A stretch of DNA of 64,000 nt from Bradyrhizobium lupini (GTDB lineage Bacteria; Pseudomonadota; Alphaproteobacteria; Rhizobiales; Xanthobacteraceae): positions 3,038,001 through 3,102,000 of the forward strand of contig NZ_CP162553.1 of NCBI RefSeq assembly GCF_040939785.1. The letters are read 5' to 3'. Under the pieces are notes generated by a model. It searched no databases and was not told the DNA's origin. It saw only the letters and a list, made by a program, of their open reading frames with translations. Below are positions 1 through 64,000 of the stretch, one piece after another. How positions within the stretch are numbered: position 1 is the first letter of the stretch; each line of letters starts with the position of its first letter. The translations under genes and the position numbers were made by a program.

Positions 1-76
1 CCACCTTGCCGGCCAGCCAACCAGCGACGAGGCCGACGAACAGGATGACAAGCAAGCCTTCATTCGAAATGTACAT
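1..76 (-). CDS. GlsB/YeaQ/YmgE family membrane protein (N-terminal part only)
   Basis: The first 25 codons of a minus-strand gene that runs off the left edge. It starts MYISNEGLLVILFVGLVAGW and continues into LAGKV. A short hydrophobic helix followed by a G-W-L-A-G-K segment is the hallmark opening of the small transglycosylase-associated (GlsB/YeaQ/YmgE) proteins, inner-membrane proteins of about 80-90 residues often linked to general stress. A purine-rich stretch (GAGGGAC) lies about 9 bases before the ATG and supports this start. Family call is from the N-terminus only; the rest is outside the window. Confidence 0.6.
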   Translation of the reverse strand, partial: MYISNEGLLVILFVGLVAGWLAGKV

Positions 77-173
77 AAATGAGGTCCCTCTCCGTGAACG
101 GTTCCATGGAAGCGGAACCGGGATGAACGAGGTCTGAATGCTGTTCCCCCGTTCCCCGCTGGCGGTCCAAATA

Positions 174-1151
174 TCATGACAGCGCGGTGACCGGCTCCGC
201 CAGCACGCACCGTGCTGCCCGGCCCGGCCCGACCTCCACATTCCCAGGCAATTGCTCCAGGCAGCGCGGCTGGGCAGCGGCGCAGCGGGGCGCAAAGGAG
301 CAGTTGTGCGGCCGCTCGCCCAGCGACGGCGGGGTGCCGGGGATGGTCTCGAGCCGCTGTCCCCGCTTGGCCCCGTGGACGGTCGAGGCGAGCAGGCCCC
401 TGGCGTAGGGATGCACCGGCGAGCGGACGATGTCGCGAAGCGTGCCCTGCTCCACGATCTGGCCGGCATACATCACCGCGACCCGGTCGCAGATCTCGAT
501 GGCGACCCCGATGTCATGGGTGACGAAGATGACGGACATGCCGAACTCGCGCTGCAGCTCGCGCAACAGCAGCAGGATCTGGATCTGCACGGTGGCATCG
601 AGCGCCGTGGTCGGCTCGTCCGCGAGCAATATCTTGGGACGACACGCGAGCGCCAGCGCGATCATCGCGCGCTGACGCATGCCGCCGGACATCTCATGCG
701 GATAGGCATCGAGCCGCCGTTTTGCGGAAGGAATGCGCACGACCTCGAGCATTTCGAGTGCGCGCGCCCTGCCCTCCGCATACGACTTGCCTTCGTGACG
801 CACCACGCTTTCGGCGATCTGCGCGCCGATGGTGTAGACCGGATCGAGCGCCAGCGCCGGCTCCTGAAAGATCATCGACACGGTTTGGCCGCGGAACGAC
901 GACAGCTGCTCGTCGTTCATGGCGAGCACGTCGCGGCCCATGACGTTGACCTTGCCCGTGATCTGCGTGCGCTTCTTCGGCAACAGGCGCATCAGCGCGC
1001 GCAAGGTCACGCTCTTGCCCGAGCCGGACTCTCCGAGCAGGCCCAGCACCTCGCCGTCGCCGAGCGAGAGACTGAGACCGTTCACGGCATAGACCGTGCG
1101 CTCCCCGGTGAAGCGGATGTTAAGGCCTGAGATCTCGACGAGCTTTGTCAT
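174..1151 (-). CDS. Peptide-type ABC transporter ATPase, DppD/OppD family
   Basis: A 325-residue nucleotide-binding subunit that powers import through the DppB/DppC-type permeases of the same operon. Walker A (GESGSGKS) lies near residues 40-47, the Q-loop glutamine at about 96, an ABC signature MSGGMRQR near 154-161 and Walker B ILLADEP near 174-180. The C-terminal oligopeptide-family extension carries a cysteine cluster (HNCSFAPRC, about 283-291) typical of DppD/OppD. It is the last gene of the operon and its ATG overlaps the amidase stop by four bases, suggesting translational coupling. The substrate cannot be read from the ATPase; the amidase and small partner upstream suggest an amide-containing compound rather than a general peptide (inference). 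Confidence 0.9.
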   Translation of the reverse strand: MTKLVEISGLNIRFTGERTVYAVNGLSLSLGDGEVLGLLGESGSGKSVTLRALMRLLPKKRTQITGKVNVMGRDVLAMNDEQLSSFRGQTVSMIFQEPALALDPVYTIGAQIAESVVRHEGKSYAEGRARALEMLEVVRIPSAKRRLDAYPHEMSGGMRQRAMIALALACRPKILLADEPTTALDATVQIQILLLLRELQREFGMSVIFVTHDIGVAIEICDRVAVMYAGQIVEQGTLRDIVRSPVHPYARGLLASTVHGAKRGQRLETIPGTPPSLGERPHNCSFAPRCAAAQPRCLEQLPGNVEVGPGRAARCVLAEPVTALS

Positions 1152-2562
1152 GACGGAAGTTTCGGCAGCCTTTCGTGGTAGTCGGTGGCGCGCTGGAACG
1201 CGGCGCCGATGGTGAGCAAGGTCGCTTCATCGAACGAGCGGCCGATCAGCTGCATGCCGATCGGAAGACCGCTTTTGGTGAAGCCCGAGGGCACCGTGAG
1301 CGACGGCAGGCCGAGGTAATTCACCGGACGGGTGAACAGCGTCAGCCGCTGCAACAGCGCCGGCGCATTCGGCCCGCCGCCAACGTCGCTCTCCTCGATC
1401 GTTGGCGCCGGCACGGGGACGCCGGCGCGATCATCGCGTCGACGCCCGATGTGGCAGCGTTGTGCGCGGCGAGCGCAGGTCCGCGCCAGCGCATCGCCTC
1501 GAGATAGGTGATGGCGGGGACCGCGAGGCCGTTCTGGAGCCGCATCAACACCTGCGGACCATAATCCTGCGGCCGCTCAATCATCCAGCGCTTGTGGAAG
1601 GCGGCGGCTTCGGCTGCGAGCACGAGCTGGCTTGCCGAGGACAATTGCCGCTGGTCGGGCAGCTCGACCGTGACGATGTCGGCGCCCTCACGCTTGAGCA
1701 CCGCGACGGTCTCGTCCAGCACGCGCGCGACCTCGCCGTCGAGATCATCGACATAGAAGGACGAGGGGACGCCGACCTTGAGGCCCTTCAGCGAGCCCTT
1801 GGTCGCGCCGACATAGTCAGACAGCGGCTCATGACTGCAGGTCGAATCCTCAGGATCAGGGCCGGCCATCAGCGCCAGCAGCAGCGCGCAATCCTCGGCG
1901 GTGCGGGCGAGCGGGCCGACCGTGTCGAGCGACTGCGACAGCGGCATCGCGCCGGCGCGGCTGACCCGGCCGACGGTGGTCTTCAATCCCGTGACGCCGC
2001 AGAAATGCGCGGGCATGCGGATCGAGCCGCCGGTGTCGGAGCCGAGCGCCGCATAGGTCAGTCGCGCCGCGACCGCCGAGCCCGAGCCCGACGACGAGCC
2101 GCCGGTGATGTGCGCAGCGTTCCAGGGATTGCGAACCGGGCCGTAATGGGCGTTATGGCCAGTCGGGCCATAGGCGAATTCGGCGAGATGCAACGTGCCG
2201 AGGCGAACCTGGCCGGCGTCCTTCAGCCGCTGCAAGGCGGTGGAGGTGACGGTCGGAACGAAATCGCGGCGGATCAACGAGCCGCAGGTCGCGACGTGAC
2301 CTGCGTCGTAATACATATCCTTGTGCGCGAGCGGCACACCGTGCAGCGGACCGCGGACTTCCCCCTTGGCGAGTTCGGCGTCGGCGGCATCGGCGGCCTT
2401 CAGCGCTGCCTCTGCCTCGATCGACATGAAGGCGTTGAGGTGCGGCTGCCACTGCGCGATGCGATGCAGCAGCGCACGCGTCACCTCATGCGAGGACACC
2501 TGCTTCATCGCGATCGCGCGCGCGACCTCGGTGAGCGTCATCAATGCGGGCTCGGTGCTCAT
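1148..2562 (-). pseudogene. Amidase-signature family amidase, single-base frameshift near the C-terminus
   Basis: An amidase-signature hydrolase of about 471 residues if the frame is restored. Visible features are the catalytic-lysine segment AHKDMYYD (Lys about 81), the GGSSSGSGSA loop (about 154-163) and the nucleophile segment GSDTGGSIR (Ser about 180), so the Ser-cisSer-Lys triad is intact. The frame is lost at a run of four G (plus strand, 1415-1418). Reading continues in another frame with VPAPTIEESDVGGG..., which matches the family C-terminus (LPIGMQLIGRSFDE). Adding one base gives 472 codons exactly. The start at 2562 overlaps the stop of the small upstream gene. It could be a real mutation removing the last ~90 residues, or a sequencing error in a homopolymer. 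Confidence 0.85.
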
Positions 2563-2753
2563 TTCGAGACCTTGGCAGTCTGCGCGATCGGATAAAGCGC
2601 GGGCTCGAGATCGAACGGCAACGTGCCGGCAATGGCTGCAAAGCCCTCGAAGGCCGGTCCGATGGAATTGGAGATGCGCGTCGCGATCTCGTCGTCGACG
2701 GGAACGCCGGCGACCTGTGCCGTCGCCTTGATCTCTTTTGTCGTCGGTCTCAT
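2559..2753 (-). CDS. Small AtzG/GatC-like amidase partner
   Basis: A 64-residue protein between the DppF ATPase and the amidase, overlapping both by four bases. Its C-terminal half (FAAIAGTLPFDLEPALYP) resembles the DUF4089/AtzG type of small proteins, which form a GatC-like complex with amidases such as AtzE and HpxW-associated enzymes. It is mostly helical in composition with no signal peptide or membrane segment. The location directly before the amidase gene is what is expected of such a subunit. The family assignment rests on length, context and a short sequence resemblance, so it is moderate. The likely role is stabilising or gating the downstream amidase. Confidence 0.55.
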   Translation of the reverse strand: MRPTTKEIKATAQVAGVPVDDEIATRISNSIGPAFEGFAAIAGTLPFDLEPALYPIAQTAKVSK

Positions 2754-3811
2754 GCGGTTTCCTCCTTCGGCGCGCGGCTATGGCCTGAACCCGGGATCGC
2801 CATGTAGCACGCGGCCTCGTGGCCCATTCTATCGAGCGCGGTGAGTTTTGGTGTCGCATTTGCGCAGAGCGGCTCCGCAAACGGGCAACGGGTGTGGAAG
2901 CGGCAGCCCGAGGGTGGATCGATCGGATTGGGCGGATCGCCCGTGATCGGCGGCGTCTCGGTGCGGCGGTCCGGATCCGAGGACGGCATCGCGGCAAGAA
3001 GTGCGCGCGTATAGGGATGCGCCGGTTGGTCCCAGACCTGGTCGACCGGGCCGAGCTCGACGACCTCGCCGAGATACATCACCAGCACGCGATCGCTGAT
3101 ATAGCGCACGACGTTGAGGTCGTGACTGATGAAGAGATAGGTCAGGCCGAACTCACTCTTGAGATCGGCAAGCAAATTGAGCACCTGCGCCTCGACCGAC
3201 TTGTCGAGCGCGGAGACGGCTTCGTCGAGAATCACCAGCCGCGGCGACAGGGCCAGCGCACGCGCGATGTTGACGCGCTGGCGCTGGCCACCGGAGATCT
3301 CATGCGGGTAGCGGTTGGCAAAGTTTGCAGGAACCAGGCCCACTTTGCCCAGCAGCTCGCGCGCCAGCGCGCGCGCGGCGCCGTCGGCCATGCCGTGCAC
3401 CTTTGGGCCGAAGGCGATCGAGTCCTCGATGGTCAGGCGCGGGTTGAGCGAAGCGTAGGAATCCTGGAACACCATCTGCATGCCGCGGCGCAGCTCGCGC
3501 AAGGAGAGCGACTGGCCGACGCTCATGCCGTCATAGATGATGTCGCCGGTGTCGCGCGGCATCAGATGCATGAGCAGCCGCGCGGTGGTCGACTTGCCGC
3601 AACCGGACTCGCCGACGATGCCGACGGTCTCGCCCTTGGCGACGGTGAACGAGACATTATCAACCGCCCGCACGGTGCGCTTTGCGGCGAACAGGCCGCC
3701 ACGAACCGGGAAATGCTTGGTGAGGCCGTTGACCTGGAGCAGCGGCTGGGCGACGCCGCCGAGGTCTTCGATCGGCTCCAGCATTGCGACGGAGAGGTTG
3801 GTTTCGCTCAT
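2750..3811 (-). CDS. Peptide-type ABC transporter ATPase, DppF/OppF family
   Basis: A 353-residue ATPase, partner of the DppD-type subunit in the same operon. Walker A GESGCGKS is near residues 67-74, the signature ISGGQRQR near 172-179 and Walker B LVILDE near 192-197. The C-terminal oligopeptide-transporter extension includes GCRFHTRCPFAEPLC, the usual cysteine cluster. The reading frame stays open well upstream of 3811, but homology begins with MSETNLSVAMLEP and the start at 3811 directly follows the stop of the permease gene (3814), so 3811 is preferred. It is co-transcribed with the permeases and overlaps the AtzG-like gene by four bases. Confidence 0.9.
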   Translation of the reverse strand: MSETNLSVAMLEPIEDLGGVAQPLLQVNGLTKHFPVRGGLFAAKRTVRAVDNVSFTVAKGETVGIVGESGCGKSTTARLLMHLMPRDTGDIIYDGMSVGQSLSLRELRRGMQMVFQDSYASLNPRLTIEDSIAFGPKVHGMADGAARALARELLGKVGLVPANFANRYPHEISGGQRQRVNIARALALSPRLVILDEAVSALDKSVEAQVLNLLADLKSEFGLTYLFISHDLNVVRYISDRVLVMYLGEVVELGPVDQVWDQPAHPYTRALLAAMPSSDPDRRTETPPITGDPPNPIDPPSGCRFHTRCPFAEPLCANATPKLTALDRMGHEAACYMAIPGSGHSRAPKEETA

Positions 3812-3813
3812 GG

Positions 3814-4715
3814 CTAGTTCCTGATGTCCATGGCGCTGCGCAGGCCGTCCGAGAGCAGGTTGAAGCAGATCGAGACCGCGAAGATCATTGCACCGGGGAG
3901 CGCGGCGACCCAGGGGTTGACATAGATCGCGGTCCGCAAGGTATTCAACATCAGGCCCCATTCCGGCTCCGGCGGTTTGGTGCCGAGGCCGAGGAACGAC
4001 AGGCCTGCCGCGAGGATCATCGAGACCGAGATCAGGCTGGTCGCGTAGACGAAGATCGAACCGAGCACATTGCCGAGGATATGAACGCGCATGATGGTGA
4101 ACGGTCCCGCGCCCGAGGCGCGCGCGGCGTCGACGAAGTCCATGTTGCGCACGCCCGTCGTGACGCTTTCGGCGACGCGGGTGATCTGCGGCACGAACAC
4201 GACGGTCAACGACACGATGGAATTGAGGATGCCCGCGCCCAGCGCGCCGAGATCGCGATCGCCAGCAGCACGGACGGAAACGCGTAGAACACGTCGATCG
4301 TGCGCATGATCGCGGTGTTGAGCTTGCCGCCGACATAGCCGGCAACGAGGCCGAGCGAGGTGCCGATGCAGAAGGCGAGGATCACCGGCAAAATGCCGAT
4401 GAGAAGCGACAGCCGGCCGCCATAGATCAACCGCGCCAGCATGTCGCGGCCGAGTTCGTCGGTGCCGAGCGGGTAGCCGGATGTGCCAATGTGCCGAAGG
4501 CGGCGGATCATCGAGCCCCTGTAGGGATCTTCCAGACCGAGCCACGGCGCAACGATCGCGGAGAGGAAGATCAGCAGCAGCACCAGCGCGCAGACCATGC
4601 TGACCTTGTCACGCCGGATACGACGGCCGACGGTCGCCCAATAGCCGCGCGCCTTGGTCGCGGGCGCGGACTGAAGCGCCGTATCGCTGGTGACGGACAA
4701 CGGAAGCTCGCTCAT
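3814..4715 (-). pseudogene. Peptide-type ABC permease, DppC family, single-base frameshift
   Basis: An inner-membrane permease subunit of about 300 residues once reframed. The N-terminal half (from MSELPLSVTSDTALQ) holds a cytoplasmic tail, the first membrane helix and the typical LGTDELGRDMLARLIYG motif. The frame breaks at about 4249-4250, between FPSVLLAIAIS and ALGAGILNSIVSLT. The second part has the EAA loop (DAARASGAGPFTIMRVHILG) and ends DGLRSAMDIRN. Total length is 902 bases, one short of a whole number of codons, consistent with one missing base. If real, the transporter would lack a functional second permease; a sequencing error is equally possible because the other subunits are intact. 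Confidence 0.88.
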
Positions 4716-4717
4716 CG

Positions 4718-5671
4718 CTAGCCCCGTTTGATGCGCGGGTCGATCGCGGCTTGCGCGATGTCGACCATCAGATTGAGGAAGACGAAGAACAGCGCCAGGA
4801 TCAGGATCGTGCCCTGCAGCAGCGGCAGGTCGCGCTGGAAAATCGCGGAGTTGAGCAGGAAGCCCGAGCCCGGCCAGGAGAACACCGTCTCGATCAGGAT
4901 CGAGCCGCCGAGCATGTAACCGAGCTGAAGTCCCATCACCGCGAGCGCGGTGGGGGCGGCGTTCTTGATGACGTGGCGGAACACGCCGCGCTCATGCAGG
5001 CCTTTTGCACGCAGCGCCTCGACGAAGTCCTGGCTGAGAATGTCGCCGGTCAGCGCGCGCACCGTGCGAGTGACGATGCCCATCGGGATCACCGAGGTCG
5101 TGATCGCTGGCAGCACGAGATATTGCAAATGCGCCCAGTCCCAGGCCCAGGCGGCCGAGCCGCCGGGTCCGGCGCCGACAGCGGGCAGCCAGTTCAGCTG
5201 GACCGAGAAGATGATGACGAGCACCATGCCAAGCCAGTAATGCGGCACCGAAACGCCGGCGATGGCAAAGGAGGTCGCCAGCTTGTCGATCCAGGTCTCG
5301 CGGAAATAGCCGGCGATCAGGCCGAGCAGGATGCCCATGGTGAAGCCGATGATCGCCGCCGCAATCGCCAGCGTGACCGTGTTGCTGACCGCGCGCATGA
5401 CCTCGGCGAGCACCGGGCGGCCCGTGGCGATGGAATTGCCGAGATCGCCATGAAGCGCGCGGAGCAGCCAAAGCCCGAACTGCACCGGCAGCGGGCGGTC
5501 GAAACCATAGGCTGTCCGGAGCTGCGCGGCGAGCTCCTGCGAGGCGTCTGCGGGGAGCACCGCGACGAGCGGATCGCCCGGCGTGATGTGCACGAGCAGA
5601 AAACACACCAGCGCGACGCTGATGACGATCGGGATGACGTAGACGATGCGTCTGGCGATATAGGCGAGCAC
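4718..5671 (-). CDS. Peptide-type ABC permease, DppB family
   Basis: A 317-residue inner-membrane permease with six predicted hydrophobic helices. The N-terminus MLAYIARRIVYVIPIVISVA followed by an HITPGDP motif is characteristic of DppB/OppB. The conserved EAA cytoplasmic loop (FVEALRAKGLHERGVFRHVI, about 216-235) contacts the ATPases. It is the first permease after the solute-binding protein, separated from it by about 195 bases that carry a palindromic repeat, and sits two bases from the DppC gene. It forms the translocation pore with DppC. Confidence 0.92.
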   Translation of the reverse strand: MLAYIARRIVYVIPIVISVALVCFLLVHITPGDPLVAVLPADASQELAAQLRTAYGFDRPLPVQFGLWLLRALHGDLGNSIATGRPVLAEVMRAVSNTVTLAIAAAIIGFTMGILLGLIAGYFRETWIDKLATSFAIAGVSVPHYWLGMVLVIIFSVQLNWLPAVGAGPGGSAAWAWDWAHLQYLVLPAITTSVIPMGIVTRTVRALTGDILSQDFVEALRAKGLHERGVFRHVIKNAAPTALAVMGLQLGYMLGGSILIETVFSWPGSGFLLNSAIFQRDLPLLQGTILILALFFVFLNLMVDIAQAAIDPRIKRG

Positions 5672-5687
5672 GTTGTTTCTTTTCTTC

Positions 5688-5845
5688 CCTTCTCCCCTTG
5701 TGGGAGAAGGTGGCGCAAAGCGCCGGATGAGGGCTCTAACCCCGGATGCAGTGTTAACGAAAAAGAGAGAGGGTCATCCGCGGAAAGAGATCCCTCACCC
5801 GGCTTCGCTTGCGCGAAGCCACCCTCTCCCGCAAGGGGAGAGGGT
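5688..5845. repeat. Palindromic intergenic repeat (REP-like) between SBP and dppB
   Basis: Each end of this roughly 160-bp element is a hairpin: CCTTCTCCC/GGGAGAAGG around 5690-5713 and CCCTCTCCC/GGGAGAGGG around 5822-5844. Inner segments are also inverted relative to each other. Similar CTCTCCC-GGGAGAG hairpins occur near 22915, 41020, 46003 and 57370 in this window. It lies inside the operon, where such structures often protect the upstream transcript and lower expression of the downstream genes. Confidence 0.7.
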
Positions 5846-5866
5846 GCACTGCGTATGAGGCGCGAA

Positions 5867-7525
5867 CTATTGCATCGACACCAGTGAGAAGTCGATGAAC
5901 CAGCTCTTTGGCTGCACGACGCCTGTCACCTTCGGGCTGATGGCGCGGGGACCGACGTCGTGGGCGACATAGAGGAAGGCCGCGTCATCGACGGAGGCCG
6001 CGTGCAGTTCGGCGAGCGCGGCGTCACGCGCGGCGGGATCGAAGGTCTGCCGCGCCTTCTTCACCAGCTCGTCGAATTTGGGATTGTTGATGAAACCCCA
6101 ATTGTTCGAGACCGGCGGCGCCATGCCCGATTGCAGGAAGCGCACCAGCGCGAAGAACGGGTCCATCGCCGCATAGGTGACGTTGGTCGCGTTCGAGCCG
6201 TTGGCACTGGGATCCTTGACGCCGCGGCGCCAGTTGGTGAACAGCGTATTCCACTCGATGACATCGAGCTGCACGTCGAAATAGCATTCGGCCAGCGCCT
6301 GCTGGATATATTCGTTCATCGGCAACGGCTGCATCTGGCCCGAGCCGGACGCAGACGTCTGGGTCTTCACCGTCAGCTTCTTGTTCGGGCCGAATCCGGC
6401 CTCCTGCATCAGCTTCTGTGCAGCAGCCTTGTCGTACTTGATCTCGAAGGTCGGTCTGCCGCGCCAGGGATGGCCGACCTCGAACGTGCCGGTCGCGGGC
6501 ACCATCAGCCCCGCGAGCAGGCCGTCCTTGAGGCCTTCGCGATCGACGCAGAGGTTCGCGGCCTTGCGCACGCGGATGTCGTTCCAGGGCGAGCCCTCGA
6601 CGCGCGAGAACTGCCACGGCCAGACGTGCGGCTGCTCGTTGGCGTAGAGCTTGAAGCCGCGCTGCTTGAGCTCGGGCAACGCGTCCGGCGCCGGCGCCTC
6701 GACCCAATCGACCTGCCCGGAAAGCAGCGCCGCGGTGCGCGCGTTGGCCTCCGGCATCGGCAACAGCACCATCTTGTCGACCTTGGGCACGCGGTCCTTG
6801 TTCCAGTAGCTCGCATTCTTGACCAGCTCCAGCCGCTCGCGCGGGGTGAAGCCCGCCATCTTCCACGGGCCGGTGCCCGCGGCGTCCTTGGCAAACGCGG
6901 TCCATGCGGCCTGCGACTTGGCCTTGGCGTCGGCGCCCTCCGCCTTGTCGTAGAAGGCCTGCCACTTCGCCGGGCTCGCCATGAAGAGATTGGTGAGGTT
7001 GATCGGCAGGAAGCTGTCGGGCTCCTTGGTGGTGAGCTCGACCGTCATGTCGTCGACCTTCTTCGCTGATGCCAGCGTCGGCATGCGCGAGGCCGTGACA
7101 CCGACCTGGCTGGCGTCGAATTGCGGCGCGTCCTGCTTCAGCACCTTCTCGACATTCCACACCACGGCGTCCGCATTGAACGGCGAGCCGTCATGGAAGG
7201 TGACGCCCGGCCGCAGCTTGAAAGTCCATTTGGTCTTGTCGGCATCGTCGACCTTCCACTCGGTAGCAAGGCCGGGGATCACCACGCTCGCCTTGTCGGC
7301 CGAGGAAAGGTCCCAGCCGGTGAGCGCGTCATACATGGTGAGGCCGGTGAAGCGGTTGCCTTCAAAGCCCTGATCGGGCTGGCCCAGCGTGCGCGGAATA
7401 TCGGCAGCCGTCATGGCGATGCGCAGCACGGTTTCGGCAGTGGCCGCGCGCGGCCACGCAGCCGCGCTACTGAGCGCCAGCAACGCGATCAGCGCCGCGC
7501 GGGTCTTGTTTTTCTTGATCAACAT
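5867..7525 (-). CDS. ABC transporter solute-binding protein, family 5 (peptide/nickel type)
   Basis: A 552-residue periplasmic binding protein with a Sec signal peptide (MLIKKNKTRAALIALLALSS, then ...PRAATA). The mature part shows the family-5 hallmarks: PGLATEWKVDD, a WTFKLRPGVTFHDGSPFNAD segment, and a GTGPWKMAGFTPRERLEL segment. The start at 7525 fits the signal peptide; the frame is open further upstream but without a plausible leader. It is the first gene of the minus-strand operon and delivers substrate to the DppB/DppC pore. It is clearly paralogous to the divergent SBP at 7736-9330 (both begin the mature domain with ETVLR and share ADIP and a GQPD motif). Substrate unknown. Confidence 0.9.
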   Translation of the reverse strand: MLIKKNKTRAALIALLALSSAAAWPRAATAETVLRIAMTAADIPRTLGQPDQGFEGNRFTGLTMYDALTGWDLSSADKASVVIPGLATEWKVDDADKTKWTFKLRPGVTFHDGSPFNADAVVWNVEKVLKQDAPQFDASQVGVTASRMPTLASAKKVDDMTVELTTKEPDSFLPINLTNLFMASPAKWQAFYDKAEGADAKAKSQAAWTAFAKDAAGTGPWKMAGFTPRERLELVKNASYWNKDRVPKVDKMVLLPMPEANARTAALLSGQVDWVEAPAPDALPELKQRGFKLYANEQPHVWPWQFSRVEGSPWNDIRVRKAANLCVDREGLKDGLLAGLMVPATGTFEVGHPWRGRPTFEIKYDKAAAQKLMQEAGFGPNKKLTVKTQTSASGSGQMQPLPMNEYIQQALAECYFDVQLDVIEWNTLFTNWRRGVKDPSANGSNATNVTYAAMDPFFALVRFLQSGMAPPVSNNWGFINNPKFDELVKKARQTFDPAARDAALAELHAASVDDAAFLYVAHDVGPRAISPKVTGVVQPKSWFIDFSLVSMQ

Positions 7526-7735
7526 TGACTCAATCCTTTTCCGGCTTCGATGACTAATTTTGATGCAATCGTATGCAATGCCTATGCCAATGGGGAAACT
7601 TATTCTGCAAATTGCCCCTGCGACGACAAGTCCTTGTGATGACACGTCGGCGAAAGCACCTCGCTGCCTATTCTGGCATCAAGATTGCAGGTTTGGCTCC
7701 GATTGTCCTTGAAGTCTTCCTTGGAGCTTTGGCCC

Positions 7736-9330
7736 ATGCGTATCCGACTATCGACCTGTTTCGCCGTGCTTGCACTGGCGTTGTCCGCGATTCCGGCGGG
7801 CGCCGAAACGGTGCTGCGCTACGGCATCTCGATGGCGGACATCCCGCTGACGACCGGCCAGCCCGATCGCGGCGCGGGCGCCTATCAGTTCACGGCCTAC
7901 ACCATCTACGATCCGCTCGTGGCGTGGGAGATGGACGTCGCCGACCGGCCGGGAAAGCTGGTGCCCGGATTGGCCACCGAGTGGAGGGTCGATGCCGAGA
8001 ACAAGACCAAATGGCGCTTCACCTTGCGCAAGGGCGTGAAGTTTCACGATGGCAGCGAGTTCGATGCCGACGCCGTGATCTGGAATCTGGACAAGGTGCT
8101 CAATGACAAGGCGCCGCAATTCGACAAGCGCCAGAGTGCGCAGGTCAAGACCCGCCTGCCTTCGGTCGCGAGCTACGCCAAGATCGACGACTTCACGGTG
8201 GAGATCACCACCAAGACGGTCGATTCCTTCTTTCCCTATCAGATGCTGTGGTTCCTGGTCTCCAGCCCGGCGCAATACGAGAAGCTCGGTAAGGACTGGG
8301 ACAAGTTCGCGAGCCAGCCTTCGGGGACCGGCCCGTTCAAACTGACAAAACTGGTGCCGCGCGAACTCGCCGAGCTCACGAAGAATCCGGATTATTGGAA
8401 CAAGAAGCGTATTCCCAAGGTCGACAAGCTCGTGCTGGTGCCGATGCCGGAAGCGCTGACGCGCACCAATGCGCTGCTGGCCGGGCAGGTCGATCTGATC
8501 GAGACGCCGGCGCCGGATGCCGTGCCGCAGCTCAAGGCCGCCGGCATGAAGCTCGTCGACAACGTTACGCCGCATGTCTGGAATTATCATCTGAGCGTGC
8601 TGCCGGGTTCGCCCTGGACCGACATCCGCCTGCGCAAGGCGCTGAACCTCGCGATCGATCGTGAAGCCGTGGTGGGCCTGATGAATGGCCTTGCGAAACC
8701 CGCCAAGGGACAGGTCGATCCGTCGAGCCCTGGTTCGGCAAGCCGAGCTTCGAGCTGAAATACGATGTCGCAGCCGCCAAGAAGCTGGTCGAGGAAGCCG
8801 GCTACTCCAAGGCGAAGCCGCTGAAAGCGACCTTCATCATCGCACAGGGCGGCACCGGCCAGATGCTGTCGCTGCCGATGAACGAATTTTTGCAGCAGAG
8901 CTTCAAGGAGATCGGCATCGACATCGATTTCAAGGTCGTCGAGCTCGAGACACTCTATACGCATTGGCGCAAGGGCGCGGCCGACGAGATGAACGCCGGC
9001 ATCACCGCCAACAACATCGCCTATGTCACCTCTGACCCGCTCTACGCCATCGTCCGCTTCTTCCATTCGAGCCAGATCGCGCCGGTCGGCGTCAACTGGG
9101 GCGGCTACAAAAACCCGAAGGTCGACGCGCTGATCGACGAGGCCAAGCAGACCTTCGACAGCGCCAAGCAGGATGAGCTGCTGGCGCAGGCGCACGCGCT
9201 GATCGTCGACGACGCCACGCTGGTATGGGTGGTGCACGACACCAACCCGCATGCGCTGTCGCCCAAGGTCAAGCAGTTCGTGCAGGCGCAGCACTGGTTC
9301 CAGGATCTCACGACGATCGGGGCGGAGTGA
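7736..9330 (+). pseudogene. Second family-5 solute-binding protein, divergent paralogue with a single-base frameshift
   Basis: Starts MRIRLSTCFAVLALALS, a Sec signal peptide, then ETVLRYGISMADIPLTTGQP, parallel to the SBP on the other strand. The frame is lost after AKGQVDPSSP at a CCC run (8728-8730); the uncorrected product ends at 8758 after about 340 residues. In another frame the family sequence continues at once (WFGKPSFELKYDVAAAKKLV) to the stop at 9330. One added base gives 532 codons. The intact length of 531 residues matches the family. Either the duplicate has recently decayed, or a C was lost in sequencing. It has no permease of its own and would have to share the DppBCDF complex. 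Confidence 0.85.
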
Positions 9331-9365
9331 GGCTCAAGGTCGGCACCCCGCTTCCGCAAACACCA

Positions 9366-9554
9366 CTGTCGTCCTGGCGAAAGCCAGGACGACACCTCTT
9401 ATTAAGGCGACGGCCTGCGGCGTCGAACACCGCTGTCGTCCCGGCGTAGCCGGGACCCATAACCACCGAGTTGAATTCGGCAACGACAGCCAACTCCGAT
9501 CTGGCGTACAGCTTCTGCTGCGGAGTATGGGTCCCGGCCTGCGCCGGGACGACA
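9366..9554. repeat. Cluster of GTCGTCC...GGGAC palindromic repeats
   Basis: Three copies of a short palindrome lie in the 255-bp gap between convergent genes: 9366-9396, 9434-9461 and 9526-9554. The second (tgtcgtcccggcgtagccgg...) and third are inverted relative to each other, so the whole block can fold into a large cruciform. This is the well-known style of dispersed extragenic palindromes in Bradyrhizobium and Rhodopseudomonas. It may act as a bidirectional transcription end for the two genes. Confidence 0.75.
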
Positions 9555-9585
9555 CCGAGGGTTTAGCCGCTAGCAAGCGCCTCCC

Positions 9586-11817
9586 TTATTTCGTCAGCAG
9601 CGCATAGGCCCCGGTCCAACCTTCCGGCGGTGGATTGACCTGGAATTCCTTGATGCGCACTTCATAGAGCTTGAACAGCTTTTCCAGCGTGTCGGCATCC
9701 TCGCTCCTGCGGCCGCGGTCGATCGCGTCCAGCGCGCCCTGCCAGTCGCGGCTGCGATAGCAGGCGAGCATTTCGATGGTGACGTTGCGCAGCCGCTGGA
9801 AGGCGCCTGAAAGCATCACATCCTCGCGGCCGGCGATGGCATAGATCACCTCCGGCTCGGTCTTGCCCTTGACCATGATGAAGTCGAGTTCGAGGATCGC
9901 GAACTTGTCCTTGGCCGCGAGCGCGGTGCGCGAGCCAACGATAATGGGAAAGCCGTATTCCTTCGACTGGCCTTCCAGGCGCGAGGCCAGGTTGACGCTG
10001 TCGCCGAGCACCGAATAGTTCTTCTTCAGGTCGGAGCCCATGTTGCCGACGACGCCGATGCCGGTGTTGAGACCGATACCGACATTGAGCGGGATGTAGA
10101 CGTGACCGCCATCAATGGCCTCCTGCTCGCGGTCCTTGTTGACCGCGTCGATCTTCTCCAACATCTGGATCGCGGCCTCACAGGCGTTGACCTCGTGCTC
10201 GGCATCGTCGAGCGGCGCATTCCAGAACGCCATGATGGCGTCGCCCATATATTTGTCGATATAGCCCTTCTGATCGATGATCACGTCGGTCAGCGGAGTC
10301 AGGAAGCGGTTCATCAGCGCGATCAGGCCCTGCGGATCGTGCTTGTAGGTTTCCGATATGGTGGTGAAGCCGCGCACGTCGGAGAACATGATCGTCATTT
10401 CGCGCTCCTCGCCGCCGAGGACGAGTTTTTCCGGTGACTGCGCGAGTTGCTCGACCAGCACCGGCGACATGTATTGCGCGAACATGCCGCGGATCTGCAC
10501 GCGCTGGCGCTGCTCGCGCACGAAGCTGGCGAAGATTAGCGTCAGATAGATCGCGGTGGTCGAGAGCAGCGGATAAGTGAAGTCGATGAGATAGCGGTGC
10601 TGCGCATAGAAGAACCAGGACACTCCGATCAGGATAGCGGCGAAGGTCGCGCCGGCAAGCACGAGGCGAACTGGTCCGAGGTTCGGCGTGAAGATGATGA
10701 CGAGCAAGCCGATGACGAGCGCGGCGAGCAGCTCGACGCCGAGCGCATAGTTCGGCTGGGAGATCACCGCGCCGCTCAGCACGCTCTCCAGCACCTGGGC
10801 GTGGATCTCGACGCCGGGCATGGTCGAGGACACCGGCGTGGTCTTGATGTCGTTGAGCCCAACCGCCGAGGTGCCGATCAGCACCAGCTTGCCGGCGATC
10901 TTGTTAGGCGGCACCGTATTGTCGAGCACGTCGGCGGCCGAGACGTAGATCGAGGGATCCTGGCGCGCGTAATGCACCCAGAGCTGACCGTTCCTGTCGG
11001 TTGGGATCTCCACGCCCTTGAGACGCACGGCCCGCACGCCGGTCTTGTCGGTCCGAACCAGCAAGGTCGGCGTGCCCGTGACGACGCGCAAAATCTCGAG
11101 GCTCAGCGAAGGCATGACCATGCCCTGGGCGCGCATGATCATCGGCACGCGCCGGATCAGGCCGTCGCGCTCGGTCTTGATCGAGAACAGGCCGCGGCCG
11201 GCCGCGACCTTCTCGATCTCGGGCACGTTGCGCAACAGCCCGGGAAATTCGAACAGGAAGCGCTCAGCGCCCTCCTCGCCGACCGTCGCGACGCCGGTGA
11301 AGGGCAGCGACTTGTCGACCTCGGACGAAATCGCCCGCTGCCCAGTCTCGCCCAGGATCACGCGCGAGCGCTTGATCGCTTCGGAGAGGATCTGGTCGTT
11401 GCTCGGCAGCTCGCGCAGCTTGGCGCGGGTGGCGTCGTCCAGGTAGCGCATCTGGCTCGCGACCAGATCCGGGTTGAGCCGGTCGGCCTCCGAGAACACG
11501 ACGTCGAAGCCGATCGCCACCGCGCCGTGACTGGTGAGGTTCTGGATCATGTCGGCGATCCGCGTCCGCGGCCACGGCCACTGGCCGAGCTTGGCGAGGC
11601 TCTTGTCGTCGATGTCGACGATGGTGACCGGCCGCGCCGTCTTGTGGCGCGGATCGATCAACTGAAACATGTCGAACGTGCGCAGCCGCAGTTCCTGGAT
11701 CGGAGGCGGATCCCAGAGCCGAGCGCCGGCAAATACGACCAGCAGCGCAAGGCACATCAGCCGCGCAAACCCGAACTTGCGCGCAAACCACCGCCGCAGG
11801 ATCTTGAGACGTTTCAT
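9586..11817 (-). CDS. CHASE2-domain class III adenylate/guanylate cyclase
   Basis: A 743-residue membrane sensor that should make cyclic nucleotide in the cytoplasm. A short N-terminal membrane helix (about 18-34) leads into a large extracytoplasmic CHASE2 domain (about 38-350; TARPVTIVDIDDKSLAKLGQ, IGFDVVFSEAD). Three closely spaced membrane helices follow (about 355-430). The cyclase catalytic domain (about 455-640) has the metal-binding FSDVRGFTT and the GDAIMAFW and SVLGDSVNLASRLEG motifs, so it should be active. About 100 further residues follow. CHASE2 cyclases are abundant in Bradyrhizobium; the ligand is unknown. Downstream of the adhesin on the same strand but separated by 79 bases, so co-transcription is possible. 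Confidence 0.93.
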   Translation of the reverse strand: MKRLKILRRWFARKFGFARLMCLALLVVFAGARLWDPPPIQELRLRTFDMFQLIDPRHKTARPVTIVDIDDKSLAKLGQWPWPRTRIADMIQNLTSHGAVAIGFDVVFSEADRLNPDLVASQMRYLDDATRAKLRELPSNDQILSEAIKRSRVILGETGQRAISSEVDKSLPFTGVATVGEEGAERFLFEFPGLLRNVPEIEKVAAGRGLFSIKTERDGLIRRVPMIMRAQGMVMPSLSLEILRVVTGTPTLLVRTDKTGVRAVRLKGVEIPTDRNGQLWVHYARQDPSIYVSAADVLDNTVPPNKIAGKLVLIGTSAVGLNDIKTTPVSSTMPGVEIHAQVLESVLSGAVISQPNYALGVELLAALVIGLLVIIFTPNLGPVRLVLAGATFAAILIGVSWFFYAQHRYLIDFTYPLLSTTAIYLTLIFASFVREQRQRVQIRGMFAQYMSPVLVEQLAQSPEKLVLGGEEREMTIMFSDVRGFTTISETYKHDPQGLIALMNRFLTPLTDVIIDQKGYIDKYMGDAIMAFWNAPLDDAEHEVNACEAAIQMLEKIDAVNKDREQEAIDGGHVYIPLNVGIGLNTGIGVVGNMGSDLKKNYSVLGDSVNLASRLEGQSKEYGFPIIVGSRTALAAKDKFAILELDFIMVKGKTEPEVIYAIAGREDVMLSGAFQRLRNVTIEMLACYRSRDWQGALDAIDRGRRSEDADTLEKLFKLYEVRIKEFQVNPPPEGWTGAYALLTK

Positions 11818-11896
11818 GGTGGCTGGATATCACGCTTTGGCGGTGAACGGCAGCGTGGATCGGGCCTGCCGACGATCGCGGCCCATCATGCAGCAA

Positions 11897-14800
11897 TCAG
11901 GCATGGACGATGAAGTCGCTCGCCTGGAGGTGGGCGACACCCTTCAGAAGGATGGTGTCCGAAGCGTTGATCGTGACCAGGGTGTCAGCGGAATTGGTCG
12001 GCGAAGCCGCCACGTGCTGCGCCATCCATGCCCCAAAATCGCTGGCGGTCACGACTGCCGACAAGTCGATATGGTCCTGACCGGGCGTGAAATTGGTGAT
12101 CGTATCGTTGTTGGAACTGGCGGCGAACACGAACTGGTCCTGATGGCCTGTCCCGATGAAGTCATCTTGCCCGGCCGTGCCAAAGAGCAGGCTAACCGTC
12201 TTGCTTGCGTTGTGACTGTCGGCCACGGTGAGCGTGACCGTCTGTATGGCCGCACCTTCACTTGCATCAGTGTAGGTCACGGTCTGCAGCGCGGAATTGA
12301 TATGCGCCAAGGTATCTGACGTCGACGCCGGACTCAAATTGCTACCCGAGCCGGAAGCAACGAGCGTGAAGGTTTCATTGGCAGCCGCATCGGAGTCGGT
12401 GGCCGAGATACCGTGCACAGTGACTTGAGCGCCGTCATGCGTGAGGCTGATCTGGTTGACGTCCATTACCGGCGCATCGTTCGCGCCGTCCACGTCCACC
12501 GTGAGTATCGCAGTGCCGGCCGCGCCATGCGCGTCCGTCGTCTGGACCGTAAACGTATCCGCGAAGGGCCCTTCTTGCAACGCGTTGATCGCAGCCGCGT
12601 CGGGAACGTAGGTGTAGCTGCCGTCAGAGTGGACCGTCAGCGCGCCGTAGTGTCCTGGAGCCGTCCCGCAACTATCCGCATTCTGGACAGAATAGGTCAG
12701 CGTCACCGTCTCGTCGGCATCGGCGTCGGTGCCCGCGAGATTTCCGGTGAGATTGGAGAAGGTGTCGGTCGCCGCCGTGTCCGTAAGCTTGCCGAGGTTG
12801 AGAGCGGACAGCGTTGGCACGTCGTTGGCGCCCGTCAGGTCCACCGTGTATATCGCCGTGGAGGCGGCGCCATGTGCATCCGTGACCTGGACCGTGAAAC
12901 TGTCGGAATAGTGCAAGCAGCCCGGCAGCGCGTTAATCGAAGCCGCATCGGGAACGTAGGTGTAGGTGCCGTTCGTGTTGAGCGCCAGCGCGCCATAGTG
13001 ACCCGTGACCTCTCCGACTGCCTGGTGATCTGCGTTCAGCAAGGTGTAGGTCAGCGTATCGCCGGAGTCGGCATCGGTCCCGACCACCTGTCCGGTGAGG
13101 TCAGAGAAATTATCCGCTGCGCACGTATCGGTGAGCTGCCCGATGCTACCATCGGTCAACACCGGAGCGTCGTTGGCGCCTGTTACGGCAACCGTGAATG
13201 ATGCCGTGCCGACAGCACCTTGCGCGTCCGTGGTCTGAATCGTGAAGACGTCCGAACAAGGGCCTTCCGAAAGCGCGTTGATCGAAGCCGCATCGGGAAC
13301 GTAGGTGTAGGTGCCGTTCGCGTTGACCGTCAGCGAGCCGTACAGGCCAGCCGTCGTCCCATGACTATCCGCGTTCAGAACGGCATAGGTCAGCCCCGCC
13401 GTCTCTCCATGGTCGGCGTCGGTTCCGACCAGCATTCCCGTGACGTCCGAGAAGCTGTCGGCGATGGAGGTATCGACGAGCGGATCCGTGGTGACCGCGG
13501 CCAAGGTCGGCGCGTCGTTCTTGCCTGTGATCGTGACCGTGACGTCGGTTGTGGCGGTCTCGCCGTAATCGTCCGTGCTCGTGATGGTAGAAACCACCTT
13601 CGCGGTCTGGTCCTTGGCGAGGAAGTCCAGCGCGCCGTCGGCGATCGAATAGCTCCAGGTGACGATGCCATTGTTCAGCCCGGCCTGCGGCAGAAGCGTC
13701 AGCCCGCTCTTGAGCGCCGCGATCTCGTCAAGCGAGAGCGACGAGGTGAGGTTAGTGCTGTGATCGGCGCCAAGCGAGGTCACGTCCTGGCCGGTGATCT
13801 GTGCCGACGGCAGGTCGGTCAGGTCGATGTCGGTGAAGTCAATCGCGCCGGTCGCAGGCGTTGAGGTATCGGAGGTGGCGAAGTCACCGGTGGCGTCCGC
13901 CTGCTCGGAGACGCCCCCCGCCAGCACGCCGCCGGCGGTGAAGGCCGGGGCGTGGTCATCGGTCATCGTGATCAGCGTGTGGCCAGTGCCGTCGTCGCTC
14001 CCGGCGAAATGGGCATTGCTGTAGTCGGCGCCGGCCAGGTTCAGGCTGATGTGATTGCCGTCCGCATCGGTCACCGTCAGCACGCCGCCGGTCGCGGGAT
14101 TGGAGTTTGCAACATAGACCGCGCTGGTGCCGAGCCCGTATTTGATCGTCGACAGGTCGATCGTGTCGTTCGCCGACAGCTCCGCGATCGATCCGCCGAA
14201 CGTATCCGTATCGATCTCAACCGCGGCGCCGTCGCCCGCGAGGTTGATCGTCTGCGCGACCGTGCCTTCGAGCTTCAGCAGCGCACCGGCATCGACGGTG
14301 ACCGAGCCCGTGCCGGTCAGCAAGCCGAACAGCGACAGCTCGCCATCATGGACCTCGATGCTGCCGGTATTGCTGATGGTGCCCGAGATCGACGCCGTGC
14401 CCCAGCTGTCGATGTGGCTGTGATTGACGAGTCCAGGCCCACCCAGGGAGATCGAGGCGCCGTTGAGGAGATCGATGACACCGTCATTGACGATCGACGA
14501 CGCATTGCCGAAGGCGCTCGTGCCGGCGACCGTCCAGGTGCCGCCGGACTCGTTATTGAAGGTCGCGCTGGCGACCGAGATATTGCCGTTGATGTGGCCG
14601 GTGTTGTTGATCGTGAGGCTGCCACCGATCTCGATGATCGCGTCGGTCGCGGAGGTCACGCTCGAAGCGGCGGGCGGCCCGATGGTGCCGGAATTGTTGA
14701 TCACCGAACCGGTCGTATCCTGCTGGATGTGGATCGCCGCATTGCCACCGGCGCCCACGATGGAGCCGGAATTGACGATGTGGATCGAACCGGTCGCGCC

Positions 14801-17800
14801 CGAAAACTCCAGCGTCGCGCCAACATCGACGATTACCTTGCCTGAACCGGCGATGCCGCCCGCAAGGTCGAGAATGCCGCTCTGGACCTCGATGATGCCA
14901 GTGTTGGTGACGCTGCCCGTGACCGTATCGACGCCGGCGCTGTAGAGATTGCCGGCATTGCTCAGGCTGCCGCCGTTGATCGAAACGTCGGTCAGATAGA
15001 GCTTCGAGGTGCCGTCGACCGTGATCGACCCAGCACTGCTGTTGCTAACGGTGAGATTTGCCAGCTTCAGCGTGCCGTGGTTGACTGCCTCAAGAGCCGC
15101 AGTGTTGGAGATATCCTCACCGGAGACGTCGAGCACGCCGCCCTTCGCCTGAATGAGATTGTGATTGGTGATGGCGTGAAGCGTGGCGGGATCAATCGTC
15201 AGCGTACCGCTGGTGACCGTGATCGTGCCGGTGTTGGTAATGTCGGCATTGTCGATGGCGCTGGTGCCGGTCGATTCCAGCGTACCGGCAATCGTCACCG
15301 TGCCGCCGTCGATGGTCGCGCCCTGAAGATCGAGTGCCGAGCCGGACTCGACCGAGACACTACCGCTGCCGGTGTCGGTCACCGTCATCCCGATCAGCTT
15401 CAGTGTCCCATGATTGATCGCCGCCAGCGTGCCGGTGTTTGCGATGGCTTCGCCGTTGATGTCGAGCTCGGCGCCATTGGCCCTGAGGATGCCGCCATTC
15501 GCGATCGAGCTTGCGGAGGTCGTCGCCAGCAGCGTCAACGCGCCCAGGGTTGCCTCGATCAGATAGTTGTTCGAGATGTTGGCGTCGGTAATCGCAGTTG
15601 TGCCGGTCGAATTCAGCGTGCCCGAAACGGTGAGCGCGCCGCCTGTCAGGCTCGCACCGTTCAATGTCAGCTTGCTGCCTGCATCGACCTTGACCGTGCC
15701 ATGATTGGCGATTGCGGTGCCCGCAACTATCACGTCATCCAGCGTCAGGATGACGCCGCTCTCGACCGTCACGGCAGTGGTGCTCAGCGTCGCCGATTGA
15801 TCGATCTTGCTGGCGCCGGTGACATCGATCGTGCCGAGACCGTTGATCGTACCACCGCTGATCGTCGCGCCGTTAACTGTCAGCTTGCCGTTGGCATCGA
15901 CCGTGACGTTACCGGCATTCGCGACCGTCGAGCCCTGGTCGATCGTCAGCGCGCCATTCGTCAGCACCTCGATCGTGCCGGTGCTCGCATTCGTGATCGT
16001 CTCGTGGTCCAGCGCGTTGCCGGTGCCGCTGACCTTCAACGCCGCGTTGTTGTTCAGGATGCCGCCGCTCAGCACCGCAGCGCCGGTCAAATCGATCTCG
16101 CCATTGCCGGTGACCGTGCCGGTGCCGTTGATCGTCGCCCCGTTGACCGTCAGCTTGCCGTTGGCATCGACCGTGACGTTACCGGCATTCGCAACCGTCG
16201 AGCCCTGGTCGATCGTCAGCGCACCGTTCGCCAGCACTTCGATCGTACCGGTGCTCGCGTTCGTGACCGTCTCGTGGTCCAGCGCGTTGCCGGTGCCGCT
16301 GACCTTGAAGGCCGCGTTGTTGTTCAGGATGCCACCGCTCAGCACCGCAGCGCCGGTCAAATCGATCTCGCCATTGCCGGTGACCGTGCCGGTGCCGTTG
16401 ATCGTCGCCCCGTTGACCGTCAGCTTGCCGTTGGCATCGACCGTGACGTTACCGGCATTCGCGACCGTCGAGCCCTGGTCGATCGTCAGCGCACCGTTCG
16501 CCAGCACTTCGATCGTGCCGGTGCCCGCGTTCGTGATTGTTCCATGGTCTAGCGCGTTACCCGTGCCGCTGACCTTGAAGGCCGCGTTGTTGTTCAGGAT
16601 GCCGCCGCTCAGCACCGCAGCGCCGGTCAAATCGATCTCGCCATTGCCCGTGACAGTCCCGGTACCGCTGATCGTGGCGCCGTTAACTGTCAGCTTGCCA
16701 GCGGAATCGATCGTGACGTTGCCGGCATTCGCGACAGTCGAGCCCTGGTCGATCGTCAGCGTGCCGTTCGCCAGCACCTCGATCGTGCCGGTGCTCGCAT
16801 TCGTGATCGTCTCATGGTCGAGCGCGTTGCCGGTGCCGCTGACCTTGAAGGCCGCATTGTTGTTCAGGATGCCGCCGCTCAGAACCGCGCCGCCGGTCAG
16901 ATCGATCTCGCCATTGCTGGTGACCGTACCGGCACCATTGATCGTGGCGCCGTTCACCGTCAGCTTGCCGTTGGCATCGACCGTGACGTTGCCGGCATTC
17001 GCAACCGTCGAGCCCTGGTCGATCGTCAGCGCGCCGTTCGCTAGCACTTCGATCGTGCCGGTCGTCGCATTCGTGATCGTTTCGTGGTCCAGCGCGTTGC
17101 CGCTGCCGCTGACCTTGAAGGCCGCGTTGTTGTTTAGGATGCCGCCGCTCAGCACGGCAGCGCCGGTCAGGTCGATCTCGCCGTTGCCGGTGACAGTCCC
17201 GGCACCGTTGAGCGTGGCGCCATTGACTGTCAGCTTGCCGTTGGCATCGACCGTGACGTTACCGGCATTCGCGACCGTCGAGCCCTGGTCGATCGTCAGC
17301 GCGCCGTTCGCCAGCACTTCGATCGTGCCGGTGCTCGCATTCGTGACCGTCTCGTGGTCCAGCACGTTGCCGGTGCCGCTGACCTTAAAGACCGCGTTGT
17401 TGTTCAGGATGCTGCCGCTCAGCACCGCAGCGCCGGTGAGATCAATCTCACCGTTGCCGGTGACCGTGCCGGTGCCGCTGATCGTGGCGCCGTTGACCGT
17501 CAGCTTGCCGGTGGCGTCCACCGTGACGTTGCCGGTGTTGGCGACGCCGGAGCCCTGGTCGATCGTCAGCCAGCCATTCGCCAGCACCTTGATCGTGCCG
17601 CCGGACGTGTTTGCGACGGTCTCGTGGGCGAAATCCGCCGTGCCCTTGACGTTGACCGCCCCTGAATTGTTCAGCGTGCCGTTCTTGAGGACGCTGCTGC
17701 CGTCGAGTTCCAGCTTGCCGGCGATGGTGACCGTGCCGCCGCTGATGGTGGCGGTGTCGACGATCAGCGTCGTGCCGGCATCGGCCTTCAGCGTGCCGCC

Positions 17801-20335
17801 GGCATTGTTAATTCCGGCGAGCGTCTTCAGCGTGCCGCCGAACAGCTCGATCGTGCCGGAATTGGTGATTGTGGTGCCGTTGGCGAAATCGCCGCCGCCC
17901 TTGAGCGTCAGGTAGCCGGCATTGGTGAGGACGCTGCTGTCCAGGAACTCAGCCTTGCCACCAACCGAGATCGTGCTTGCCGTGAAATTGGTGAGCTTCG
18001 AATCGGCCTTGAGGCTGATCTCGCCCGCAATCGTCAACGCACTCTTGTTGATGACTTCCGGCGCCTTGTGGCCGACCGCGGTGTCGTAGTCGTTCATCGT
18101 GATCGACTTGGCAAAGGCTGCCGTGTCGATCGTCACCGGATAGGACGGCGTCAGCCCATGCAGCTGGTCGGTGATGACGATGACGTCGTCATTGATGGTC
18201 GGGACCGTGCCGGTTGCCCAGTTGGCCGCATCCTTCCAGAAGCCGCCCGAGGGAGCGCCGAGCTTGTCGGTCGCGATCCACACCACGGCGGGAGCGTCGG
18301 TGCCGGTGATCGTGACGGTGATGGTCTGCTGCGAGGTGGCGCCTTGCGCGTCCTTGAGCGTCACGGTGTAGACCAGCGTCAGCACCTCACCCTTGGGGAT
18401 GAAGTCGGCGAGATAGACCGGCAGGTCAGCCAGCGACCAGTTGATGGTGCCGGTGCCGTCTCCGGTGCTATCGGCGCCCGCCGCGATCGCGACCGACATC
18501 GCGCTCTGGAACGCCGCAAGCGGCCCCGGCGGAACGGTGCCGTCAGGCAGGGTCGCGCTGCTCAACGCCACCGACACCGTATGCTTGTCGGTGAGATCGA
18601 CGTCGTCGAAGCTCAGCGTGCCCGACGTGGGAACATCGCTGGTGAGCGGGCCACCCGGCACGCTGGTGCCGCCTTCGAAGATGATGGTCGGAACGCTGGT
18701 GGTGATCACCGGCTTGTCGTTGGTGCCGGTGATCGTGATGGTGATGTCGATGGTCGACGTTTCGGGATTGACCGAGAAATTATTGTTGACGCGGACCTTG
18801 TAGGTCAGCGTCAACGTTTCGCCCGCCGCGAGGAAGTCGAAGACGTGGTCGGGAATCGTGTAGGTCCAGACCGCCGAGCCGTTGTTGTTGTTACCGGCGG
18901 CTGCGGCCACGCTGAGCTGGATCTGCGTTGCCGCGATGTCCTGCTTCTGGAGCGCAGAGAGCGCGCCGGTGACATCCTGCTGGCCGGCGTTCTTGTAGAC
19001 AAAGTTCGGCGCATCGCCGAGGTCTATGCTCACCGTTGGCAGATCGGCCAGGTTTTGATCGACGAAGGTGATGCGACCGGAGATGGTATCGTAATGAGTT
19101 GTGTCGCCGGTCGTGCCCGCGCGCTCGATCATCTCGAACGCCGTCTTCACATTGCCGTTGAGATCGAGGCTTCGACGAACGGGCGGGCCGGGAATGCGGG
19201 TGCTGGTCGACGGATTATGGCCGGTCCCCTGCGATCCCGGCTCAGGGAGATGCGTGAAGGTCGCGGTCGCGGTGGCACCGGTATCCGTCTTGATGAAGAC
19301 AATGTTGCCGGTCTGCGTGATCGAGTCGGTGAAGTTCTGGGTCAGCTTGGTGTTGCTGTTGTTGTCCGTGAACTTCAGCGTGAACACGTCCGTGATCAGC
19401 TTCTGGATGTCCGGCGACATCAGCGCATTGGAGATCGAGACGTTGCCGCCGCTGATCTGGATCATCTGGCCGGCCTGGTTGACCGTCGCGATCGGCAGCA
19501 GCGTGACCTTGTCGAACAGGATGTAGGAGCCCGTCGTGCCGTTCGGCTCGACCAGCACCTGGAAGCTTGCCTGCGGCTGCGGATCGCCGCCGCCAGCGGG
19601 AACGACGAAGTTGATCTGGCTCAGCACCGCCGTACCGCGGATGCCCATGGTGGCGACCGGCGTGTCGACCTTCATGTCGCCGTGCTTAGCGGTCTCACCG
19701 GCAACGAAAGTGATGGTGCCTGCGACCAGACTGAGCAGAGAGGAATTGTTCGACCCGTTGGGGTCGTAGACCATATCGTTCAGCACCATCCGCGCATTGG
19801 AGGACAGGCCGAACACCGTGCCGTCGATGAACGTAATGCCGAGCGTCGAGTCGCCGCCGGTCGAGACCACGTCGCCCTTCTCGACGTTGTCGCCATTGTT
19901 CAGGATGACGGAGACGCCGTTACGGACCGCGGTCGCGCTGCCGGAGAGCTTGGTGACGTGGCCGATGACCTGCGCGGCGGCAATGCCTGAGGCGGCCTGC
20001 GCGTATTGCACATGGCCGGTGAGTGCGTTGACGACGTCGCCGGTGAGGTGCGCGCCGTCGGGCGAGGCGATCGCCGCGCGCTTGTCGCCCCTGAAATAAT
20101 CGTGAACGACGAAATCGTGCCCATCATGAGACAGCACGAGATCGAGACCGGCGCGCTTGAAATCGCCGTTGAAGATCAGGTTCGGGTCGGGAACCACGAA
20201 TGCGCCATCGGGCACGTGGCCGTGTGCCTTCGCAGTAAAGGAATCGACATGGCCATCGGCGGGCGATCGGGAACCCAAGCCGTCCAAGGAAATCGCGGCG
20301 TCAAATTTGCCAGCGTAATTCAATCCGGGCACCAA
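11897..20335 (-). CDS. Giant repeat adhesin: FecR-like N-terminus, beta-helix repeats, VCBS/cadherin-like repeats, type I secretion C-terminus
   Basis: A 2812-codon predicted surface protein without a Sec signal. Residues about 100-250 look FecR-like (VRNGVSVILNNGDNVEKGDV, FIDGTVFGLSSNARMVLNDM). Cadherin/VCBS-type domains ending ITGTND follow (about 390-690), then a long beta-helix-like region including seven near-identical 90-residue repeats (about 930-1490). Further divergent repeats and three VCBS units with GTYTYVPDAA (about 2280-2620) come next. The last ~100 residues have an RTX-like GTGHQDQF motif and the DTITNFTPGQDHIDLSAV segment of T1SS targets. The start is uncertain: the annotated TTG (20335) has no Shine-Dalgarno sequence. 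No T1SS transporter genes are nearby. Likely role: attachment or biofilm. Confidence 0.85.
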   Translation of the reverse strand: MVPGLNYAGKFDAAISLDGLGSRSPADGHVDSFTAKAHGHVPDGAFVVPDPNLIFNGDFKRAGLDLVLSHDGHDFVVHDYFRGDKRAAIASPDGAHLTGDVVNALTGHVQYAQAASGIAAAQVIGHVTKLSGSATAVRNGVSVILNNGDNVEKGDVVSTGGDSTLGITFIDGTVFGLSSNARMVLNDMVYDPNGSNNSSLLSLVAGTITFVAGETAKHGDMKVDTPVATMGIRGTAVLSQINFVVPAGGGDPQPQASFQVLVEPNGTTGSYILFDKVTLLPIATVNQAGQMIQISGGNVSISNALMSPDIQKLITDVFTLKFTDNNSNTKLTQNFTDSITQTGNIVFIKTDTGATATATFTHLPEPGSQGTGHNPSTSTRIPGPPVRRSLDLNGNVKTAFEMIERAGTTGDTTHYDTISGRITFVDQNLADLPTVSIDLGDAPNFVYKNAGQQDVTGALSALQKQDIAATQIQLSVAAAAGNNNNGSAVWTYTIPDHVFDFLAAGETLTLTYKVRVNNNFSVNPETSTIDITITITGTNDKPVITTSVPTIIFEGGTSVPGGPLTSDVPTSGTLSFDDVDLTDKHTVSVALSSATLPDGTVPPGPLAAFQSAMSVAIAAGADSTGDGTGTINWSLADLPVYLADFIPKGEVLTLVYTVTLKDAQGATSQQTITVTITGTDAPAVVWIATDKLGAPSGGFWKDAANWATGTVPTINDDVIVITDQLHGLTPSYPVTIDTAAFAKSITMNDYDTAVGHKAPEVINKSALTIAGEISLKADSKLTNFTASTISVGGKAEFLDSSVLTNAGYLTLKGGGDFANGTTITNSGTIELFGGTLKTLAGINNAGGTLKADAGTTLIVDTATISGGTVTIAGKLELDGSSVLKNGTLNNSGAVNVKGTADFAHETVANTSGGTIKVLANGWLTIDQGSGVANTGNVTVDATGKLTVNGATISGTGTVTGNGEIDLTGAAVLSGSILNNNAVFKVSGTGNVLDHETVTNASTGTIEVLANGALTIDQGSTVANAGNVTVDANGKLTVNGATLNGAGTVTGNGEIDLTGAAVLSGGILNNNAAFKVSGSGNALDHETITNATTGTIEVLANGALTIDQGSTVANAGNVTVDANGKLTVNGATINGAGTVTSNGEIDLTGGAVLSGGILNNNAAFKVSGTGNALDHETITNASTGTIEVLANGTLTIDQGSTVANAGNVTIDSAGKLTVNGATISGTGTVTGNGEIDLTGAAVLSGGILNNNAAFKVSGTGNALDHGTITNAGTGTIEVLANGALTIDQGSTVANAGNVTVDANGKLTVNGATINGTGTVTGNGEIDLTGAAVLSGGILNNNAAFKVSGTGNALDHETVTNASTGTIEVLANGALTIDQGSTVANAGNVTVDANGKLTVNGATINGTGTVTGNGEIDLTGAAVLSGGILNNNAALKVSGTGNALDHETITNASTGTIEVLTNGALTIDQGSTVANAGNVTVDANGKLTVNGATISGGTINGLGTIDVTGASKIDQSATLSTTAVTVESGVILTLDDVIVAGTAIANHGTVKVDAGSKLTLNGASLTGGALTVSGTLNSTGTTAITDANISNNYLIEATLGALTLLATTSASSIANGGILRANGAELDINGEAIANTGTLAAINHGTLKLIGMTVTDTGSGSVSVESGSALDLQGATIDGGTVTIAGTLESTGTSAIDNADITNTGTITVTSGTLTIDPATLHAITNHNLIQAKGGVLDVSGEDISNTAALEAVNHGTLKLANLTVSNSSAGSITVDGTSKLYLTDVSINGGSLSNAGNLYSAGVDTVTGSVTNTGIIEVQSGILDLAGGIAGSGKVIVDVGATLEFSGATGSIHIVNSGSIVGAGGNAAIHIQQDTTGSVINNSGTIGPPAASSVTSATDAIIEIGGSLTINNTGHINGNISVASATFNNESGGTWTVAGTSAFGNASSIVNDGVIDLLNGASISLGGPGLVNHSHIDSWGTASISGTISNTGSIEVHDGELSLFGLLTGTGSVTVDAGALLKLEGTVAQTINLAGDGAAVEIDTDTFGGSIAELSANDTIDLSTIKYGLGTSAVYVANSNPATGGVLTVTDADGNHISLNLAGADYSNAHFAGSDDGTGHTLITMTDDHAPAFTAGGVLAGGVSEQADATGDFATSDTSTPATGAIDFTDIDLTDLPSAQITGQDVTSLGADHSTNLTSSLSLDEIAALKSGLTLLPQAGLNNGIVTWSYSIADGALDFLAKDQTAKVVSTITSTDDYGETATTDVTVTITGKNDAPTLAAVTTDPLVDTSIADSFSDVTGMLVGTDADHGETAGLTYAVLNADSHGTTAGLYGSLTVNANGTYTYVPDAASINALSEGPCSDVFTIQTTDAQGAVGTASFTVAVTGANDAPVLTDGSIGQLTDTCAADNFSDLTGQVVGTDADSGDTLTYTLLNADHQAVGEVTGHYGALALNTNGTYTYVPDAASINALPGCLHYSDSFTVQVTDAHGAASTAIYTVDLTGANDVPTLSALNLGKLTDTAATDTFSNLTGNLAGTDADADETVTLTYSVQNADSCGTAPGHYGALTVHSDGSYTYVPDAAAINALQEGPFADTFTVQTTDAHGAAGTAILTVDVDGANDAPVMDVNQISLTHDGAQVTVHGISATDSDAAANETFTLVASGSGSNLSPASTSDTLAHINSALQTVTYTDASEGAAIQTVTLTVADSHNASKTVSLLFGTAGQDDFIGTGHQDQFVFAASSNNDTITNFTPGQDHIDLSAVVTASDFGAWMAQHVAASPTNSADTLVTINASDTILLKGVAHLQASDFIVHA
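15850..17570 (-). repeat. Tandem 270-bp repeats inside the adhesin gene
   Basis: A recognisable anchor (CGTTGACCGTCAGCTTGCCG or close variants on the plus strand) recurs at 15871, 16141, 16411, 16681, 16951, 17221 and 17491, a period of exactly 270 bp (90 codons). The protein unit contains NAGNVTVDANGKLTVNGAT, a TGNGEIDLTGAAVLSGGIL segment and TNASTGTIEVLANGALTIDQ. Units differ by few bases, so copy number can change by recombination or be collapsed in assembly. Confidence 0.92.
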
Positions 20336-20396
20336 AAAAGGAGTTAAAATCTAAGTAAGTATCGCTTGCCTAAACTTGCATATCATTACCAAGTCC

Positions 20397-20531
20397 TTAG
20401 CGAAACCACCTATTGCTTGTGTGATTTCGCATCACCAAGCGGTCGATGCTCTCGGACGGCTGGGCACCTGCAGGGAAGTCAAAGTAATCTTTCAAATACT
20501 CATAAGTAAAGTAGCGCTTATTTTCGCTCAT
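20397..20531 (-). CDS. Possible small gene (44 codons) upstream of the adhesin, unknown function
   Basis: An open frame reading MSENKRYFTYEYLKDYFDFP, then AGAQPSESIDRLVMRNHTSN and WRFR-like end (WFR) before TAA at 20397. A GAGG lies about nine bases before the ATG at 20531; an in-frame ATG at 20546 is the alternative. The peptide looks protein-like (mixed charged, aromatic and amphipathic residues), but the codons are AT-rich, unlike the neighbouring genes, so it is either acquired, very lowly expressed or a chance frame. It ends 61 bases before the adhesin TTG on the same strand. I do not recognise the family. Confidence 0.33.
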   Translation of the reverse strand: MSENKRYFTYEYLKDYFDFPAGAQPSESIDRLVMRNHTSNRWFR

Positions 20532-20767
20532 TTTCAGTAACCTCATGTATTCTATTGCAGAAATCTGGCAATAGATACTTCTGTCATCTTTTGTTCGTGG
20601 TGCCCCGCACCACCCTGCGGCAAATACGGGGCCAAATCTGTGATCCAGCTAACAGAACTTGCGAAATAGCCAACCGTTAGCCACAGGGCGCAGAATCAGT
20701 TCCACGACAACTTCCGCCTGCGATTGGTCCCTCTTCGCGGCAACCGCCGCCCTCCTAGCGGGCGAAT

Positions 20768-20781
20768 CGTAAAATTTTACG
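20768..20781. promoter_or_regulatory. Perfect 14-bp palindrome, candidate operator
   Basis: CGTAAAATTTTACG is a perfect inverted repeat in the divergent region, 162 bp before the protease start and about 430 bp from the adhesin start. It stands out in otherwise GC-rich sequence. Dimeric regulators typically bind such sites; I cannot assign one. Confidence 0.4.
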
Positions 20782-20943
20782 CAATATGAGCAGGCCCGTT
20801 TCAGCCTGTTGCCCGGTTTTGGGACCCCAGCCGGGCGCGTTAAGCAGAACAAAACCGCCCGCCTCGCACTATCTCCGCGAAAGCAACAAAGCCCGGCACG
20901 TGCAGGTCGAGGGGGACCTGGCGAAGCCGGAAGGGGATGTCAG

Positions 20944-21675
20944 ATGGAGACCGCTGCTCGTTCGCGCGCTTGGCGCGCTATCCTTGTGCTGTGCGGATTG
21001 ATCCTACTCGGATCGGCCGCCGAGCTTCGCGCTGGCACGCTACTATCGCCGGGAGCCGGCGTCCTCGTGCGTAAATCCGCCGAGCCGTTCGGCGTGTTCG
21101 CCTTCGCCATCTCAGCCGGCAGCCTGCAAGAGAAATGGCTCGCGCTGAGGTCCAGGCTCGACGATGACATGGTGCAGCTCGCGCTGTGCGACGGCGACCG
21201 GAACAATTGCGCTTCGCCCGCTGCGCTGAAACTGCTCGCGATCGTCGACCAGGCCCGCAGCCGTGACGGCCGCGCCCGGCTGGGCGAAACCAATCGCGCC
21301 ATCAACCTCGGCATCCGCGCCGCCGATGACGGTTCTGAGGACGTCTGGAGCTCGCCGCTCGCGACCTTCGCGCGTGGCGCCGGGGATTGCGAGGACTATG
21401 CCATTGCCAAGCTCGCCGCTCTTAAGCTCGCGGGCATTGCCGCCGAAGATCTCCGCATCGTCGTGGTGCGCGACCTCAGGGCCGGCGAAGAGCATGCAAT
21501 TGCCGCTGCACGGCTCGACGGCCACTGGCTGATGCTCGACAACCGTCGCATGGCAATGGTCGAGGACGACGCTGCACGGAGCTACCAGCCGCTGTTCGTG
21601 CTCTACCAGTCGGCCGTGTTGAAATATGTCGACGAGCCCGTGCGGTTCTCGATGATCGCCGCCGAGGCGCGTTGA
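20944..21675 (+). CDS. Bacterial transglutaminase-like cysteine protease (BTLCP, LapG-like, Peptidase C93)
   Basis: A 243-residue periplasmic protease. Starting at METAARSRAW gives a clean Sec signal peptide (AILVLCGLILLGSAAELRA) preceded by a GGAAGGGGA ribosome-binding stretch; the frame is open further upstream but gives no leader. The catalytic set is visible: Cys in GAGDCEDYAIAKLAALK (about 150), His in EEHAIAAARLDGHW (about 184) and the LDN near 200. The DCED segment is the calcium-binding motif of the LapG group. In Pseudomonas, LapG cuts the N-terminus of the T1SS adhesin LapA to release it. Here it is divergently next to a giant T1SS adhesin, so a similar role is a reasonable inference. 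No LapD-like receptor is in the window. Confidence 0.88.
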   Translation: METAARSRAWRAILVLCGLILLGSAAELRAGTLLSPGAGVLVRKSAEPFGVFAFAISAGSLQEKWLALRSRLDDDMVQLALCDGDRNNCASPAALKLLAIVDQARSRDGRARLGETNRAINLGIRAADDGSEDVWSSPLATFARGAGDCEDYAIAKLAALKLAGIAAEDLRIVVVRDLRAGEEHAIAAARLDGHWLMLDNRRMAMVEDDAARSYQPLFVLYQSAVLKYVDEPVRFSMIAAEAR

Positions 21676-21775
21676 TCTTGTTGTAGCCCGGTAAAAAGTA
21701 CGCTTACCCCACAAAGCCATTTCGCCGCGCGATTCGGGACGCTAGCATGCCCGCGGCTATGCGGGGGCGACTGGA

Positions 21776-22900
21776 ATGCGGTTCATCGTGCTGACTATGC
21801 TTGCGCTGCTGGCCTTGCCGGCGGCTCCAGGCTTCGCGCAATCCAGCCCGTCTGACCGCTCCGTCGCCGACAGGCTGCCGCTGTTTGCCAAGAACAACTG
21901 CCAGCAGATCCGCGATCCCGGCAATCAATTGTTCTGCGGTGATGCCGAGCTTGCCGCCGCCGCCGAGAAGCTGAGCACGGGAATCGAGGCGCGGCTTGCC
22001 CGCCTGCCCGATCGCCTGCCTGGGATCGAGGAGAACGCGATCTGGATCCGCCAGCGCAATCTCGGTTGCGGCATCGTCGGCCAGACCGCGATCCGCGCCG
22101 AAGATTTCGACCGGGTGAAGGCATGTCTTCTCAAGGTGACCGATGAGCGCGCAGCGATCGTACGCGATCCGGATTTCGACTGTCTCGCCGCCAACACCGC
22201 CGCGGGCGCGCTGATCTGTGCGGACCCGTCGCTGGCGCTGGCCGAGACTGAGTTGAACAGCCAGGTTCTCGGCCTGATCGGCAAGCTCGATCCGACCGCG
22301 GCGCGCTTTGCCTTCGCCGAATACGGCCGGTGGACGCGGGAGCGCGATCGCAAATGCAATCTGGTTGGCAAGGAGAACGTGCCGCTCGGGGAGCTCGAGT
22401 CCGCGGAGGACTGTCTCGCCGGCTATCTGAAGCACAAGGCTGACGAGATTGGCACGGCGAAAGGCGATCCGAAGAAGGTGTTCGGCCGGCAGGTCGCAGC
22501 CCACTCGCCCGACACCGATGCCGTCGATTTCTGCGCCGCGCGAATCCACGCGGCCAATTCCTGCGGCAACTTCCTCCGCATCAACCGCGTCTACGCACTC
22601 GACAGCCAGGTGGGCGAGCAGGAGGCGCAGGTCACGGGCGAGATCGAGATGGCCGTGCTGGCGCCCTTCGCCACCTGCAGCAAGATCGCCACGACCTGTA
22701 CGGGCACCTGCTGGGATGCCAGAACGGGTCGTCCGCAGCCCGGCGTCGGCAACAAGGAGCGCTCCACGGACGCCTTCAACGTCACACGCCGCCTGCGGAT
22801 CCAGCGCACGTTTGCATTTGTCAAAGCCGCCGATGGCTGGCGCTGCCGGGAAGACGAACTGGCCCCGGTGAATTCAGGCACCGCGGGTGGAGGATCGTAG
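21776..22900 (+). CDS. Secreted protein with two LprI/DUF1311-like cysteine repeats
   Basis: A 374-residue exported protein with a signal peptide (MRFIVLTMLALLALPAAPGF, then AQ). Two LprI-like units follow, each with paired cysteines: about 40-125 (NCQQIRDPGNQLFCGDAELA, RNLGCGI, KACLLKV) and about 135-225 (FDCLAANTAAGALICADPSL, DRKCNLV, EDCLAGY). LprI-type domains occur in lysozyme-inhibitor-like and other periplasmic proteins. The last 150 residues are unassigned and contain further cysteine pairs (CSKIATTCTGTC). It begins 100 bases after the protease gene, with no obvious terminator between, so they may share a transcript. Confidence 0.7.
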   Translation: MRFIVLTMLALLALPAAPGFAQSSPSDRSVADRLPLFAKNNCQQIRDPGNQLFCGDAELAAAAEKLSTGIEARLARLPDRLPGIEENAIWIRQRNLGCGIVGQTAIRAEDFDRVKACLLKVTDERAAIVRDPDFDCLAANTAAGALICADPSLALAETELNSQVLGLIGKLDPTAARFAFAEYGRWTRERDRKCNLVGKENVPLGELESAEDCLAGYLKHKADEIGTAKGDPKKVFGRQVAAHSPDTDAVDFCAARIHAANSCGNFLRINRVYALDSQVGEQEAQVTGEIEMAVLAPFATCSKIATTCTGTCWDARTGRPQPGVGNKERSTDAFNVTRRLRIQRTFAFVKAADGWRCREDELAPVNSGTAGGGS

Positions 22901-22909
22901 GGCTGTGTG

Positions 22910-23055
22910 CTCTCCCTCTCCCGCTCTTCGCAGGGAGAGGGTTGGGGTGAGCGGCTGCTTCAGCGAATCCGGTGACAGTTAGACTCTTGGGAGAGCCCCC
23001 TCACCCGGATTTGCTGCGCAAATTCCCGCCTCTCCCCGCATGCGGGAAGAGGCGA
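22910..23055. repeat. Palindromic intergenic repeat
   Basis: Lies between two convergent genes. It combines a CTCTCCC...GGGAGAG hairpin at its left end (about 22914-22938), a CCCCTCACCCGGATTTGC segment and a second CTCCCCGCATGCGGGAAGAG hairpin at its right end. It is the same general type as the element at 5688-5845. Confidence 0.65.
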
Positions 23056-23060
23056 AGAAA

Positions 23061-24260
23061 TCAAAACATCAGATTGTCCTTCACCAGAACCCAGCGGCCG
23101 CCCTTGACCTGCTGCACCTGGGTGATGGTGTTGGCGAGGTGGTCGGTCTTGGAGAATTTGGTCGGCGGCGAGTTGAAGATGTCGAGGAACTTGTCGCCCG
23201 ATTCCAGCGCGTCCAGCATCTTCTGGCCGGTCAGATCCCTGCCCGCCTTGTTGGCGTAAAACGCGAACGTCATCACCGCATTGTAGCCAATGATGGCCTG
23301 CGTGTTGGCATCGGTGCTGAACATCTTCTTGTAGTTGACCAGCCAGTCCTTCACCTTGCCCTTTGCGGTATCCTCGTAGGGAATCTCGAATCCGGACGCA
23401 GCATAGAGGCCTTCGACCGCCTCCTTGCCGAGCATGGGCACCTCCATCACGTTGGTCGGCGTCGCGCCGAGAAAGGTGACCTCCCAGCCGAGCTTCTTGG
23501 CTTCCGTCATCGCGCCGATGGGCTCACGGAGCACAGCGCCGAGCACAACGAGGTCGCAGCTGTCGGACTTCATCTTGGCGATCTGCGCGCTGAAGTCGGA
23601 GGCACCGCGCTTGTAGCTCGTGATCGAGGCCGGCTGCACCTTCATGGCAGTAAGCTGCTGGTTGAAGCCGTCGAGCACGTTCTTCCCGTACTCGTCGTCC
23701 TGATGCATGATGCAGGGTTTCTTGAAGTTCTTCCACTCCATCATGTACTTCAGCGCCGCCCGCGTACTCTCGACATAGGGCAGCAGATTGTTGAACTTCA
23801 GCCGCTCCTGCGGCTTGGCGGGATCGAACTTGAACGTGAACTCCGCCGCCGTCAGCGGGAAGAGCTGAAGCACGCCGGCGTCGAGCAGGATATCCTGCGC
23901 CGCCAGCACGGTCGGCGAGCCCATTGGCCCCACCATCGCGAAGATCTTGTCGCGCTCGATCAGCTTCTGCGACGCGAGCACGGCCTTCTTCGGATCGTAG
24001 CCGCTGTCCTCGACCACAAGCCGAATCTTTCGCCCCTGGACGCCGCCGGCGGCGTTGATCTCCTCGACCGCCATCTTCATGCCGTTCGAGACTGGCACAC
24101 CCCAGCCCTTGATCGGCCCCGAAAGATCCTGATGGGTGCCGATGACGATCTCGGAGGCCGAGATGCCCTCATTGGTGACCTTGGTCTGCGCCGCGGCAGG
24201 CAGACAGGTGAGCACCACCGCGCCTGCCGCAAAGCCGAACGTTTTCAACGATCTCGACAT
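23061..24260 (-). CDS. Branched-chain-type ABC transporter solute-binding protein (LivK-like)
   Basis: A 399-residue periplasmic binding protein with a Sec signal peptide (MSRSLKTFGFAAGAVVLTCL). The mature domain begins with a typical GISASEIVIGTHQDLSGP segment and contains INAAGGVQGRKIRLVVEDSG and FAMVGPMGSPTVLAAQDIL, all hallmarks of the LivK/HAAT group. A GGAGA ribosome-binding site lies just before the ATG. It is the last gene of the liv-type cluster, behind the CoA ligase. Ligands of this group range from amino acids to aromatic and short-chain acids; the adjacent CoA ligase favours a carboxylic acid (inference). Confidence 0.88.
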   Translation of the reverse strand: MSRSLKTFGFAAGAVVLTCLPAAAQTKVTNEGISASEIVIGTHQDLSGPIKGWGVPVSNGMKMAVEEINAAGGVQGRKIRLVVEDSGYDPKKAVLASQKLIERDKIFAMVGPMGSPTVLAAQDILLDAGVLQLFPLTAAEFTFKFDPAKPQERLKFNNLLPYVESTRAALKYMMEWKNFKKPCIMHQDDEYGKNVLDGFNQQLTAMKVQPASITSYKRGASDFSAQIAKMKSDSCDLVVLGAVLREPIGAMTEAKKLGWEVTFLGATPTNVMEVPMLGKEAVEGLYAASGFEIPYEDTAKGKVKDWLVNYKKMFSTDANTQAIIGYNAVMTFAFYANKAGRDLTGQKMLDALESGDKFLDIFNSPPTKFSKTDHLANTITQVQQVKGGRWVLVKDNLMF

Positions 24261-24339
24261 TGAAGTCTCCTCTCCTTGGGGCCCTTATGATGCGAAGGGT
24301 GGGGCCTTCACTCCTTCGCTGTTATTCAAACAAGATTGT

Positions 24340-26178
24340 TCAAGCCACCGCCCGCGCCGGATACATCGCGTCGATCTCGGCGGCATAACGCTTGTTCACG
24401 AAGCCGCGCTTCAGCTTCATGGTTGGCGTCAGCTCTTCGTCCTCCGGGGTGAGCTGGCGTTCGATCAGATAGAATCTCTTGATGGTCTCGACGCGGGCGA
24501 AATTGGCATTGACCGTTTCGATTTCGCGCCAGATCAGGTCCTGGATCTCCGCCGCGCGGCACAGGCTGGCATAATTGGTGAAGGGGATGTCGTGGTCCTG
24601 CGCGAATTTCTCGACATTCTCCTGGTCGATCATCACGAGGCAGGTGAGGTATGGCCGCTTGTCGCCGATCACCACGGAATCCGAGATGTAGGGCGAGAAT
24701 TTCAGTTGATTTTCGATTTCGGACGGCGTGATGTTCTTGCCCCCGGAGGTGATGATGATGTCCTTCATCCGGTCGGTGATGCGGACGAAGCCCTCATTGT
24801 CGATGGTGCCGACGTCGCCGGTATGCAGCCAACCGCGATGGTCGATGGTCTCGGCTGTCCTCTCCGGCTGGTTCAGGTAGCCCATGAACAGGAAGTCGCC
24901 CCTGATCAGGATTTCCCCCTCGGGTGACAGCGCGACTTCGCCCCAGGAAACCGCCTTGCCTACCGAGCCGAGCTTGATCCGCTCCGCCGGCATCATGGTG
25001 GCGACCCCGCAATTCTCGGTCTGGCCGTAGACCTCGTGAATGTCGATGCCGAGCGCGAGATACCAGCGGATCAGCTCCGGCGCGATTGGCGCCGCGCCGG
25101 TGAAGGCGATGCGGCAACGGTCGAGCCCGATCATGCGTCGGATGTTGCGGAAGACGAGCCGGTAAGCGATGCCGTTGGCGAGCCGCAACGGCAGCGGCGG
25201 CGGCTTGCCTTCAATCCTGCAATCGACCATGCGATAGCCGATGTCGATGGCGCGGCGGTAGACCCATTGCTGCAACCGCGTCGCATCCTTCAGCGCGATG
25301 GTGATCGCGGAATAGAATTTCTCCCAGATCCGCGGCACCGCGAGGAAGATGGTCGGCTGCACCTCGCGCAGATTGTCCGGCACAGTCTCCGGACTCTCGG
25401 CAAAATTCATCACCGAGCCAAGCGCGACCGAGATGTAATAGCCGCCGATCCGTTCGGCGACGTGGCAAAGCGGCAGGAAGATCAGCCGGTCCTCGTTCTC
25501 GCGCGCCGGAATGAAATCGTTGGCGTGCCGCATCTGGTGCGTGACGCTACGGTTGGCGTGCATGGCGCCCTTGGGCGGACCCGTGGTGCCGGATGTATAG
25601 ACGAGGACCGCGAGATCGCTTGCGCTACGACTGTCGACCATCTCCTGCCACAGCGCCTCGCGGCCGGCCATGTGGTTGCGCCCGAGCGCGCGAAACTCGT
25701 CGAGCGACATCACCATTTCATCGGAGAAGCCGCTGAGGCCCTCCATGTCGAACACGATGATCTTTCGCAGAGACGGGCAGCGTGCACGACAGGCCAGGAT
25801 CTTGTCGAGTTGCTCCTCGTCCTCGGCGAAGATCACCTTCGTCCGGGAATCGTTGACGAGATATTCGACCTGGGATGAGGCATCGGTCGGATAGATCCCG
25901 GAAGAGACGCCGCCGGCGCACAGAATGCCCATGTCGACATGGACCCATTCCGGCACGGCGTTGGCGATGATGGAAGCAACGTCGCCGGGCCTGAAGCCGA
26001 TGGCATGCAGCGCGTAGGCGACCTCCTTCGAGATCTCCAGCCATTCGCGCCAGCTGGTCGGCTGCCAGATCCCGAATTTCTTCTCGCGTATAGCCGGCCT
26101 GTCGCCCCGCGTCTCCGCGGCGCGCAAAAAGCTTTTCGCGATCGTGTCAGCGACCGTCAGCACCGCCGGTCGGGCCAT
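24340..26178 (-). CDS. Long-chain-type acyl-CoA ligase (AMP-forming)
   Basis: A 612-residue AMP-binding enzyme that activates a carboxylic acid to its CoA thioester. The P-loop-like motif LVYTSGTTGPPKG lies near 192-204; later motifs YGQTENCG, HTGDVGTID and RITDRMKDIIITSGGKNI are complete, so it should be active. The size and architecture match the bacterial long-chain (COG1022) group. The start MARPAVLTVADTIAKS has a GGGAGGAGACG stretch before it and is preferred to in-frame upstream codons, which run through a tandem repeat. Lying between LivF and LivK genes on the same strand, it probably activates the imported substrate on entry. Confidence 0.9.
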   Translation of the reverse strand: MARPAVLTVADTIAKSFLRAAETRGDRPAIREKKFGIWQPTSWREWLEISKEVAYALHAIGFRPGDVASIIANAVPEWVHVDMGILCAGGVSSGIYPTDASSQVEYLVNDSRTKVIFAEDEEQLDKILACRARCPSLRKIIVFDMEGLSGFSDEMVMSLDEFRALGRNHMAGREALWQEMVDSRSASDLAVLVYTSGTTGPPKGAMHANRSVTHQMRHANDFIPARENEDRLIFLPLCHVAERIGGYYISVALGSVMNFAESPETVPDNLREVQPTIFLAVPRIWEKFYSAITIALKDATRLQQWVYRRAIDIGYRMVDCRIEGKPPPLPLRLANGIAYRLVFRNIRRMIGLDRCRIAFTGAAPIAPELIRWYLALGIDIHEVYGQTENCGVATMMPAERIKLGSVGKAVSWGEVALSPEGEILIRGDFLFMGYLNQPERTAETIDHRGWLHTGDVGTIDNEGFVRITDRMKDIIITSGGKNITPSEIENQLKFSPYISDSVVIGDKRPYLTCLVMIDQENVEKFAQDHDIPFTNYASLCRAAEIQDLIWREIETVNANFARVETIKRFYLIERQLTPEDEELTPTMKLKRGFVNKRYAAEIDAMYPARAVA

Positions 26179-26264
26179 GCACGTCTCCTCCCGCGTTCCC
26201 CTCCGCTGCCTGCCTTGCCGGCGGTCTATATTGGCGGATGGGCTTTGGTATTTAAGGCTTTTTC

Positions 26265-26336
26265 TAACGCCAAGTCTTCCCTTAACGCCAAGTCTTCCCT
26301 TAACGCCAAGTCTTCCTCTAACGCCAAGTCTTCTTC
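26265..26336. repeat. Four tandem copies of an 18-bp repeat
   Basis: Plus-strand unit TAACGCCAAGTCTTCCCT starts at 26265, 26283, 26301 and 26319; the first two copies are identical and the last two differ at the end. It overlaps the last codons of the LivF-type gene and the spacer before the CoA ligase. The 18-bp length keeps the frame open (an RLGVKG-like unit in the ligase frame). Confidence 0.95.
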
Positions 26337-27106
26337 TTTTTCCAGCGCCGCTCGCCTCGTGCGCCCGCTTCCTTGGCGCCAAGGTAGAATTCCTGGATGT
26401 CCTTCGAATGCATCAAGCGGTCGCAGCTGTCGTTCATCACGATCCGGCCGGTCTCCAGTACATAGCCATAATGCGCCGTCTCCAGCGCCACCTTGGCGTT
26501 CTGCTCGACCAGCAGGATCGACATGCCCTGCTCCTCATTGACGCGCCGGATGATCGCGAAGATTTCCTTCACCAGGATCGGCGACAGCCCGAGCGAGGGC
26601 TCGTCGAGCAGCAACAGAGTCGGCCGGTTCATCAGCGCGCGGCCGATCGCGAGCATCTGCTGCTCGCCGCCGGAGAGCTGTCCGGCCGGCTGGTTGATGC
26701 GCTCCTTCAGCCGCGGGAAATAGCCGTAGACGCGCTCCAGATCGTCCGCAACGCCGTTACGATCCTTGCGCGGATAGGCCCCCATCATCAGGTTCTCGCG
26801 CACGGAGAGGAACGGGAACACCTCGCGTCCCTCCGGCACGTGGCTGAGGCCCAGCCGCACGATCCTGTCCGCCTCCATGCGTTGAATCGACTTGCCCATG
26901 AACTCGATGGCGCCCTTCTGCGGATCGAGAATGCCCGAGATCGTCTTCAGCACCGTCGTCTTGCCGGCGCCGTTGGCGCCCAGCAGCGTGACGATGCGGC
27001 CGCGCGGCACTTCGAGCGAGATGCCGCGGATCGCCATGATCGGCCCGTAATAGCTCTCGATGTTGGAGAGTTTCAGGATGATGTCTGGTGTTACCACGGC
27101 ATCCAT
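26318..27106 (-). CDS. Branched-chain-type ABC transporter ATPase, LivF family
   Basis: A 262-residue ATPase. Walker A GANGAGKT is near residues 43-50, a LSGGEQQML signature is near 150 and Walker B TLLLLDEP near 173; the short C-terminal D-loop region is typical of LivF. The start at 27106 lies just after the LivG stop with a GGGAG before it. The last few codons (WKKKKTWR) fall inside the 18-bp tandem repeat, so the C-terminus could vary between strains. It works with LivG to drive the LivH/LivM permease. Confidence 0.9.
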   Translation of the reverse strand: MDAVVTPDIILKLSNIESYYGPIMAIRGISLEVPRGRIVTLLGANGAGKTTVLKTISGILDPQKGAIEFMGKSIQRMEADRIVRLGLSHVPEGREVFPFLSVRENLMMGAYPRKDRNGVADDLERVYGYFPRLKERINQPAGQLSGGEQQMLAIGRALMNRPTLLLLDEPSLGLSPILVKEIFAIIRRVNEEQGMSILLVEQNAKVALETAHYGYVLETGRIVMNDSCDRLMHSKDIQEFYLGAKEAGARGERRWKKKKTWR

Positions 27107-27110
27107 CGCG

Positions 27111-27869
27111 TCAGGCTCCCAGATAGGCGGCAACGACATCGGGGTGCTGTTGCACTTCGGCGGGCGAGCCCATCGCCAGCACCCGGCCGTAGTTCAGGGC
27201 GATGACGCGGTCGGAGACGCGGTTGACCAGCGACATGTCGTGCTCGACCATGAGCACGGTGACGCCGAGCTCGCTCTTCAGGTCGCGGATCCAGAACGAC
27301 ATGTCGTCGGTCTCCTCCACGTTGAGGCCGGAGGACGGCTCGTCGAGCAGGATCAGCTTCGGCTCCGAGCACAGCGCGCGCGCCAGCTCGATCACCTTGC
27401 GCACGCCGTAAGGCAGACCCGAGATCAGCTTGTCGCGGTAGGGCTCGAGATCGAGGAATTCGATGACCTGTTCGACCCTGCGGCGATGCACCTTCTCGTC
27501 GGCGCGCACGCCCGGCAGGAACAACAGCTCCTGCCAAAGCTGCGTGGTCGAATGCCGGTGGCGGCCGACCAACAGGTTCGACAACACCGTCGCATTCTCG
27601 AACAGTTCGATGTTCTGGAACGTGCGGGCGATGCCGAGCCTTGCGATGTCGTGGGGCGGCTGCTCCGTGATGTCCTGGTCCTCGAAGAAGATGCGACCCG
27701 AGGTCGGGCGGTAGATCCGCGAAATCAGGTTGAAAATCGAGCTCTTGCCGGCACCGTTGGGCCCGATGATCGAGAGGATCTCGCCCTTCTCGACCGCGAA
27801 CGACACCGCATCGACGGCCTTCAGCCCACCGAAATGCAGGGACAAGTTCTCGGCGCGAAAATAGCTCAT
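27111..27869 (-). CDS. Branched-chain-type ABC transporter ATPase, LivG family
   Basis: A 252-residue ATPase starting MSYFRAENLSLHFGGLKAV. Walker A GPNGAGKS is near residues 36-43 and Walker B LILLDEP near 168. The signature is LPYGVRKVIELA rather than the canonical LSGGQ, a variant often seen in LivG proteins. The C-terminal end PDVVAAYLGA is diagnostic of LivG. Its start overlaps the LivM stop by four bases. Confidence 0.92.
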   Translation of the reverse strand: MSYFRAENLSLHFGGLKAVDAVSFAVEKGEILSIIGPNGAGKSSIFNLISRIYRPTSGRIFFEDQDITEQPPHDIARLGIARTFQNIELFENATVLSNLLVGRHRHSTTQLWQELLFLPGVRADEKVHRRRVEQVIEFLDLEPYRDKLISGLPYGVRKVIELARALCSEPKLILLDEPSSGLNVEETDDMSFWIRDLKSELGVTVLMVEHDMSLVNRVSDRVIALNYGRVLAMGSPAEVQQHPDVVAAYLGA

Positions 27870-29017
27870 CGGTTGCGCTCCGACTTCACGTAGATCTTCT
27901 GCCGCTTGAAGGTGGCGCGCTTGTAGAGCGGGAACAGCTGGAAGAAGAGTTTGATCTTGAGCCAGCGGCCGTAAAGCCCGAGCGGCTCGAATAGCACGAA
28001 CAATACGATGATGATGCCGTAGATCGCGCCTTTCAGGCCGTTGAGCGAGGCAAAGGCCGCGACCTTGGACTGGACATTGGCTGCGGCTTGCGTGCCCGCT
28101 CCGAAGGTCGCTGCAATGCCGGCGATGATGCCGGGCATGTCGTCCTTGAGGTAGGTCAGGAACGGATCGATCATCACGATGAAGATTGCCCCCAGCACCG
28201 CGCCGTGCAGGCTGAAGGTGCCGCCGATCAGGATTACGATGATGAACTCGATCGAGAGCTGGAGCGTGAACATCTCCGGCGAGATGAAGGAGAGCTTGTG
28301 CGCGAACAACACGCCGGCGAAGCCGGTGATCGCCGCGGAGATCGCAAAGGACTTCACCTTGTACAGCGCGACATTGACGCCCATGCTGCGCGCCGCGGTC
28401 TCGCTGTCGCGGATCGCGACGAAGGCGCGCCCGGTGGGCGAACGCAGCAGATTGAGCGTACCGACGATGGTCAGCACCAGCACGGCGAGGCAGAGGAAAT
28501 AGAAAGTGGGGCTGTCGCGCGGCACCGCAACGCCGAGCAGCGACAGCGTCTTCACCCGCATGCCCTCGTTGCCGTGGGTCACGCTCTCCCAACGCGCCAG
28601 GATCTCCTCGACGATCAAGGCGAAGGAGATAGTGGCGATGACGAGGTAGATGCCCTGGAGCCGCAGCGCGGGAAAGCCGACCAACGCGCCAATGCAACCG
28701 GACAGAAGGCCTGCGGCGAGGAAGTAGACCGGGAACGGCACGTTGTACGTCTGCAAGTACGCCGCCGTGTAGGCGCCGATCGCGAGGAACGCCGCGTGCC
28801 CGAGCGAGGCCTGCCCGGTGAAACCGGTCAGGATCAGCAGCGCCACGCCGACGGTCGCATAGATGCAGACGAAGACGAGCTGGCTCATCAGATAGCTGGA
28901 GAGCACATAGGGCGCGATCAGCAGCACGGCCAGCAGGAGACCGTATGAGACGTAATAGCCCGAATGCGGAAACAGCCTGATGTCGTCCTCGTAGTCGGTC
29001 TTGAACAGGAAGCGCAT
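27866..29017 (-). CDS. Branched-chain-type ABC permease, LivM family
   Basis: A 383-residue inner-membrane permease with about nine hydrophobic helices. The segment LTGFTGQASLGHAAFLAIGA is the family hallmark (about 65-84), and the cytoplasmic loop AIRDSETAARSMGVNVALYK (about 200-219) matches the conserved EAA-like region. The C-terminal tail is rich in lysine and arginine. It pairs with LivH, whose gene ends four bases upstream. Confidence 0.92.
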   Translation of the reverse strand: MRFLFKTDYEDDIRLFPHSGYYVSYGLLLAVLLIAPYVLSSYLMSQLVFVCIYATVGVALLILTGFTGQASLGHAAFLAIGAYTAAYLQTYNVPFPVYFLAAGLLSGCIGALVGFPALRLQGIYLVIATISFALIVEEILARWESVTHGNEGMRVKTLSLLGVAVPRDSPTFYFLCLAVLVLTIVGTLNLLRSPTGRAFVAIRDSETAARSMGVNVALYKVKSFAISAAITGFAGVLFAHKLSFISPEMFTLQLSIEFIIVILIGGTFSLHGAVLGAIFIVMIDPFLTYLKDDMPGIIAGIAATFGAGTQAAANVQSKVAAFASLNGLKGAIYGIIIVLFVLFEPLGLYGRWLKIKLFFQLFPLYKRATFKRQKIYVKSERNR

Positions 29018-29021
29018 GCGT

Positions 29022-29897
29022 TCAGACCTTCTTGCGGACGTGAAGGCCGAACAGGCCTTCGGGCTTGAGCAAGAGCACGGCGAGCAGCACGATGTAGGGC
29101 GCGACGTCCTTCCAGCCCTCGGCCAGATAGAAGCCCGCCATGCTCTCGATGACGCCGATCAGGACGCCGCCGACCACGGCGCCGGGGATCGAGCCGAAGC
29201 CGCCGAGCACGGCGGCCGGAAACGCCTTGAGGCCGAGCACGAGGCCGACATTGGAATGGATGAAGGTGATCGGCGCCAGCAGCACGCCGGCGCAGGTCGC
29301 GACCGCCGCGCTGATCGCCCAGACGATCGACACCACGCGCTTGACCGGAATGCCCATGTAATAGGCCGCGAGCATGTTCTCGGAACTGGCGCGCATCGCA
29401 GTGCCGAGCGTGGTCTTGTTGAAGAACAGATAGAGCAGCGTGCACAGGATCATGGTCGCCGCGATCACCGAGAGCTTGTCGTAGGCGAGCACCAGCGGGC
29501 CGATGCGCAGCACGCCCTGGCTAAACGGCGTCTCGATCTTCAGATCATCGGTCCCCCAGATCATGCCTGCGATCGAGCGCAGGAAATAGCCGAGCCCGAT
29601 GGTGGCCATGATGATGGAGAATTGCGGATAGCCGAGGATCGGCCGCACCACCACGCGCTCGGCCAGCATGCCGAACAGCGCCATCGCCGCCACCGCACCG
29701 GCAAAGCCGATCCAGTAGTTCAGCCCCATCATGCCGATGAAGGTGAAGGCTAAGAAGCCGCCCAGCATCATCAAATCGCCCTGGGCGAAATTGACGACCT
29801 CGGTGGCCTTGTAGACAAGCACGAAGCCGAGCGCGATCAGGCCGTAGACGCAGCCGAGCGCAACACCGCTGACCAGCTGCTGAACGAAATCCAGCAT
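29022..29897 (-). CDS. Branched-chain-type ABC permease, LivH family
   Basis: A 291-residue permease and the first gene of the cluster. It starts MLDFVQQLVSGVALGCVYGL with the typical LivH helix, followed by VNFAQGDLMMLGGF. The loop RASSENMLAAYYMGIPVKRV is conserved in the family. The start at 29897 follows a GGGAGGATG ribosome-binding stretch. Upstream extension of the frame lacks features. Confidence 0.92.
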   Translation of the reverse strand: MLDFVQQLVSGVALGCVYGLIALGFVLVYKATEVVNFAQGDLMMLGGFLAFTFIGMMGLNYWIGFAGAVAAMALFGMLAERVVVRPILGYPQFSIIMATIGLGYFLRSIAGMIWGTDDLKIETPFSQGVLRIGPLVLAYDKLSVIAATMILCTLLYLFFNKTTLGTAMRASSENMLAAYYMGIPVKRVVSIVWAISAAVATCAGVLLAPITFIHSNVGLVLGLKAFPAAVLGGFGSIPGAVVGGVLIGVIESMAGFYLAEGWKDVAPYIVLLAVLLLKPEGLFGLHVRKKV

Positions 29898-30009
29898 CGT
29901 CGCGCATCCTCCCGATACAACCGGCGGTTCTTCCTGACCGCCTTGCCGCATCTTGTGTTCAGTCGCTACGCAGTCGTTTCGCTGCGTTCGCGCCATTCGT
30001 CCCTTCACC

Positions 30010-30039
30010 AATTCAGCCTGAACCGCCAAGCGCTGTCAA
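30010..30039 (-). promoter_or_regulatory. Possible promoter of the liv-type operon
   Basis: On the minus strand a TTGACA (30039-30034) is followed after 18 bases by TGAATT (30015-30010), a weak -10. The position, about 115 bp before the LivH start in the gap to the divergent exporter, is suitable. Seen by eye only. Confidence 0.3.
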
Positions 30040-30160
30040 CAAACGGTGACTTGCCATTAGTCCAATCCGGATGACGGAATTTGCGGCAGCGCGATTCACG
30101 GTGCCGAATCATCTTCGGGGCATGGTCGCGAGCGATGCAAAACCGCAAGGTGTGGCCGTG

Positions 30161-30906
<746 letters not shown>

Positions 30907-30910
<4 letters not shown>

Positions 30911-32433
30911 GCTCGGCCACCGCGCTGTCCTGGTTCGCCCGCCACGAGCTCCGGCTCGCCTGGCGCGAATGGCTTGCCATGATGACCGGCGGGCGGCGCA
31001 ATCGAACGCGTGCCGCGGTGATCGGCCTGCTGTTCTTCGCGGCGCTGCTGCACGTCCCGGCCTGGGCGGTGATCGGCCGCTTCGCCGACCTGCAATTGCC
31101 GCTCGACAAATCCTCGCTGATCGTGATTTCGGCGACAATTTTTCTCGCCTGGACGCTGATGCTGTCACAGGCGATCGAATCGGTGACGCGGGTGTTCTAC
31201 GCACGCGCCGATCTCGAGCTCATCATGTCCTCACCCGCGACGCTGGCCAATCTGTTCTCGGTGCGCATCGCCGCGATCGCGCTCGCCATCACGGTGATGG
31301 CGCTGCTGTTCTCGACACCCTTCATCGACGTGCTGGTGTTCGGGGGCGGCGCGCGCTGGCTTGCAGCGTTCGGCGTCGTCGTCGCGATGGGCCTGTCGGC
31401 CGCAGCGATCGCGATCGCCGTCACCATCCTGCTGTTCCGCCTGATCGGTCCGGCGCGGACACGGTTCGTCGCCCAGATCCTCGCCGCCATCATCGGCGCC
31501 GGCTTCGTGATCGCGCTCCAGGTGGCGGCGATCATGTCCTACGGCACGCTGTCGCGCTTCACCATCCTGACCTCGGGTAGCTTGGCCGCTTACGCGCCCG
31601 ATGCCGACAGCATCTGGTGGTGGCCGGCGCGGGCGGCGATGGGGGACGCCGAAGCGCTGCTGCTGCTCCTGGCGCTCGGCCTCATGCTGCTCGGAGGCGT
31701 CATGGCGATCTTCTCGGGCCGCTTTGCGGACACGGCGATCGATGCCGCCGCCTATGGCGCGTCCGGCCGTCGCAGCGCGAAGGAGCGCCCGTTCCGCGGC
31801 GGATCGCGGCAGCATGCCCTACGGCGCAAGGAATTTTCGCTGCTCTGGCGCGATCCCTGGCTGATCTCGCAGACGCTGATGCAGCTGCTCTATCTGGTGC
31901 CGCCGGCATTGCTGCTCTGGCGCAACTTTGCCGACAGCTCCGCGGCGCTGACGCTGATCACGCCGGTCATCGTCATGGCGGCGGGACAACTCGCCGGCGG
32001 GCTTGCCTGGCTGACGCTCTCGGGCGAGGACGCGCCCGACCTGGTTGCGACCGCGCCATTGCCGCCGTCCAGCGTCATCCGCGCCAAGATAGAGGTGGTG
32101 CTGATCGCGATCGGCGTCATCTTCTGCCCGCTGATCGCGGCGCTCGCTTTCGCCTCGGCGTTCCAGGCCGCGGTCAGCGCCGGTGCGGTCATCGTCAGTG
32201 CGGCCTCCGCCACCGCAATCCAGCTCTGGTTCCGGGTGCAAGCCCGGCGCAGCCAATTCCGCCGCCGCCAGACCTCGTCGCGGCTTGCGACCTTTGCCGA
32301 GGCGTTCTCCTCGATCGGCTGGGCTGCCAGCGCCGCGCTGGTGCTCACGCTGCCCATCGTCGGCCTCGTCAGCAGCCTGATCACCGCGAGCCTCGTCGCC
32401 CTCACCTGGAAGTTCAGCCCGCGGCGGGAGTAG
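30907..32433 (+). CDS. ABC-2 type exporter permease
   Basis: A 508-residue inner-membrane protein with roughly twelve hydrophobic segments in two halves, linked by a charged cytoplasmic stretch near 290-320 (SGRRSAKERPFRGGSRQHAL). The motif RRKEFSLLWRDPWLISQTLM after the linker is typical of large ABC-2 permeases. It is translationally coupled to the ATPase before it. I cannot tell the cargo; such pairs export lipids, peptides or drugs. Confidence 0.82.
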
Positions 32434-32554
32434 TAAAGGCGCAGATCATAGGGCGGCGTGACGGTGCGACACTGACGCGCTGTTGATCGCGCGCTGTTGG
32501 CCACGCGCTGCATTGCAAGCTAGACTTTCCCCTGAAGTCATCGGGGATGAATTC

Positions 32555-33367
32555 ATGCGACGACTGGTTTCGGCCGCTCTGGCGCTGTTCGGCGCATTCC
32601 TCTCACCTGCCACCGCCCAGCAGTCGCAGCGCAGCGAATGCTTGGCGATGGCGAATGCTGCGCCGCGCCTCATGTCGGTCGCGTTCAGGCAGGCGGCGGC
32701 TGCGCCCGAGGTCGAGATCACCTATGCCGGCCATTCCACCTATTTCATCGACACGCCCGGCGGCTTACGCATCGCCACCGACTATAGCGGGGCCTACCAG
32801 GTGGGCCGGCTGCCCGATGTCGTCACCATGAACCGGGCCCACAGCACGCACTACTCTTTATATCCCGACAAGCGCATTCCTCGTGTGCTGCATGGCTGGG
32901 GCGAAGACGGCAAGCCGGCCATCGTGTCGGAGCGCATCGGCGACACCTTCATCCGCAACGTCACGACCGACATCCGTCGCTATTTCGGCGACGATGCCGG
33001 CGCCGACATGATCCGTGACGGCAACTCCATCTTCATCTTCGAGGTGGCGGGCCTCTGCATCGGCCATCTCGGCCATCTTCACCACAAGCTCTATGACAGC
33101 CACTTCGCCCAGATCGGGCGGCTCGACATCGTGATGGTGCCGATCGACGGCACCTACACCATGTCGCTCGACGGCGTCTCCGAGATCACCAAGCGGCTGC
33201 GCGCCTCGGTGGTGCTGCCGATGCACCGCTTCGCCACCCCGCTCGACGATTTCATGCAACGCATCGGCCAGCAGTTCGAGATCGACCGGCGCATGGAACG
33301 AAGTTTCCGGATGTCCCGAGATGCGTTGCCGTCGAAGCCGACGGTGATCATCCTCGACGGGGTGTGA
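32555..33367 (+). CDS. Periplasmic MBL-fold hydrolase, UlaG-like
   Basis: A 270-residue protein with a signal peptide (MRRLVSAALALFGAFLSPAT, AQ). The metallo-beta-lactamase fold is shown by ITYAGHSTYFIDTPGGLRIA (about 53-72), with the GHST in the place of the UlaG-type GHAT, a GHLGHLHH segment (about 170) and a late VVLPMHRF histidine. UlaG-like enzymes hydrolyse lactones or phosphodiesters; export to the periplasm is unusual for that group. A GGGGA lies seven bases before the ATG. Substrate unknown. Confidence 0.72.
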   Translation: MRRLVSAALALFGAFLSPATAQQSQRSECLAMANAAPRLMSVAFRQAAAAPEVEITYAGHSTYFIDTPGGLRIATDYSGAYQVGRLPDVVTMNRAHSTHYSLYPDKRIPRVLHGWGEDGKPAIVSERIGDTFIRNVTTDIRRYFGDDAGADMIRDGNSIFIFEVAGLCIGHLGHLHHKLYDSHFAQIGRLDIVMVPIDGTYTMSLDGVSEITKRLRASVVLPMHRFATPLDDFMQRIGQQFEIDRRMERSFRMSRDALPSKPTVIILDGV

Positions 33368-33429
33368 CGCAATTTTCTCCAAGTCGGCTGCCGGCCGGTC
33401 GTGCTGATCTCCCGCAAAGGGAGATCGAC

Positions 33430-33951
33430 ATGACCGACTTTGCGAGATTATTGCACGCGGACGGACCGAACCCCCAGCACGCGGCGGCACTCCAGCTTTA
33501 TGGCCGCTTCGTCGGCGATTGGGACGCCGAGATCACCGCCCATGGACCCGATGGAACGAAACACACCGCGCCCGGCGAAATCCATTTCGGCTGGGTGCTG
33601 GAGGGCCGCGCCGTGCAAGACGTCTGGATCATTCCGCGCCCGGCCGGCAGCCCGGCCTTGCCGATCGCCGGCAATTGGTACGGCACGACGCTGCGGGTCT
33701 ACGATCCGACCATCGATGCCTGGCGGATTTCATGGTTCGATCCCGGCCGCTGCATATTCCGCCAGCAGATCGGCCGTCCACGCGATGCCGACATCGTGCA
33801 GGAAGGCACGACCGAAGCTGGCGACCTGACGCGCTGGAGTTTTACGGAAGTCACCGAGGATTTCTTCCACTGGCTCGGCGAGGTCAAGCCGGCCACCGCA
33901 ACCGATTGGCGGCTGGTGGTCGATGTGAGGGCGAAGCGGCGCAAGGGTTGA
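33430..33951 (+). CDS. Lipocalin-like/DUF1579-type hypothetical protein
   Basis: A 173-residue cytoplasmic protein starting MTDFARLLHADGPNPQHAAA, with AAAGGGAGATC before the ATG. The pattern LYGRFVGDWDAEITAHGPDG, then EIHFGWVLEGRAVQDVWI and RISWFDPGR resembles small beta-barrel (DUF1579, lipocalin-like) proteins. No catalytic motif is evident. It follows the MBL gene by 62 bases and may share its transcript. Confidence 0.6.
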   Translation: MTDFARLLHADGPNPQHAAALQLYGRFVGDWDAEITAHGPDGTKHTAPGEIHFGWVLEGRAVQDVWIIPRPAGSPALPIAGNWYGTTLRVYDPTIDAWRISWFDPGRCIFRQQIGRPRDADIVQEGTTEAGDLTRWSFTEVTEDFFHWLGEVKPATATDWRLVVDVRAKRRKG

Positions 33952-34067
33952 CGCCGGCGCCGCTGTACCGCGATGACGGGCGCGATTGCGCAACGCGCGT
34001 TGGTGCATGCGAGGACGAGGTGCTAGGCTCCCAAAACAAGAAGCATACATCAAGGGAGCGCACGCCG

Positions 34068-35117
34068 ATGGCTGCAAGCGGTTTGCCCGCCAACACGAGC
34101 GGGCTATTCGTCGAGCCGCGCGAGGACTGGCTCGCGCTGCATCAGGAGGAGATCATCGATCCCTCACGGCCGATCGTCGATCCCCATCACCATCTCTGGA
34201 ATCGCGGGCACCGCTATCTGATCGAGGAGATGGCGGCAGATATCGCCTCCGGCCACAACGTCATCGCCACCGTCTATGTCGATTGCCGCTCGATGTATCG
34301 CGCGCACGGGCCGGAGGCGTTCCGGCCGGTGGGCGAAGTCGAGTTCGCCAATGGCGTCGCCGCGATGAGCGCCAGCGGCGGTTACGGCAAGGCCGCGATT
34401 TGCGCCGGCATCGTCAGCCACGTCAATCTGCTGCTCGGCGATGCCGCACAACCGGTGTTGGAGGCCGAGATCGCGGCGGGCAACGGTCGCTTCCGCGGCA
34501 TCCGGCATTCCTCGGCCTGGGACCAGGATCCTGCTGTCGCCGGCATGTATGCGAGCCGGCCGCAGGGATTGCTGCAGGACCCGACCTTCCGCAAGGGCTT
34601 TGCCTGCCTCGCGCCGCTCAACCTGAGCTTCGACGCCTGGCTGTTCCATCCGCAAATCGGCGAGCTGACCGAGCTCGCCCGCGCATTTCCCGACACCAGG
34701 ATCGTGCTCGACCATTGCGGCGGCCCGGCCGGAATCGGCCGCTTTGCGGGGCGACGCGAGGAGGTGTTTCCGCAATGGCGCGCCTCGATCCGGGAGATCG
34801 CCAAATGCGAGAACGTGGTGGTGAAGCTCGGCGGGCTCGCGATGTGCCTGCTCGGCTACGACTTCCATTTGCGCGCGAGTCCGCCATCATCCAAGGAGCT
34901 TGCCGCGGCGTGGCGGCCTTACATCGAAACCTGCATCGAGGCGTTTGGACCCGAGCGCGCGATGTTCGAGAGCAACTTCCCGCCGGACAAGGGCCAGTGC
35001 AGCTACCAGGTGATCTTCAACACGTTCAAGCGTATCGCGGCGCCCCTGAGCGAGACCGAGAAGACGGCGTTGTTCTCGCAGACCGCGAGCAATTTCTACC
35101 GGCTCGATTTGCCTTAA
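34068..35117 (+). CDS. Amidohydrolase family protein (Amidohydro_2, TIM barrel)
   Basis: A 349-residue metal-dependent hydrolase. The metal motif PIVDPHHHLWN is at about 34-44, followed by DCRSMYRAHGP, and later HCGGPAGIG and the ESNFPPDKG segment with the catalytic acid. The group (COG3618) includes lactonases and decarboxylases acting on 2-pyrone or sugar lactones. The frame is open far upstream, but MAASGLPANTSGLFVEPRED with AAGGGAGCG before it is the natural start. It ends just before a strong hairpin shared with the convergent cupin gene. Confidence 0.85.
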   Translation: MAASGLPANTSGLFVEPREDWLALHQEEIIDPSRPIVDPHHHLWNRGHRYLIEEMAADIASGHNVIATVYVDCRSMYRAHGPEAFRPVGEVEFANGVAAMSASGGYGKAAICAGIVSHVNLLLGDAAQPVLEAEIAAGNGRFRGIRHSSAWDQDPAVAGMYASRPQGLLQDPTFRKGFACLAPLNLSFDAWLFHPQIGELTELARAFPDTRIVLDHCGGPAGIGRFAGRREEVFPQWRASIREIAKCENVVVKLGGLAMCLLGYDFHLRASPPSSKELAAAWRPYIETCIEAFGPERAMFESNFPPDKGQCSYQVIFNTFKRIAAPLSETEKTALFSQTASNFYRLDLP

Positions 35118-35137
35118 AGGGATTGGCACCATGACGA

Positions 35138-35173
35138 GAACAGGGGCCGGGATGTTGATCCCGGCCCCTGTTC
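35138..35173. terminator. Strong 16-bp hairpin between convergent genes
   Basis: A perfect 16-bp inverted repeat (35138-35153 with 35158-35173, loop GTTG) rich in GC sits between two convergent stop codons. It lacks a T-tract on either side, so termination could be hairpin-dependent or it may serve as an mRNA 3' end. Confidence 0.6.
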
Positions 35174-35213
35174 CGTCGTGACCGCTGGGAAGCGTCCTTG
35201 AACTGTTTGAACT

Positions 35214-35669
35214 CTAATTTGCGCCCATCAGCGAGGCCGGACGGCGCTCGCCGGTGGCGACGAAGATCTTCTTGAGCTTGTTGACGACGCGGATCAGGAA
35301 GCCGATCATCACGGGATTGGTCTTGCGGCAGAAGGCGATCTTCTTGACGTGGCCTTCGACATGCCATTTGGCATGCGCGCCGTCGCGGAAGAAGATGACG
35401 TCGCCCGGGCCGTAGCGCTTCGGCGGCATGCCGTCGCTTTCGAGCACGATCGATCCTTCCATGATCATGATCGTCTCGTCGATATCGTAGTACCAGTTGA
35501 AGCGCCCTTCGGTGCAGGCCCAGATGATGGTCGAAGCGGTGCCGTCGGCGCTGGTGGACAGGATGTGCGAGCGCGACACCGGATTGCCTTCGATAATCCA
35601 GGACGGCTCGATCGGCCGCAGCTCGAGATCTACATTGCAATGACTGATTTCAATCAATGTGCGCGACAT
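35214..35669 (-). CDS. Cupin-domain protein
   Basis: A 151-residue single-domain cupin. The barrel pattern is clear: WYYDIDETIMIMEGSIVLES (about 55-74) corresponds to cupin motif 1 and GPGDVIFFRDGAHAKWHVEG to motif 2. The metal ligands appear reduced (Asp/Glu plus one His), as in DUF861/ethanolamine-type cupins. About 30 C-terminal residues (VNKLKKIFVATGERRPASLM) are extra. Function unknown. Confidence 0.75.
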   Translation of the reverse strand: MSRTLIEISHCNVDLELRPIEPSWIIEGNPVSRSHILSTSADGTASTIIWACTEGRFNWYYDIDETIMIMEGSIVLESDGMPPKRYGPGDVIFFRDGAHAKWHVEGHVKKIAFCRKTNPVMIGFLIRVVNKLKKIFVATGERRPASLMGAN

Positions 35670-35897
35670 CTGTTTCCTCGGGGGATAAAATATGACCTGC
35701 CCGGATCTCGGCCCGGATTGTTCAAAGATGGCGGGAACGCTAGTAGCCGATTTTTAATTCTTTCTTACGCAGGGCCCGACAATCAGCCGCAAGTTGCAGA
35801 CGCGAAACGGTTAACGTCGCAATTTCCCTGCAATTTCGAGCACATGAACCCTTCTTTTCCGGGGTGCGACAAAGTGCGCGAAGCATCTGAAGGAGCC

Positions 35898-36296
35898 ATG
35901 CCGATGCCCCTCACCCCGGAGGTTCTCAAAGCTCATGGCGAGGTCGTCGCCTGGCTCGGCAGCCTCGATGTCTCCTTCGCAACCGAAGAGGAGCCCTGGT
36001 TCACCGTTGACGGCATCGAAAGCCCCGGGCAGATCGGCGGTGACCTCCATGAGATGCGGCGGGCGGCGGATGCGCTCGAGGCGACACTCGACGACGAGGA
36101 CGACGTCAACGAGGCCCCCGAGCAAATCCGCAGGGGCCTCGACCTGCCCGAGGCGAATGATCCGGTCGGTGCGCTCTACGATGCGGTGGCGGCCTCCGAC
36201 GCCGTCGTGCGGGCCACCGACGGCAGCCCGTTCACGACGCTGTTCAACCGCTTCAGCATCGACACCAGCCCGATGCTGCGCAACCCGGCGGCGTAG
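35898..36296 (+). CDS. Conserved hypothetical acidic protein
   Basis: A 132-residue acidic protein with no membrane segment: MPMPLTPEVLKAHGEVVAWL, a Asp/Glu-rich middle (EATLDDEDDVNEAPEQIRRG) and a C-terminus ending RNPAA. AAGGAG lies before two ATGs at 35898 and 35904; the second gives better spacing. The stop is immediately adjacent to the convergent aminopeptidase stop (36297). I do not recognise the family. Confidence 0.6.
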   Translation: MPMPLTPEVLKAHGEVVAWLGSLDVSFATEEEPWFTVDGIESPGQIGGDLHEMRRAADALEATLDDEDDVNEAPEQIRRGLDLPEANDPVGALYDAVAASDAVVRATDGSPFTTLFNRFSIDTSPMLRNPAA

Positions 36297-37553
36297 TTAC
36301 TTCGCCCATTCGCCCTTGCGAAACACCGGCACTTTGCTGCCGTCGGCGAGAATGCCGTCGATGTCGGTCTCGGCCGAGCCGATCATCCAGTCGATATGGA
36401 TCAGGCTCTGGTTGCCGCCTTGCGCGGCGATCTGCTGCGGCGTGAGCTGCGCGCCGTTGACGAAGCACTTCGAGTAGCACTGGCCAAGCGCGATGTGCGA
36501 GGCCGCGTTCTCATCGAACAGCGTGTTGTAGAACAACAGTCCGCTCTGCGAGATCGGCGAGGAATGCGGCACCAGGGCCACCTCGCCGAGACGGCGCGCG
36601 CCCTCGTCGGTATCGAGCACCTTGTTCAGTACCTCCTCGCCGCGCGAAGCCTTCGCGTCGACGATCCTGCCGTCCTCGAAACGCACCGCGATGTTGTCGA
36701 TCAGCGTGCCCTGGTAGGACAGCGGCTTCGAGCTCACGACATGGCCGTAGACGCGCCGGCAATGCGGCGTGGTGAAGACCTCTTCGGTTGGGATATTGGC
36801 GTTGCAGCTGATGCCGTTCTTGGAGAGCGAAGCGCCGCCTTCCCATTCATGGCCGTCGGCGAGCCCGATGGTGAGGTCAGTGCCCGGTCCCGAGTACTGG
36901 AGCGCGCGGAAACGCTGGCCGTTGAGCCAGTTGGTGCGCTCGCGCAGCACCGCATTGTGGCTCGCCCAATTGGCCGGCGCGTCGTCGCGATCGACGCGGG
37001 ACGCCGCGAAGATCGCGTCCGCGAGCTTGCCGATCGCGACCTCTTCAGGATCGTTCGGAAAGACTTGCTTTGCCCAGGATGGGCTTGGATACGCAATGAT
37101 GTTCCAGTTGGTATCGAAATTGACGATCTTTTCCAGCGCCGGCTGATAGGCCATGGAATTGGCCTTGCTGGCGCGCGCGACCTTGGAAGCATCTTCGCCC
37201 GACAGCAGCATCGGATTGTCGCCGACGATGGCGAGACGGGCGGTGTTGTTGGAGAACGCCTTGGCCATGCCCTCGTAGAGCCAGTTGGCGGCGCGATCGA
37301 AGCTGTCGTCGTGGCCGTGGCGGTAGCGCGCCAGCGTCATCTCTTCGTCGGAGAGAATGGGCGTCACGATGCCGGCGCCGGCCTTGTAGGCATGCACGGC
37401 AATCCGCCGCACCAGCGGCAACGCGATCGCAGGTGCCGTCAAGAGCAGATCCTGGCCCGGCCGCAAGCCCAGGCCCACCTTCACCGCCACCTCGGCCAGC
37501 CGGTCGAGCTTCACGGGATCGATGGGAGTGGAGGTGATGCGTTGATCAGTCAT
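36297..37553 (-). CDS. M29-family aminopeptidase
   Basis: A 418-residue cytosolic metallopeptidase of the AmpS/aminopeptidase T group. Family segments include LRPGQDLLLTAPAIALPLVR near the start, LTIGLADGHEWEGGASLSKN, ISCNANIPTEEVFTTPHCRR (catalytic Glu region), and a C-terminal GQCYSKCFVNG followed by a HIDWMIGS motif. The length matches the family. It releases N-terminal residues from peptides and would complement peptide uptake. It directly abuts the convergent hypothetical gene. Confidence 0.92.
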   Translation of the reverse strand: MTDQRITSTPIDPVKLDRLAEVAVKVGLGLRPGQDLLLTAPAIALPLVRRIAVHAYKAGAGIVTPILSDEEMTLARYRHGHDDSFDRAANWLYEGMAKAFSNNTARLAIVGDNPMLLSGEDASKVARASKANSMAYQPALEKIVNFDTNWNIIAYPSPSWAKQVFPNDPEEVAIGKLADAIFAASRVDRDDAPANWASHNAVLRERTNWLNGQRFRALQYSGPGTDLTIGLADGHEWEGGASLSKNGISCNANIPTEEVFTTPHCRRVYGHVVSSKPLSYQGTLIDNIAVRFEDGRIVDAKASRGEEVLNKVLDTDEGARRLGEVALVPHSSPISQSGLLFYNTLFDENAASHIALGQCYSKCFVNGAQLTPQQIAAQGGNQSLIHIDWMIGSAETDIDGILADGSKVPVFRKGEWAK

Positions 37554-37666
37554 GCCGGGTCCTCTGCCGAACGTCTCTTGCTCAATTTAAGTCTAGCATC
37601 GCGAGACACAAGTGCGCGAGTGCCTTGCGACACCCCAAAGATAGGCAGTTTCGCGCATTTTGGTTT

Positions 37667-39028
37667 TCAACGCGTTGCCGATTTCAGCACCCGGTCGACC
37701 ATGGCGGGAGCAAGGCCGAGGTAATTTTTCGGTGATGTCAGCGCCTCGATCGTGGCACGGTCGATTCTGACAGAGACGCGGGCGTCGGAAGACAGCGCGT
37801 CCGCCAGCGTAAGACCTTTCTCATTGGCGAGCCGGCAGGCATCATAGACCACGTCATGGGCCTCCTGCCGTCCGATCTGCGGCGCAAGCCCCATCATGAC
37901 GGCTTCGGCCACGATCAGACCGCGGCTGACGGCGAGATTCTCGTTCATCTTGCTTTCATCCACGATGAGGCCGGCGAGCGCGAATTTCGCCTGGTGCAAC
38001 GCGCCGGCGGTCAGCACGAAGCTCTCGGGGATCGCCATCCATTCGGCGTGCCAAGGCCCGGTGGCGCGCTCGAAATCCTGCACCATGGCATCCAGCATGA
38101 GGCCGGCATGCTGGCGCACCGCCTTGGACGCCGCGAGCATCAGTTCCGAGGAGATCGGGTTGCGCTTCTGCGGCATGGTCGAGGAAGCGCCGCGTCCCTT
38201 GACAAAGGGCTCATAGACCTCGGCGAATTCGGTCGACGCCATGATCATGATGTCGAGCGCGATCTTGCCGAGCGAGCCGGTGACCAGCGCCAGGAAATTC
38301 ACGGCCTCGGCAAAACCGTCGCGTGCGACGTGCCAGGTCGAAGCGGGGACGCCGAGCCTCAGTTCGGCGCAGAGCGCTTCCTGCACCTCGAACCCCTTGT
38401 CGCCGAGCGAGGCCAGCGTGCCGGCGGCGCCGGCGAACTGACCGACCAGGACGCGCGGCTTCAACTCACTGATCCGCTCGGCGTGGCGGTCGAACATCGC
38501 GAGCCAGATCGCGGTCTTGTAGCCGAAGGTGACCGGCAGCGCCTGCTGGAGATGGGTGCGGCCCGCCATCGGCGTGTCGCGGAAGCGCTTCGAGAGGTCG
38601 GCAAGAATTGTGCGCAAGCCCGCGATGTCCCGTTCGACGATCTCAAGCCCTGCGCGCAGTTGCAACACCACGGCGGTGTCCATGATGTCCTGCGTGGTCG
38701 CACCCCAATGCACGTAGCGGCCGGCATCGCCGCATTGCTTCACCATCTGATGCACCAGCGGCAGGATCGGATAGCCGACGACATCGGTCTCCTGCCGCAA
38801 CAGGTCGAAATCCAGCGCGGCAACATCGGTCCGCGCGGCGATCTGATCGGCCGCGTCCTGCGGAATCACTCCGCATCTCGCTTCCGCCTTCGCCAGTGCC
38901 ACCTCGACCTCGGCATAGCGCGCGACCGTCGCGATATCGGAAAACACCTCCCGCATCTGCGGCGTGCCGAAGGCATCGCGGAACAGCATGGAATCGAGCA
39001 CGGTGGTCGAGGCATGAAAAGCGGGCAT
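37667..39028 (-). CDS. Fumarase/aspartase-superfamily lyase, PcaB-like (3-carboxy-cis,cis-muconate cycloisomerase type)
   Basis: A 453-residue enzyme of the class II lyase superfamily. The signature SSTMPQKRNP is at about 282-291 and the GRTHLQQALPVTFG segment, with the acid/base histidine, at about 156-169; both are complete. Residues YVHWGATTQDIMDTA further support activity. The sequence is closest in style to PcaB, which acts in the protocatechuate branch of the beta-ketoadipate pathway, but no other pca gene is present here, so a different adenylosuccinate-lyase-like activity is possible. Confidence 0.8.
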   Translation of the reverse strand: MPAFHASTTVLDSMLFRDAFGTPQMREVFSDIATVARYAEVEVALAKAEARCGVIPQDAADQIAARTDVAALDFDLLRQETDVVGYPILPLVHQMVKQCGDAGRYVHWGATTQDIMDTAVVLQLRAGLEIVERDIAGLRTILADLSKRFRDTPMAGRTHLQQALPVTFGYKTAIWLAMFDRHAERISELKPRVLVGQFAGAAGTLASLGDKGFEVQEALCAELRLGVPASTWHVARDGFAEAVNFLALVTGSLGKIALDIMIMASTEFAEVYEPFVKGRGASSTMPQKRNPISSELMLAASKAVRQHAGLMLDAMVQDFERATGPWHAEWMAIPESFVLTAGALHQAKFALAGLIVDESKMNENLAVSRGLIVAEAVMMGLAPQIGRQEAHDVVYDACRLANEKGLTLADALSSDARVSVRIDRATIEALTSPKNYLGLAPAMVDRVLKSATR

Positions 39029-39179
39029 GAGCGTTTCTTCGTGGTTGGTGTTTTGTGTGAGGGCAGCTTACGCACACGGAACTGTTCGGCAATGGACATT
39101 CACTATTCGTCACACATTCGATGCCGTCGCGAAGGCCAGGACAACGTCGGCAGCTGCCGCACGCCATTGCCTCAACACC

Positions 39180-39260
39180 GTCATTGCGAGGAGCCCTTGC
39201 GACGAAGCAATCCACGCTGGCTCCGCGGCGGCAGGCTGGATTGCTCGCAACGACGTGAGG
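39180..39260. repeat. Dispersed palindromic repeat
   Basis: An inverted repeat with arms of the TCATTGCGAGGAGC...GCGACGAAGCAATCCA type and a complementary TGGATTGCTCGCAACGACG arm. It is the main content of the 420-bp gap between the PcaB-like gene and the next regulator; the rest of the gap shows no clear gene. Confidence 0.75.
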
Positions 39261-39448
39261 AAATCGCGACAATCCGGCCGAAACGGCTTTATTCTAATCC
39301 AGGTTGCATTCCTCCCCGTAAACTGCATGCCTGCCATCACGCGATCGTGGTGAACCGGGCAGGCCCCTCGGCGGACTCACAGACATCAGCCGAAATCCGT
39401 TTTGCTTTCATTATTGCCCGATGTTGCCTTGAGATCTGAGTTTTCGAC

Positions 39449-41008
39449 GTGCAGTTTCTGTTCCGGGATCACCTGCTCGATACCGACTTGCGCGAGCTGA
39501 GCCGCGAGCAGGTTCCCGTTGCCGTGGAGCCACAGGTCTTCGATCTCGTCGTCCACCTCATGGAGAACCGCGATCGGGTGGTCAGCAAGGACGAGCTGAT
39601 CGACAAGATCTGGCACGGGCGCAGCGTCTCCGAATCCACGCTGACCAGCCGGATCAATGCGGCACGCAAGGCGGTCGGAGACAGCGGCGCGAGCCAGGCG
39701 CTGATCCGCACCATCTCACGCAAAGGTTTTCGTTTCGTCGGCGACGTCGAAACCAAGCGTGGGGCAACCGCGCCGGAATCCGATTTCGAAGCGAAGCTTC
39801 TACGGGCCCCGCTGCCGCTACCGGACCGCCCCGCGATCGCGGTGCTGCCCTTCACCAACATGAGCGGCGACCGGGAGCAGGATTATTTCTCGGACGGAAT
39901 CAGCGAGGACATCATCACCGCGCTGTCGAAGCTGCGCTGGTTCTTCGTCATCGCGCGCAACTCCTCCTTCGTCTACAAGGGCCGCGCGGTGCACATGAAC
40001 GAGGTCGCGCGCGAGCTCGGCGTGCGCTACGTGCTCGAAGGCAGCGTGCGGCGGAGCGGCGATCGCGTGCGTATCTCCGCGCAGCTCAACGACGTCTCGA
40101 CCGGCAGCCATCTCTGGGCCGAACGCTACGACCGCGAGCTTGCCGACATCTTCGCGGTGCAGGACGAGATCACCGAGGCGATCGTCGCCGCGATCGAGCC
40201 GCAGCTCTATACCGCCGAGAGTTTTCGCGCCCAGCAGAAGCCGCCGGGAAGCCTGGATGCCTGGGACCTTGTGATGCGCGCATTGTCGCATTACTGGCGC
40301 ATCACCCGCGAGGACAATGCCGCCGCGCAAGGACTGCTCGAAGAGGCCGTCGCGCTCGATCCCGCCTATGGCAAGGCACTCGGCCTGCTCGCAACCAGCC
40401 ACATCTTCGGCGCGCATATGGGCTGGTCCGACATGGCCCCGACCGTGCCGGTCGCCGAGCGCGCCGCGCTCGCGGCGGTGGAGGCCGATCGCGAAGATGC
40501 CTGGGCTCATCATGGTCTGGCGTATGCTTATCTATTCCGCCGCCGCTTCGACGACGCGCTGGCGGAGTTCGAACTGGCGCTGAACCTCAATCCGAACTTT
40601 GCGATGGCGCACGCCTTCTATGGCGTGACGCTGTGCTACGCGGGACGATGGCAGAACGGCGATGTCGCGGCGCGCCGCGCGCTGCGGCTGAGCCCGCGCG
40701 ACCCGCTCGCAGCAATCTATTGCGGCGTCGCGGCCTATGCCCGGTTCATCGGCCGCGATTACGAAGGCGCCGCACAGATGGCGCGCGAGTCGATGCGGCA
40801 GCGCGCCGATTTCGTCGGCGCGCATCGCGTGCTGACGGCCGCCGCCGGAATGTCGGGCGATCCCGCGCGCGCGGCTTCCGCCCTGGAAGGCTTGCGCCGC
40901 GCCCAACCCGGCATCTCACTCGCCTGGATCACGCGCGAGCTGCCGATGCTGCGGGACGAGGATCGCGAGCATTATCTCGAGGGATTGCGGCGCGCGGGGA
41001 TGAGGTAG
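39449..41008 (+). CDS. Winged-helix (OmpR-type) / TolB-like / TPR regulator, copy 1
   Basis: A 519-residue protein with a GTG start (MQFLFRDHLLDTDLREL). An OmpR/CadC-type DNA-binding domain spans about 1-100 (AARKAVGDSGASQALIRTIS, KGFRFVGDV). A TolB N-terminal-like domain (about 128-255; IAVLPFTNMSGDREQDYFSD) follows, then TPR-like helices to the end. No membrane helix separates the parts, unlike CadC. It is strongly paralogous to the gene at 42622-44172. Members of this combined family are common in rhizobia but their targets are largely unknown. Confidence 0.88.
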   Translation: MQFLFRDHLLDTDLRELSREQVPVAVEPQVFDLVVHLMENRDRVVSKDELIDKIWHGRSVSESTLTSRINAARKAVGDSGASQALIRTISRKGFRFVGDVETKRGATAPESDFEAKLLRAPLPLPDRPAIAVLPFTNMSGDREQDYFSDGISEDIITALSKLRWFFVIARNSSFVYKGRAVHMNEVARELGVRYVLEGSVRRSGDRVRISAQLNDVSTGSHLWAERYDRELADIFAVQDEITEAIVAAIEPQLYTAESFRAQQKPPGSLDAWDLVMRALSHYWRITREDNAAAQGLLEEAVALDPAYGKALGLLATSHIFGAHMGWSDMAPTVPVAERAALAAVEADREDAWAHHGLAYAYLFRRRFDDALAEFELALNLNPNFAMAHAFYGVTLCYAGRWQNGDVAARRALRLSPRDPLAAIYCGVAAYARFIGRDYEGAAQMARESMRQRADFVGAHRVLTAAAGMSGDPARAASALEGLRRAQPGISLAWITRELPMLRDEDREHYLEGLRRAGMR

Positions 41009-41019
41009 CTAATTTCTCG

Positions 41020-41037
41020 TCTCCCGCTTGCGGGAGA
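41020..41037. terminator. Small hairpin between convergent genes
   Basis: CTCCCGC-TT-GCGGGAG with one further A-T pair, 12 bases after the regulator stop and 15 before the GFA gene stop. It probably ends both transcripts; no clear T-tract is present. Confidence 0.5.
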
Positions 41038-41051
41038 GGAGAAGGGCGCCG

Positions 41052-41474
41052 CTACTCCTGCATCATCTCGCCGCTGCCGCCGAATTCGGCCGGGAAATCC
41101 TTGAGCTTGGGCAGTCCGTCGCGCATTGGCAGCACCGTCTCGGCGTAATTGACGTGGACGCCTGGTGCAAACGCGAGGGTGGGGATGGTGGCAGTGAAGA
41201 CGTCGATCAGGCCGAGCGGCGGATGGTTGGTCATGAGATGACCGCCGCACTTCTTGCAATATTTGCGCTGGCTGAGCGGCGTCTTCGCAAAGGTCTCGAC
41301 ATTCTCTGCACCTTCGCTGATGCGCACGGCTTCGGGCTTCCACAGGCTGAAGGCGTTCACCGGACCGCCCGACCACGAGCGGCACGAGCTGCAATGGCAA
41401 TAGCCCATCGCCTCCGGTGCACCTGTGACCTCGATCGTGACTGCGCCACAGAAGCAGTTTCCAACATGTTTCAT
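41052..41474 (-). CDS. GFA-family zinc-binding protein
   Basis: A 140-residue protein with the CENP-V/GFA cysteine pattern: CFCGAV (Cys 8 and 10), GYCHCSSCRSWSG (about 29-41) and KYCKKCGGHL (about 91-100), which bind two zinc ions. Family members are often annotated as glutathione-dependent formaldehyde-activating enzymes, but most are uncharacterised. It is followed on the same strand by nothing co-oriented within the window; mddA ends 227 bases upstream. Confidence 0.85.
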   Translation of the reverse strand: MKHVGNCFCGAVTIEVTGAPEAMGYCHCSSCRSWSGGPVNAFSLWKPEAVRISEGAENVETFAKTPLSQRKYCKKCGGHLMTNHPPLGLIDVFTATIPTLAFAPGVHVNYAETVLPMRDGLPKLKDFPAEFGGSGEMMQE

Positions 41475-41520
41475 TAGGTCGTCTCCGTTGATGATGGTTT
41501 AGATTCCTCCCCCGCTCCTG

Positions 41521-41540
41521 TTTGCCGAGAACTCGGCAAA
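41521..41540. repeat. 9-bp hairpin in the gap between mddA-like and GFA genes
   Basis: TTTGCCGAGAACTCGGCAAA is a perfect 9-bp inverted repeat with a two-base loop. It lies in a 227-bp GC-rich gap after the mddA-like gene and may mark its 3' end. No T-tract follows on the minus strand. Confidence 0.45.
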
Positions 41541-41701
41541 AACGAATGCGGGGTCGCGACGAGCTTTGCTCGCACTGATAGCGTCGGGGTGAGGGGATTC
41601 ACCCCGAGAAACGTTGAAGGTTGCGTCCGGCACGATCCGTTACGCGCCTCGGCGCCGCCGCGCATCCTCCTTTCGGCGGACGCGACGGAACGACGCGCAA
41701 G

Positions 41702-42487
41702 CTATACCGACTTGCGCCAGGGAATAAGCATCGACACCCGTTGTTTGTACTGCCGGTACTCGTCGCCGAAGAGATCGACGAGGTCGTGCTCCTCCAGCGC
41801 GATGCCGACGAAGATGTAGGCCGTGGTCACGGCGGCGAACAGCAGATGGCCCGCGGTCATGACCGGCGCCGCCCAGAACGCGATGATGAAGCCGAGATAG
41901 ATCGGATGACGGACAAACTTGTAGAGCAGCGGCGTCTTGAATCGCGGCGGCGACGCCTCCTTGCCGACGAGATGATTGGTAACCTGATGCAAGCCGAACA
42001 GCTCGAAGTGATTGATGATGAAGGTCGAGGTGAACACCAGGACCCAGCCCGCCAGCGACAGCGTGACGATCGTCACAGCGATATCCGGATTCGCGACGTC
42101 CCATATGACCGTGGGCAGCGGACGCCACTGCCAGAACAGGAGGAGCAATGATAGGCTCGCAAACAGCACATAGGTGCTGCGCTCGACCGGCTTGGGGACG
42201 TACTGCGTCCACCAGGCCTTGAATTGCCGGCGCGCCATTACGCTGTGCTGGACCGCAAACAGGGCCATCAGGAGCAGATTGATGATGATGGCCTCGGCCA
42301 CGGGCGTGTCGGTCCCGGTATCGATGGTCTTCGGCACCACCAGCCCCATGACGAAACCGATGGCGTAGAGAATGGTCATGAAAAACACGAGATACGCCGC
42401 AATTCCGTACAGAAAGGCGATGAACTTGAAAATGCGTGAGCCCGCAACCGGGCCGATAGGATGAACCTGATGATCAATTTGGGTCAT
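41702..42487 (-). CDS. mddA: Methanethiol S-methyltransferase-like membrane protein (MddA family)
   Basis: A 261-residue integral membrane protein with five or six helices, starting MTQIDHQVHPIGPVAGS. The segments LFAVQHSVMARRQFKAWWTQ, FELFGLHQV and KFVRHPIYLGFIIAF match the isoprenylcysteine-methyltransferase-like (ICMT/NnrU) fold and specifically the MddA type. MddA uses S-adenosylmethionine to turn methanethiol into dimethylsulfide and is known in Bradyrhizobium. The assignment is by resemblance; other ICMT-like proteins share the RHPIY motif. The gene diverges from the winged-helix/TPR regulator at 42622. Confidence 0.72.
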   Translation of the reverse strand: MTQIDHQVHPIGPVAGSRIFKFIAFLYGIAAYLVFFMTILYAIGFVMGLVVPKTIDTGTDTPVAEAIIINLLLMALFAVQHSVMARRQFKAWWTQYVPKPVERSTYVLFASLSLLLLFWQWRPLPTVIWDVANPDIAVTIVTLSLAGWVLVFTSTFIINHFELFGLHQVTNHLVGKEASPPRFKTPLLYKFVRHPIYLGFIIAFWAAPVMTAGHLLFAAVTTAYIFVGIALEEHDLVDLFGDEYRQYKQRVSMLIPWRKSV

Positions 42488-42572
42488 AAACAGCTCCGTT
42501 GTGCCAAAACGCCGGCACTTCATTGGTCGCTGCACCATGCCGCACCGGAGGTCCCAAGACTTTCGCGGACGG

Positions 42573-42616
42573 TTGATTTTCGCCTGAGACGACTTTGATT
42601 TTTGCTTGAGACGACA
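42573..42616. promoter_or_regulatory. Tandem 22-bp direct repeat before the winged-helix regulator, candidate autoregulatory operator
   Basis: Two adjacent 22-bp copies (42573-42594 and 42595-42616) agree at 19 of 22 positions and share the core TGAGACGAC. A 22-bp step is two helical turns, the arrangement preferred by OmpR-type winged-helix proteins. The second copy ends five bases before the GTG start of the regulator, so binding there could block transcription or translation. The divergent mddA-like gene begins about 86 bases away. Confidence 0.55.
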
Positions 42617-42621
42617 AAAAC

Positions 42622-44172
42622 GTGCGATTTTGCTTTGAAAACAACGTGCTCGACGGCGACCTGCGGGAACTCACTTGCAGCGGAGCCGCCGTGCCGTTGC
42701 AGCCGCAGGTGTTCGATCTCCTCCTCTATCTGGTGGCGCAGCGCACGCGTGTGGTCAGCAAGGATGACCTGATCAGCCAGATCTGGAGCGATCGGATCAT
42801 CTCGGATTCCGCCCTGAACAGCCGGATCAACGCCGCCCGCAAGGCGCTCGGCGACGATGGCGCAAGCCAGCGGCTGATCAAGACCATTCCGCGCAAGGGT
42901 TTTCGTTTCGTCGGCGAAGTCCGGGAAGAAGTGGCAGCCACGACTGCGCCCGCGCAGCCCGTCGCTGCCCTGCCGCGCGTCCTGACGGACCGTCCGGCGG
43001 TCGCGGTGCTCGCTTTCGAGAACATGAGCGGCGATCCCGCACAGGACTATTTCGGCGACGGCATCAGCGAGGACATCCTCACCGCGCTGTCGAAGCAGCG
43101 CTGGTTCATGGTGATCGCCCGCAACTCGTCCTTTACCTACAAGGGACGCGCGGTCCACATCCGGCAGATTGCCGAGGAACTGGGCGTCCGCTACGTCGTC
43201 GAAGGCAGCGTGCGCAAGTCGGACAACCGGGTGCGCATCACCGCGCAGCTCAACGACGCCACGACGGGCAGCCATCTCTGGGCCGAGCGCTACGACCGCG
43301 AGCTGGTCGACGTGTTCGCCGTGCAGGACGAGATCACGAATGCGATCGCTGCGGCGATCGAGCCGCAGATCCATGCGGCGGAAAGTTTTCGCGCCCATCG
43401 CAAGCCCCCCGCGAGCCTGGATGCCTGGGATCTCCTGATGCGGGCGCTGTCGCATTACTGGCGCGTGACGCGGCGGGATCACGAGACCGCACGGGCGCTG
43501 CTGGAACGCGCGGTGGGGATCGACCCGAACTACGGCCAGGCGCTGTCGGTGCTCGCGGCGAACCACATGTTCGGCGTGCATCTCGGCTGGGCCGAGCTTG
43601 CCATGGTGGCGCCAGCGGCGGAAGCCGCCGCGCTCGCCGCGGTGCGCTGCGACCATGAGGATGCCTGGGCGCACGCCGCGCTCGGCAGCGTCTACTTCTC
43701 GACGCGAAGACTCGCGGACGCACTGTCCGAGTTCGAGCAGGCGCTCGCACTCAATCCGAACTTCTCGCTGGCGCAGGGCTATTACGCACTGGCGCTGTCC
43801 TATGCCGGGCGGCCGAAGGATTCATTCGAGGCAGCGCAGAGGGCAATGCGGCTGTCGCCGCGCGATCCATCCCTGGCGATCTATCACGGCATCGCCGGCT
43901 ATGCCCGCTTCACCGAGCGGCGCTATGCCGAGGCCATCGCGCTCGCGCGCGAGGCAATCCGCCATCGCGGCGATCTCACCGGCGCCTACCGCGTGCTCGC
44001 GGTTTCTGCCGGCATGACCGGAGACGGCGTGCTTGGGGAGATGGCGCTGGGCGAGCTCCGCCGCACCCAGCCCAACATCTCGCTGCACTGGATTTCGACG
44101 CAATTGCCATGGGCCAATGAGGCCGACCGCGAGCACTATCTGGAAGGATTCCGGCGGGCGGGCTTGCGCTAG
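42622..44172 (+). CDS. Winged-helix (OmpR-type) / TolB-like / TPR regulator, copy 2
   Basis: A 516-residue paralogue of the protein at 39449-41008, with the same order: OmpR-type winged helix (about 1-100; INAARKALGDDGASQRLIKT), TolB-like domain (about 125-253; VLAFENMSGDPAQDYFGDGI) and TPR-like C-terminus (ending EHYLEGFRRAGLR). It begins with GTG and has no visible Shine-Dalgarno sequence; instead the tandem 22-bp repeat lies directly before it. It diverges from mddA and is followed by a peptide-transport operon. Confidence 0.88.
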   Translation: MRFCFENNVLDGDLRELTCSGAAVPLQPQVFDLLLYLVAQRTRVVSKDDLISQIWSDRIISDSALNSRINAARKALGDDGASQRLIKTIPRKGFRFVGEVREEVAATTAPAQPVAALPRVLTDRPAVAVLAFENMSGDPAQDYFGDGISEDILTALSKQRWFMVIARNSSFTYKGRAVHIRQIAEELGVRYVVEGSVRKSDNRVRITAQLNDATTGSHLWAERYDRELVDVFAVQDEITNAIAAAIEPQIHAAESFRAHRKPPASLDAWDLLMRALSHYWRVTRRDHETARALLERAVGIDPNYGQALSVLAANHMFGVHLGWAELAMVAPAAEAAALAAVRCDHEDAWAHAALGSVYFSTRRLADALSEFEQALALNPNFSLAQGYYALALSYAGRPKDSFEAAQRAMRLSPRDPSLAIYHGIAGYARFTERRYAEAIALAREAIRHRGDLTGAYRVLAVSAGMTGDGVLGEMALGELRRTQPNISLHWISTQLPWANEADREHYLEGFRRAGLR

Positions 44173-44437
44173 ACGATCCTCACGCCGGGTCCGCGTCGCG
44201 CTTGCGGCGCAGATGGACGGATCGCGCGGCGCGGCGGCGCCGGCTTGGCCGCCAAACACCATAACAGGACGCGCTGTACATTTTTTGTGCGAACATTGTC
44301 GAGACTTTCATCTTGCGGCGCCGAATGAGACCGTGTGAGCCTCGATCCCGGATGGGGACTGGGATGGGCCGGCCGTAGCTTTGCGCGCCACGACGTACGA
44401 AGCGTTTGCGGCTGGTCTCGCTTGAGAAAGATACGAC

Positions 44438-45988
44438 ATGTCAAAACGAGTGTTGCTTGGTGTCCTCCTGGCTTGCGGCCTCGCGGCCCCCGCGCTGGCG
44501 CAAGAGCCGAAGGCGGGTGGAGCGATCAATGCCGTGATTCAGCCCGAGCCGCCCGGCCTGATGCTGGCGATGGTCCAGAACGGCCCGGTGCAGATGGTGT
44601 CGGGCAACATTTTCGAAGGCCTGCTTCGCTACAGCCCCAAGCTCGAACCGCAGCCGGAGCTCGCCGAGAGCTGGAGCGTCAGCGAGGACGCAAAAACCTA
44701 CACATTCAAGCTCAGGAAGGGCGTGACCTGGCATGACGGCAAGCCCTTCACCGCCGCCGACGTGCTGTTCTCGCTCGAGATGCTGAAACAGACGCATGCG
44801 CGCGCTCGCAACAACCTCGCGCAGGTCGACAAGGTCGAGGCCCCCGACGACTACACGGTGGTGTTCACGCTGAAGCAGCCGTTCGGTCCGTTCCTGGGCA
44901 TCTTCGAGGTCGGCTCGATGCCGATGGTGCCGAAGCATCTCTATGAAAGCACCGACTGGAAGACCAATCCCTACAACAACGCCCCAGTCGGCACCGGCCC
45001 CTTCATGTTCAAGGAATGGCAGAAAGGCTCCTTCATCCGCCTGGTCAAGAACCCGAACTATTACGAGAAGGGCAAGCCCTATCTCGACGAGATCTACTGG
45101 CAGATCATTCCCGATGCCGCGGCGCGCTCGGTGGCGTATGAGACCGGCAAGGTCGACGTGCTGCCCGGCGGCTCGGTCGAGAATTTCGACGTGCCCCGGC
45201 TCTCCAAGCTGAAGGACACCTGCGTCACCGGCGCCGGCTGGGAGTTCTTCTCGCCGCTGGCCTGGCTGTGGCTCAACAACCGGCAGGGTCCGCTCGCCGA
45301 CAAGCGGGTGCGGCAGGCGGTCATGTTTGCGATCGACCGCGAGTTCGCCAAGGACGTGATCTGGAACGGGCTCGGCAAGGTCGCAACCGGCCCGTCGGCC
45401 TCGACCATCAAATACTACACCGACGACGTGCCGAAATACCCTTACGATCCCGCCAAGGCCAAGGCGCTGCTGAAGGAAGCCGGCTACAAGGGCGAGAAGA
45501 TCCGCCTTCTGCCGCTCGCCTATGGCGAGACCTGGCAGCGCTGGGGTGAAGCCGTGAAGCAGAACCTCCAGGACGTCGGCATGAACATCGAGACCATCGC
45601 CACCGACGTCGCCGGCGGCAACCAGAAGATCGGCGACTGGGACTACGACATCGCCTTCACCTACCTCTACCAGTACGGCGACCCCGCGCTCGGCGTCGGC
45701 CGCAATTACGTCTCCAGCGCGATTGCCAAGGGCCAGGTGTTCAACAACGTCGAGGGTTACTCCAACGCTGAGATCGACAAGCTGTTCGCCGAGGGCGCGG
45801 TGGCAACGCCGGACTCCAAGCGCAAGGAGATCTACGAGAAGGCGCAGAAGATCCTGGTCGAGGACGTGCCGGTGGCCTGGATGCTCGAGCTGCAATTCCC
45901 GACCATCATGCGCTGCAAGGTCAAGAACCTGATCACCACCGGGATCGGAGTCAACGACGGCTTCAAGGATGCATGGCTCGACAAGTGA
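44438..45988 (+). CDS. ABC transporter solute-binding protein, family 5 (second system)
   Basis: A 516-residue periplasmic binding protein with a signal peptide (MSKRVLLGVLLACGLAAPAL, AQ). Family-5 motifs are YTFKLRKGVTWHDGKPFTAA (about 87-106), PVGTGPFMFKEWQKG and VRQAVMFAIDREFAKDVIWN. A GAGAAAG lies before the ATG. It is the first gene of an intact four-gene importer operon. It is only distantly related to the SBPs of the first system, so a different substrate is expected. Confidence 0.92.
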   Translation: MSKRVLLGVLLACGLAAPALAQEPKAGGAINAVIQPEPPGLMLAMVQNGPVQMVSGNIFEGLLRYSPKLEPQPELAESWSVSEDAKTYTFKLRKGVTWHDGKPFTAADVLFSLEMLKQTHARARNNLAQVDKVEAPDDYTVVFTLKQPFGPFLGIFEVGSMPMVPKHLYESTDWKTNPYNNAPVGTGPFMFKEWQKGSFIRLVKNPNYYEKGKPYLDEIYWQIIPDAAARSVAYETGKVDVLPGGSVENFDVPRLSKLKDTCVTGAGWEFFSPLAWLWLNNRQGPLADKRVRQAVMFAIDREFAKDVIWNGLGKVATGPSASTIKYYTDDVPKYPYDPAKAKALLKEAGYKGEKIRLLPLAYGETWQRWGEAVKQNLQDVGMNIETIATDVAGGNQKIGDWDYDIAFTYLYQYGDPALGVGRNYVSSAIAKGQVFNNVEGYSNAEIDKLFAEGAVATPDSKRKEIYEKAQKILVEDVPVAWMLELQFPTIMRCKVKNLITTGIGVNDGFKDAWLDK

Positions 45989-46002
45989 GGGCTACCTCCG
46001 TC

Positions 46003-46028
46003 ACCTCTCCCCGCTTGCGGGGAGAGGT
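46003..46028. terminator. 12-bp hairpin after the solute-binding protein gene
   Basis: ACCTCTCCCCGC-TT-GCGGGGAGAGGT is a perfect palindromic hairpin 15 bases after the SBP stop and 52 before the permease start. Such intra-operon structures usually stabilise the SBP transcript and reduce read-through, giving more binding protein than permease. Confidence 0.6.
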
Positions 46029-46079
46029 GGGCGCTCCGTCTCTGTCGCTCCAGGTCACACCACCGATATGATCCTCTAG

Positions 46080-47051
46080 ATGCTCTCCTTTGTCGCTCAG
46101 CGTGTCGCGAAGGGCGTGATCGTCCTGCTTGCGATCGTCGTCCTCAATTTCTTCCTGATCCGGCTCGCGCCCGGCGATCCCGCCGTCGTGATGGCGGGCG
46201 AGGCCGGCGCCAGCGACCAGATCTTCGTCCAGCAGCTCAGGGAGAAGTTCGGCCTGGACAAGCCGCTGCCCGAGCAGCTCTTCATCTACGTCAAGGGCAT
46301 CGTGACCCTCGACCTCGGCTTCTCCTTCCGCCAGCAGGCGCCGGTCGCGAAGCTGATCGGCGAGCGGCTGCCGGCGACATTGCTGCTGACGCTGACGGCC
46401 TTCGCGATCTCGCTCGTGCTCGGCATTCTCTTCGGCACCTTCGCCGCGCGCTTTGCCGGAACCTTTCTCGACACCGCGATCACCGTCTTTGCGCTGATCT
46501 TTTACGCCATGCCGATCTTCTGGGTGGCGCTCATGAGCATCCTGCTGTTCTCGGTCACCATGGATTGGCTGCCGAGCTTCGGCTACGAGACGGTCGGCGC
46601 CAACCTTTCCGGCCCTGCCCATGTGGTCGACGTCGCAAGGCACCTGATTATGCCGGCGATGACGCTCGGCCTGTTTTTTATGGCGACGTATACGCGCATG
46701 ACGCGAGCCTCGATGCTCGAAGTGAAGCGTCTCGACTTCGTCAAGACCGCGCGCGCCAAAGGCCTGTCCGACGCCGTGATCCAGCGTCGCCACGTCCTGC
46801 GCAACGCGCTACTGCCCGTCGTGACGCTCGCCGGAGTCCACTCCGGCACCCTGATCGGCGGCGCCGTCATCACCGAGACCGTGTTCGCCTGGCCCGGCAT
46901 CGGACGCCTGATGTACGACGCCCTGCTCCAGCGCGACTACAATCTGCTGCTCGGGGTCTTCGTGATCTGCTCCGCCATTGTCCTGATCTTCAACCTCATC
47001 ACCGACCTGGTCTATCGCCTGGTCGACCCGCGCATCGAATTCTCCACATGA
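46080..47051 (+). CDS. Peptide-type ABC permease, DppB family (second system)
   Basis: A 323-residue inner-membrane permease. It begins MLSFVAQRVAKGVIVLLAIV and continues into NFFLIRLAPGDP, the DppB hallmark. The EAA loop FVKTARAKGLSDAVIQRRHV (about 221-240) and a C-terminal DLVYRLVDPRIEFS are present. Its stop overlaps the DppC-type start by four bases. Confidence 0.92.
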   Translation: MLSFVAQRVAKGVIVLLAIVVLNFFLIRLAPGDPAVVMAGEAGASDQIFVQQLREKFGLDKPLPEQLFIYVKGIVTLDLGFSFRQQAPVAKLIGERLPATLLLTLTAFAISLVLGILFGTFAARFAGTFLDTAITVFALIFYAMPIFWVALMSILLFSVTMDWLPSFGYETVGANLSGPAHVVDVARHLIMPAMTLGLFFMATYTRMTRASMLEVKRLDFVKTARAKGLSDAVIQRRHVLRNALLPVVTLAGVHSGTLIGGAVITETVFAWPGIGRLMYDALLQRDYNLLLGVFVICSAIVLIFNLITDLVYRLVDPRIEFST

Positions 47052-47887
47052 AACAGTTCTGGAAATCGATGTTGAGGAGCCCGAGCGGCGTCATCGGGCT
47101 CATCATCCTGCTCCTTGCGATCTCAGTCGCCTTGTTCGGTCCGATGCTGTTCCCGAACTCGCCCTGGCGCATGGTGCAGCGGCCGTTTCTGCCGCCGTTC
47201 ACGCTCGCGACCGTGCCGCTCGGCACCGATGCACTCGGCCGCGACGTGTTCGCCGGCATGATCTTCGGCGCACGCGTCTCGCTGCTCGTCGGCATGGTCT
47301 CCACCCTGGTTGCGCTGGTCGTCGGCGTTCCGATCGGCGCCATGGCCGGCTATTTCGGCGGCAGGGTCGACGACGCCCTGATGCGTTTCACCGAGTTCTT
47401 CCAAACCATTCCGAGCTTTGCGCTCGCGATCGTCCTGGTCGCGATCCTGCAGCCCTCGATCTATTCGATCGTCGCCTCGATCGCGCTGGTAAGCTGGCCG
47501 CCGGTCGCGCGCCTCGTCCGCGGCGAGGTGCTGTCGTTGCGCACGCGGGAGTACGTCCAGGCCGCGGTGGTCACGGGCCAGAGCAACACCTGGATCATCC
47601 TGCGCGAAATCCTGCCGAACACGCTGTCGCCGGTGATCGTGCTGGCTTCGCTGATGGTGGCGACCGCGATCCTGCTGGAATCCTCGCTGGCGTTCCTCGG
47701 CCTCGGCGATCCCAATCTGATCTCCTGGGGCTACATGGTCGGTGCCGGCCGCACCGTGATCCGCCAGGCCTGGTGGATCACCGTGTTTCCCGGCGTCGCG
47801 ATCCTGATCTCGGTGCTCGGGCTCAATTTGATCGGCGAAGGCCTCAACGACGCGCTCAATCCGCGGCTGTCGCGGGAGGGCCGCTGA
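47048..47887 (+). CDS. Peptide-type ABC permease, DppC family (second system)
   Basis: A 279-residue permease starting MKQFWKSMLRSPSGVIGLII. It has the LGTDALGRDVFAGMIFGARV motif (about 58-77), an EAA-like loop (YVQAAVVTGQSNTWIILREI) and a typical GEGLNDALNPRL end. The start at 47048 overlaps the DppB stop; the frame is open upstream only because of shadow reading. Intact, unlike the DppC of the first system. Confidence 0.92.
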   Translation: MKQFWKSMLRSPSGVIGLIILLLAISVALFGPMLFPNSPWRMVQRPFLPPFTLATVPLGTDALGRDVFAGMIFGARVSLLVGMVSTLVALVVGVPIGAMAGYFGGRVDDALMRFTEFFQTIPSFALAIVLVAILQPSIYSIVASIALVSWPPVARLVRGEVLSLRTREYVQAAVVTGQSNTWIILREILPNTLSPVIVLASLMVATAILLESSLAFLGLGDPNLISWGYMVGAGRTVIRQAWWITVFPGVAILISVLGLNLIGEGLNDALNPRLSREGR

Positions 47888-47889
47888 TC

Positions 47890-49506
47890 ATGACCGCACC
47901 GCCCGCCGTCTCCGTCAAGAATCTGCGGATCGCATTGCCCAAGGGCGCCGAGCGTCCCTTCGCGGTCGACGGCATCTCGCTCGATTTGCGGCCCGGCAAG
48001 ATCGTTTGCGTGGTCGGCGAATCCGGCTCCGGCAAGTCGATGTGCGCGCATGCGCTGATGGGCCTGTTGCCGGACACGGTCACCGTCACCTCCGGCGAGA
48101 TCCAGTTCGAAGGACGCGACCTGCTCAAACTCGACGACGAATGCTGGCGCGATCTGCGCGGCCGCCGGCTTGCGATGATTTTTCAGGAACCGATGACCGC
48201 GCTCAATCCGTTGATGCGGATCGGCGACCAGATGGCGGAGATGTTCGAGGCGCACGGGCTGCTCACGCCGAGGGAGCGGCGCGCAAAGGCGCTATCGCTG
48301 GCGCGCGAAGTCGGCCTCCCCGACCCCGAGCGCATCGTGCGCGCCTATCCGCACCAGCTCTCCGGCGGCCAGCGCCAGCGCGCCATGATCGCGATGGCGC
48401 TCGCGCTCGAACCGGCGGTGCTGGTTGCGGACGAGCCGACCACCGCGCTCGACGTCACCACGCAAGCGCAGATCCTGAAACTGATCCGCAACCTCCAGCG
48501 CAATCGCAACATGGCGGTGATGTTCATCACCCATGATTTCGGCGTGGTCGCCGACATCGCCGACCAAGTCGTGGTGTTGCGCCATGGCAAGGTGGTCGAG
48601 GAAGGCCCCGCCTCGGCGGTCTTCAACGCGCCGCAGCACGACTACACCAAGGCGCTGCTCGCCGCCGTGCCCTCGATGGACCCGCCCGCCCGCAGCCCCC
48701 TCGACGACCAGGCCAAGGCGGTCGAGGTGATCGGACTGGACAAGACCTACGTCACCTCGGGCGGCTGGTTTCGCGAGGACCGCCGCGTCGATGCCGCGCG
48801 CGGGGTTAATTTCAACATCCTCAAAGGCGAGACGCTCGGCCTGGTCGGCGAATCCGGTTCTGGCAAATCGTCGGTGGCCCGCCTTGTGATGCGGCTGATC
48901 GAGGCCGACCGCGGCACCGTGCGGATCGGCGAGACCGATCTCACAAAGCTCGCGGGCAAGGCGCTGCGCGCCGAGCGCCCTCGCATCCAGATGATCTTCC
49001 AGGATCCGTTCGCTTCGCTCAATCCGCGCCGCAAGGTCGGTCATATCGTCGCCGACGGCCCGATCGCGGCCGGCACCGATCCGAAAGTGGCGTTCGACCG
49101 CGCCCGCGATCTCCTCAAGATGGTTGGGCTCGATGCCGGCGCGCTCGAACGCTATCCGCATGAATTCTCCGGCGGCCAGCGCCAGCGCATCGGCATTGCG
49201 CGCGCGCTCGCGCTCGAGCCCGAGATCATCGTCGCGGACGAGGCCGTCTCCGCGCTCGACGTCTCCGTGCAGGCGCAGGTCCTGAGGCTGCTCGAAGACC
49301 TCAAGGCCCGCCTCGGCCTCTCGATGCTGTTCATCACCCACGATCTGCGAGTCGCAGCGCAACTCTGCGACCGCATCGCCGTAATGCAGCGCGGCGTCAT
49401 CGTCGAGCTGAAGCCGACCGCGCAGCTGTTCGCCGCGCCCGAGCATGCCTATACACGCGAATTGCTCGCAGCAGTCCCGGGGCAGAGAGAGCGCGCGCCG
49501 GCGTAA
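47890..49506 (+). CDS. Fused dual ATPase of a peptide-type ABC transporter (DppD-DppF)
   Basis: A 538-residue protein carrying two complete ABC modules. The first has Walker A GESGSGKS at about 43-50 and LSGGQRQRAMIAMALAL with VLVADEPTTALDV; the second repeats the Walker A at about 320-327, followed by FSGGQRQRIGIARALALEPE and IIVADEAVSALDVS. It supplies both nucleotide-binding sites for the DppB/DppC pore of this operon. A two-base gap separates it from the permease gene. It ends before a convergent small gene. Confidence 0.93.
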   Translation: MTAPPAVSVKNLRIALPKGAERPFAVDGISLDLRPGKIVCVVGESGSGKSMCAHALMGLLPDTVTVTSGEIQFEGRDLLKLDDECWRDLRGRRLAMIFQEPMTALNPLMRIGDQMAEMFEAHGLLTPRERRAKALSLAREVGLPDPERIVRAYPHQLSGGQRQRAMIAMALALEPAVLVADEPTTALDVTTQAQILKLIRNLQRNRNMAVMFITHDFGVVADIADQVVVLRHGKVVEEGPASAVFNAPQHDYTKALLAAVPSMDPPARSPLDDQAKAVEVIGLDKTYVTSGGWFREDRRVDAARGVNFNILKGETLGLVGESGSGKSSVARLVMRLIEADRGTVRIGETDLTKLAGKALRAERPRIQMIFQDPFASLNPRRKVGHIVADGPIAAGTDPKVAFDRARDLLKMVGLDAGALERYPHEFSGGQRQRIGIARALALEPEIIVADEAVSALDVSVQAQVLRLLEDLKARLGLSMLFITHDLRVAAQLCDRIAVMQRGVIVELKPTAQLFAAPEHAYTRELLAAVPGQRERAPA

Positions 49507-49524
49507 GTCAGCCGACCGCGGTTT

Positions 49525-49794
49525 CTACTTCGTTCGAGGATTCGTGTTGTTCCAGGTGGGGACTGAGTTTGTTACGCCGACGGAGGGCTGGTTGGACGTT
49601 CCGATCGACGGCGCCGTCACGGTCCCGACGGTCTGCCCGGAACTTCCGATAATCCCTTGCTGTACCGGCGCTCCGGTGCGTCCGCTCGTGCTGCCTGGTG
49701 TATCCGTCGCGGATGTCTGTGCGTTGACAGCAAGTGGCGCGGCGGCCAATCCGACAGCAATAAGTGCAACAATGGAGCGTTTCGTTCTTGTCAT
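49525..49794 (-). CDS. Small secreted protein, paralogue 1
   Basis: An 89-residue exported protein with a signal peptide (MTRTKRSIVALIAVGLAAAP, then LAVNAQ). The mature part is rich in Gly, Ser, Thr and Pro and ends with GSSGQTVGTVTAPSIGTSNQ then PSVGVTNSVPTWNNTNP. The same C-terminal pattern recurs in the protein at 50646-50936. AAAGGA lies before the ATG. It has no known domain that I recognise; it could be a small cell-surface or periplasmic peptide. It is convergent with the ABC ATPase gene. Confidence 0.75.
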   Translation of the reverse strand: MTRTKRSIVALIAVGLAAAPLAVNAQTSATDTPGSTSGRTGAPVQQGIIGSSGQTVGTVTAPSIGTSNQPSVGVTNSVPTWNNTNPRTK

Positions 49795-50140
49795 GGCTGG
49801 TCCTTTCGGGCGCTGTCTCTCAATCGCAATGCCGTTCCTCGAGGCGCCCGTGCACTGAGTGATCTTACAACTCCACGCGCGAGAAAATGTGCCGCAGTGC
49901 CATCATCCCGTGGGCTCAACTCTTCATCACGATGTTACGAAGCGGTCCCCGCCGAACAGATGCGCCGTGAGATCGGTGCATCGCGGAAGGTACCCCGTTC
50001 CACCTCAGGAACGGAATACTCACGGGCTTTTTATCCCTCGTGACCGCCCGCATGGCTGCAAAGCCGAAGCCGGCACCCCACATCCGCATGAAATGATTTC
50101 CATCATGTGATGGTGGATTGAAGATCTAATTGGAGCCGAC
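49795..50140. other. Intergenic region upstream of small genes
   Basis: About 346 bp between divergent small genes. It holds a 7-bp inverted repeat CCGTTCC...GGAACGG (49995-50014) and presumably promoters for both sides. No convincing gene is seen in it. Confidence 0.4.
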
Positions 50141-50305
50141 ATGGGCCAGATTATTCAGTTTGTCTCGAAATCCGAGCGCGAGCGCATTCGCCTCATCCAG
50201 GAAGCGCGCGCGATCTACGACAGCATCTTCCCGCCGACTGATCCGATGAGCGAGAGATCAGGCGGAGCCGCCGCACGTCGCAGCGACGGGGGCAACCTCG
50301 CGTGA
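50141..50305 (+). CDS. Small hypothetical protein (54 residues)
   Basis: An open frame starting MGQIIQFVSKSERERIRLIQ and ending GGNLA. TTGGAG lies before the ATG. The first half is a strongly charged amphipathic helix; the tail is Gly/Ser/Arg-rich. Its stop overlaps the GTG start of the next small gene by four bases, which argues that both are translated. Function unknown. Confidence 0.6.
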   Translation: MGQIIQFVSKSERERIRLIQEARAIYDSIFPPTDPMSERSGGAAARRSDGGNLA

Positions 50306-50511
50306 TCAAAATCATCGCCGTGCTCTGCAACCTCGCCTCTCCGGCGAACTGTCATGAGCAGACCGTCACCACATCCGACTTCGCCGACGTCTCGATGCAA
50401 TCTTGCCTAATGGGCGCGCCGCAACTCGCCGAATGGATGAACCAGCATCCGGCCGAGCGCCTCGCCGGGTGGCGCTGCGTGATCGGCCAACAGGCCGGGC
50501 GGGGAATTTAG
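50302..50511 (+). CDS. Small conserved-type hypothetical protein (69 residues)
   Basis: Starts with GTG overlapping the previous stop and reads MIKIIAVLCNLASPANCHEQ, TVTTSDFADVSMQSCLMGAP, then QLAEWMNQHPAERLAGWRC. Four cysteines (about 9, 17, 35 and 59) could form two disulfides if exported, though the N-terminus is only a weak signal. I recall similar short proteins in rhizobial genomes but know no function. It is paired with the 54-residue gene before it. Confidence 0.62.
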   Translation: MIKIIAVLCNLASPANCHEQTVTTSDFADVSMQSCLMGAPQLAEWMNQHPAERLAGWRCVIGQQAGRGI

Positions 50512-50645
50512 GATCGGACGGGCTCTCCCTGAACGATCCGCAATGTCTGGTCCACCGCCATGATCATTGCTGGTCGCACTTTATCATCTTCTTTGGCCTT
50601 GCGACCGTCACAGGTGACCGGCATTGGCTCGCCAGACAGGCGCGC

Positions 50646-50936
50646 CTACCTGACCGGCGGGTTGGTGTTGCTCCAGGTCGGGACTGCGTTGGTCACGCCG
50701 ACCGACGGCCAGTTATACGTACCGACCGACGGCGCCGTGACCGTCCCGACCGACTGTCCGCTCGACCCGTAGGCTCTGGGCTGTGCTGCCAACGATCCGG
50801 CGCTCCCATAGCTCGGAGCCACCACGCCGGTGCTGTAAGCTCGGCTTGACCGGTGCTTCTTGGCCTCAGCCGCGATCGGCGCGGCAAGCAACCCGACGGT
50901 GACTAGGGCGGCAATGGCGGGTTTGATGCTTGTCAT
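50646..50936 (-). CDS. Small secreted protein, paralogue 2
   Basis: A 96-residue exported protein starting MTSIKPAIAALVTVGLLAAP with cleavage near IAAEA. The mature part starts KKHRSSRAYSTG and ends GSSGQSVGTVTAPSVGTYNW then PSVGVTNAVPTWSNTNPP, nearly the same C-terminus as the protein at 49525-49794. AAGGGA lies before this ATG; an upstream in-frame ATG at 50972 has no leader. No known domain recognised. Confidence 0.75.
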   Translation of the reverse strand: MTSIKPAIAALVTVGLLAAPIAAEAKKHRSSRAYSTGVVAPSYGSAGSLAAQPRAYGSSGQSVGTVTAPSVGTYNWPSVGVTNAVPTWSNTNPPVR

Positions 50937-51143
50937 GGCGGATCCCTTCATTCGCTGTGGGCCCGTTGCCATCTGTTCATTCAGCCGCGGATTTCCATAG
51001 GCAGCCGTTCATAACTCCGTGCGCGGGCGGAGGCGCCGGGGAGCGGTCGCACGACTAGCACGCCCGCTCGCGTGCCTCGCCTTCGGATGGACCCGAATCA
51101 GCGCTAGTGCATTCACCTCATCGACTTCGCGTATTGAGGCGAC

Positions 51144-51464
51144 ATGACCGGTCCCGAACTGAAGCAACTCCGCAACGATCTCTCGGAGGTCCTCGAGCGC
51201 AAGCTCACCGCGGCCGACATGGCCCGGCTTTGCGGATTGCCGGAGAAGGGCGGCGCCGACACCATCCGGCGCTGGGAAGTGAGCGGCCCGACACCGTCGG
51301 CGACCAAGGTGCTGCGCGTGCTCGCGATGGCGAGCGAGCGCTATCCGATCCTGGAGAAGTTCGACGTCTTCGATCGTCATGACGTGCGCGAGGAAGACCG
51401 GCCCGCAAAGCGCGCTGCATTCCGCGAACAGATGCGCGATGAGGCGCGGCGCCGTCTTGGTTAA
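51144..51464 (+). CDS. Helix-turn-helix (XRE-like) protein
   Basis: A 106-residue protein with an HTH-like stretch (about 8-65; KQLRNDLSEVLERKLTAADM, ARLCGLPEKGGADTIRRWEV, SGPTPSATKVLRVL), in the style of small lambda-repressor-like regulators. The tail is basic (REQMRDEARRRLG). GAGG lies before the ATG. It may regulate nearby small genes, but the target is not evident. Confidence 0.65.
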   Translation: MTGPELKQLRNDLSEVLERKLTAADMARLCGLPEKGGADTIRRWEVSGPTPSATKVLRVLAMASERYPILEKFDVFDRHDVREEDRPAKRAAFREQMRDEARRRLG

Positions 51465-51687
51465 TGAGATGCGCGCGCAAGTTAGCCTGATAACGCCGAG
51501 TTAAGCTTTCCTTCAGCACTTCTTAAGCCGACATTAAGCACAAAAATCGTCTACAGCCCAATAAGTTACGTTGACTGCCGCTGTGCCATGGATGTGACAG
51601 CATTTTCGTCAAAAGCGAGCTATCTGCAGAACCAACGACGGCGCGGAAAGCGCGACTGCCGGGGACCTGAGTGTTGGAGTTTGGACT

Positions 51688-52413
51688 ATGAAGAAGATTC
51701 TGTTTGCGACCGTTGCGCTGCTCGTGGTGGGCGCTGCCGCACCGGCGGTCGGTGCCGATCTCGGTAACCGCAACTATTATAAGGCGCCCGCGCCCGCCTA
51801 TGCCGCCCCGATTTACAACTGGACCGGCTTCTATATCGGCGGCCATGTCGGCGGCGCGTTCTCCAGCGACAACAATTTCAGCGGCCTCTCCACCGGCAAT
51901 AACGGCAACGGCCGTTTCCTCGGCGGTCTGCAGGCCGGTGCGGACTGGCAGTTCAACCCGAACTTCGTTGTCGGCGTCGAAGGCCAGTATTCCTGGCTCT
52001 CCGGCAGCGTCGGCGCGGTGTTCCCAGGCGGCGTCGCCTACACCAACGACCAGCGCGGTCTCGGCTCGATCACCGGCCGCGTCGGCTACACCTGGGGTCC
52101 GGGCCTGCTCTACGTGAAGGGCGGCTACGCCTATTCCGACAACAACGAGAAGGTGACCGTCGGCGGCGTGCCGACCGGCTTCATCATCAGCGGCGACCAC
52201 CGCAACGGCTACACCGTCGGCGCCGGCCTCGAATACATGTTCGCGCCGAACTGGTCAGCCAAGGCCGAGTACCAGTACTACAATTTCGGCGACGCCCACT
52301 TCACCGCGGGCCCGCTGGCGGGAACCGGCAACTTCACCACCGACGACCACACCATCAAGGCGGGCGTCAACTACCGCTTCAACTGGGCCAACTCGGCGGT
52401 CGCGCGCTACTGA
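51688..52413 (+). CDS. Outer-membrane beta-barrel protein (Omp25/RopB-like)
   Basis: A 241-residue outer-membrane protein with a signal peptide (MKKILFATVALLVVGAAAPA, VGA). The mature domain shows alternating beta strands: YNWTGFYIGGHVGGAFSSDN, VVGVEGQYSWLSGSV, GYTWGPGLLYVKGGYAYSDN and a terminal IKAGVNYRFNW strand with the aromatic end typical of autonomous barrels. It resembles the abundant Omp25/RopB-type porin-like proteins of Rhizobiales. A strong terminator follows. Confidence 0.9.
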   Translation: MKKILFATVALLVVGAAAPAVGADLGNRNYYKAPAPAYAAPIYNWTGFYIGGHVGGAFSSDNNFSGLSTGNNGNGRFLGGLQAGADWQFNPNFVVGVEGQYSWLSGSVGAVFPGGVAYTNDQRGLGSITGRVGYTWGPGLLYVKGGYAYSDNNEKVTVGGVPTGFIISGDHRNGYTVGAGLEYMFAPNWSAKAEYQYYNFGDAHFTAGPLAGTGNFTTDDHTIKAGVNYRFNWANSAVARY

Positions 52414-52438
52414 ACGGTTATCAAAGCCTTATCATGAT

Positions 52439-52472
52439 GAAGGGCCGGCATCGTTGCCGGCCCTTCTTTTTT
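52439..52472 (+). terminator. Rho-independent terminator after the outer-membrane protein gene
   Basis: Perfect 12-bp stem (GAAGGGCCGGCA with TGCCGGCCCTTC), loop TCGT, followed by six T residues. It lies 26 bases after the stop codon of the outer-membrane protein. Confidence 0.93.
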
Positions 52473-52578
52473 CGCTGTGCGGAACGCAACGCAACCGATT
52501 GAGCAACTTGCGATTTTTTAACCTGCCCCGAGGATACTCCGCCGCGAAAACATAAAGATCATGCGTGGGGGAATTTCG

Positions 52579-54732
52579 ATGGCGATCCGTCTGGGCCTTG
52601 GCCGTTTGCTTGGTGGTATCCGGCCTCGTTTCAAAATGCCGACATGGGGCGTGCGCGGCAGCCTGTTCACGGCCTTCGCAGTGATCGCGGGCATGGGCCT
52701 CGTGATCGCGGCCGGCGCCGGCTTCGTCTTCAACCATCTCGGCAGCACTATGATGGACCTGAGCGGCCGCGATATCCCGCGCCTTTCCGCAAGCCTTCAA
52801 CTCGCATCGCAAAGCGCAACGCTCGCGGCGCAGGGGCCGGGCCTGCTGGCGTCGCCGTCCGACGAGGCGCTGAACGAACGCACCAAGAAGGTGCAGGAGA
52901 TCCAGCAGCTTGCCATGGCCAAGCTTGGCGAGATCATCGAGCTCGGCGCCGACAAGCAGATCGCAACCGCGTTGCGCGACACCGCCAAGAGCATCGACGA
53001 GGCGACCCAGAGCCTGGTGTCAGCCGCGCGCGAGCGGCTCGATACCGGCGCGCTGCATGACAAGCAATATGAAGCACTCCGCAAGGCGCAGCTCACCTTC
53101 GTCGGTGCGGCCGGTCCTGCCATGCTGGATGCGCAGACGCGTCTGAACGCGATCCTCGGTGCGGCGGAAGTTTCCGCTGACGATGCCACCGAAGCCGCCC
53201 GCACCGTCTCCCAGGTCGCGACCATCTCCGCCAACGGCAATCTGATGGCCGCCGACATGATGGCGGCGCTGTCGGCCAACAACAGCGATACGCTGGAGGC
53301 GATCGAGAAGGAGTTCAAGGCGACGCGCGACCGTGTCAAGTCGAACCTCGAGGACCTCCCGAACATGGCCTCGATGCAGGCGGTGCGCGACACCGTGCAA
53401 AAGCTGTTCGCCTTCGGCGAAGGCAAGTCCGGCGTGTTCAAGATCCGCCAGAAAGAGCTCGACGCGATCGACTACGGCCAGACCATCCTGGACGAGACCC
53501 GCAAGCTCAATGTCGGCCTCGGCATCAGCGTGCAGCAGCTCGTCGAGGGTGTGCAGAAGGAGACCAACGCGTCGACCTTCCAGGCGCGGCATGAGATCTC
53601 GCTCGCGACCACCGCGATGCTGGCACTCGGCGCTCTGACGCTGGTCGGCTCGGCGCTGTTCGTCTGGCTCTATGTTGGCCGCAACATCCTGCGCCGCATT
53701 CGCGAGCTTCAACGCGCCATGCAGTTGCTCTCGGCCGGCGACCTCGACACCGAGATCGTCCGCTCCCGGCAGAACGACGAGATCGGCGCGATGAAGGAAA
53801 CGCTGACGGTGTTCCGCGACAGCATGATCGAAGCCCGGGCGCTTGCGAGCGAGCAGGACAGGGATCGCATCGCCAAGGCCGAGCGTGCGGCGCAGATGGA
53901 GGCGAAGATCGCCGGGTTCGAGAGTACGGTGCGCTCCGCACTCGACAATCTCGCGCAGTCGGCCAATTCGATGCAATCGACCGCGCAGAGCATGTCGACC
54001 ACGGCAGACCAGTCCAATGCGCTGGTGAACGCGGTTGCCTCCGCAGCCGAAGAGACCTCGGTCAACGTGCAGACCGTATCGTCAGGCACCGAGCAGCTCT
54101 CGTCCTCGATCGAGGAAATCAGCAAGCAGGTCGTCACCTCGGCCGCGATCGCCAGGAAGGCGGTCGACGAAGCGGGCGCGACCGACGCCACCGTGCAGAG
54201 CCTCGCCGACAGCGCGAGCCGCATCAGCGTGGTGGTCGACCTGATTCAGACCATCGCCTCGCAGACCAATCTGCTGGCGCTCAACGCCACCATCGAGGCG
54301 GCGCGCGCGGGCGAAGCCGGCCGCGGCTTCGCGGTGGTCGCCTCCGAGGTGAAGAGCCTCGCGAGCCAGACCGCCAAGGCCACGGAGGAGATCCGTAGCC
54401 AGATCGCCAGCATGCAGTCAGTGACGACGTCGGCGGTCGGCGCCATCCAGGGCATCGGCCGGATCATCGGCGAGATCAACGACGTCACTACGACGATCGC
54501 CGCCGCCGTCGAGGAACAGGGCGCGGCGACACGCGAGATCGCCCGCAACATCCAGCATGCGGCCGGTGGCACCAGCGAGGTTTCCAGCAACATCGTCGGC
54601 GTCTCCACGGCTTCGGCGGAAGCCGGCGCAGCGGCGAACGAAGTGCTCGGCGCCTCCGACGCGCTCCGCCGCGAAGCCGACATGCTGCGCGGAGAGATCG
54701 ACGCGTTCCTCAACAACATGCGGGCTGCGTAA
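52579..54732 (+). CDS. Methyl-accepting chemotaxis protein
   Basis: A transmembrane chemoreceptor of about 717 residues. The first membrane helix lies in [20 protein letters not shown] (about 30-49), a long periplasmic sensing region follows, and the second helix is near 345-370. A HAMP domain ([20 protein letters not shown]) leads to the signalling domain with the conserved hairpin [20 protein letters not shown] and [22 protein letters not shown] lies before the ATG at 52579; an in-frame ATG at 52561 is the alternative. The ligand is unknown. It passes signals to CheA/CheW. Confidence 0.94.
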
Positions 54733-54827
54733 GGCGCCGTTCCGTAGCCCGGAATGACCGCTATGCAGGCCGCGCCAGCGTTCTTTTTCGGCTGGCGCGC
54801 CGTGACGGGCGGGTTTAAGCCGGTAGG

Positions 54828-55889
54828 ATGAACGCAAAGACCGACACCGTGCAGTCCTCCGCCGACGCCCTGCGCTATCCCTGGGAACAGCATCCCGGCC
54901 CCGAACAGGTCGTCGAGGTGAAGCCAGGCGTGTTGTGGGCGCGGCTGAAGCTGCCGTTCCGCCTCAACCATGTGAACATCTACCTGCTCGCCGATGGTGA
55001 CGGCTATGCCATGATCGATGCCGGCTTCGGCAATGAGGAGACGATCGAAGCCTGGACGAAGCTGTTCGACGGGCCGCTGAAGGGCGTCAACATCACGCGC
55101 CTGATCGTGACCCATTCCCATCCCGATCATGTCGGTCTGGCCGGGTGGATCGTCGAGCGGTTCAACTGCCCGCTCGTGATGTCGCAGGTCGAATATCTGC
55201 AATCGGTCTATCACCAGAACCGCGGCACCGAGGAGCGGCAGGAAGCGCAGCGGCTGTTCTTCCGCCGCCATGGCATGGACGAGTCGCTCACCGAAAAACT
55301 GCTCGGCCGCGGCCAGGACTATCTCAAGCGCGTCTCGGTGCTGCCGCCGTCCTACCGCCGCATCTCGCATGGCGAGGACGTCGTGATCGGCACGCGCCGC
55401 TTCAAGGTGATCACCGGCGGCGGTCACGCGCTCGACCAGGTGATGCTGTACTGCGCCGACGACAAGCTGTTCCTCTCGGCCGACCAGGTGCTGAGCAAGA
55501 TCTCGCCGAACGTCAGCGTGTGGGCGGTCGAACCCGACCAGAACTCGCTCGGCGAATATCTGGCCTCGCTCGCCCGCCTCACCACGACTCTCCCCTATGA
55601 CGTGCTGGTGCTGCCTGGCCACGGCGTGCCGTTCTACGGGCTCAAGACCCGCATCAAGCAGCTCGCCGATCACCATGAGGAGCGCTGCCGCCTGATCGCG
55701 GAAGCCTGCCGCGAGGTGCCTCAGACCTCGCGCGCCCTGGTGCCCGTGGTGTTTAACAAGCACGTTCTGGACGAACATCAGATGGGTTTCGCTGCCGGCG
55801 AACTGGTCGCCCACGTCAATTACATGATCGTCGAGGGCCGGCTGACGGCCGAGACGCAGGACGGCGTGTTGCAGTTCAGGACGACCTGA
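54828..55889 (+). CDS. MBL-fold metallo-hydrolase
   Basis: A 353-residue cytosolic metallo-beta-lactamase-fold protein. The metal motif LIVTHSHPDHVGLAGW (HxHxDH) is at about 89-104; later GGGHALDQVMLYCADDKLFL, VLSADQVL-type Asp and VLPGHGVPFYG complete the set. The family includes glyoxalase II-like and lactonase-like enzymes; the extra C-terminal domain (about 270-350) is seen in the larger subgroup. It begins 95 bases after the chemoreceptor gene and may be a separate unit. Substrate unknown. Confidence 0.85.
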   Translation: MNAKTDTVQSSADALRYPWEQHPGPEQVVEVKPGVLWARLKLPFRLNHVNIYLLADGDGYAMIDAGFGNEETIEAWTKLFDGPLKGVNITRLIVTHSHPDHVGLAGWIVERFNCPLVMSQVEYLQSVYHQNRGTEERQEAQRLFFRRHGMDESLTEKLLGRGQDYLKRVSVLPPSYRRISHGEDVVIGTRRFKVITGGGHALDQVMLYCADDKLFLSADQVLSKISPNVSVWAVEPDQNSLGEYLASLARLTTTLPYDVLVLPGHGVPFYGLKTRIKQLADHHEERCRLIAEACREVPQTSRALVPVVFNKHVLDEHQMGFAAGELVAHVNYMIVEGRLTAETQDGVLQFRTT

Positions 55890-55944
55890 GCGCTGACTTC
55901 AATTCAGCGGATGGTGCAGAGCAACATTGCATCTCGCGCGAACT

Positions 55945-55958
55945 TGATCCGGATCAAG
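55945..55958. promoter_or_regulatory. FNR/FixK-type box (anaerobox) upstream of hemA
   Basis: TTGATCCGGATCAA is a perfect match to the TTGAT-N4-ATCAA consensus, 132 bp before the hemA start. Oxygen control of hemA through such a box and FixK-type regulators has been described in Bradyrhizobium japonicum. It would induce heme synthesis at low oxygen. Confidence 0.8.
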
Positions 55959-56090
55959 TTTCAAATCGCACGATAGGGCATTTTGCCCAAATGCCCCGCA
56001 GGTCCAAATGTGGGATAGCGCATAGACATTGGAGCTGGAAAAGCTCTAAGGATATGCGGATCTTTGGTCGGTTCCGCTGCAGGTTTGACG

Positions 56091-57320
56091 ATGGATTACG
56101 CCCAGTTTTTCAATTCCGCCCTTGATCGTCTCCACACCGAGCGGCGCTACCGCGTGTTCGCCGATCTCGAGCGCATTGCCGGCCGGTTCCCGCATGCGCT
56201 CTGGCACTCGCCCAAGGGCAAGCGCGACGTCGTGATCTGGTGCTCCAACGATTATCTCGGCATGGGCCAGCACCCGAAGGTAGTGGGCGCGATGGTCGAG
56301 ACCGCGACCCGCGTCGGCACCGGCGCCGGCGGCACCCGCAACATCGCCGGCACGCATCATCCGCTGGTGCAGCTCGAGGCCGAGCTCGCCGATCTCCACG
56401 GCAAGGAAGCCTCGCTGCTCTTCACGTCCGGCTACGTCTCGAACCAGACCGGCATTGCGACCATCGCAAAGCTCATTCCGAACTGCCTGATCCTGTCCGA
56501 CGAGCTCAACCACAATTCGATGATCGAGGGCATCCGCCAGTCCGGCTGCGAGCGGGTCGTGTTCCGCCACAACGACCTCGCCGATCTCGAAGCGCTGTTG
56601 AAGGCTGCGGGCCCGAGCCGGCCCAAGCTGATCGCCTGCGAGAGTCTTTATTCGATGGACGGCGACATCGCCCCGCTCGCCAAGATCTGCGACCTCGCCG
56701 AGAAGTACGGCGCGATGACCTATGTCGACGAGGTCCACGCCGTCGGCATGTACGGCCCGCGCGGCGGCGGCATCGCCGAGCGCGACGGCGTGATGCATCG
56801 CATCGACATTCTCGAAGGCACGCTTGCCAAGGCGTTCGGCTGCCTCGGCGGCTACATCGCCGCCAACGGTCAGATCATCGACGCCGTGCGCTCCTATGCG
56901 CCCGGCTTCATCTTCACCACCGCGCTGCCGCCGGCGATCTGCTCGGCCGCGACCGCCGCGATCAAGCATCTGAAGACGTCAAGCTGGGAGCGCGAGCGTC
57001 ACCAGGACCGCGCCGCCCGGGTCAAGGCGATCCTCAACGCCGCCGGCCTGCCGGTGATGTCGAGCGACACCCACATCGTCCCGCTGTTCATCGGCGATGC
57101 CGAGAAATGCAAGCAGGCTTCCGACCTCTTGCTCGAACGGCACGGCATCTACATCCAGCCGATCAACTATCCGACGGTCGCCAAGGGCTCCGAACGCCTG
57201 CGCATCACGCCCTCGCCCTATCACGACGACGGCCTGATCGATCAACTCGCCGAAGCCCTGCTGCAGGTGTGGGACCGCCTGGGTCTGCCGCTCCGCGAGA
57301 AGTCGCTGGCGGCGGAATAG
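56091..57320 (+). CDS. hemA: 5-aminolevulinate synthase
   Basis: A 409-residue PLP enzyme that condenses glycine with succinyl-CoA, the first step of heme synthesis in alphaproteobacteria. The N-terminus [33 protein letters not shown] (about 79-91), [12 protein letters not shown] with the PLP aspartate (about 211-222) and the Schiff-base lysine in GTLAKAFG (Lys 247) are all present. The length equals that of Bradyrhizobium HemA. The start at 56091 follows a short AGG; the frame is open further upstream. A FNR/FixK-type box lies upstream, suggesting low-oxygen control. Confidence 0.96.
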
Positions 57321-57354
57321 GCTTCTTCGCCTTCTCTTTCGATCTAAGTTTCAC

Positions 57355-57560
57355 CGTCCCGGAGCTTCCCCCTCCCCACCCTCCCCCACAGGGGGAAAGG
57401 GAGCGAGAGAGTTGCGCCTCCCCTTACGTCGGGGGAGCCCCACAGCGTAGCGGTCGGTCTCGAATTTCCTGCAACGCGGACGGTCTCTCCGTTCCCTCCC
57501 TCCTTGTGGGGGCGGGTCAGGGAGGGGGGTACCACGCGGGGACTCTCTCGGTAAGCCAGA
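57355..57560. repeat. GC-rich palindromic repeat region after hemA
   Basis: Most of the 399-bp gap between hemA and the hybrid kinase is made of palindromic pieces of the CCTCCCC...GGGGGA type and a GGGGGAGCCCCACAGCG segment, related to the other dispersed repeats of the window. No convincing gene is seen here. Confidence 0.6.
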
Positions 57561-57719
57561 AGCAGCGCAGCTTTAAGACTGCGCACCGCTTAACGACAAC
57601 TCCGGTTCCCGCCGTGGCACGGCATTTCGCTGTCGCCTCCACCCGTCCAACGCGCTAGATTTACAGGGAAAATGAGATTGGGCGCGGCCAGCGCGCGCCC
57701 CGGGAGAAGCACGCTCGCC

Positions 57720-60700
57720 ATGCTGCACGATTGGGGCGTGATCGCCGCCGCCTTCGGCTATATCGGCTTTCTGTTCCTGGTGGCGAGCCATGGCGACCGC
57801 CGCTCGCCGGCCGGGCGAGGCCGCGCCTCGGGGCTGATCTATCCGCTGTCGCTGGCGATCTACTGCACCTCCTGGACCTTCTTCGGCTCGGTCGGCTTCG
57901 CCACCCGCACCTCCACCGACTTCCTCGCGATCTATGTCGGCCCGATCCTGATGATCGGACTCGGAGCCGGCGTGCTGCGCCGCGTGATCCAGCTCGCGAA
58001 GGCCCACAACATCACCTCGATCGCGGACTTCATCGGCGCGCGCTACGGCAAGAGCCAGGCGGTGGCGGCAACCGTCGCGCTGATCGCCATCATCGGCTCG
58101 GTGCCCTACATCGCGCTCCAGCTCAAGGCGGTCGCCTCCTCGCTCGAAACCATCCTGAGCGAAGACCAGGCCTTCTCCCACATCCCGATCATCGGCGACG
58201 TGGCGCTGATCGTGACGCTGGCGATGGCGGCCTTCGCGGTGCTGTTCGGCACGCGGCAGACGGACGCCACCGAGCACCAGCACGGCCTGATGCTGGCGGT
58301 CGCAACCGAATCCATCATCAAGCTCGTCGCCTTCCTCGCTGCGGGCATCTTCGTCACGTTCTGGATGTTCTCGCCGCACGAACTGATCGAGCGCGCGATG
58401 AAGACACCGGAGGCGGTGCGCGTCATCAACTATTCGCCGTCGATCGGCAACTTCCTGACCATGACGCTGCTGTCGCTGTGCGCGATCATGCTGCTGCCGC
58501 GCCAGTTCCACGTCAGCGTGGTGGAGAATTCCTCGGACGCCGAGGTCGGTCGCGCGCGCTGGCTGTTTCCGCTCTATCTCGTCGCCATCAATCTGTTCGT
58601 GATCCCGATCGCACTCGCCGGCCTCGTCAGCTTCCCGTTCGGCGCCGCCGATCCTGACATGTACGTGCTGGCGCTGCCGATGGAGGGCGGCGCGGATCTG
58701 CTCAGCGTCGCCGTCTTCGTCGGCGGGCTGTCGGCGGCGACCGCGATGGTGATCGTCGAATGCGTCGCGCTCTCCATCATGGTTTCGAACGACCTCGTGG
58801 TGCCCCTGGTGCTGCAACGACGGCCGGAGGGGCGCACCGGCGGCGCCGATTTCAGCGACTTCCTGTTGCGTTCGCGCCGGCTCGCGATCTTCGCCATCAT
58901 GGTGATGGCCTATTTCTACTACCGCGCGCTCGGCAACACCCAGCTCGCGGCGATCGGCCTGCTGTCTTTTGCCGCCATCGCCCAGCTTGCACCAAGCTTC
59001 TTCGGCGGACTGCTGTGGCGGCGCGCGACCGCGCGCGGCGCGATCGGCGGCATGCTGGTCGGCTTCGCAGTGTGGCTCTACACGCTCTTCATCCCGAGCT
59101 TCATGGATACCTCGACGGCGGGCATCCTGCTGCTCCAGCACGGCCCGTTCGGGATCGAGGCGCTGCGGCCGCAGGCGTTGTTCGGCGCCGATTTGCCGCC
59201 GCTGATGCACGGCGTGGTCTGGTCGCTGTCGCTCAACATCCTCACCTACGTGCTGCTGTCGCTGGCGCGCCGGCCGTCTTCGATCGAGCTGGTCCAGGCC
59301 GATCTGTTCGTCCCCAACACGCTCGCGCCGATTTCCCCGAATTTCCGCCGCTGGCGCACCACGGTCACGGTGCAGGACATCCAGACCACGGTAGCGCAAT
59401 ATCTCGGGCCTGACCGCGCGCGGCATTCGTTCGACGCCTTATCCGCGCGGCGCAATGTGCGGCTGGAGTCCGGGGCGCCCGCCGATTTCGAGCTGCTGCA
59501 GCACGCCGAGCACCTGATCGCCTCCTCGATCGGCGCAGCCTCCTCGCGTCTCGTAATGTCGCTGCTGCTGCGCAAACGGACGGTCTCCGCCAAGGCTGCG
59601 CTAAAACTGCTCGACGATTCCCATGCGGCGCTGCATTTCAACCGCGAGATCCTCCAGACCGCGCTTAACCATGTGCGCCAGGGCATCGCGGTGTTCGATG
59701 CCGATCTGCAACTGATCTGCTCCAACCGGCAGTTCGGCGATCTCCTCAACGTTCCTCCGCATTTCATCCAGTTCGGCACGCCATTGCGTGAAATCCTGGA
59801 ATTCATGGGCGTGAGCGAGCCGGCCGATCCGATCGAGCGCGAGGCCATGCTGGAGCGCCGGCTGGTGGCTTACACCACCGACGGCGAGCCTTATCTCGAG
59901 CGCCTGCCCGACCGCCACATGGTGATCGAGATCTTGACCAACCGCATGCCCGGCGGCGGCTTCGTCATTACCTTCACCGACGTCACGCCCACGTTCGAGG
60001 CGGCCGAAGCGCTGGAGAGGGCCAATGCGACGCTGGAAAAGCGGGTGCGCGACCGCACCGAGGAGCTGACCCGGCTGAATTCCGAGCTGGCGCTGGCCAA
60101 GAGCGCGGCCGAAGACGCCAGCATCTCCAAGACCCGCTTTCTCGCCGCCGCAAGCCACGACATTCTCCAGCCGCTGAACGCGGCGCGGCTCTATGTCACG
60201 AGCCTGGTCGAGCGTCAGCACAGCGGCGAGGAGACACGGCTGGTCGAGAACATCGACGAATCGCTCCAGGCGATCGAGGAAATTCTCGGCGCGCTGCTCG
60301 ACATCTCCAGGCTCGACGCCGGCGCGATGACGACCTCGATCTCGAGCTTCAAGATGGCCGATCTGATGCGCTCGCTGGAGATCGAGTTCGCGCCGATCGC
60401 ACGCGCGAAGAATCTGGCGCTCGTGTTCGTGCCGTGTTCGCTGCCCGTCGAGTCGGATCGTCTCTTGCTGCGGCGGCTGCTCCAGAACCTGATCTCCAAC
60501 GCGATCAAATATACTCCACGCGGGCGCGTGCTGGTCGGCTGCCGCCGCCGCGGCGCCACGCTGAAGATCTGCGTCTACGACACCGGCGTCGGTATCCCGA
60601 CGGTCAAGCGCGGCGAGATCTTCAAGGAATTCCACCGCCTGGAGCAGGGCGCGCGAATTGCCCGCGGCCTCGGCCTGGGCCTGTCGATCGTCGAGCGGCT

Positions 60701-61268
60701 GGCGCGCGTGCTCAAGCACGACATCGCCATCGATTCCAATGTCGGCGGCGGCTCGGTGTTTTCCGTGACGGTGCCGACGGCGAAGGCGATCACTCACACC
60801 GCGGCCGTGACCAGTGCGACGCCGCTCGCACGGACCTCGATCTCGGGTACCCTGATCGTCTGCATCGAGAACGACGCCGCGATCCTCGACGGCATGCGCA
60901 CGCTGCTGAAGGCGTGGGACGCCGAGGTGATCGCGGTCGCCGATCCCGAGGCCGCGATCGCCGCAATCGAGACTGCGGGCCGCCGCGTGACCGGCCTGCT
61001 GGTCGATTACCATCTCGACCGCGGCAACGGCATCGCCGCGATCCGCGACATCCGCCGCCGCTTCGGTGACGGCATCCCCGCGATCCTGATCACCGCCGAC
61101 CGCAGCCCCGCCGTGCAAATGGCTGCGCGCGACGAAAAAGGTTGCGGTGCTCAACAAGCCGGTCAAGCCGGCTTCGCTGCGCGCCCTGCTCGGCCAGTGG
61201 CGCACGCAGCAGATGGTGGCTGCGGAGTGAAACTCCGCACTCAGGGCGCAAGCCTCGTAAACACGTAG
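57720..61268 (+). CDS. Transporter-fused hybrid histidine kinase (SSS-PAS-HisKA-HATPase-REC, CbrA/NahK-like)
   Basis: About 1182 residues as read. Residues 1-540 hold some thirteen membrane helices of the sodium:solute symporter type (YPLSLAIYCTSWTFFGSVGF, ITSIADFIGARYGKSQAVAA), a sensor known from CbrA-type kinases. A PAS-like region follows, then a coiled coil, the HisKA box FLAAASHDILQPLNA (His about 814), an ATPase domain (NLISNAIKYTP, GLGLSIVERLA) and a REC domain (LLVDYHLDRGNG). The frame is wrong after an AAAAA run (61135-61139): the alternative frame gives VAVLNKPVKPASLRALLGQW and a stop at 61230. The start at 57720 has GGGAGAAG; 57672 is possible. Confidence 0.88.
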   Translation: MLHDWGVIAAAFGYIGFLFLVASHGDRRSPAGRGRASGLIYPLSLAIYCTSWTFFGSVGFATRTSTDFLAIYVGPILMIGLGAGVLRRVIQLAKAHNITSIADFIGARYGKSQAVAATVALIAIIGSVPYIALQLKAVASSLETILSEDQAFSHIPIIGDVALIVTLAMAAFAVLFGTRQTDATEHQHGLMLAVATESIIKLVAFLAAGIFVTFWMFSPHELIERAMKTPEAVRVINYSPSIGNFLTMTLLSLCAIMLLPRQFHVSVVENSSDAEVGRARWLFPLYLVAINLFVIPIALAGLVSFPFGAADPDMYVLALPMEGGADLLSVAVFVGGLSAATAMVIVECVALSIMVSNDLVVPLVLQRRPEGRTGGADFSDFLLRSRRLAIFAIMVMAYFYYRALGNTQLAAIGLLSFAAIAQLAPSFFGGLLWRRATARGAIGGMLVGFAVWLYTLFIPSFMDTSTAGILLLQHGPFGIEALRPQALFGADLPPLMHGVVWSLSLNILTYVLLSLARRPSSIELVQADLFVPNTLAPISPNFRRWRTTVTVQDIQTTVAQYLGPDRARHSFDALSARRNVRLESGAPADFELLQHAEHLIASSIGAASSRLVMSLLLRKRTVSAKAALKLLDDSHAALHFNREILQTALNHVRQGIAVFDADLQLICSNRQFGDLLNVPPHFIQFGTPLREILEFMGVSEPADPIEREAMLERRLVAYTTDGEPYLERLPDRHMVIEILTNRMPGGGFVITFTDVTPTFEAAEALERANATLEKRVRDRTEELTRLNSELALAKSAAEDASISKTRFLAAASHDILQPLNAARLYVTSLVERQHSGEETRLVENIDESLQAIEEILGALLDISRLDAGAMTTSISSFKMADLMRSLEIEFAPIARAKNLALVFVPCSLPVESDRLLLRRLLQNLISNAIKYTPRGRVLVGCRRRGATLKICVYDTGVGIPTVKRGEIFKEFHRLEQGARIARGLGLGLSIVERLARVLKHDIAIDSNVGGGSVFSVTVPTAKAITHTAAVTSATPLARTSISGTLIVCIENDAAILDGMRTLLKAWDAEVIAVADPEAAIAAIETAGRRVTGLLVDYHLDRGNGIAAIRDIRRRFGDGIPAILITADRSPAVQMAARDEKGCGAQQAGQAGFAARPARPVAHAADGGCGVKLRTQGASLVNT

Positions 61269-61783
61269 TCGCGACTCTTCACACGAGCTTCGTGGCACGC
61301 GAAGCAGGTGCGATGCTGGGCCTCGTCGACCGGCTTGCCGTTGATGAAGCGACCAAATCCCCAGCCGCCGGTCGAGGCATATTTTTTGGAATCCTTGACC
61401 ATCACCTGGACGGTGGTGGCTTCACCGGGAATCGTCGCGGACGCAAATTCGGGCGACTGTTTCCGCTTCCAGGCCCGCTTGACCAGAATTGTGCCGTCCG
61501 GGAACGGAAGCTTGTTGTCTTGATAAGCATCGATCGCGGTCCTGTTGCCGACGACGGCACGCAGCTCGTCCAGGGGAGCCGCCTCCTCGGCCGGCGCGAT
61601 CAGCTCCCACTGCTTGTAGCCCTCCGGCACAGTGACGCCGAAGATGGGCGAGGCATCCGCCGGGCCCTGCGCGAAAGCGATCGTGACCAGATAGGGCACG
61701 CAGGTCAGGACAACGACGAGGAGGAGCACGGCAAGCACGATCATCGTCGTAGAAGACGGAACTTTTGACTTTTCGGATTTCAT
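61241..61783 (-). CDS. Cytochrome P460-like membrane-anchored protein
   Basis: A 180-residue protein with one N-terminal membrane helix (TMIVLAVLLLVVVLTCVPYL). The mature part (GVTVPEGYKQWELIAPAEEA, GTILVKRAWKRKQS) follows the cytochrome P460 fold, and a heme-attachment CxxCH is present as TCFACHEARVKSRDYVFT near the end. P460-type proteins oxidise hydroxylamine or handle NO-related ligands in some bacteria; the role here is unknown. The start at 61783 is uncertain; an in-frame ATG at 61816 is possible. It follows the hydrolase gene by 48-80 bases. Confidence 0.75.
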   Translation of the reverse strand: MKSEKSKVPSSTTMIVLAVLLLVVVLTCVPYLVTIAFAQGPADASPIFGVTVPEGYKQWELIAPAEEAAPLDELRAVVGNRTAIDAYQDNKLPFPDGTILVKRAWKRKQSPEFASATIPGEATTVQVMVKDSKKYASTGGWGFGRFINGKPVDEAQHRTCFACHEARVKSRDYVFTRLAP

Positions 61784-61863
61784 TTTCGCTGACGCTTCAT
61801 TGAACTGCGTTCGCATGTCAGGCCTCGGTCCGGCCTTGCCGGACCGAGGCGCTGCCAAAATCC

Positions 61864-62895
61864 TCAGGCGCCGCCGTCGGCGTCGATGACGGCCTTGGCA
61901 AAGGCTTGCGGTGCTTCCTGCGGCAGATTGTGGCCGATGCCCCCGGTGATCAGGCGATAGTCGTACCGGCCCGAGAATTTCTTGGCATAGGCGCTTGGAT
62001 CGGGATGTGGCGCGCCGTTGGCATCGCCTTCCATCGTGATCGCCGGGACGCTGATGACGGGAGCTGCGGCAAGCTTCTTTTCGAGCTCCTCGTACTTCGC
62101 CTCGCCCTGGGCGAGTCCGAGCCGCCAGCGGTAATTGTGGATGGTGATCGCGACGTGATCCTTGTTGTCCAGCGCCGCCGCGCTGCGCTCGAAAGTGGCG
62201 TCGTCGAACTTCCACTGCGGCGAAGCGAGCTTCCAGATCAGTTTTGCAAAATCATGCGTGTACTTCTCGTATCCGGCGCGGCCGCGCTCGGTCGCGAAAT
62301 AAAACTGGTACCACCATTGCAGCTCGGCCGACGGCGGCAGCGGCGCGTTGCCCGCGGCCTGGCTGGAGATCAGATAGCCGCTGACCGAGACCAGCGCGCG
62401 GCAGCGCTCCGGCCAGAGCGCGGCGATGATGTCGGCGGTGCGCGCGCCCCAGTCGAATCCGGCGACCACCGCCTTCTTGATGTCGAGCTTGTCCATCAGT
62501 GCGATGATGTCGACGGCCATTGCCGCGGGCTCGCCGTTGCGCGGCGTTTCGGCGGAGAGGAAGTGGGTCGTGCCGTAGCCGCGCAGATAAGGGATGATGA
62601 CGCGATAGCCGGCCTTTGCCAGGATCGGGGCGACGTCGACGAAGGCGTGAATGTCGTAGGGCCAGCCGTGCAGCAGGATCGCGACGGGACCATTCGCAGG
62701 GCCCGCCTCAGCGTAGCCGACGTTGAGGACGCCGGCATCGATCTGCTTGATCGCGCCGAACGACGCATTCGTCGCGGTCGAGCGCAGCGCTTCCGATTCG
62801 GCGCGGGCGAGGCCGATCACGCCGAGGCCAGCGGCGACAGTTCCGGCGGCGATGCCGAAAAACTGGCGCCGGTGCTGATCGATGATCTGTTTCAT
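61864..62895 (-). CDS. Tat-exported alpha/beta hydrolase (epoxide-hydrolase-like)
   Basis: A 343-residue hydrolase with a twin-arginine signal (HRRQFFGIAAGTVAAGLGVI) for export folded. The fold motifs are complete: the oxyanion HGWPYD (about 75-80), the nucleophile elbow AGFDWGART (Asp about 148) and a late HNLPQEAPQ histidine, the pattern of epoxide hydrolases and haloalkane dehalogenases. Similar exported hydrolases occur near Ohr/OsmC genes. The substrate is unknown. It is followed by the P460-like gene and preceded by Ohr on the same strand. Confidence 0.85.
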   Translation of the reverse strand: MKQIIDQHRRQFFGIAAGTVAAGLGVIGLARAESEALRSTATNASFGAIKQIDAGVLNVGYAEAGPANGPVAILLHGWPYDIHAFVDVAPILAKAGYRVIIPYLRGYGTTHFLSAETPRNGEPAAMAVDIIALMDKLDIKKAVVAGFDWGARTADIIAALWPERCRALVSVSGYLISSQAAGNAPLPPSAELQWWYQFYFATERGRAGYEKYTHDFAKLIWKLASPQWKFDDATFERSAAALDNKDHVAITIHNYRWRLGLAQGEAKYEELEKKLAAAPVISVPAITMEGDANGAPHPDPSAYAKKFSGRYDYRLITGGIGHNLPQEAPQAFAKAVIDADGGA

Positions 62896-62931
62896 GATGC
62901 TGCTACCTTTCTGATAGTTGGAGGTGGTGCG

Positions 62932-63351
62932 TCAGATCAGTGCGACCGTGACGTCGATGTTGCCGCGGACGGCCTTGGAATAGGGACAGGTCTGATGCGC
63001 CTCATCGACGAGGCCGCGCGCGATCTCGCGATCGAGGCCGGGCAGGCTGACATCGAGGCGTGCCCTGAGCGAATAGGCGCCCTCGTCGAGCACGAGGTCG
63101 ATCTCCGCATCGATCGCACATTTCCTGGGGAGCTCGATCTTCCGCTTGCGGGCCGCGATTTCCATCGCGCCTTCGAAGCAGGCCGACCAGCCGGCCGCGA
63201 ACAATTGCTCGGGATTGGTACCGATGCCGTTGCCGCCCGGCGGCGACAGCTTGACATCCAGACGGCCGTCGGAACTGCGCGATATCCCGTCCTGCCGCCC
63301 GCCACTGGTGCGGGTCCGGGCCGTGTAGAGCAATTTTGCCGCTTGGGTCAT
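62932..63351 (-). CDS. ohr: Organic hydroperoxide resistance protein (Ohr/OsmC family)
   Basis: A 139-residue thiol peroxidase. The two redox cysteines are in WSACFEGAMEIAA (about 53-65) and CPYSKAVRGNI (about 122-132), as in Ohr. The start MTQAAKLLYTARTRTSGGRQ has GGAGACATTC before it. It detoxifies organic hydroperoxides with lipoylated proteins as partner. No OhrR repressor is nearby; the neighbouring winged-helix gene diverges from it and could be the regulator (inference). Confidence 0.92.
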   Translation of the reverse strand: MTQAAKLLYTARTRTSGGRQDGISRSSDGRLDVKLSPPGGNGIGTNPEQLFAAGWSACFEGAMEIAARKRKIELPRKCAIDAEIDLVLDEGAYSLRARLDVSLPGLDREIARGLVDEAHQTCPYSKAVRGNIDVTVALI

Positions 63352-63548
63352 GAATGTCTCCTTGCCGTCGCGCAACTCACTAGCAGCGGCTGCCGCGACA
63401 CACCCGTTGGGACTTGTGAGAAGTTGTGAGGTCTCGGTTCGCGCGCCTCACAGGACCTGCATCCGCGGTCCGATCGCGGCGTGGGACGGCCTTGCCGGAT
63501 TGCGATCATCTGGCTATCCGGTCCGTTCCAAAGGATCAGGACTTCGCC

Positions 63549-64000
63549 ATGACCGAGCCGGCCGGCACCGCAACGGGAACCCTCTCGTTTGGGCCATTCA
63601 CTGTGACGCCGCATGAAAGACTCGTCATGCGCGACGGCGTCGCGCTGCCGCTCGGTGCAAAGGCCTTCGACACGCTGCTCGCACTGATGTCGCGGCCGAA
63701 CCAGGTCGTCAGCAAGTATGATCTGATGGCGCTGGTGTGGCCCGGCATGACGGTCGAGGACGCCAATCTGCGCTTTCACGTCGCGGCGCTTCGCAAGGCC
63801 CTTGGCGACGGCAAGGACGGTGCCCGCTACATCACCACGCTCTCCGGCCGCGGCTATTGCTTCGTGGCGCCGATCTCGCAGGTAAATATCCCGGCAGATC
63901 GGCGCACCGTAGCGCGAACGGAATTGCCGCCCGTCAAACTGCCGAACCGGCTGCAACGGATGGTCGGGCGCGACGAAGCGGTCGCCGCCGTCTCCGACAG
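63549..64000 (+). CDS. Winged-helix (OmpR-type) regulator with start of a probable ATPase domain (cut by the window end)
   Basis: The first ~150 residues of a longer gene. It starts MTEPAGTATGTLSFGPFTVT and carries an OmpR-type winged helix (KAFDTLLALMSRPNQVVSKY, DLMALVWPGMTVEDANLRFH, then RGYCFVAPI). The later RLQRMVGRDEAVAAVSD resembles the start of an AAA/STAND ATPase, as in the large winged-helix ATPase regulators of rhizobia. It diverges from ohr, with 197 bases between. The rest lies outside the window. Confidence 0.8.
   Translation, partial: MTEPAGTATGTLSFGPFTVTPHERLVMRDGVALPLGAKAFDTLLALMSRPNQVVSKYDLMALVWPGMTVEDANLRFHVAALRKALGDGKDGARYITTLSGRGYCFVAPISQVNIPADRRTVARTELPPVKLPNRLQRMVGRDEAVAAVSD

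Follow-up and report, generated by a model that had tools for sequence, protein, structure and literature searches.

A conserved Bradyrhizobium cluster of a giant adhesin, a C93 protease and a CHASE2 cyclase suggests a variant of the Lap adhesin-release switch

In Bradyrhizobium lupini, the gene for a giant type I secretion system (T1SS) adhesin lies divergently to that of a BTLCP / Peptidase_C93 family protease and is followed by the gene for a receptor that joins a CHASE2 domain to a class III nucleotide cyclase domain. The window, that is, the whole stretch of 64,000 nucleotides that was analysed, is part of a single 7.83 Mb contig. The genomics of this locus is solid: secretion genes, an adhesin with a retention-type module and a CHASE2 cyclase form a conserved cluster, to which the C93 protease belongs in Bradyrhizobium and in one other lineage. 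This suggests a variant of a known adhesin-release switch in which the signal is cAMP instead of c-di-GMP. We give somewhat less than an even chance to the reading that the cluster is a Lap-like system for display and release of the adhesin, in which the CHASE2 class III cyclase replaces LapD.

In such a Lap-like system, the adhesin would be exported by the T1SS encoded just left of the window, its N-terminal beta domain and FecR-like module would be held in the periplasm, and the disordered linker would thread the outer-membrane channel. The periplasmic BTLCP would free the adhesin by a cut behind the module, at a site that is non-canonical, the CHASE2 cyclase would monitor either the protease or the module held there and make cAMP, and cAMP-CRP would act on the divergent adhesin and protease promoters via a conserved box.

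Table 1. Features of the adhesin cluster in the window (adhesin residue numbers count from 20335)
Feature	Position	Strand	Remarks
CHASE2 receptor with class III nucleotide cyclase domain	9586..11817	-	743 aa; 79 bp downstream of adhesin
Giant T1SS adhesin	11897..20323	-	2808 codons from likely TTG start; listed frame 11897-20335
Variable linker	19151..19300	-	residues 346-395
Fairly conserved, predicted-disordered segment	19301..19369	-	residues 323-345; mean agreement 0.71 vs 0.47 for 346-395
Helix behind retention module	19370..19414	-	residues 308-322; from model; mean agreement 0.90 for residues 306-322
FecR-like domain, probable retention module	19424..19972	-	residues 122-304
N-terminal beta domain	20021..20224	-	residues 38-105; model pLDDT 80-89 across residues 45-104; alignment; matched class-wide
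Predicted CRP-type box TGTTAGCTGGATCACA	20639..20654	-	divergent intergenic stretch adhesin/protease
Palindrome CGTAAAATTTTACG	20768..20781		perfect; only copy in genome
BTLCP / Peptidase_C93 family protease	20944..21675	+	243 aa; hydrophobic N-terminus, signal-peptide-like by eye

Conservation of the cluster in Bradyrhizobium

When the protease, the adhesin and the cyclase were each searched in 60 Bradyrhizobium genomes, host included, each search matched all 60, the adhesin match in G016 being to a weak FecR only. Protease and adhesin were found on one contig in 56 genomes and were divergent in every one of these, with 474-696 bp between the matches. Thus, the divergent pair proposed in the first-pass annotation does exist and belongs to a larger cluster that is itself conserved, and conservation in related genomes, which had been set beforehand as a test of that proposal, was borne out. 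In 54 of the 56, the cyclase shared this contig; it lay at most 1 kb behind the adhesin frame in 51 of them and at most 150 bp in 49; gaps of 1.2-4.2 kb occurred in G003, G038 and G051. Adjacency could not be counted in G006, G016, G035 and G045, where the genes were on different contigs, and the cyclase was on another contig in G012 and G030. Among the 103 named relatives found for the protease, 80 were kept, all Bradyrhizobium records and one of these a Bradyrhizobiaceae MAG, and 78 of these loci have the pair, the remaining two (L168 and L192) lying near contig ends. The adhesin itself can be exchanged or absent: in G274 a different adhesin, with an N-terminus 48% identical, lies between protease and cyclase, and in G006 the protease adjoins the cyclase with no adhesin between them. 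The adhesin of G006, a relative with 5.0 Mb, is found elsewhere (L069 4198-12995), beside a C93 relative with DCKS for DCED and FecR- and cadherin-type genes.

It had been noted earlier that no T1SS genes were near the adhesin, which proved incorrect; such genes start 0.5 kb beyond the left end of the window and were therefore overlooked. With 736 bits, the ABC gene there, at C1:3035867-3037501, is the best PrtD-type match in the genome, and a HlyD-type gene follows it, so that T1SS ABC and membrane-fusion genes are indeed near the adhesin. Of 19 Bradyrhizobium stretches, 18 have both an ABC and a HlyD gene no more than 20 kb behind the cyclase, and L245 has neither. The gene order in G294 (L036), which belongs to a different genus of the family, is protease, then adhesin-ABC-HlyD-cyclase on the other side, and in three genomes from two other families of the order (L038; L046 and L048) ABC, HlyD, adhesin and cyclase stand in a row, the adhesin N-terminus of L048 being matched as a fragment only. 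No terminator-like site was found in the 79-bp gap between adhesin and cyclase, and one was found behind the cyclase.

The listed adhesin frame is a single open reading frame of 2812 codons. Its start is likely the TTG at 20323, because the alignments of relatives begin at residue 5, where they mostly have L, else V or M. Among the 56 one-contig genomes, the length of the adhesin frame ranged from about 1390 to 6088 aa while the N-terminus and both neighbours stayed conserved; a shorter frame in G012, of 1280 aa, is cut off by the end of its contig. Big_9, Cadherin_4 and VCBS domains are found toward the C-terminus. Residues ~920-1475 (window ~15910-17570) consist of near-identical tandem repeats of 90 residues, in which an LTIDQGS-type motif occurs seven times at that spacing, and these repeats are perhaps the source of the strain-to-strain variation in length.

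The cyclase receptor, its relatives and the divergent promoter region

The receptor was matched by the Pfam models CHASE2 (211.8 bits) and Guanylate_cyc (75.1 bits) and retains D480, K522, D526, N609 and R613, which we take to be the residues that contact metal, substrate and transition state, and it can thus be placed among the CHASE2-class III cyclases by both domains and catalytic residues. Its CHASE2 domain spans residues 26-371. K522 together with S602 presumably fits an adenylate cyclase, i.e. ATP as the substrate, and adenylate cyclases were the best PDB relatives. Judged from these residues, the membrane receptor probably makes cAMP. In CHASE2 cyclases of three other lineages (L273, L274 and L278), Sel1 repeats were seen inside the cyclase domain.

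A possible target of cAMP is found in the stretch between adhesin and protease, where a predicted CRP-type box agrees with TGTGA-N6-TCACA at 9 of 10 positions. Of 76 intergenic sequences, from 75 named loci and the window, 74 contain TGTTA-N6-TCACA; the set excludes L208, L221 and L224, for which no stretch was obtained. The half-sites were 97-100% conserved, compared with three of the six spacer positions, which fell to 16-57%; other blocks of the intergenic stretch were conserved as well. When the stretch was put through 2000 simple shuffles, a one-mismatch TGTGA-N6-TCACA arose in 27, and genome-wide TGTKA-N6-TMACA occurred at 24 sites versus 5 for the reversed control. Within the 64-kb window alone, 2 one-mismatch matches versus 0.82 expected are not significant, and therefore the weight rests on conservation. 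In a more distant Bradyrhizobium clade, TGT[GTA]A-N6-T[CA]ACA was found upstream in 8 of 12 and was absent in 4. No CRP-type box was found in G294, in L224 or in any of 13 other loci tested; beyond the main set no adhesin was located in L123, L120, L121, L069, L071 and L073, and L137 and L138, with fewer than 40 bases upstream, are uninformative for the box. The same stretch contains the palindrome CGTAAAATTTTACG, which is exact in 55 of the 76 Bradyrhizobium intergenic sequences and is a candidate operator of some regulator.

The receptor class was followed further in 297 genomes of the order (cut-offs of E 1e-120 for the cyclase and 1e-35 for the adhesin N-terminus). The cyclase was found in 102 and the adhesin N-terminus in 21, 11 of these outside the family, and each of these 11 non-family genomes also has a cyclase, scoring 727 bits or more. 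The converse fails, as most of the 102 cyclase genomes lacked the N-terminus at 1e-35. The cyclase class is thus far commoner in the order than the adhesin and must have other partners too. Across the Alphaproteobacteria, the adhesin N-terminus was matched in 58 of 385 genomes, and 20 FecR-adhesin loci were chosen by hand among these matches, with long contigs favoured and several stretches ending at contig ends. A CHASE2 gene was present in nine of the 20, from seven families and with a cyclase domain in all nine, and was not found in the fetched stretches of the other 11, some of which end at contig ends; ABC and HlyD genes were present in eight.

These data bear on the strongest alternative, which we consider somewhat unlikely: that the CHASE2 cyclase responds to an unrelated signal from outside, such as one from a plant, and sets only the expression of adhesin and protease by cAMP-CRP with no contact to either, in which case LapG-like release would still be possible. 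The conserved CRP-type box and the many genomes that have the cyclase class without this adhesin would be expected under such a scheme. In Sinorhizobium meliloti, where the CyaD1/SMc02177/Clr set likewise has a CHASE2 cyclase gene near a FecR-domain gene and a cAMP-dependent Crp-family regulator, the accessible portion of PMC5498481 reports that CHASE2 cyclases respond to a plant signal and that the FecR gene is not required for its perception, which also counts against the Lap-like reading. The S. meliloti FecR (SMc02177) is a separate protein, the box is TGTT-N8-AACA, and that portion of the source (PMC5498481) makes no mention of an adhesin or a protease; this S. meliloti-type box was found in 0 of the 76 Bradyrhizobium intergenic sequences. 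Against the alternative, the cyclase gene is inside the adhesin cluster in nine of the 20 chosen class-wide loci, and FecR-type genes recur near CHASE2 receptors. For instance, of 16 less similar cyclase loci (L052-L067), 8 have a FecR-type match in their 18-kb stretch. In the BiofilmReg operon of Burkholderia contaminans, as described in the accessible part of PMC5192318, a FecR-domain gene is also found beside a CHASE2 receptor gene and a biofilm phenotype is reported, although the receptor is a histidine kinase and the FecR domain is fused to LysM rather than to an adhesin. That FecR genes occur near CHASE2 receptors irrespective of a cyclase or kinase output suggests contact in the periplasm.

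The retention module, the protease and release

The Lap-like reading also needs an adhesin that is held and cut. The core of the FecR-like module matched PDB 5ix9 by profile (E 6.4e-10) and by structure comparison (37% identity, rmsd 0.9 over 62 columns, TMt 0.76). We take 5ix9 to be the antifreeze-protein cell-surface anchoring domain of the Marinomonas primoryensis giant adhesin, and the FecR-like module is probably a retention module because it is related to this solved anchoring domain. The adhesin N-terminus thus carries the retention-module fold as judged by 5ix9 rather than by LapA's own module, and it resembles known anchoring domains, although the first-pass annotation had found it to differ from LapA. 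The core is common to both, whereas the Bradyrhizobium module follows an extra beta domain and extends into a FecR-like fold of ~180 residues.

A helix and a disordered stretch follow the module in the predicted structure, but no [T/A/P]AAG site is conserved. In agreement with the initial remark that no TAAG site was evident, no conserved di-alanine LapG site was found in the first ~555 residues, where [TAPS]AA[GS] occurred in 2 of 28 rows and at differing places. The predicted structure has pLDDT below 50 between residue 325 and the end of the model at 343, and we infer that the conserved segment of residues 323-345 is a candidate for recognition or cleavage by the protease, and the variable linker behind it a candidate for the stretch spanning the outer membrane. 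The conserved segment is absent from the adhesin of G294 (L036) and from the exchanged adhesin of G274 (L123), both of which have an adjoining protease; this counts against the Lap-like reading, as does the lack of a conserved di-alanine site.

The protease scored 52.7 bits with PF06035 (cut-off 27) and is therefore a member of the BTLCP / Peptidase_C93 family. As first described, its Cys/His/Asp and DCED motifs are intact: C149, H184, D199 and D148 were invariant across 36 protease rows, as were C82 and C89, and E150 and D151 were conserved in at least 90%. The model (pLDDT 83.5) had LapG structures (4fgq, 4u65) as its best structural matches, while the score with the NCBIfam LapG equivalog NF045674 was 55.7 bits, far below the curated cut-off of 320. 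The coding sequence probably starts at 20944, because the first 45 codons of the longer frame are interrupted by stops or a frame change in many relatives, which are open from the Met on. The ~120 bases before this start (window 20809-20943) are highly conserved as DNA though many relatives have stops in frame there; this stretch had no Rfam match and no unusual folding energy. A second C93 protease of the same genome is encoded at L099 7744-15093 (C1 ~837.7-845.1 kb), behind an ABC-HlyD pair and an 862-aa W_rich_C/Big protein, and this locus is perhaps a second adhesin-protease set.

Outside the family, relatives of the protease were weak (16 genomes, at most 112 bits), and by coordinates none in the order sample was beside a listed cyclase. 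Among the 20 chosen class-wide loci, two have a C93 protease, one of them perhaps a contaminant (L264 of G677 is possibly a contaminant contig), and 18 stretches, some ending at contig ends, show none. In G720 (L277), the cyclase and a BTLCP are encoded next to each other on the same strand, with open frames 35 bp apart, beside a divergent adhesin; this is a second pairing, from outside the family. Since the adhesin-cyclase link is more widely spread than the protease link, it is probably the older one.

It is improbable that the protease has another target, that the adhesin is never cut and that the neighbourhood is regulatory only. A model for this could be HvyA of Caulobacter, which the accessible part of PMC4241560 describes as a transglutaminase homologue that restricts capsulation. 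The missing conserved LapG site, the low NCBIfam score and the 18 class-wide stretches without such a protease all point in this direction. They are countered by the invariant triad and the near-invariant calcium motif, and by the pair being kept in 56 of 56 genomes, even with a different adhesin in G274, with another pairing in G720. We judge it very improbable that the cluster is a standard Lap system whose LapD, encoded elsewhere, went unrecognised, since, despite the presence of five C93 proteases in the genome and the fact that a very divergent periplasmic domain would escape such a search, a genome search with the LapD periplasmic domain PF16448 gave a HisKA_3 histidine kinase as its sole match. 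The output domains of LapD are GGDEF-EAL. The earlier observation that no LapD was near thus held, and of the Lap partners to be sought in the same genome the T1SS ABC and HlyD genes were found and LapD, sought by PF16448, was not.

Relation to known systems and implications

The Lap-like reading is closest to the LapA/LapG/LapD system of Pseudomonas fluorescens, which likewise comprises a giant T1SS adhesin, an N-terminal retention-type domain and a periplasmic C93 protease with a C-H-D triad and DCED. The Bradyrhizobium set differs in having no detected LapD and no conserved di-alanine site, and in having the extra N-terminal beta domain, a full FecR-like fold and a CHASE2-cyclase receptor. 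The idea of a LapA/LapG variant with a FecR-like retention module, already put forward in the first-pass annotation, remains the best supported, by the kinship with 5ix9, the helix, the disorder and the conserved pair; it had missed the CHASE2 cyclase as a likely LapD replacement.

A Lap-like set with another receptor has a precedent in DvhA/DvhG/DvhD of Desulfovibrio vulgaris, as presented in the accessible part of PMC13090378. There too the receptor is of other architecture, and the core of DvhG is only 33% identical to LapG (PMC13090378). In contrast to the Bradyrhizobium receptor, DvhD, with its dCache, PAS and HD-GYP domains, senses c-di-GMP, and a consensus cleavage site is predicted in both D. 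vulgaris adhesins (same part of PMC13090378). No publication on the present cluster was found by title or abstract start in the open-licence literature, a search that is not proof of its being unpublished, and the accessible part of PMC10574481 does not describe it.

A more specific form of the proposal, which we regard as rather unlikely, is a self-reporting adhesin, in which the CHASE2 ligand would be the retention module or a protease attached to this module, so that loading and cutting of the adhesin would set the cAMP level, with CRP feedback on adhesin and protease. If true, it would be an outside-in cAMP counterpart of the inside-out c-di-GMP control by LapD, in several alphaproteobacterial families, and would supply a ligand class for CHASE2 domains, whose recognition target was stated in 2016 as not known (accessible part of PMC5192318). 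In either form, the cluster makes a concrete CHASE2 ligand testable. The Lap-like reading would show that a cyclase can fill the receptor slot of Lap-like systems, and would connect attachment at the surface with cAMP signalling in a genus of central importance to the symbiosis of legumes.
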